From contig JAKAMO010000034.1 of assembly GCA_021812825.1 (NCBI GenBank), forward strand, positions 1 to 24,334: a stretch of 24,334 nt of DNA, read 5' to 3'. This document shows, one piece after another, positions 1 through 24,334 of this stretch (within the stretch, counting starts at the first letter, position 1; every line of letters starts with the position of its first letter). A program made the translations under genes and the position numbers. The notes below the pieces were generated by a model. That model had not been told where the DNA came from. It did no database searches and was given only the letters and a program-made list of their open reading frames with translations. Origin of the DNA: a bacterium. Lineage in GTDB: Bacteria; Elusimicrobiota; Elusimicrobia; Elusimicrobiales; UBA9959.

Positions 1-453
1 GGTACCGGCTTCTATCCCTCCCGCGCCGACGCCGTCCTCAAGGTCTACGACCCCGCCGGCGCCGAGCTGCTCTCTCTTTCCAGCCAGGCCAACGCGGTGG
101 AGTCCACCGCGGCCGCCTCGGCGGCCGAGGCGCTGGCCTCCGCCGCGGACATGCTGGCGCAGGAGGCGGCCGTCCGCACGGCGCGCCTGAACGACAAGCC
201 CGCGCCCGTGACGATCAAGGTCGTCGGCGTCGGGAGCCTCGACAGGCTGGAGCGGCTCAGGGACCAGCTGCAGGGACCCGAGCTTTCCGGCCTGCGCGTG
301 GAGAGCTTTTCCGACGGCAGCGCCGTCCTTTCGGCGGTGCCGGCCAGGAGCGACCTGCACGAGATGGCCAGCGCGCTGCTCCGCACCGACGCGATGGGCC
401 TCGAGCTGGAAGGGGTGGGGCCCGGGCAGGTACTCTTCTCCATTCCCAACTGA
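1..453 (+). CDS. C-terminal part of an unassigned envelope-type protein (5' truncated)
   Basis: The frame is open from the first base of the window to a TGA at 451-453, giving the last 150 residues of a longer protein whose start lies outside. A GTG at 97 could act as a start, but coding continues upstream of it in the same frame, so I treat the gene as truncated. The visible part has a beta-strand-like stretch, then an Ala-rich helical segment (about residues 31-60), then a small alpha/beta unit with the pattern V-T-I-K-V-V-G-V followed by alternating hydrophobic strands up to the C-terminus. That last unit resembles the small repeat domains of FlgT-like or LPP20-like envelope proteins, but I cannot assign a family. 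The next gene, a lipoprotein, starts 3 bases after the stop, so the two are probably co-transcribed and this protein probably works at the envelope too. Confidence 0.7.
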   Translation, partial: GTGFYPSRADAVLKVYDPAGAELLSLSSQANAVESTAAASAAEALASAADMLAQEAAVRTARLNDKPAPVTIKVVGVGSLDRLERLRDQLQGPELSGLRVESFSDGSAVLSAVPARSDLHEMASALLRTDAMGLELEGVGPGQVLFSIPN

Positions 454-456
454 CGC

Positions 457-1068
457 ATGAGGTTCAGGAACGCCGCCCTGCTTCTGTCCGCCGCCCTGCT
501 GGCCGCCTGCGCCGGCGGCGGAGGATATCTGGTGTCCCCTTCGCTCAGGGAGGCGGCCGACCTGCGCGTGGCGGTGCTGCCGTTCGACAATCAGACCACG
601 GACGTCAACGCCGACGAGATACTGCGCAAGCTGGCCGAAGAAGGATTCTCGAAACGCGGTTACGCCCCGCTGGCCGGGGAGGACGTGGACGCTAAGCTCT
701 CATCGCTCGGCATCTCCGAAGGCGGGCAGCTGCCGGCGGTTAAGCCGGAAGAACTGGGCAAAGCGCTGGGGACCGACCTGCTCTGCTACGGGGACGTGGA
801 GGATTTTACGTTCCAGAACCTGGGGTTCGTGGTGCGCAAGAACGTCAAGCTGCACCTGAAGCTAGTGTCGGCCTCCACCGGGGAGACGCTTTATGAGGGC
901 ACAGGCTCCGGCAAGGACGTAAAGGTCTATCTGGACAAGGAGCAGGCCAAGGCGGCCTTCGTTGAACAGCTGGCCGTGAAGCTGGTGCAGAACATTTTCA
1001 AGACCCCGCTGAAACGCGAGGCAGAGACGGCGGCGTGGAACGCGCTGGACCGCCTGCCCCGCCGGTAG
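457..1068 (+). CDS. Putative lipoprotein, GNA1162/DUF799-like
   Basis: 203 residues. The N-terminus is a lipoprotein signal (residues 1-17, hydrophobic core L-L-L-S-A-A-L) with lipobox L-A-A-C, so Cys18 should be lipidated. The mature part starts a TolB-like alpha/beta fold with V-A-V-L-P-F-D-N-Q-T near residue 38. A central segment follows in which an accessible 'G-T-D-L-L-C-Y-G-D-V' strand and a 'L-V-S-A-S-T-G-E-T-L-Y-E-G' hairpin match the layout of the DUF799/GNA1162 family (Neisseria NMB1162). Those proteins are surface or envelope lipoproteins found beside a CsgG-like gene, and here too a CsgG-family gene follows 19 bases downstream. The molecular role is not established, and accessory function for an envelope secretion or assembly complex is inference. 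The ATG follows the previous stop by 3 bases, consistent with an operon. Family assignment is by remembered pattern, not alignment. Confidence 0.72.
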   Translation: MRFRNAALLLSAALLAACAGGGGYLVSPSLREAADLRVAVLPFDNQTTDVNADEILRKLAEEGFSKRGYAPLAGEDVDAKLSSLGISEGGQLPAVKPEELGKALGTDLLCYGDVEDFTFQNLGFVVRKNVKLHLKLVSASTGETLYEGTGSGKDVKVYLDKEQAKAAFVEQLAVKLVQNIFKTPLKREAETAAWNALDRLPRR

Positions 1069-1087
1069 GGAGACAAGGAGGAATACT

Positions 1088-2023
1088 ATGAGGAAACTAA
1101 TGCTGCTCGCCGCCGCGGCCGTGCTGGCCGGCGCCTGCGCGCCTTCCAAGACGGTGAAGACCCAGCAGGCGCTGAGCGTCAACGAGACCAAGAAGGTCAA
1201 GTCCGACTTCACCGGGCCCAAGCGCCGCATCGGCGTGGTGGAGTTCGAGAACAAGTCCGCCTACGGGCAGGGCCGCCTCGGCGGCGCCGCTTCGGACATA
1301 CTTATAACCGAGCTGGTCAAGTCCGGCAAGTTCATCGTGGTGGAGCGCGACAAGCTCAACAAGATCATGGAGGAGCAGAAGCTCCAGTCCCAGGGAATGA
1401 CCGACCCGCAGACGGCGGCCAAGGTGGGCCAGATACTAGGCCTCGAGGCCATAGTGGTCGGCTCGGTGTCGCAGTTCGGCGTGAAGAAGGAAGGGTCCGA
1501 CTACCTGCTGACGCAGTCCAAGCGCCAGGTGGCCGACGTGACCGTGGACATACGCCTGATAGACGTGCAGAGCGGCCAGGTGATACTGGCCGATTCCGGC
1601 AAGGGCATGGCCAAGAGCACCAAGGCGTCCTTCCTCGGCATGGGGACCAAGGGCGGCTACGACGAGACCCTAGAGGGAGAGGCGCTGCGCGCCGCGGTGG
1701 TGCAGTTCGTCACGAACATCGCCAGCCAGCTAAACAAGAAGCCCTGGTCCTGCATGATAGCGGACGCCTCCGGCGACGAGATGTACCTCAACGCCGGCCA
1801 GGATTCCGGGGTGGAAGAGGGGCTGGACCTCGACTGCTACCACCAGGGCGCGGAGATACGCGACCCGCGCTCCAACCTGGTCATAGGCCACAGGGAGCAG
1901 TACATAGGCCGCGCCGAGGTGGACCGCTACTGCGGCGACTCCGGCGACTGCTCGATCGCGAAGCTGACCAAGGCCGCCGGGCCTTCCCCGAAGGCCGGCG
2001 ACATCTGCCGCCTGGCGAAATAG
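1088..2023 (+). CDS. CsgG-family lipoprotein
   Basis: 311 residues, ATG preceded by a good ribosome site (AAGGAGG, 1075-1081). Residues 1-16 form a lipoprotein signal ending A-G-A before Cys17, a slightly atypical lipobox. The CsgG core is clear: R-I-G-V-V-E-F-E-N-K-S near 47, then L-I-T-E-L-V-K-S-G-K-F-I-V-V-E-R-D-K-L near 72, A-K-V-G-Q-I-L-G-L-E-A-I-V-V-G-S-V near 110, and V-D-I-R-L-I-D-V-Q-S-G-Q-V near 148. CsgG in enteric bacteria is a nonameric outer-membrane export channel for curli. Many homologues outside curli operons have unknown cargo, and no curli subunit gene is visible here. The C-terminal 90 residues (Cys-containing, after about residue 220) extend beyond the classic core. It is the last gene of the plus-strand group before the terminator at 2096-2130. 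Confidence 0.85.
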   Translation: MRKLMLLAAAAVLAGACAPSKTVKTQQALSVNETKKVKSDFTGPKRRIGVVEFENKSAYGQGRLGGAASDILITELVKSGKFIVVERDKLNKIMEEQKLQSQGMTDPQTAAKVGQILGLEAIVVGSVSQFGVKKEGSDYLLTQSKRQVADVTVDIRLIDVQSGQVILADSGKGMAKSTKASFLGMGTKGGYDETLEGEALRAAVVQFVTNIASQLNKKPWSCMIADASGDEMYLNAGQDSGVEEGLDLDCYHQGAEIRDPRSNLVIGHREQYIGRAEVDRYCGDSGDCSIAKLTKAAGPSPKAGDICRLAK

Positions 2024-2095
2024 CGGTTCCCGGACCGCCCCGTCAGGCGATCGCTGAAAAGTCCTATCAGTCTTTGGCCTATCGCATCTCAACCC

Positions 2096-2130
2096 AAAAC
2101 AAAGCCCCGCATAATGCGGGGCTTTGTTTT
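2096..2130. terminator. Bidirectional intrinsic terminator
   Basis: A perfect 15-bp stem (2096-2110 with 2116-2130) closes a 5-base loop. Its GC core is flanked by AAAAC on the left and GTTTT on the right, so it has a U-tract when read on either strand. It lies between the stop of the CsgG-family gene and the stop of the convergent beta-barrel gene, whose TAA (on the minus strand) starts within the last base of the stem. Confidence 0.9.
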
Positions 2131-2882
2131 TAGAACCTTGCTTTCACTCCTCCCAGGGTCTGGGAATAGTACATGGTAATGCGACCGCCGTCACCGCCAA
2201 GCCTCATTTTCTGGTAATTATATTCTATAAACAAGGCCAGGTTTTTATGAACGGCCGCATCTATTCCGAGACCGCTTTTAAAGCACGGGCCCTTATTTTT
2301 CCAGCTTTCTTTGACAGTATTGAACAGCACTCCGTCTTCCCATTCTCTCACGGAATAACTTTCCGAAAGGAAAGCCCTTCCTATGCCGCCAAAAACATAA
2401 GGCGAGAAAGAAATCTTTTTCAGGATAATCGGAACTCTGACCTTCAAATTCGCGGAATAGTTGGAAATACCCACCTCGTCACTCCACTGATATTTCTCGT
2501 GGTAAAGGCCGACCATATACTCTCCGCTCTCGCTTTTTCCGAAGCTATTAGCTTCGGAATATTCTCCCTGAACTTCCACGTATTTATTCAGAGAATAGCC
2601 GGCTCTCAGCACTAATGCAGAGCTGTTATGAAGTTCGGATTTGCCGTTTTGAACGATTCCGAACCCATAAGCATTTCCGAATCCGAGCAGGATGCTTAGT
2701 TTTGAATCCTTTTCAGCCGCCACGGTTTCCTTGTGTGCTTCGTCGGGAAGATGGGCGTTTTTAAGGAAGTCATGGAACTCAGCGTCGCTTAACGTCTGCA
2801 AAGGAGTCTCCTGCCCGTTCCCCTTGAGGGTGAAGACCAGAGGGAGTGCGAACATCAGTATAACTACCCGTAGCTTATTCAT
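2130..2882 (-). CDS. Outer-membrane beta-barrel protein
   Basis: 250 residues with a signal peptide of about 24 residues (hydrophobic core V-V-I-L-M-F-A-L-P-L-V-F, then Q-E). A short charged segment (about 25-60) is followed by alternating amphipathic strands rich in Tyr, Phe, Gly and Ser (for example Y-S-L-N-K-Y-V-E-V-Q-G-E-Y and F-S-P-Y-V-F-G-G-I-G-R-A-F). The chain ends in K-A-R-F, and the final Phe is the usual signal for barrel assembly by BamA. The layout fits the porin-like 'OMP_b-brl' superfamily of 8-stranded barrels. Ligand and function are unknown. It is the last of three minus-strand envelope genes, separated from its upstream neighbour by a hairpin at 2928-2963, so it may have its own promoter. 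No clear Shine-Dalgarno precedes the ATG. Confidence 0.75.
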   Translation of the reverse strand: MNKLRVVILMFALPLVFTLKGNGQETPLQTLSDAEFHDFLKNAHLPDEAHKETVAAEKDSKLSILLGFGNAYGFGIVQNGKSELHNSSALVLRAGYSLNKYVEVQGEYSEANSFGKSESGEYMVGLYHEKYQWSDEVGISNYSANLKVRVPIILKKISFSPYVFGGIGRAFLSESYSVREWEDGVLFNTVKESWKNKGPCFKSGLGIDAAVHKNLALFIEYNYQKMRLGGDGGRITMYYSQTLGGVKARF

Positions 2883-2927
2883 GATTGCTCATAAAAATCA
2901 GGACTGCCGTGAGGACAACGTATAACA

Positions 2928-2963
2928 AACTCCCTCCCGGGGCTTTAAACCGGCGAGGGAGTT
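2928..2963 (-). terminator. Hairpin, probable terminator of the 2995-3690 gene
   Basis: A 9-bp perfect outer stem (2928-2936 with 2955-2963) and a 4-bp inner stem (2937-2940 with 2950-2953) are separated by one bulged base. On the minus strand it follows the stop of the upstream beta-barrel gene by about 30 bases and is followed by a short T-rich stretch (GTTTGTTAT). The tract is weak, so some read-through into the next gene is possible. Confidence 0.55.
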
Positions 2964-2994
2964 CGTTCTGTGTGCTGAATTGCCAGGATCAGGT

Positions 2995-3690
2995 CTATTT
3001 GCCGAATTTCCAGCCAAGCATGATCGTGGCGTTCGCGCTCTGGTTGTTCTTGATGTCCCACTTGATGCCAAGCGTATCGGTTATTGTTTTCTTGGCTACA
3101 ATGTTTTGCCAGCGAACTCCAAGCCCGGCTACGATAGAATCGGTGAGATTCCCTTCAACACCGGCTCCTAAGGTTAAGGCGGCGCCTGAAATGCTGGTAT
3201 CGTAATTGTCGCGCCATTCCGTGGTAAGAGTATCGCTCCAGACTCCGCTGTTGATCGGCTTGGTTTTCGCGGAAATGTCCGTTTTGCCATATCCCGCGCC
3301 GGCTAAGAGATAAGGATAAAATCTTTTTTCCGGGGTCAATATGCAGCGCACGACCGCCTGCATGGTCACAGCCGAAGCGCTGTTCTGTATTTTGGCCGCG
3401 TGGGACAAAATTTCATGATCCTGGCCCTTGAAAGATGAACTGGCAAATTCCGCGCCGATTCCCCAGGCAGGGGAAAATTGATAGATATACTGTCCGCCTA
3501 TGGCCAGACCGCTTTTTACGGCGGTTTCATTTTTTCCGCCGAGGTCGGTCATGTCCGTTTTGGTAATCGGAATCGCGGCTCCGGCATTGATGTTAATGAA
3601 CTGCTGTCCTTTTTTTACCTCAGCGCGTCCTATATTTGCACAACTAATTATTGCGATTCCCATAAGAACCGAAGTAATGCTCTTTTTCAT
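2995..3690 (-). CDS. Outer-membrane beta-barrel protein
   Basis: 231 residues. The signal peptide is about residues 1-23 (K-K at the N-terminus, core V-L-M-G-I-A-I-I-S, cleavage near G-R-A before E). The mature protein has repeated amphipathic strands with Gly/Ala turns: F-I-N-I-N-A-G-A-A-I-P-I, A-I-G-G-Q-Y-I-Y-Q-F, F-Y-P-Y-L-L-A-G-A-G-Y-G, and L-T-L-G-A-G-V-E-G. The last strand is A-T-I-M-L-G-W-K-F-G-K. This is the pattern of small 8-stranded OmpW/OmpX-like barrels. It shares style and length with the 2130-2882 product, but I see no strong sequence identity. A GGAGAGG ribosome site lies just upstream. It sits 63 bases downstream of the small lipoprotein gene, probably in one transcript with it. 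Function is unknown. Confidence 0.75.
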   Translation of the reverse strand: MKKSITSVLMGIAIISCANIGRAEVKKGQQFININAGAAIPITKTDMTDLGGKNETAVKSGLAIGGQYIYQFSPAWGIGAEFASSSFKGQDHEILSHAAKIQNSASAVTMQAVVRCILTPEKRFYPYLLAGAGYGKTDISAKTKPINSGVWSDTLTTEWRDNYDTSISGAALTLGAGVEGNLTDSIVAGLGVRWQNIVAKKTITDTLGIKWDIKNNQSANATIMLGWKFGK

Positions 3691-3753
3691 TTTGTTCCTC
3701 TCCTGCTATTTGTTCGGCGCTTCTTGTCTTCTCGGTCGGTTTCTATTCCGAAC

Positions 3754-4176
3754 CTAGTTCGTTATTGTCTTATTCAGCGCGTTTTTGAATTCCGCAATTC
3801 GCTTATCCGCTGCTTCCTGCCCGCCGCTTCCTAAATTGCCGGAGAGAGTGATATTGATGTTGAGTGTTTTATTGTCTTCACCGACAGTTATGTTGATGGT
3901 AGCGCTGCTGTATTTCCCCAACAGAAGTCCGGAACCCATTGAAGACTGTGAGGCGAAACTGACATTCCTGAATTGCCTGTTAAGCCCGGAAACGCGGTAT
4001 CCTAAGGATTTTGCGGTTTTTGAAAGGACATCAAAGATATCGGTCCTGGGGGCTGGAAGTACAATCGTGTCCGCGCCCTGGAAAGTCTTGGTGCTGCTAA
4101 AGTGTCCGGGTGCTAGCAAGCAGCCGCACAGCCCAGCCATCGCCATTATTAAAGCGCCCATCGTTAATTTCTTCAT
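3754..4176 (-). CDS. Small lipoprotein of unknown function
   Basis: 140 residues. The N-terminus is a signal sequence ending L-C-G-C, so lipidation at Cys19 is likely (Cys17 is less good). The mature part has a helix-like region (about 45-60, I-F-D-V-L-S-K-T-A-K-S-L-G-Y), then beta-strands including S-A-T-I-N-I-T-V-G and T-L-N-I-N-I-T-L-S-G-N-L-G, and a C-terminal amphipathic helix. That order resembles small envelope lipoproteins with a single alpha/beta domain; I cannot name a family. It is first in the minus-strand envelope group and divergent from the XRE regulator. A promoter at 4215-4244 and a palindrome at 4240-4257 lie upstream, so it is the best candidate target of that regulator. 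Confidence 0.7.
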   Translation of the reverse strand: MKKLTMGALIMAMAGLCGCLLAPGHFSSTKTFQGADTIVLPAPRTDIFDVLSKTAKSLGYRVSGLNRQFRNVSFASQSSMGSGLLLGKYSSATINITVGEDNKTLNINITLSGNLGSGGQEAADKRIAEFKNALNKTITN

Positions 4177-4214
4177 TTTTCCTCCCGTGCTTGTCCGATT
4201 CCTAACTACAGGGT

Positions 4215-4244
4215 TTTATACTAATAACTACAACTATAAGTCAA
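4215..4244 (-). promoter_or_regulatory. Sigma-70-like promoter of the lipoprotein/barrel group
   Basis: On the minus strand TTGACT (4239-4244) and TATAAA (4215-4220) are separated by 18 bases in an AT-rich spacer. The predicted start of transcription is near 4208, about 30 bases before the lipoprotein ATG at 4176. The -35 box overlaps the palindrome at 4240-4257. Confidence 0.65.
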
Positions 4245-4257
4245 TAATAATATTGAC
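4240..4257. promoter_or_regulatory. Palindromic candidate operator for the XRE regulator
   Basis: A perfect inverted repeat GTCAATA-ATAA-TATTGAC (7-bp arms, 4-bp spacer) sits in the 160-bp gap between the divergent lipoprotein and XRE genes. It overlaps the lipoprotein promoter's -35 box. It also covers a possible -10 (TAATAT, 4248-4253) for the XRE gene. Size and symmetry suit a dimeric XRE/Cro-type repressor controlling both directions; binding is inferred. Confidence 0.6.
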
Positions 4258-4336
4258 CTGCAAATTATGTCCGCCGCCAACTCTTCTCTTCTACAATTAC
4301 TTGCTGCCGGGACGGCAATAAAAGGCGGAGGTTCTG

Positions 4337-4699
4337 ATGCGCAAGGACATACATTCAATCGTGGGGAACCGGATACGGGAAGAACGCCAAAGGGCCGGAC
4401 TTACCATGGAAAAACTTGCCGAGCTGGCAGGGATCAGCACGAGTTTTGTCGCCTATATTGAGACCAAGGGGAAAAAGGCCAGCTTGGAAACCATCGAGAA
4501 GATCTCCAATGCGCTAAGGCTCCCGGTGGCGGATCTCTTCCGGACAATGCCTGCGCCAGAGAAAGATTACATTTATAACGCCGCCCAAAGCTTCGCCCAA
4601 CTGATCAGGGACAAAAGCCAGGATGAGATCCGCGCCGCCCTGGATGTGGCAAAAACGACTTTAAACAGCATCTCGGGCGCGAAGGGAAAGCGGAAGTAA
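4337..4699 (+). CDS. XRE-family helix-turn-helix transcriptional regulator
   Basis: 120 residues. An HTH_3-type domain covers about residues 8-65: R-I-R-E-E-R-Q-R-A-G-L-T-M-E-K-L-A-E-L-A-G-I-S, then S-F-V-A-Y-I-E as the recognition region, then T-I-E-K-I-S-N-A-L-R-L-P-V-A-D-L-F. A helical C-terminal part (about 75-110) may mediate dimerisation, and the end is basic (K-G-K-R-K). There is no peptidase or sensor domain. A GGAGG site (4327-4331) supports the ATG. It is divergent from the secreted-protein group, with a palindrome between them, so it probably represses that group and itself. Its composition is less AT-rich than the barrel genes. Confidence 0.88.
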   Translation: MRKDIHSIVGNRIREERQRAGLTMEKLAELAGISTSFVAYIETKGKKASLETIEKISNALRLPVADLFRTMPAPEKDYIYNAAQSFAQLIRDKSQDEIRAALDVAKTTLNSISGAKGKRK

Positions 4700-4737
4700 C
4701 GCCGCTTATACAATTCCTGAAAAACTGTCTTTGTCAT

Positions 4738-4852
4738 CCCGGCAAGTCGTCTTGCCGGGCGGACCGCTTTGTATGCGGCAACTGGAGGAGGGAAGGCTTT
4801 TGCGGAAACTCCATGCCGGACTGCCGCCGGAATGTCTGCGGTGGCATGGAGT
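4738..4852. other. Structured intergenic element, possibly a REP/MITE-like repeat
   Basis: The 235-base gap between the XRE and TPR genes contains a cluster of inverted repeats: a 9-bp stem with 4-base loop (4738-4746 with 4751-4759), a small CCGC/GCGG hairpin (4764-4767 with 4775-4778), and a 10-bp stem (4808-4817 with 4843-4852) enclosing a further CCGC/GCGG pair. No T-tract follows, so it is not a standard terminator. It is locally GC-rich inside an AT-rich block and has no coding potential. The arrangement resembles a dispersed palindromic repeat, but only one copy is in this window. Confidence 0.4.
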
Positions 4853-4896
4853 GGATACGTCGGGCTAGTCTTGAATGCAAATCTCGAAGCAAGCAT

Positions 4897-4924
4897 TTGC
4901 GGATTCAAAAAATAGTGTTATAAT
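4897..4924 (+). promoter_or_regulatory. Promoter of the TPR gene, giving a near-leaderless mRNA
   Basis: TTGCGG (4897-4902) is followed after 16 bases by a perfect TATAAT (4919-4924), itself preceded by TGT, which makes an extended -10. Transcription would start near 4931-4933, only a few bases before the ATG at 4935. No Shine-Dalgarno is present. This decides against the in-frame ATG at 4875, which lies upstream of the promoter. Confidence 0.72.
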
Positions 4925-4934
4925 ATCCCGCGAT

Positions 4935-5861
4935 ATGAAAACACTTGTTTGGGTTGCGATATTTATTTCGACACATATAGTATTCGCGGGGGCGCAGCCG
5001 AATATCGATAGTTCGACGGTGCCGGCGACCCGCCAGGGGCTTTCCACCTCGGTCCAGGGTGTGGATGAAACAGGATATATTTCCGCGTCAGAATTCGAGC
5101 AGATCCTAAATGACGCCGAGAATACATTTAAGAAGGCAAAACCTGGCGGCGGGAATAAGTTTATAGATATCACGGTCGGGATGATTTCAAAAAAAGTCCG
5201 TGAGAATATAAAATTCAGTGATTATGTCCGGACCCATCCTGATCAGGCTATAAGGATCCTTGATAAAGAAATCGAGTTGAACGGGAATAACATAGACGCG
5301 CGCAATTGGAGGGCGACGGCTTATCGGGAAAAATGCGCGGGGTTTAATGCGAAATGGGGCGTGAATCCCGAAAAGAAAGTGTTTTGTGAGAATGCGCTGA
5401 AAGACTTCGGTAAAGTCGCCGAACTGTCCACAAAAGATACGATGGGGCCCGGCTACACTCCTTTAAAATCGGAGGCGTACCGGCAGCAGGGTATGCTTTA
5501 CGAGAAGATGGGAGAACAGGAGAAAGCATTGACAGCATATGCAACAGGGTTGCAATTTGTGAAACCCGGGTTCGGGAACTTCCTGTATCACAATAGATCT
5601 TCGTTGTTGATTGAAATGGGGAAATATGAGGAAGCCGTAACGGATCTTAAATCTTTTCTAAACGCCCATGTCGAAAAATATAGCAAGAAGGTGCTTGCTT
5701 TTTCTCCATGCAAGCATCTTTTTGAGAAAGGATATTTCGTGGACGGCTGTCCCGATAAGGAAATACTGCAAAAGAATGATTATCACTCATACAATAAATT
5801 GGTGTCGGAAGAAATGAGGAAGCACGACGAGGAAATGAAGAAGCAGCGGGAGGGAAAATGA
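4935..5861 (+). CDS. Secreted TPR-repeat protein
   Basis: 308 residues from ATG 4935. This start is chosen because it begins a signal peptide (M-K-T-L-V-W-V-A-I-F-I, cleavage near A-G-A-Q at about 20) and follows the promoter directly; an in-frame ATG at 4875 would add 20 residues with no signal character. Helical TPR-like units occur at about 96-130 (H-P-D-Q-A-I-R-I-L-D-K-E-I), 178-212 (A-Y-R-Q-Q-G-M-L-Y-E-K-M-G-E-Q-E-K-A-L) and 216-248 (E-M-G-K-Y-E-E-A-V-T-D-L). Four Cys residues (134, 151, 259, 272) could form disulphides. The C-terminus is a charged helix rich in Glu and Lys. TPRs bind other proteins, and the likely partner is the Cys-rich secreted protein encoded next, whose ATG overlaps this stop. 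Function beyond periplasmic protein binding is unknown. Confidence 0.75.
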   Translation: MKTLVWVAIFISTHIVFAGAQPNIDSSTVPATRQGLSTSVQGVDETGYISASEFEQILNDAENTFKKAKPGGGNKFIDITVGMISKKVRENIKFSDYVRTHPDQAIRILDKEIELNGNNIDARNWRATAYREKCAGFNAKWGVNPEKKVFCENALKDFGKVAELSTKDTMGPGYTPLKSEAYRQQGMLYEKMGEQEKALTAYATGLQFVKPGFGNFLYHNRSSLLIEMGKYEEAVTDLKSFLNAHVEKYSKKVLAFSPCKHLFEKGYFVDGCPDKEILQKNDYHSYNKLVSEEMRKHDEEMKKQREGK

Positions 5862-6247
5862 AACTACTAAAGTCTGGCCTTATATTCGCCGTCTGCATGG
5901 GCGGTTTGACGTTGCTTCACTCTGAGTGCATAGATGAAACCACCACTACGACCTATGGAGAGGAGATGGGGTATACGGTATGTGATACATACCATGATGG
6001 GAATTGCATTGATTTCCATTGTGTCCTGAACGATTATTCAGACGATAGCGTGATTTGTCATCGGTCAGCAGATATAAAGGAATGTAAAAATTGGGACGTA
6101 GATACGACGAATTCTGATCCCAGGCCGACTGAAGAGGTGTGCTGTAAATTTGATATTACGGATGCGTCATGCGAAGATACATGTACAACCCGTACAGTAG
6201 GGTATAAGAAAGTTCATCGTGAATGTACGTCTCTGGTTTATAATTAA
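5858..6247 (+). CDS. Small Cys-rich secreted protein of unknown function
   Basis: 129 residues. The ATG overlaps the stop of the TPR gene in ATGA (5858-5861), which implies translational coupling; a purine-rich GGGAGGG lies just before. A signal peptide covers about residues 1-22 (K-L-L-K-S-G-L-I-F-A-V-C-M-G-G-L). The mature part is acidic, Thr-rich and has 11 Cys residues (24, 42, 50, 55, 67, 76, 95, 96, 105, 109, 123). That is far more than any neighbour and implies a disulphide-stabilised fold. Cys24 might also be a lipidation site, but H-S-E-C is a poor lipobox. No homologous family is recognised. A terminator follows at 6276-6315, so the TPR and Cys-rich genes form a two-gene operon. Confidence 0.68.
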   Translation: MKLLKSGLIFAVCMGGLTLLHSECIDETTTTTYGEEMGYTVCDTYHDGNCIDFHCVLNDYSDDSVICHRSADIKECKNWDVDTTNSDPRPTEEVCCKFDITDASCEDTCTTRTVGYKKVHRECTSLVYN

Positions 6248-6275
6248 CAAGATATAAAAGCATATCTGTTAACAA

Positions 6276-6315
6276 AAAGGGCCGGCTGCCTGATGTTCAA
6301 GGCAACTGGCCCTTT
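6276..6315 (+). terminator. Intrinsic terminator after the Cys-rich gene
   Basis: An 8-bp stem AAAGGGCC (6276-6283) with GGCCCTTT (6308-6315) and an inner 4-bp stem (6287-6290 with 6301-6304) form an imperfect hairpin, followed by TCTGTTT. A-rich sequence precedes it. It ends the TPR/Cys-rich operon and marks the return to GC-rich DNA. Confidence 0.7.
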
Positions 6316-6418
6316 CTGTTTGGGCCATCCCAAAGAAATTCCCCGATCTTCGTCTTTCCGCGCGCGCTAATTCGATGTAAATACTTTTTCTTCCCGACAC
6401 GCCCTTGACGGGTTCGCC

Positions 6419-6427
6419 TGCTAGGAT
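6419..6427 (+). promoter_or_regulatory. Extended -10 promoter of comM
   Basis: TGC followed by TAGGAT (6422-6427) matches the TGnTARRAT pattern seen before other genes here. Transcription would start near 6434, and the comM ATG is at 6451. A TTGACG at 6405-6410 is only 11 bases away, too close for a normal -35, so the extended -10 would carry recognition. Confidence 0.5.
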
Positions 6428-6450
6428 ATCCGTGGGTAAAGGGGGGACTG

Positions 6451-7983
6451 ATGCTGGCGAAAATACTCACGCTCGGGATAAAGGGGATAGACGGCTTTCC
6501 GGTGCTGGCGGAGGTTTACGTGGCCAGCGGGCTGCCGGCGTTCTCGATAGTCGGCCTGGCCGATACCGAAGTTAAGGAATCCAAGGACAGGGTGGTGGCC
6601 GCCATCCGCAATTCCGGCTTCGACTTTCCTGCCAAGCGCATAACCATCAACCTCTCTCCTGCCGAGGTCCGCAAATGCGGCACGCATTTCGATCTGCCCA
6701 TAGCGTTGGGAGTATTGGCGGCCTGCGGCAAGCTGAAAGAAGCGGAAGAGAGGCTGAAGAGCACCTTTTTCGTCGGTGAGCTGGCGCTCGACGGAGAAAT
6801 ACGGTCCGCGGCCGGGCTGCTGCCGATGCTGCTCTCTCTTTCCAGGGCCAAGGGCGCCTCCGCCGTGGTGCCCTCGGACAACCGCGCCGAGGCGGGGGTA
6901 TCCGGGGTGAGGGCTTTTTACGCTCCGGACCTGCGGGCTCTCGTGGCCGCGCTGAACTCGGGCGAGGGCCTGAGGTCCTGCGCCGGGGAGGATGGAGGGG
7001 CGGAGGAGCCGCCTGCCGAGCGCGGGGACTTTTCCGAGGTGCGGGGGCAGGCTTTCGCTAAACGTGCGCTGGAGATAGCCGCCGCGGGCGGTCATAACGT
7101 GCTTATGATGGGGCCTCCAGGGGCCGGCAAGTCCATGCTGGCCAGAAGGTTCTCCGGCATAATGCCGCCGATAACGAACGAGGAGGCCCTGGAGGTCACG
7201 AAGATATACTCGGTCTGCGGGCTGACGCGGGGAAGGCGGCTTATCCCGGCAAGGCCTTTCCGCGACCCGCACCACACCATCAGCGACATAGCGCTGATAG
7301 GCGGAGGCTCGCGGCCGCGCCCGGGAGAGGTCTCGATGGCGCATAACGGCGTGCTGTTCCTGGACGAGCTCGCGGAGTTCTCGCGTTCCAGCCTGGAGGT
7401 GCTGCGTGAGCCGCTGGAGTCATTCCAGGTGACCGTCTCCAGGGCCAGGGAGAGCGCCCGCTTCCCGGCGAGATTCACGCTGATAGCGGCCAGCAATCCA
7501 TGTCCTTGCGGCTTTCTGGGTCACCCGGACAGGGAGTGCCGCTGCTCTCCGCTTCAGGTACAGCGTTACCGCGGCAAGATCTCCGGTCCGTTGCTGGACC
7601 GGATAGATCTGAACATACAGCTCTCCCCGGTGCGCTATTCCCACTGGGCGCGGCCAGGGGAAGGGGAGCCGTCATCGGTAATACGCGAGCGGGTAGTGGC
7701 GGCCAGGAAAATACAGTCCTCCCGCTTTGCCGGCAGCAGGACCACCGCCAACGCGTTCATGAGCGCGGCCCAGATAAGGAGGTTCTGCCGGCTGCCGCCC
7801 GGAGGGGACGAGGTGCTGGAGACCGCGATGAACAGGCTGGGGCTTTCGGCCCGCAGCCTGGACAAGATACTCAAGGTGTCGCGCACCATGGCGGACCTGG
7901 AAGGCGAGGCGGATATACGCAGGGAGCATCTGGTGGAGGCCATGCAGTACAGGAGCTTCGACAGGGCTCAGGCGCAGGACTGA
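6451..7983 (+). CDS. comM: ComM/YifB family Mg-chelatase-like AAA+ ATPase
   Basis: 510 residues, full family length. In naturally competent bacteria ComM is a hexameric helicase that drives branch migration while incoming DNA is recombined; in others the family is a general recombination helper. Residues 1-170 form the N-terminal ChlI-like domain (F-S-I-V-G-L-A-D-T-E-V-K-E-S near 31, S-P-A-E-V-R-K near 69). The AAA+ core follows: Walker A G-P-P-G-A-G-K-S (221-228), Walker B V-L-F-L-D-E (301-306), sensor region A-A-S-N-P (346-350), and the characteristic Cys cluster (C351, C353, C363, C365) expected to bind zinc. G-P-L-L-D-R-I-D-L (379-387) carries the conserved Arg. The Mg_chelatase_C region ends the protein. 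A G-rich ribosome site (AAAGGGGGG) precedes the ATG. dprA lies downstream, supporting a DNA-uptake or recombination context. Confidence 0.95.
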   Translation: MLAKILTLGIKGIDGFPVLAEVYVASGLPAFSIVGLADTEVKESKDRVVAAIRNSGFDFPAKRITINLSPAEVRKCGTHFDLPIALGVLAACGKLKEAEERLKSTFFVGELALDGEIRSAAGLLPMLLSLSRAKGASAVVPSDNRAEAGVSGVRAFYAPDLRALVAALNSGEGLRSCAGEDGGAEEPPAERGDFSEVRGQAFAKRALEIAAAGGHNVLMMGPPGAGKSMLARRFSGIMPPITNEEALEVTKIYSVCGLTRGRRLIPARPFRDPHHTISDIALIGGGSRPRPGEVSMAHNGVLFLDELAEFSRSSLEVLREPLESFQVTVSRARESARFPARFTLIAASNPCPCGFLGHPDRECRCSPLQVQRYRGKISGPLLDRIDLNIQLSPVRYSHWARPGEGEPSSVIRERVVAARKIQSSRFAGSRTTANAFMSAAQIRRFCRLPPGGDEVLETAMNRLGLSARSLDKILKVSRTMADLEGEADIRREHLVEAMQYRSFDRAQAQD

Positions 7984-8029
7984 AAAGACCGCGCCCAGCG
8001 CTAAAATATTCGCCCGGGGCTCGTATTTT

Positions 8030-8058
8030 TTGACATAATAAGTTATATTCAATATCTG
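8030..8058 (+). promoter_or_regulatory. Probable promoter of the LysM gene
   Basis: A perfect TTGACA (8030-8035) in an AT-rich patch is followed after 17 bases by TATCTG (8053-8058), a moderate -10. Transcription would start near 8065, leaving a leader of about 65 bases. The TAAAAT at 8002-8007 is an alternative -10 further upstream. Confidence 0.45.
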
Positions 8059-8064
8059 CGCACA

Positions 8065-8106
8065 GGCGGGAAGCCCGCCGGCCGGGAATCGTGATTCCTG
8101 CCCGGC
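8065..8106 (+). other. Two hairpins in the LysM gene leader
   Basis: GGCGGG (8065-8070) pairs with CCCGCC (8074-8079) across a 3-base loop. A second structure pairs GCCG near 8081 with CGGC near 8103, with an inner GGAAT/ATTCC stem. Neither is followed by a T-tract and they end about 15 bases before the ribosome site. They could stabilise the mRNA or modulate translation; no known riboswitch is recognised. Confidence 0.35.
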
Positions 8107-8131
8107 AGCGGGCCTTATACGGAGGCGGTAG

Positions 8132-9451
8132 ATGAAAAGAACAGCGTTATTTTTCCTGATTTTCGCGGCTCCTGCCGCGCTCTTCTCCCAGCAGACGAAG
8201 CTGACCGAGGTTAAGCTCGACGAGCCTGAGAAAGCCGCCACGGATACCGTTAAGGCCGCAGCCGATGATAAGGTGACCGTTATTGAGCCAGTGGTGCAGC
8301 CCGCCAAGACGAAAGCGAAGCCCGCGGCCAAAGCGCCAGCCTCTGCAACCACGAAGGCCGGCGACGCCAAGTCCCAGGCCGCCGCGGACTACGCGGCCAA
8401 ATATCTGCATGTCAGCCCGGACAGCCCTGTGGTGGGCCGCAAGGAGAGCGCCGCCCCCCAGTCCAAGGCCGCCAGTCCCCAGTCCAAAGCCGCCGCCGAC
8501 TACGCGGCCAAATATCTGCACGTCAGTCCTGACAGCCCCGTGGTGGGCAGCAAGGAGAGTTCCGTCACTCAGCCCAAGGCTGCAGCCCCTAAGTCCAAGG
8601 CCGCCGCAGACTATGCGGCCAAGTATCTGCGCGTCAAGCCCGGCGCCAAGGTGGTCGGCGCCGCCGGACCCGTTCCCGGAAAAACGGCCGCTCCGCGCGT
8701 CATGCCGGCCGTCGCCGCGCCCCAGGCGGAGGGCGGTTTCCGCGTTCTGAAGAGGCACGTGATAGTGCCCGGGGACACGCTCTGGGACCTGGCCGCCAAG
8801 TACTACAACAATCCGTTCATGTGGGGCCGCATCTATAACGCGAATTTCAGCACGGTCTCCAACCCTGACCGCATCTACCCGAAGAACGAGCTTGTTATTC
8901 CCGACATCAGCGAACTCCTCATCCCTTATCGCACTCCGGAGGTGGCTTCCGCGGACCTCACCCCGGAGGAAGGCGCGCAGGAACCTGCTCCGGCGCCATC
9001 CCCGTCCGTCTCCGCGGTACGCGCTCCGGCCATGCCGTCGGCCGACGAGGACATCCCCGACCTGGACAGCAACTATCTCTCCGAGGAGATGCCGGAGGAC
9101 CAGAAGGAATGGTCCGACGGGGTCAAGGTGGTCCCGGACAGCTGGACCGAGGACGGGGTGGTCACCGCCAAGCTGAAGAACGACGACGATTTCCTCGAGG
9201 ACGGCATCTCCTCCTCCGGCGAGGTGCTCGAGATCTCCATGGACAGCTCCGGCCTGGTCCGTCCCGGCGACTACCTGAACGTATACCTGCGCGGAGCGGA
9301 CGCTTTCGACAAGGAAGGCAACCGCATCGGCCGCGAGCTGCAGTACGCCGGCACCGCCGAAGTCTTCAGCGTCGACGACACCGACGTGAAGGCCAGGATA
9401 CTGGACGCCACCACGGCCATTTACAAGGATTACGTCGTAAAGAAGAAGTAA
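8132..9451 (+). CDS. Secreted LysM-domain protein with a three-copy 37-residue repeat
   Basis: 439 residues with GGAGG (8121-8125) before the ATG and a signal peptide of about 19 residues (F-F-L-I-F-A-A-P-A-A-L-F-S). Residues 20-200 are Ala/Lys/Pro-rich and hold three copies of a unit containing A-A-A-D-Y-A-A-K-Y-L, starting at residues 81, 118 and 155. One LysM domain covers about 209-257: H-V-I-V-P-G-D-T-L-W-D-L-A, then N-P-F-M-W-G-R-I-Y, then I-Y-P-K-N-E-L-V-I-P. LysM binds peptidoglycan, so the protein should sit in the periplasm. After a Pro/Asp-rich stretch (275-330), residues 335-439 form a beta-rich C-terminal domain (G-D-Y-L-N-V-Y-L-R-G, A-G-T-A-E-V-F-S-V). No catalytic motif is seen. 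It lies between comM and dprA, co-directional with both. A structural or scaffold role at the cell wall is inference. Confidence 0.85.
   Translation: MKRTALFFLIFAAPAALFSQQTKLTEVKLDEPEKAATDTVKAAADDKVTVIEPVVQPAKTKAKPAAKAPASATTKAGDAKSQAAADYAAKYLHVSPDSPVVGRKESAAPQSKAASPQSKAAADYAAKYLHVSPDSPVVGSKESSVTQPKAAAPKSKAAADYAAKYLRVKPGAKVVGAAGPVPGKTAAPRVMPAVAAPQAEGGFRVLKRHVIVPGDTLWDLAAKYYNNPFMWGRIYNANFSTVSNPDRIYPKNELVIPDISELLIPYRTPEVASADLTPEEGAQEPAPAPSPSVSAVRAPAMPSADEDIPDLDSNYLSEEMPEDQKEWSDGVKVVPDSWTEDGVVTAKLKNDDDFLEDGISSSGEVLEISMDSSGLVRPGDYLNVYLRGADAFDKEGNRIGRELQYAGTAEVFSVDDTDVKARILDATTAIYKDYVVKKK
8372..8659 (+). repeat. In-frame tandem repeat, 111-bp period, three copies
   Basis: Copies of a 66-base conserved core begin at 8372, 8483 and 8594, exactly 111 bases (37 codons) apart. 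Copies 1 and 2 encode almost the same 22 residues (one replacement, Q to K), yet five further codons differ only synonymously. Copy 3 is more diverged (H to R, S-P-D-S-P to K-P-G-A-K). The synonymous differences argue for selection on the protein sequence rather than a recent duplication. Confidence 0.85.
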
Positions 9452-9470
9452 AGCGCTTCGGGGGGAGCGT

Positions 9471-10601
9471 ATGGGGGAGCGTGCCGGCGAAGAGAAGCTG
9501 GCTAGGATCAGGCTGAATTTTTTCGCCTGCCGCAGGAGCGACTGGCTCCTGCGGCTGGTGGACCTTTACGGCGGGGCGGCCGGGCTTCTGGAACGGCCCG
9601 CCGCGGAGATAGCGGCCGAGGGCGGGGTAATGCCGGAAACGGCGGAGCGCCTGCTCGCCCAGTCATCGGCGGCAGACCCGGAAAGGGAACTGCTGGCCGC
9701 GGAAAGAGCCGGGATCTCCGTCCTTACCGCCCTCGACGAGGGCTACCCTGCGCTGCTCAGGTCCGTCTACGACCCTCCGCTCGTCCTCTACGTCAGGGGC
9801 CGCCTGGACCCAAGGCCCGCTGCCGCTATAGTAGGAACTCGGAAAGCCACGGCTTATGGGCTGCGCACCGCCGCTCGTCTGGCCCGCGAGCTGGCCCAGG
9901 CCGGCGTGGCGGTGGTCAGCGGGCTGGCCCGCGGCATAGATACGGCCGCTCACAAGGCGGCGGTGGACGCCGGCGGGATGACCTGGGCCGCTTTGGGAAC
10001 GGGCCTTGGCGTGGTCTACCCCCGGGAGAACGCGAGGCTCGCGGACAGGATAGTGGAGCGCGGCGGAGCTCTAGTCTCGGAATTTCCGCTGGCCCAGGGG
10101 GCCATGCCCGCCAATTTCCCGCGCCGCAACAGGATAATCTCCGGTCTCTCGCTGGCCACCGTGGTGGTCGAAGGGGGCTTCGAGTCCGGCGCGTTGATAA
10201 CCGCGCGTTTCGCCCTGGAGCAGGGCCGGGAGGTCCTGGCGGTGGCCGGACCTGTAGACTCGCCGGTCAGCCGCGGGCCGAACTTCTACCTCAAGAACGG
10301 CGCGTACCTGGCGGAAAGCGCCGAGGACATAGTCGCCTGTTTCCCTCCCGAGTTCCAGTTCGGACTGAAGCGTTCCCCGTCCGGAGGCGCGGCCTGTCCC
10401 CCGGAAGCGCAGTTGAACGGCCTTTCGCCGGACGCGCTGCTGGCGTACAGGACCATAGCCGTCTGCGAGGAGGGCTTGAACGCCGACGAGATGACCGAGA
10501 AGCTGGCCTGGCCCGTGCAGCGGGCGGCCGCCGCGCTCTTCGAGCTGGAGTCCACGTCCCTGCTCTCCTCCCGCAACGGCAGATACTGCCGGTCCATCTA
10601 G
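9471..10601 (+). CDS. dprA: DNA-processing protein DprA/Smf
   Basis: 376 residues. DprA binds incoming single-stranded DNA and loads RecA during transformation; it is also kept in many species not known to be competent. Residues 1-75 form an N-terminal helical region. The Rossmann-like core (about 90-290) carries A-I-V-G-T-R-K-A-T-A-Y-G (119-130), V-V-S-G-L-A-R-G-I-D-T-A-A-H (148-161), A-L-G-T-G-L-G-V-V-Y-P (174-184), E-F-P-L (204-207), F-P-R-R-N-R-I-I-S-G (216-225) and V-E-G-G-F-E-S-G-A-L-I-T-A (233-245), all diagnostic. Residues about 315-376 form the DprA winged-helix domain. ATG 9471 follows a GGGGGGAG run by a few bases and is 20 bases after the LysM stop. topA follows. Confidence 0.95.
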   Translation: MGERAGEEKLARIRLNFFACRRSDWLLRLVDLYGGAAGLLERPAAEIAAEGGVMPETAERLLAQSSAADPERELLAAERAGISVLTALDEGYPALLRSVYDPPLVLYVRGRLDPRPAAAIVGTRKATAYGLRTAARLARELAQAGVAVVSGLARGIDTAAHKAAVDAGGMTWAALGTGLGVVYPRENARLADRIVERGGALVSEFPLAQGAMPANFPRRNRIISGLSLATVVVEGGFESGALITARFALEQGREVLAVAGPVDSPVSRGPNFYLKNGAYLAESAEDIVACFPPEFQFGLKRSPSGGAACPPEAQLNGLSPDALLAYRTIAVCEEGLNADEMTEKLAWPVQRAAAALFELESTSLLSSRNGRYCRSI

Positions 10602-10630
10602 CCCTCTACGGGGGGGAGCCCCTGCCGGTT

Positions 10631-10660
10631 TTGCGCTCATAGGGAAAAATATAATATTAT
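10631..10660 (+). promoter_or_regulatory. Promoter of topA
   Basis: TTGCGC (10631-10636) with an 18-base spacer to TATTAT (10655-10660); an overlapping perfect TATAAT (10650-10655) is 13 bases from the same -35. Both lie in a sharply AT-rich patch. The leader would be only about 8-13 bases, and no Shine-Dalgarno is present before ATG 10675. Confidence 0.6.
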
Positions 10661-10674
10661 AGATATCTAAATTT

Positions 10675-12825
10675 ATGGCAGATAAACCTTTAAAACCTTC
10701 TAAACCTTCCGGCAAGCGCCATCTGGTGATAGTCGAGTCTCCGACCAAGGAGAAGACCATCAGCCGCTTCCTCGATTCGAGCTACGTGGTGCGCAGTTCC
10801 TTCGGACATGTGCGCGACCTGCCCAAGGACGAACTGGGCGTGGACACTTCCGGCGAGTTCACCCCCAAATACGTGCTCGTTGAGCGCGCCAAGAAGATCA
10901 TCGCTGAGCTGAACGCGATATCGAAGAACGCGGACGTGGTCTACCTGGCCACCGACCCTGACCGCGAGGGAGAGGCCATCAGCTGGCATCTGAGCCAGGT
11001 GGTAAAGAGCGACGGAGGCTTCAAGCGCATCAGCTTCCACGAGATCACCAAGTCCGCCATTGCGGAGTCCCTCAAGACGCCGCGCGACCTGGACATGTCC
11101 CTGGTCAACGCGCAGCAGAGCCGCCGCATAATAGACCGCATCGTCGGTTACAAGCTCTCGCCGCTGCTGTGGAGCAAGATAAAGAGCGGCCTTTCCGCCG
11201 GCCGCGTGCAGTCCGTCACCGTGAGGCTCATAGCCGAGCGCGCCAAGGAGATAAAGGCCTTCACGGAAGAGGACTATTACACCCTTTACGCCAAGCTCGC
11301 CAAGGGCGACTCCAAGGACTTCGACTCGAAGCTGGTGCGCTGGGAAGGCGCCGCCGTGGAGCAGACGATACTGCTTAAGCTCTTCGCCGAGGATTACCGC
11401 TACAAGACCTCGGTCTTCAAGAAGACCGAGGACACCGTAGAGGCCGCGACGCACCTGCGCAACTCCGTGCTGACGGTCAGCAAGGTGGAGGCCAAGGCCG
11501 TACGGCAGAAGCCCAAGCCGCCGTTCATCACCAGCACGCTGCAGCAGGACGCCTACAACAAGCTCGGCTTCTCGTCGGACCGCACGATGAAGGTGGCGCA
11601 GAGCCTCTACGAAGGCGTGGACCTGGGCGGCGAGCGCTCCGGTCTGATCACCTACATGCGCACGGACTCCTTCAACGTCTCGGCCGAGATGCAGAAGGAG
11701 ACCGCCAAGTTCATAGTCGAGACCTACGGCAAGGAGTTCTGCCCCGCCAAGCCGCCCGTCTACCTGAAGAAGGTGAAGGGCGCGCAGGAAGCCCACGAGG
11801 CCATCCACCCGACGTCCGTCTACAAGCGCCCCGAGGAGATAAAGGAGTTCCTGAATCCGGACCAGGCCAAGCTCTACGACCTGATCTGGCGCCGCTTCAT
11901 GGCCAGCCAGATGGAGGAGGCGATCTTCGACTCGCTCTCGGTGGAGTTCTCCGACGATAAGGGCAGGGCGGTGCTGCGCACCAGCGGCCGCACGGTGAAG
12001 TTCGAGGGTTACCTGAAGATCTACATGGAGGAGAAGGAACAGGAGGTCGCCGGGGACGAGGACGACGAGTCCGGCATACTGCCTCCGCTCAAGGAAGGAG
12101 ACGTCGTGACGCTCAAGGACGTCTCCACCAAGTCCCACCGCACGAGCCCGCCGCCGAACTACAACGAGGCCAGCATCATCAAGACGCTCGAGAAGCACGG
12201 CATCGGCCGCCCGTCGACATACGCCGTCATCATCAAGAACGTGATAGACCGCGGCTACATCAACCGCGAGAAGGACCGGAAGCTGCTGATCACCGAGCTG
12301 GGCGCCCTCGTGACCGAGAAGCTGAAGGACTACTTCAAGGAGATCATGGAGATATCCTACACGGCCTCGATCGAGGACAAGCTCGACGACATCGCCGACG
12401 GCGCCGTGGACTGGGTGAAGTTCATGAAGGACTTCTACGGGCCGTTCTCGGAGGAGCTGGCCACCGCCGAGAAGGAAATGACCCGTTCCCGTCCGAACGT
12501 GGTCAAGACCAACGAGAAGTGCCCGCTGTGCCTCTCCCCGATGGTCCAGCGTGAGAGCCGCTTCGGCAAGTATCTGTCCTGCTCGCGCTTCCCCAAGTGC
12601 AAAGGGAAGATCCCGCTGGATAAGGAAGGCAACAAGCAGGAGTATTTCGCGCCGATCAAGAGCGAGAAGATCTGCACGAAGTGCAATAAGAACGCGATGC
12701 TGCTGCGCAAGAGCGCCCGCGGCTACTTCCTGGCCTGTTCCGGCTTCCCGAAGTGCCGCAACATCGAGCAGCCGACCCCCGAGGAGGTCGAGAAGCTGAT
12801 CAACTCCAGGAACAAGCCGTCCTGA
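10675..12825 (+). CDS. topA: DNA topoisomerase I (type IA)
   Basis: 716 residues. It relaxes negative supercoils by transient single-strand cleavage. The TOPRIM domain opens with H-L-V-I-V-E-S-P-T-K (16-25, Glu21) and the acidic motif D94-P-D96-R-E98. The active-site tyrosine is Tyr327 in G-L-I-T-Y-M-R-T-D-S. Other family markers are H-E-A-I-H-P-T (374-380) and G-I-G-R-P-S-T-Y-A. The C-terminus has two four-Cys zinc ribbons: C-P-L-C with C-S-R-F-P-K-C, and C-T-K-C with C-S-G-F-P-K-C. This is fewer than the three regions of the longer E. coli enzyme. ATG 10675 has no ribosome site and a -10 box just upstream, so initiation is near-leaderless. A strong terminator follows. Codon use is strongly biased to G/C third positions, as expected of a highly expressed housekeeping gene. 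Confidence 0.97.
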   Translation: MADKPLKPSKPSGKRHLVIVESPTKEKTISRFLDSSYVVRSSFGHVRDLPKDELGVDTSGEFTPKYVLVERAKKIIAELNAISKNADVVYLATDPDREGEAISWHLSQVVKSDGGFKRISFHEITKSAIAESLKTPRDLDMSLVNAQQSRRIIDRIVGYKLSPLLWSKIKSGLSAGRVQSVTVRLIAERAKEIKAFTEEDYYTLYAKLAKGDSKDFDSKLVRWEGAAVEQTILLKLFAEDYRYKTSVFKKTEDTVEAATHLRNSVLTVSKVEAKAVRQKPKPPFITSTLQQDAYNKLGFSSDRTMKVAQSLYEGVDLGGERSGLITYMRTDSFNVSAEMQKETAKFIVETYGKEFCPAKPPVYLKKVKGAQEAHEAIHPTSVYKRPEEIKEFLNPDQAKLYDLIWRRFMASQMEEAIFDSLSVEFSDDKGRAVLRTSGRTVKFEGYLKIYMEEKEQEVAGDEDDESGILPPLKEGDVVTLKDVSTKSHRTSPPPNYNEASIIKTLEKHGIGRPSTYAVIIKNVIDRGYINREKDRKLLITELGALVTEKLKDYFKEIMEISYTASIEDKLDDIADGAVDWVKFMKDFYGPFSEELATAEKEMTRSRPNVVKTNEKCPLCLSPMVQRESRFGKYLSCSRFPKCKGKIPLDKEGNKQEYFAPIKSEKICTKCNKNAMLLRKSARGYFLACSGFPKCRNIEQPTPEEVEKLINSRNKPS

Positions 12826-12842
12826 AGCCGGTGCGTAAGCGG

Positions 12843-12871
12843 AAAAAGCCCGGGTCTTCCCGGGCTTTTTT
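12843..12871 (+). terminator. Intrinsic terminator of topA
   Basis: A perfect 12-bp stem (12843-12854 with 12859-12870) with loop TCTT ends in a run of six T. The left arm begins with five A, so it could also terminate minus-strand transcripts. It lies 18 bases after the topA stop. Confidence 0.93.
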
Positions 12872-12873
12872 CT

Positions 12874-12882
12874 TGCTAAAAT
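12874..12882 (+). promoter_or_regulatory. Extended -10 promoter of the response-regulator gene
   Basis: TGC followed by TAAAAT (12877-12882) sits immediately after the topA terminator. Transcription would start near 12889, about 11 bases before ATG 12900, at the start of a nine-G run (12890-12898). No -35 box is recognisable. Confidence 0.5.
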
Positions 12883-12899
12883 AGGAGCTGGGGGGGGGA

Positions 12900-13619
12900 A
12901 TGCGTCCAAAGATACTGTTCGTGGATGATAACCGGGACCTGCGCGCGGACTTCCCGCTCTGGTTCCCGGAGTACGAGGTCACGGCCGCCGCCAGCGCCGA
13001 AGAGGCCCTCGCCATGCTGCGCAGGCCGGACTCGTTCTCGCTGGTCATCATGGACGTCTACCTGCCGGGCATGGACGGGTTGAAGGCGCTGGAGCGCATC
13101 AAGGACCTTTCCCCGGGGAAGCCGGTCATCATCATGACCGGGTTCAGCACCAAGGACATAGCCGTTCACGCCCTGGCCGCCAAGGCCGACAACTATCTGG
13201 AAAAGCCCTTCGGCATCAAGGACGCGCGCGCGGTGATAGAGAAGGAACTGGCGCGGGCCGGCGGCCTCTCGCGCCCGGAAGACATGGGTATGGACGCCAA
13301 GATAGAGCACGTCCGGGGGTTTATCGAGGGCAACTGCTTCAAGAAGATCACTCTCAGCGACGCCGCCGAAGCCGTGCTCCTTACTCCCAAGTACCTGAGC
13401 AAGGTGTTCCGCGAGCGCACCGGCATGGGCTTCAACGAGTACAAGCTGAAGGTCAAGATGGACCAGGCCAGGAAGATGCTCAAGACGTCCGGCCTGACGC
13501 TGAAGCAGATTTCCGCCAGGCTCGGCTACGCCAATACCGAATCTTTCATCCGCCAGTTCGAGCGCATAGTCAGGACCACTCCCTCCCGCTACCGCGGCCT
13601 TCGCCCCCGAAAGCGCTGA
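12900..13619 (+). CDS. Response regulator with AraC-type DNA-binding domain
   Basis: 239 residues. The receiver domain (3-115) has acidic pair D9-D10, phospho-acceptor D52 (V-I-M-D-V-Y-L-P-G-M-D-G), T80 and K102 (L-E-K-P-F). The C-terminal AraC-type HTH (about 135-235) has A-A-E-A-V-L-L-T-P-K-Y-L-S-K-V-F-R-E as the first helix-turn-helix and I-S-A-R-L-G-Y-A-N-T-E-S-F-I-R-Q-F as the second. The protein is therefore a two-component transcription activator. The histidine kinase at 15848-18109 is the nearest candidate partner. The ATG directly follows a nine-G run, the only ribosome-site-like sequence. It begins the signalling cassette between topA and the recombinase. Target genes are not visible, though the pilus-ATPase gene downstream has its own promoter. 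Confidence 0.92.
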   Translation: MRPKILFVDDNRDLRADFPLWFPEYEVTAAASAEEALAMLRRPDSFSLVIMDVYLPGMDGLKALERIKDLSPGKPVIIMTGFSTKDIAVHALAAKADNYLEKPFGIKDARAVIEKELARAGGLSRPEDMGMDAKIEHVRGFIEGNCFKKITLSDAAEAVLLTPKYLSKVFRERTGMGFNEYKLKVKMDQARKMLKTSGLTLKQISARLGYANTESFIRQFERIVRTTPSRYRGLRPRKR

Positions 13620-13657
13620 AAAGACGAAAAAAGTCAGTAGAAAGGGGAATCCGCCAA

Positions 13658-13686
13658 TTGTAAACGGCGCTTCCCGCGGATATACT
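13658..13686 (+). promoter_or_regulatory. Promoter of the REC-ATPase gene
   Basis: TTGTAA (13658-13663), a 17-base spacer and TATACT (13681-13686) make a good sigma-70-like promoter. Transcription would start near 13693, leaving a leader of about 50 bases that ends in a G-rich ribosome-site region before ATG 13743. Regulation by the adjacent AraC-type regulator is possible but no binding repeat is evident. Confidence 0.65.
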
Positions 13687-13742
13687 ATGGCTAAGCAGTG
13701 CAGCAGGAGACTTTCGGCATACAGAGGGGCGGGTGATATGCT

Positions 13743-15842
13743 ATGGAAAAGTCCGACGCGGGAGTGTTGCACCTCGAACTGGACGCCATGTTCGGCGAAC
13801 AGCCGGCGGGCGCGAGAGCCTCAAAGGCTGCGCCGCCTCCCGCGGCGGCTTCTCCCTCGCGCGGGAAAGAGCCGCAGAAGCCCCTGCTCAAAACCTACAC
13901 CATCCTGGTAGTAGACGACAATAAGGATTACAGGGACATAGTAAGGCACCTGCTTACCGTCCACCACTTCAACGTGGTAGAGGCCGTGGACGGGAGCGAG
14001 GCGCTCGGCATCATCACGAAGGCCCCGCCGGACCTGGCGCTGGTGGATTTCAACATGCCCAAGATGAACGGCTACGAGCTTATCCAGGAGGTGCGCAGCA
14101 ACTACGAGCTGCGCAATATGCGCATCATCATGTTCACCGGGGCGTCCAACAGGCAGCATCTCAAGACGCTGAACATGGATATCTCCGATTTCCTCGAGAA
14201 GCCGGTCCCTAACGCCAAGCTGCTGGAGAGCGTTAAGAAGGCGCTGGGCATGCTGCAGAAGCCCGCCCCGGAGCGGCCACCGGCGCCGCCGCCGAAACCC
14301 GTCCAGCCAGAAGAGCCGCTGGAGCCCACTCCTTCGTCGATGGTGGACCTGGAGATAGAGCGTTTCGAAATGCAGGAAGAGCAGGCCCGTCATCCGGTCG
14401 CGCGGCCGCAGGAGACGGCCCAGGCGCAGGTGGAGCTGCCGCGCGAACCGATATCACTGCCGGAGCCGGCTCCCGCCGCGGAGCCGGAGATCCCTCCCGC
14501 GACTGTCCCCGCCGCGGAGCCGGAGATCCTTCCCGAGCCGGAGGAAGAGGCCGTGGAGGAGGTCCCGGAGATGGACCAGGTATTCACGGCCGAGGATACC
14601 CACGAGATAGAGGTCATAGACAGCGAAGCGGAGCGGAAGGCCGAGGACCAGCAGATGGCCGGGATAGAGGCCATCGAGAAGGATTCTCCCCTGATACAGA
14701 TGGTCAATAAGATCCTGGTGAAGGCGGTGGAACTCAGGGCCTCCGATATTCACATGGAGCCGCAGGAGAACAAGGTCTCGGTGCGCGTAAGGGTGGACGG
14801 CGTGCTGCGGCAACTGACCACGCTGCCCATAGCCATCCACCCCCGCGTTACCGCCCGCATCAAGATCATGAGCAACCTGGTGATAACGGAGAGGCGCATA
14901 CCCCAGGACGGACAGTTCAGGGTCAATATCAAGGGCAACAGGATAGAGTTCCGCGTCAGCACGCTGCCCTGCATCAAGGGAGAGAAGATAGTCATGCGCG
15001 TTCTGGGACAGAGCAAGCTGAACTCCGATCTGGCCAAGCTCGCGCTGACGCCAAGAGAGCTCGGCTGCGTGGAGGCCGCGCTGAAGAGCCCCCACGGGCT
15101 CATATTGGTCACCGGCCCCACCGGCAGCGGCAAGACCACTACCCTCTATACGATGATAAATTACCTGAACAAGCCGGACGTCAACATCATGACGGCCGAG
15201 GACCCGGTAGAATACGAGGTGCCGAACGTCAATCAGGTGAAGATCATGCCGGCGGTGGGCCTCACCTTCGAGTCCACGCTGAGGGCCTTCCTGCGCCAGG
15301 ACCCGGATATAATGCTCGTCGGCGAGATCCGCGACCTAGAGACGGCCGAGATAGCCATAAAGGCGTCCATCACCGGCCACCTGGTCTTCTCCACGCTGCA
15401 TACCAACAACGCCCCGGCGACGGTGGTGCGCCTGACGCATATGGGCGTGGCGCCGTTCCTGGTAGCGGCCAGCGTGAAGATGGTGATAGCGCAGCGCCTA
15501 GTGCGCACCCTGTGCCCGCGCTGCAAGCGCCCGACCAAGCTTTCCGAGGATGACGCCCGTTTCCTTACCGGGGAGGAGCGCGCGCTGCTAAAGACCGTCT
15601 ACCACGCCCCGGGCTGCGCCAGCTGCCAGCACAGCGGCTATACCGGGCGCAGGGCCCTTTTCGAGGTGATGCCGGTCGAGAGTTCCGCCATGAGGCAGTT
15701 GATAACCACCAGCTTCAACGTGGACCAGCTGAGCGACCTGGCCGCGCAGGAAGGGATGACCACGTTAAGGCAGGCGGCGCTGGCCGCCGTGGCAGGCGGA
15801 GTCACCTCCATGACGGAAGCGCTGAAGATAATGATGGGGTGA
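13743..15842 (+). CDS. Receiver-domain fusion to a PilB/GspE-type secretion ATPase
   Basis: 699 residues. After a short Ala/Pro-rich N-terminus, residues 52-170 are a complete receiver domain: D58-D59, phospho-acceptor D102 (L-V-D-F-N-M-P-K-M-N-G), T132 and K153 (L-E-K-P-V). Residues 171-290 are a Pro/Glu-rich linker. Residues about 305-699 are a GspE/PilB-type ATPase: A-S-D-I-H-M-E-P (333-340), Walker A G-P-T-G-S-G-K-T (458-465), Asp-box region A-E-D-P-V-E-Y (485-491), Walker B L-V-G-E-I-R-D (525-531), His box S-T-L-H-T-N (550-555), and a four-Cys zinc site (C591, C594, C625, C628). The usual N-terminal MshEN domains of PilB are missing and the receiver takes their place. Such ATPases power type IV pilus extension or type II secretion from the cytoplasm. 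No PilC, PilT or pilin gene is in the window. The next gene is a histidine kinase 5 bases downstream. Confidence 0.93.
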   Translation: MEKSDAGVLHLELDAMFGEQPAGARASKAAPPPAAASPSRGKEPQKPLLKTYTILVVDDNKDYRDIVRHLLTVHHFNVVEAVDGSEALGIITKAPPDLALVDFNMPKMNGYELIQEVRSNYELRNMRIIMFTGASNRQHLKTLNMDISDFLEKPVPNAKLLESVKKALGMLQKPAPERPPAPPPKPVQPEEPLEPTPSSMVDLEIERFEMQEEQARHPVARPQETAQAQVELPREPISLPEPAPAAEPEIPPATVPAAEPEILPEPEEEAVEEVPEMDQVFTAEDTHEIEVIDSEAERKAEDQQMAGIEAIEKDSPLIQMVNKILVKAVELRASDIHMEPQENKVSVRVRVDGVLRQLTTLPIAIHPRVTARIKIMSNLVITERRIPQDGQFRVNIKGNRIEFRVSTLPCIKGEKIVMRVLGQSKLNSDLAKLALTPRELGCVEAALKSPHGLILVTGPTGSGKTTTLYTMINYLNKPDVNIMTAEDPVEYEVPNVNQVKIMPAVGLTFESTLRAFLRQDPDIMLVGEIRDLETAEIAIKASITGHLVFSTLHTNNAPATVVRLTHMGVAPFLVAASVKMVIAQRLVRTLCPRCKRPTKLSEDDARFLTGEERALLKTVYHAPGCASCQHSGYTGRRALFEVMPVESSAMRQLITTSFNVDQLSDLAAQEGMTTLRQAALAAVAGGVTSMTEALKIMMG

Positions 15843-15847
15843 TAGTT

Positions 15848-18109
15848 ATGAGCCCTCTGGACCAGGACTACACGGGAGCTGCCGGGGCCGGGAACGACGA
15901 GGCCCGGACCAAGTACGGTATCTCCTACCCGGAGCTCTGCTCCGAGTTCCTGGCGGCGCTTTCCCGCACCGCGAAGAGCGCCGCGCTCTATACCATGACC
16001 CATCCTCTGGTCACGCAGTCCCTCGGACGCGCCTATGCGGCCCTCGGCGAGGTCATCGATTCCACCGGCGGCGGACCGCTCACGGTATCTTATCAGAACG
16101 ACGCCTGGATCTTCAGCGGCAGACCGGTGCAGGCTACCGGTCTGGAGGCCGCCAATCTGGCGCAGCTGTTCAAGGCGCATTACATCAACGGCATCGTTTT
16201 CGATCCCGGGGTGAGGGTGTCAGAGCTCGCCGTGCTCTGCGGGTTCCTCGGGGCCGGTGCGCGCGGCCAGCAGGGACCCTCGCTGGGGGCCTTCCTGAAG
16301 AGCAACGGCGTTACGGACATACGCCAGGAAGAATCACGCTATGTGAGGGATACGGGGCGGATGGCGGCCCCTGAAACCGGGTCCCGGACGGGAGAGACCC
16401 GGAAAGAAGTTAGGCCACGGCCGGAGGCGGTAAGTCCCGCCCCGGAGTTGACGCCCCGGCCGTCGGCCTCCTATCGTCCTGGTCCGCGCTTCGAGCCTGC
16501 GCCAGAGCCGCTTTCCCCTGAAATGTTCCCGCGCAAGGGCGCTCAGCCGCCGGCCGCAGCTTCGAAGGCTGGCGGCGGGCAGGCCGGAGCCGCTAAAGCG
16601 GCGGCGGGTGCGGTCGCTGCAGCCGGAGCCGGTACCGGTGGCAAGGCAGCAGTCCCGGATCCGGCCGCGGGCAGGGGCGGCGCAGCGGGCGGAGGCCAGG
16701 GCACCGGTGCCGGCTCCGGTACAGGCTCAGGTCCCGGCGCAGGAGGAGGCGCCGGTAGCGGGACAGGGAGCGGCTCTGGTGCCGGCTCCGGCGGAGGTAC
16801 AGGCACGGGTACCGGGACAGGCAGCGGCGACGGGAGCGGAGGCTTCGAGGGGGCCGGGGAGGGAAAGGGCGGAGGTCTTGGCGAGCTGCTGACCAGGCTT
16901 ATAGATTCAGCTATCAAGGACCCTAATGACAGGGTCAAGATGTACGAGGATGCCCTCAGGACCATAAAGGAGAGCATGGGGCGGCAGATCGCCAAGGCCA
17001 CGAGCGAGCTGGCCGCCGAGAAGAAGCAGATCCTGGATACGCGCACCCGCACCGAGCAGGTGCTGGCCCATGTGGCCGAAGGCAAGGTCATCGTCGACAA
17101 GGACGGCAAGATACTGATGATGAACACCGCCGCCGAGGAGATGTCCGGCCGGAAGCTGTTCGAGGTGGTGGGCAAGCACATCAGCGAGCACCTGAACCCG
17201 GCGGAACACATACTGACGCTTTCCAAGGACATGGACCTTTCTTCGGGAAAAGCTCCCACCGGCGAGGTGAGCGACGTCGGCGACGAGGGCGTCAGGGGGG
17301 CCATGCGGCGCTCGATGGCGCTGCTGCAGGACGACCAGGGGCGGGTCGTCGGCGCCTATATGACGCTGCCCGAGGTGACCAAATACCGCGACGCGCAGCG
17401 CCTGCAGGACGAATTCCTGTCGCGCGTTACCCACGACCTCCAATCGCCGCTCTCCTCGATAAGCTCCGCCCTCGAGATGCTCAGCGATACCGCCGGCGCC
17501 AAGCTGGACGGCGACGAGAACAACTTCCTGGCCATAAGCATACGCAACAGCCAGCGGCTCAGCGAGATGATAAGGGGGATACTGGATTTCTCCAAGCTGC
17601 AGTCGGGAAAGATGCCGGTGCATCCGGAGCCCTGCATGCTGGGACCCATGCTCAACGAGGGCGTGGACGGCCTGTTGCCCTGGGCGAAGACCAAAGGCAT
17701 AAAGCTCACGCTGAAGACCTCCGCCCAGGATGTCCCGGTGCTGGCCGACCACCCGCGGATAGTGCAGGTGCTCAGCAACCTTATCTCCAACGCGATAAAG
17801 TCCACGCCTTCCGGCGGCAGCATCGTCGTGGCGGCCGCCAGGGCGGCCATGCCGGAGCCCTGCGCTATGATAGGGGTGCGTGACAACGGCCCCGGCATCT
17901 CCAAGAAGGACCTGGACCGGATCTTCGAGAGGTTCGTGCAGCTCGAGGACGGGGGCAAGCGCGAGGGAGTTGGCCTGGGACTGTCGATAGTGAAGGAGTT
18001 CGTGGCCATGCACAAGGGCAGGATCTGGGCCGAAAGCGAACAGGGCAAGGGGACCACCTTCTACTTCACCCTGCCGCTCGCCGACGAAAGGCTCGTCGGG
18101 CGCGCCTGA
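15848..18109 (+). CDS. Histidine kinase with N-terminal unassigned domain, Gly-rich linker and PAS domain
   Basis: 753 residues from ATG 15848, chosen because GGGGTGAT lies 5 bases upstream; a GTG at 15839 overlapping the previous stop would add three residues. Residues about 20-160 form a compact alpha/beta domain (F-L-A-A-L-S-R-T-A-K-S-A-A-L-Y-T-M-T-H-P, then L-T-V-S-Y-Q-N-D-A-W-I-F-S-G) like an N-terminal module seen in other signalling proteins; I cannot name it. A Pro-rich stretch and a Gly/Ser/Thr tract (about 280-332) follow. A coiled-coil-like helix (370-400) leads into PAS (about 405-510), HisKA with His529 (R-V-T-H-D-L-Q-S-P-L), and HATPase with N box N644/N648, D-N-G-P-G-I (679-684) and G-L-G-L-S-I-V (709-715). 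There are no transmembrane segments, so it is probably cytoplasmic. It is encoded with the REC-ATPase and may phosphorylate it or the AraC-type regulator. Confidence 0.9.
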   Translation: MSPLDQDYTGAAGAGNDEARTKYGISYPELCSEFLAALSRTAKSAALYTMTHPLVTQSLGRAYAALGEVIDSTGGGPLTVSYQNDAWIFSGRPVQATGLEAANLAQLFKAHYINGIVFDPGVRVSELAVLCGFLGAGARGQQGPSLGAFLKSNGVTDIRQEESRYVRDTGRMAAPETGSRTGETRKEVRPRPEAVSPAPELTPRPSASYRPGPRFEPAPEPLSPEMFPRKGAQPPAAASKAGGGQAGAAKAAAGAVAAAGAGTGGKAAVPDPAAGRGGAAGGGQGTGAGSGTGSGPGAGGGAGSGTGSGSGAGSGGGTGTGTGTGSGDGSGGFEGAGEGKGGGLGELLTRLIDSAIKDPNDRVKMYEDALRTIKESMGRQIAKATSELAAEKKQILDTRTRTEQVLAHVAEGKVIVDKDGKILMMNTAAEEMSGRKLFEVVGKHISEHLNPAEHILTLSKDMDLSSGKAPTGEVSDVGDEGVRGAMRRSMALLQDDQGRVVGAYMTLPEVTKYRDAQRLQDEFLSRVTHDLQSPLSSISSALEMLSDTAGAKLDGDENNFLAISIRNSQRLSEMIRGILDFSKLQSGKMPVHPEPCMLGPMLNEGVDGLLPWAKTKGIKLTLKTSAQDVPVLADHPRIVQVLSNLISNAIKSTPSGGSIVVAAARAAMPEPCAMIGVRDNGPGISKKDLDRIFERFVQLEDGGKREGVGLGLSIVKEFVAMHKGRIWAESEQGKGTTFYFTLPLADERLVGRA
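16685..16843 (+). repeat. Low-complexity Gly-Ser-Thr-Ala coding tract
   Basis: About 53 codons encode almost only Gly, Ser, Thr and Ala, as degenerate G-S-G-T-G-units. The codons vary (GGC, GGT, GGA, GGG), so it is not a simple DNA microsatellite. It lies between the N-terminal domain and the PAS-kinase part and would be a flexible linker. Repeat copy number could differ between strains. Confidence 0.85.
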
Positions 18110-18118
18110 GCCGCCCCC

Positions 18119-18146
18119 CTGACGGCGCCGGCGTAAATGCTAGAAT
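18119..18146 (+). promoter_or_regulatory. Promoter of the Xer gene, giving a leaderless mRNA
   Basis: CTGACG (18119-18124), a 16-base spacer and TAGAAT (18141-18146), the latter preceded by TGC to make an extended -10. The -10 ends 6 bases before ATG 18153, so the predicted transcription start is at or next to the A of the start codon. No Shine-Dalgarno is present. Confidence 0.62.
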
Positions 18147-18152
18147 CTACTG

Positions 18153-19058
18153 ATGAAACTGCTGGCGGAACAGTTCCTGCTGCACCTGAGGGCGCAGCGC
18201 AATTTCTCCCGCAATACCATCAAGGCCTACCAGACCGACCTGACGGAGTTCCTCGCCTACGCCGCGGGAAAAGCGTCTTCCCCGGCGGGTCTGGACCGCA
18301 TGCTGATGCGAGGCTACATAGCCGCTCTCGGGGGCCGGAAGGTCTCCCGCAGCACGCTGCTGCGCAAGATATCGGCGGTGCGCTCTTTCGTAAGCTACCT
18401 CAGGGAGACCGGGGCCATGGATACCGACCCTTTCGACCTGATAACCATACCGAAGAGGGAGAAGCGCCTGCCGCGTTTCCTCACCGAGGGCGAGATCGGC
18501 AAGCTGCAGGACTACAACAGGCCCGAGGAGGTGAACGCCAGGGAGAAGGACTATTACTTCGCCCAGCGCGATTTCGCCCTTTTCGAGCTGGTCTATTCCG
18601 GCGGCCTGCGGCGCTCCGAGGCCTCCGGGCTGAACGTGGGCGACCTCGACCTTTATTCCGGCTTTGCCAGGGTGATGGGCAAGGGCTCGAGGGAGCGCCT
18701 CGTGCCGGTGGGGGATAAAGCGCTTGCCGCGGTCAGGGAATATCTCGACTCCAGGCCTAAGCCGCTGGGCAACGGCATGCCGCTGTTCCTCAATCACAAA
18801 GGCGGCAGGCTGACAGGCGCCGGCATAGCGCTGATCTTCAGGAAGATGGCCAAGCGCGCCCGCTTCGCCCGCCCGGTCAACCCGCACTCGGTGCGCCACT
18901 CTTTCGCAACGCACCTGTTGGACAACGGCTGCGACCTGAAGTCCGTGCAGGAGATGCTCGGACATAAGAACCTGCAGACCACCGAGATATATACGCACGT
19001 CTCTCTCGAGCGCTTGAAAGAGGTCTACGACAAGGCGCATCCCAGGGCCAAGAAATAA
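18153..19058 (+). CDS. xerC: XerC/XerD-type tyrosine recombinase
   Basis: 301 residues, typical for Xer. These enzymes resolve chromosome dimers at dif. The N-terminal SAM-like core-binding domain is about 1-90 (F-S-R-N-T-I-K-A-Y-Q-T-D-L). The catalytic domain has all expected residues: R153 (S-G-G-L-R-R-S-E), K177 (G-K-G-S-R-E-R), H245 and R248 (P-H-S-V-R-H-S-F-A-T-H-L), H271 (L-G-H-K-N-L) and nucleophile Y280 (T-T-E-I-Y-T-H-V). XerC rather than XerD is inferred from the dprA-topA-codV (xerC) order of other bacteria; sequence alone does not separate them here. The alternative is an integrase of a mobile element, but no att site or phage gene is nearby. Its stop overlaps the ATG of the aldolase gene by one base, so they are co-transcribed. 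Confidence 0.9.
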   Translation: MKLLAEQFLLHLRAQRNFSRNTIKAYQTDLTEFLAYAAGKASSPAGLDRMLMRGYIAALGGRKVSRSTLLRKISAVRSFVSYLRETGAMDTDPFDLITIPKREKRLPRFLTEGEIGKLQDYNRPEEVNAREKDYYFAQRDFALFELVYSGGLRRSEASGLNVGDLDLYSGFARVMGKGSRERLVPVGDKALAAVREYLDSRPKPLGNGMPLFLNHKGGRLTGAGIALIFRKMAKRARFARPVNPHSVRHSFATHLLDNGCDLKSVQEMLGHKNLQTTEIYTHVSLERLKEVYDKAHPRAKK

Positions 19059-19972
19059 TGCCTTTCGATCCGGAACTGGACAAAGCTCCCGAACTGCTGG
19101 CCCGCGCCGCCCGCGCGGCCGGCTCGCGTCCCGACCTTACTCAGGGCGGAGGCGGCAACGTCTCCATCAAGATAGGAGCCGAGAGGATGCTGATAAAAGC
19201 GTCCGGCTCCCAGCTGAAGGACCTGACCCCGCGCTCGGGCTGGGCGCTGGTGAACTACGGGAACATCAGACGACGGATCTCTTCCGGTCCCGGGGGCGAG
19301 AACGAGTTCTCCGACTATATCTGCGCGCAGGCGCTCCCCGTGAAGGGGCTGCCGTCCGCCCGGCCCTCCATAGAGACCGGGTTCCACTCTCTGCTCAGCA
19401 CAGTAGTGATACATACCCATTCCGTCTACGCCAACATCCTGAACATGTGCGAGGAGGGGCACCGACTCGGCCGCGAGCTCTTCCCTTCCGCCGAGTTCGT
19501 CCCGTACCGCTCCCCTGGACCCCAGCTCTGCTCGGCTATAAACGACCGGGCAAGGTCTTCGGGGCCCCAGGTGTTCTTCCTGGCGAACCACGGCCTCGCC
19601 GTAGCCCACTCCGGCATCGACGGGGCGCTGGAGCTCAACGAAAAAGTCAACGAGACCATCCGCCGCGGCCTGTCGCTGCCTGCATATCCGGTCCCCGCCC
19701 CGGCCTCGGGTCTCTCGCGGTACAACGCCGGCAGGCTGGCCCGATACGGCGCCAGTTTCATGCTGGACCACGTGCTTTCCCCGGACCAGGCGCTTTACTG
19801 CGGTCCCGCGGAGCTGGAAGGAAGATGCGGTCCCGCGGAGAACGAGGTGCTCACGGCGCTCTTCTATATCCTCGACTGCATGACCGCGCTCAGGCTTACG
19901 CCGCGTTTCCTGACCAAGGCGGACGTGGCCTATTTCGATACTATGAAGGGCGGCCGGTACAGCCGGAAATAG
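19058..19972 (+). CDS. Class II aldolase/adducin family protein
   Basis: 304 residues. The family uses Zn2+ to cleave or epimerise sugar phosphates (fuculose-, rhamnulose- or ribulose-phosphate types). The fold signature is present: G-G-G-G-N-V-S-I-K (30-38), I-K-A-S-G-S-Q-L (46-53), catalytic Glu106 (P-S-I-E-T-G-F-H), zinc ligands H119 and H121 (I-H-T-H-S-V) and H178 (A-N-H-G-L-A-V). At 304 residues it is longer than the 210-230 of simple L-fuculose-phosphate aldolases. The extra 90 residues are at the C-terminus (after about 215), like the aldolase part of larger rhamnose enzymes. The substrate is unknown: no sugar kinase, isomerase or transporter lies nearby. ATG 19058 shares its A with the xer TAA. 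It has no obvious functional link to recombination. Confidence 0.85.
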   Translation: MPFDPELDKAPELLARAARAAGSRPDLTQGGGGNVSIKIGAERMLIKASGSQLKDLTPRSGWALVNYGNIRRRISSGPGGENEFSDYICAQALPVKGLPSARPSIETGFHSLLSTVVIHTHSVYANILNMCEEGHRLGRELFPSAEFVPYRSPGPQLCSAINDRARSSGPQVFFLANHGLAVAHSGIDGALELNEKVNETIRRGLSLPAYPVPAPASGLSRYNAGRLARYGASFMLDHVLSPDQALYCGPAELEGRCGPAENEVLTALFYILDCMTALRLTPRFLTKADVAYFDTMKGGRYSRK

Positions 19973-20010
19973 CCTGTCCGCGCGGCGGAAACGGATCCGT
20001 AACACGCCTC

Positions 20011-20019
20011 TGTTAAGAT
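20011..20019 (+). promoter_or_regulatory. Extended -10 promoter of the SH3b gene
   Basis: TGT followed by TAAGAT (20014-20019), transcription start predicted near 20026. The gene also has a strong ribosome site (AAGGAGG, 20037-20043) before ATG 20050. The region follows the aldolase stop by about 40 bases. Confidence 0.55.
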
Positions 20020-20049
20020 ATCATCGAATCCAGGATAAGGAGGGCGAAA

Positions 20050-20718
20050 ATGTATAGGAACGTTTTTTTTGCCGCAGCGCTGCTGGTTCTTACGCCTTCC
20101 ATTGCCGCCGCTGAAATTGTCAGCGTCTCGGCAAAGAAGTCCAACGTAAGGAGCGAGCCCGGAGGAACGGTGCTCTGGGAAGCCTACAAGTACACCCCGC
20201 TCAAGGTCACGGCGCGCAAGGGCTCCTGGGTAGAGATAGAGGATTTCGAGGGGGACGCCGGCTGGGTCCACAAGTCCGTGCTCGGCAAAACGCCGTCGGT
20301 CATCGTAAAGACCGTCAAGGCCAACCTGCGCGACGGTTCCGGCGCAGGCTCCAAGGTGCTCTGGGTGCTCGAGAAGGGCTATCCGCTCAAGGTGATCAAG
20401 AAAGAGGGAAGCTGGTACAACGTCACCGACGGCGGGGATGCCGCCGGCTGGCTGCACGCCAGTACTGTGTGGGGCTACTCGGAAGAGGACCAGGGTGATG
20501 AGGAGTCGCCGGACGAGGAGAGCTCACGGGCGGCGCCGGCGGGCAAGAAGACCGGAGGGACCCAGACGATAGAGTCCGAAGATACGGCGGAGGAAGAACC
20601 GCCGGCCGGGGAAGAAGGGGCCGCGGGAGCGCAGGGTCAGAGTGCGCAGGGTCAGGGTGCGCCGCCGGAGGGCGCTCCCGAAGAGAGCGCCCCTGCCGAG
20701 AGCGACGGAGAGAATTAA
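20050..20718 (+). CDS. Secreted protein with two bacterial SH3 domains and an acidic tail
   Basis: 222 residues. Residues 1-21 are a signal peptide ending I-A-A-A. Two SH3b repeats follow: about 22-80 (S-N-V-R-S-E-P-G-G, then G-S-W-V-E-I-E, then A-G-W-V-H) and 84-143 (A-N-L-R-D-G-S-G-A-G, then G-S-W-Y-N-V, then A-G-W-L-H). They share the N-x-R, G-S-W and G-W-[VL]-H positions of the family. SH3b domains usually bind peptidoglycan peptides or other periplasmic proteins. Residues 145-222 are a disordered Glu/Pro/Ala/Gly tail with a short G-A-Q-G-Q-S-A-Q-G-Q-type repeat. No enzymatic domain is present. The stop codon overlaps that of the convergent beta-barrel gene. Confidence 0.88.
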   Translation: MYRNVFFAAALLVLTPSIAAAEIVSVSAKKSNVRSEPGGTVLWEAYKYTPLKVTARKGSWVEIEDFEGDAGWVHKSVLGKTPSVIVKTVKANLRDGSGAGSKVLWVLEKGYPLKVIKKEGSWYNVTDGGDAAGWLHASTVWGYSEEDQGDEESPDEESSRAAPAGKKTGGTQTIESEDTAEEEPPAGEEGAAGAQGQSAQGQGAPPEGAPEESAPAESDGEN

Positions 20719-21632
20719 AATTCCAGATTAGGGCGCAGGATGAACTGGAAGCTGTTCGGCGTGTCGGTCCCGGCGGCAGCGTTAGAAAGGGGCCCGGAGT
20801 ACTTCTTGTTGGCCGTCCAGACGAACCCGAGTCCCAGCGTGAAGGCCATCCGCGAGTCCCTGAAAGGGAATTTCTTGTCCACCACCAGATAGTGCCTCAG
20901 CGGCTCGAACTTCCTCTGCGAGAAGTCGGACACGTACTCGAAGCCGCTGTTGTGCAGCCAGAAACTGTCGGAGGCGGTTTCCGTGAAGTCGGTGCGGCTG
21001 CGGCGGAAGCCGAGGTAGAACGAGTCCGAGATATAGCGGTTCTCGTGGAACTTCGCTCCGGCCCGGAAGCTCCACTTCAGGCTCCTGTCCTTGAGTATCT
21101 GCTCGCCCTTCAGCTTGTCCTCCATGTCCATCCAGTTGTCCCGTATCAGGACGTTGTCCTTGATGTGATGGGTGCCGAAGTCGAAAAGGATGCCGGAATA
21201 GCCATTGCGCTTTCCCTGCAGCGATTTCTTGATGGTGTCGAAGGATACGACGTTCCCGAGGAAAAGCGAGAGGGCCCACGGCTCCTCGAAGCCGGCCGTT
21301 ACCGCGCGTACCGCGTTGAAATTGCTGGTCCACTGCATGTCCTTGTAGAAATCCGGCTGGTGCCGGCGTATCAGCGTGCCGGCGTAGGGCAGCGGGTTGA
21401 GGCTGGCCTCCAGTATCAGGGTGCGGGGCTGGTAGAACCTCGAGATCAGCTCCCGGTAGATCTCGGCCTCGCTGCGCACTTCCATGTGGGGTATCGGCTT
21501 GCCGGTAAGACTGTTGTACATGCCCACGGCCGAATAATAGGGATCGAGCTCCACTTCCACGGTGGTCTTCTTTTCCGGCTCTTCGGCGAGCGAGAGGGCT
21601 GGCAGCAGCAGCAGGGCGAGCAGCAGTTTCAT
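20715..21632 (-). CDS. Outer-membrane beta-barrel protein of unknown function
   Basis: 305 residues from the ATG at 21632, chosen because it begins a textbook signal peptide (M-K-L-L-L-A-L-L-L-L-P-A-L-S-L-A) and has GGGAGA upstream. An in-frame ATG at 21662 would put ten hydrophilic residues ahead of it. The mature protein has many amphipathic strands (W-S-F-R-A-G-A-K-F-H, S-F-Y-L-G-F-R-R-S-R-T-D-F, M-A-F-T-L-G-L-G-F-V-W-T-A) and ends R-P-N-L-E-F, with the terminal Phe of outer-membrane barrels. It looks like a barrel of 10-14 strands, possibly phospholipase A1-like in architecture, but no catalytic motif is seen and I do not assign an activity. It is divergent from the dacB-type gene (48-bp gap) and convergent with the SH3b gene, sharing stop-codon bases. 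Confidence 0.78.
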   Translation of the reverse strand: MKLLLALLLLPALSLAEEPEKKTTVEVELDPYYSAVGMYNSLTGKPIPHMEVRSEAEIYRELISRFYQPRTLILEASLNPLPYAGTLIRRHQPDFYKDMQWTSNFNAVRAVTAGFEEPWALSLFLGNVVSFDTIKKSLQGKRNGYSGILFDFGTHHIKDNVLIRDNWMDMEDKLKGEQILKDRSLKWSFRAGAKFHENRYISDSFYLGFRRSRTDFTETASDSFWLHNSGFEYVSDFSQRKFEPLRHYLVVDKKFPFRDSRMAFTLGLGFVWTANKKYSGPLSNAAAGTDTPNSFQFILRPNLEF

Positions 21633-21668
21633 CGGGCGGGTCTCCCGGCCATAGGTTAGCATTTTTTG

Positions 21669-21674
21669 TATACT
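21669..21674 (+). promoter_or_regulatory. -10 box of the dacB-type gene, giving a leaderless mRNA
   Basis: TATACT directly follows a T-rich stretch and ends 6 bases before ATG 21681, so transcription should begin at or next to the start codon. No -35 box or Shine-Dalgarno is recognisable. The 48-bp space between this gene and the divergent barrel gene must hold both promoters. Confidence 0.5.
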
Positions 21675-21680
21675 TTCCCC

Positions 21681-23111
21681 ATGATCAAGCTGCTGCTGGC
21701 GGTGTTCCTCGGGCTGCTGCCGCGCGCCGCCTGCGCGGCCGGCATCGACGGGCTCATCAGGCGTCTGGCCTCGGACCCCGGCGTAAAGAACGCCTCCTGG
21801 GGCCTGAGCGTGAAGGACCTGTCCGGCGGGACGGTGGCCTCGAGGGATCCCCGCCTCAATCTTACGCCGGCCAGCATACTGAAGGTTTTCGTGACGGCGG
21901 CCGCGCTGGACAGGCTGGGGCCGGAAAGGACGTTCTCCACCAGACTGTATTATTCCGGGCAGATATCCAACGGTTTCCTCAACGGCAACCTCTACATCAA
22001 GGGCGGCGGGGATCCGTCGCTCGGCTCGCAGCTCATCAAAGGCGCGGCGCCGCTGGGGGACGTTTACCGCGACTGGGCCGCCGCCGTGAAGGGAGCCGGC
22101 ATCAAGGTGATAAACGGCTCCGTAGTGGGGGATGGGAGCGCGTTCGACAGCGTGCAGCCCGGGTCCTGGGCCTGGGAGGACATAGGGAACTATTACGCCG
22201 CGCAGGCGTCCGCGCTGACGGTGAACGACGGGCTATACAAGCTGTTCCTGAAGCCTTCGGATATGGTCGGAGGCGAGGCGTCCGTGCTGCGCACCGAGCC
22301 GTACGTCGAGGGACTGAAATTCGAGGACCACATGAAGACCGGGCCGAAAGGTTCCGGGGATAACGGCTACATCTACGCTTTCCCGGGGCAGTACCTGGCC
22401 GTACTGCGCGGCACCATTCCCCAGGGCGACCCCGAATTCGCCATAAAGGGCGCTCTGCCGGACCCCGCGCTGTTCGCCGCGAGGGATTTCGGCGCCTTCC
22501 TGGCCAAGGCGGGGATAAACGCCAATAAGAAGCCGTACGCGGGCTCGCCGGCGCCCGGCGAGAAGCTCACGCCGATAACCGAGACGGCCTCACGCCCGCT
22601 TAAGGACGCCGTCTTCGTGACCAACAAGCGCAGCTTCAATCTTTACGCCGAGCTGCTGCTCCGACAGCTGGGCGGCGGCGACCCGGAAGCCGGGCTCGCC
22701 GCGGTGAAAAACTTCCTTAAGGAGTCCGGTGCCGACGTCTCCGAGCTCAAGCTGGTCGACGCCTGCGGTCTTTCCTGGCGCGATACGGTGAGGGCGGAGA
22801 ACTTCACCGATCTGCTGAGGGCGGTGAGGGGGAAGCCGTACTTCCAGGCTTTCTACGATTCGCTGGTCTTCCCCGGAGATCCGGACGCCAGCGGCCATGT
22901 CCGCAAGCTCGGGGTCGGGACACATCTGGAAGGCAACCTGCGGCTGAAGTCCGGCTCGCTCAACGGCGTGCGCTCCTATACCGGCTATCTGAGGACGAAG
23001 AAGGGCCGGATGCTGGCCTTCACCTCCATCCTCAACAACTATTCCATGGAAGGGAGCGCCTCGGACAAGATGCACGAGGAGCTGCTCCTGGCGCTCTACG
23101 AGAAGTACTGA
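21681..23111 (+). CDS. dacB: D-alanyl-D-alanine carboxypeptidase/endopeptidase, PBP4 family
   Basis: 476 residues, matching the usual length of E. coli PBP4 (about 477). ATG 21681 starts a signal peptide (I-K-L-L-L-A-V-F-L-G-L-L, cleavage near A-C-A-A-G); an upstream in-frame TTG at 21666 lies within the promoter. Peptidase S13 motifs are complete: nucleophile S65 and K68 (P-A-S-I-L-K), S318-F-N320, and K423-S-G (L-K-S-G-S-L-N-G). G-N-L-Y-I-K-G-G-G-D-P-S-L (102-114) and V-V-G-D-G-S-A-F-D (148-156) are also family hallmarks. The long segment between SxxK and SxN holds the inserted domains typical of class C PBPs. It trims stem peptides and cuts DD-crosslinks in the periplasm. It has no membrane anchor after cleavage. 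A bidirectional terminator follows. Confidence 0.93.
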   Translation: MIKLLLAVFLGLLPRAACAAGIDGLIRRLASDPGVKNASWGLSVKDLSGGTVASRDPRLNLTPASILKVFVTAAALDRLGPERTFSTRLYYSGQISNGFLNGNLYIKGGGDPSLGSQLIKGAAPLGDVYRDWAAAVKGAGIKVINGSVVGDGSAFDSVQPGSWAWEDIGNYYAAQASALTVNDGLYKLFLKPSDMVGGEASVLRTEPYVEGLKFEDHMKTGPKGSGDNGYIYAFPGQYLAVLRGTIPQGDPEFAIKGALPDPALFAARDFGAFLAKAGINANKKPYAGSPAPGEKLTPITETASRPLKDAVFVTNKRSFNLYAELLLRQLGGGDPEAGLAAVKNFLKESGADVSELKLVDACGLSWRDTVRAENFTDLLRAVRGKPYFQAFYDSLVFPGDPDASGHVRKLGVGTHLEGNLRLKSGSLNGVRSYTGYLRTKKGRMLAFTSILNNYSMEGSASDKMHEELLLALYEKY

Positions 23112-23131
23112 CAGGCGGGATCTCCGGAGGG

Positions 23132-23164
23132 GATAAAAAGAGCCGCTCAGCGGCTCTTTTTATC
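23132..23164. terminator. Bidirectional intrinsic terminator
   Basis: A perfect 15-bp stem (23132-23146 with 23150-23164) with a 3-base loop TCA. Each strand ends in a run of five T inside the stem end (TTTTTATC), serving both the dacB-type gene and the convergent permease gene. Confidence 0.93.
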
Positions 23165-23185
23165 GGCCGGTCCGGTCCGGGGCCG

Positions 23186-24334
<1,149 letters not shown>

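Follow-up and report, generated by a model that had tools for sequence, protein, structure and literature searches.

A bacterium of the little-studied phylum Elusimicrobiota encodes a PilB-type secretion ATPase in which a receiver domain stands in for MshEN, next to a linked histidine kinase. The locus lies in a stretch of 24,334 nucleotides, which as a whole is called the window below. The union of a receiver with a secretion ATPase in one protein is not unique and occurs in several phyla; the new part is the replacement of MshEN, with a linked kinase. In the best explanation, favored with a confidence somewhat better than even, the kinase encoded downstream would phosphorylate aspartate 102 of this extension ATPase and so gate its docking or activation at a PilC-type platform.

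The REC-PilB gene (13743..15842, + strand), read as an open reading frame from the window and annotated with Pfam, encodes 699 residues. A short N-terminal helix (residues 7-17; 13761..13793, +), predicted from a low-confidence model and a comparison of N-termini by eye, precedes the receiver domain (residues 54-164; 13902..14234, +). The latter matches the Pfam Response_reg model with an E-value of 3.1e-24 (85.7 bits for a cut-off of 30.2) and is modelled with a pLDDT above 90 for most residues; sequence and family alignment place the codon of the Asp102 phospho-acceptor at 14046..14048 (+). The T2SSE region (residues 312-694; 14676..15824, +), comprising the N2 and catalytic domains, was identified with Pfam (E 2.8e-133), NCBIfam and Foldseek. 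It contains the Walker A motif (residues 458-465; 15114..15137, +; sequence and alignment) and a stretch with four zinc-type cysteines (residues 591-628; 15513..15626, +); the core has the motifs known as Walker A, Asp box, Walker B and His box. The two domains are joined by a linker rich in Pro, Glu and Ala (about residues 170-293; 14250..14621, +), delimited by alignment, model and segment scan, in which the family rows reveal an IERF motif (residues 205-208; 14355..14366, +). AlphaFold2, supplied with 63 aligned family rows, predicted residues 184-293 to be disordered (pLDDT <50), the receiver with confidence and the ATPase region with middling confidence; the pTM was 0.36, so that the packing of the domains is not readable from this model. 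Foldseek nevertheless retrieved with it CheY-like receivers and the PilB cores of Geobacter and Thermus (about 40-46% identity), the rmsd to these cores being near 20 Å because the packing of the model is off.

No MshEN domain was found by the Pfam scan of the whole protein, which accordingly falls outside the MshEN c-di-GMP receptors. When residues 165-330 were scanned alone with hits admitted to E 10, the only match was one attributable to chance (E 2.6). When the sequences of solved structures were searched, the best stretch of each of the 60 matches listed, out of 261, was the ATPase or the receiver. The protein lacks MshEN and joins an intact receiver, through a disordered linker, to a complete PilB-type ATPase; the receiver looks catalytically competent. 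This anatomy agrees with the preliminary description of the locus, which had placed a receiver where MshEN is expected, with a Pro/Glu-rich linker of about 120 residues; the receiver residues that it named (D58, D59, D102, T132 and K153) and its ATPase motifs (Walker A 458-465; Cys 591, 594, 625 and 628) proved right on checking the sequence. A hidden MshEN fold in residues 171-310, which it had named as counting against its reading, was sought and not found by the scan and the model just described.

A domain-architecture search, also proposed in that description, showed that the fusion is not a chance product. With residues 1-330 as query, 244 proteins were found at an E-value of 0.001; among the 120 matches listed, the precomputed Pfam lists combine REC and T2SSE in 63, and the lists of these 63 hold no MshEN. 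The organism names given for these rows are all Elusimicrobia, Elusimicrobiales or Elusimicrobiota. In their alignment, D102 and D59 are aspartate in every readable row (62/62 for both), K153 is lysine in all 63, T132 is threonine in 61 and serine in two, and D58 is aspartate in 58 and glutamate in four. Walker A 458-464, E486, D487, E528, H546, H553 and the cysteines C591, C594, C625 and C628 are invariant in the 63 rows, and T465 nearly so. The linker between receiver and ATPase ranges from 44 to 177 residues, and 52 of the 63 rows carry an IERF-like word in it. Both features would suit a receiver that only places the motor, recruiting to a pole or scaffold an ATPase that is itself unregulated; in other bacteria, polar assembly of pili is influenced by FimX, which also bears a receiver (PMC11656802). 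This alternative is nonetheless considered improbable, about one chance in five, since all the phosphotransfer residues are kept, none of which a mere address tag would need.

Species genomes were scanned as well; of the 241 stretches confirmed, 80 loci were kept, and 27 of these loci (L001-L027) belong to the REC-PilB family. The record titles of 24 of these loci name the phylum or a group within it, the other three stating only 'bacterium'. The fusion is a single open reading frame in 25 of the 27, the exceptions being L018, cut by a contig end, and L027, whose REC-PilB gene (L027:9593-11791) has near the ATPase start an in-frame stop that reflects either decay or an assembly error. In a wider sample of 198 Elusimicrobiota genomes, a REC-PilB match at E 1e-130 was obtained in 11, and a search with the receiver model at E 1e-32 picked out exactly these genomes. 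REC-PilB is a real family, and its anatomy and conservation are well supported.

The histidine kinase (15839..18109, +; 756 residues) consists, by Pfam, of an N-terminal domain designated here HK_N, a Gly-rich linker, PAS, HisKA and HATPase, and its first 4 bases in the window coincide with the end of the REC-PilB gene, stop codon included. In 26 of the 27 family loci REC-PilB is followed downstream by a same-strand kinase bearing HK_N, the exception being the truncated L018; the contig of L021 holds only the HK_N part of the kinase, and the second fusion copies L145 and L147 are likewise accompanied by a kinase. In 18 loci the two genes are -4 to +6 nt apart; for L010, L019 and L021 the ORF caller picked an upstream start, and in L023-L027 the gap is at least 414 nt, with a TPR gene in between in L024 and L025. 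Three of the 11 genomes mentioned above were new to the analysis and provided a small independent test of this linkage. The kinase is found downstream of REC-PilB in G109; G086 shows, some 340 bases from the end of its contig, only a 140-aa open reading frame with HK_N and no visible kinase core; and no kinase was found within the 13 kb fetched from G208. The kinase linkage of REC-PilB is well supported.

The upstream neighbour in the window is a response regulator of 239 residues with an AraC-type HTH (12900..13619, +), identified by Pfam and by comparison of neighbourhoods. Such a regulator accompanies 21 of the 27 loci, namely L001-L021 only (the L015 frame, as called, has the HTH without receiver), and L022 carries an OmpR-type regulator. 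The preliminary idea that phosphorylation bypasses transcription is therefore only half borne out: direct action of a signal on the motor is probably feasible, but the regulator present in 21 loci suggests that the kinase may serve transcription as well. The receiver of the AraC-type regulator could even be the main target of the kinase. Pushed further, the motor would be a feedback device or phosphate sink that draws phosphate from the kinase and reports its own state to the regulator, the output being transcription. The intact receiver of the upstream regulator in many loci speaks for this scheme, which must be rated quite improbable, for the kinase is still there in the six loci where no AraC-type regulator adjoins the pair. 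The retention of the kinase at these loci is counted in favor of direct action on the motor. In the same part of the window, an inverted repeat rich in G+C with T's behind it (12846-12873), between topA and the AraC-type regulator, resembles a terminator by eye and is unlisted in the consensus scan. Further upstream, positions 2001-6000 have a G+C content of about 48%, compared with 60-66% in the rest, and encode two beta-barrel outer-membrane proteins, an HTH regulator and a TPR protein; this region was possibly acquired. A gene for a GNA1162-like lipoprotein and then a CsgG-family gene occupy positions 457-2023.

HK_N (15890..16348, +) is an unnamed domain shared across the family kinases. 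Its model is confident (pLDDT 88.2, pTM 0.85), and Foldseek returned no match for it in solved structures at E 0.001 or better. It is present in 35 of the 198 genomes of the phylum, all 11 REC-PilB genomes among them. An additional HK_N match elsewhere occurs in 25 of 26 genomes, and the domain is thus found on other kinases too. These second copies are located in L184-L201; in the four loci read (L184, L188, L194 and L195) the second kinase adjoins a dehydrogenase-like gene, presumably of the nucleotide-sugar dehydrogenase kind. PilT paralogues of 475-485 residues were also observed near the second HK_N kinase (L184:3311-4759, L185:1920-3359, L186:8213-9640, L188:1027-2454, L190:8523-9980 and L191:6651-8099); they have about 115-125 extra N-terminal residues, for which Pfam gave no name in the three that were scanned.

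The origin of the fusion can be followed in the ATPase tree. T2SSE and MshEN matches were obtained in each of the 26 genomes searched; comparing the match lists by eye showed none of the MshEN matches at a REC-PilB place. The tree comprised 98 ATPase domains (L158 being cut at a contig end and L027 entered as its ATPase half), and in it REC-PilB forms a clade of 32 rows with a support of 100/100, of which 28 carry the receiver, the rest being L148, L151, L158 and L027. The first branch of the clade unites L148 and L151, in which MshEN is present (E 1.1e-7 and 3.3e-10, respectively) and a receiver absent. Directly upstream of this MshEN-PilB are a kinase without HK_N and a gene for a lone CheY-like receiver; in L148 the receiver gene shares 13 bases with the start of pilB, and in L151 it stops 24 bases short of it. 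A second tree, built from 113 receivers taken only from the loci fetched, has few columns and many unresolved forks; it places these lone receivers on one side with the fused ones (92/90), and two receivers of hybrid kinases are on that side too. The exchange of MshEN for a receiver is placed by computation on the ATPase tree. Since L148 and L151 retain MshEN beside a lone receiver gene, an adjacent CheY-like gene probably joined pilB and MshEN was lost, a course of events that the data fit rather than prove. The split form of these two loci and the fused REC-PilB constitute a natural before-and-after pair.

The machine served by REC-PilB is most likely the type IVa pilus. The best NCBIfam match is TIGR02538 (PilB), with 538.2 bits, below the equivalog cut-off of 675.65; this low score is explained in part by the missing N-terminal part, and the canonical paralogue L120 also stays under the cut-off (645.6 bits). 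The ATPase might instead drive a secretion-type or other filament machine: the GspE model scores 504 bits, close to that of PilB, several T2SSE paralogues exist per genome, no T2SSF (pilC) or second T2SSE was detected among the window proteins scanned with Pfam, and the matches obtained in 12 genomes place no pilC next to REC-PilB. Such an assignment is held to be rather unlikely, because PilB provides both the best NCBIfam match and the closest solved cores, and because in two REC-PilB genomes the canonical pilB is missing from an operon that retains pilT and pilC. In several genomes the gene for the canonical PilB (589 aa) stands just ahead of pilT, and the canonical clade in the 98-domain tree includes 21 of 26 genomes, those not in it being G010, G013, G014, G015 and G023. 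G006, G008, G009 and G012 contain matches with 87-91% identity to canonical PilB; in G010, G013, G014 and G015 the identity reaches only 41-46%. In G012 and G008 the gene order is a 788-aa-type gene, pilB, pilT and pilC; the same flanking genes surround a 200-base gap at the expected place of pilB in G013 (L171: upstream ORF end 6682, pilT 6883-7959, pilC 8031-9221), and in G014 the same upstream protein end is followed by pilT and pilC. Only these two genomes are informative on pilB loss, since pilT lies at a contig start in G010 and G015 has no close pilT. Both have kept REC-PilB, which is therefore a candidate for the motor working with that PilC. Further PilB paralogues without a pilC of their own are also present in G013 and G014.

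The rarity implied by the preliminary description was too strong, as other fusions of a receiver with a secretion ATPase exist. According to Wang et al. 2016 (PMC5013675), MshEN is found together with receivers. A second Elusimicrobiota PilB family, with 16 open reading frames (L111, L117, L122, L131-L141, L144 and L152) and its own tree group (97/59), has the order MshEN, ATPase, receiver; the acceptor aspartate is kept in 16/16, and MshEN was found in 15, four by Pfam scan and eleven by genome search, L111 being cut. In a third kind the receiver precedes T2SSE, as in L169, whose MshEN match (22.0 bits) is under the Pfam cut-off of 23.1, and in L153. The latter (L153:1164-4316, - strand) encodes 1050 residues with three receiver stretches, Hpt, MshEN and T2SSE, and thus gathers several phosphorelay parts on a single motor ATPase. 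A search with L169 found 5855 proteins; among the 120 listed, 65 by our own count combine REC and T2SSE, many of them with MshEN, and the names listed include Chloroflexi, Aminicenantes, Syntrophorhabdaceae, Gemmatimonadetes and Elusimicrobia. The precomputed list lacks MshEN for some of these REC and T2SSE proteins, among them that of Chloroflexi, and the absence of the domain cannot therefore be called unique to Elusimicrobiota. The fusions with the orders REC-MshEN-T2SSE and MshEN-T2SSE-REC share with REC-PilB the receiver and secretion ATPase in one protein, but retain MshEN (below cut-off in L169) and occupy other branches of the ATPase tree.

Compared with PilB, GspE and MshE proteins bearing MshEN (N1D), such as Geobacter PilB (PDB 5tsh) and Vibrio MshE, REC-PilB keeps the N2 and catalytic domains with their catalytic and cysteine motifs (about 45% identity to the Geobacter PilB cores), and has a receiver and a disordered linker where those have MshEN. 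A receiver-domain protein has also been proposed to control a PilB motor at the protein level in Synechocystis, where the PATAN-receiver PixE would act on PilB1 downstream of a BLUF photoreceptor (review PMC7690835); PixE is a separate protein acting in trans, whereas the receiver of REC-PilB is built into the motor. FimX-PilZ-PilB and PilG/PilH (Pil-Chp) similarly bring signalling input to PilB-driven pili, but as separate proteins, and the receiver of FimX is described as lacking the acceptor aspartate (PMC11656802).

That phosphorylation switches the motor, including the phosphotransfer, the gating step and its direction (on or off), we infer. After phosphorylation of D102 by the kinase, the modification would most likely alter receiver-receiver pairing in the hexamer or the binding of the receiver to a partner, and the altered pairing or binding would control the step at the platform; rigid allostery is unlikely because the linker is long and disordered. 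Counted against this explanation are the occurrence of HK_N on other kinases, the lack of pilC beside REC-PilB, the kinase exceptions in G208 and G086, the score under the PilB cut-off and the other orphan PilB paralogues in G013. A broader scenario, advanced tentatively and with appreciably less confidence than the switch itself, is that receivers were fused more than once to pilus-extension motors in Elusimicrobiota, giving phospho-switched motors, and that the CheY-like gene which joined the adjacent pilB displaced a c-di-GMP-type domain, the REC-PilB/kinase pair taking over type IVa pilus extension in genomes that lost canonical pilB.

Known signals get to PilB via separate proteins or MshEN, and the contribution of the N-terminal domain is poorly understood according to a 2024 review (PMC11656802). 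A built-in receiver with a linked kinase would give a compact system for the signal gating of pilus extension and for this N-terminal contribution.
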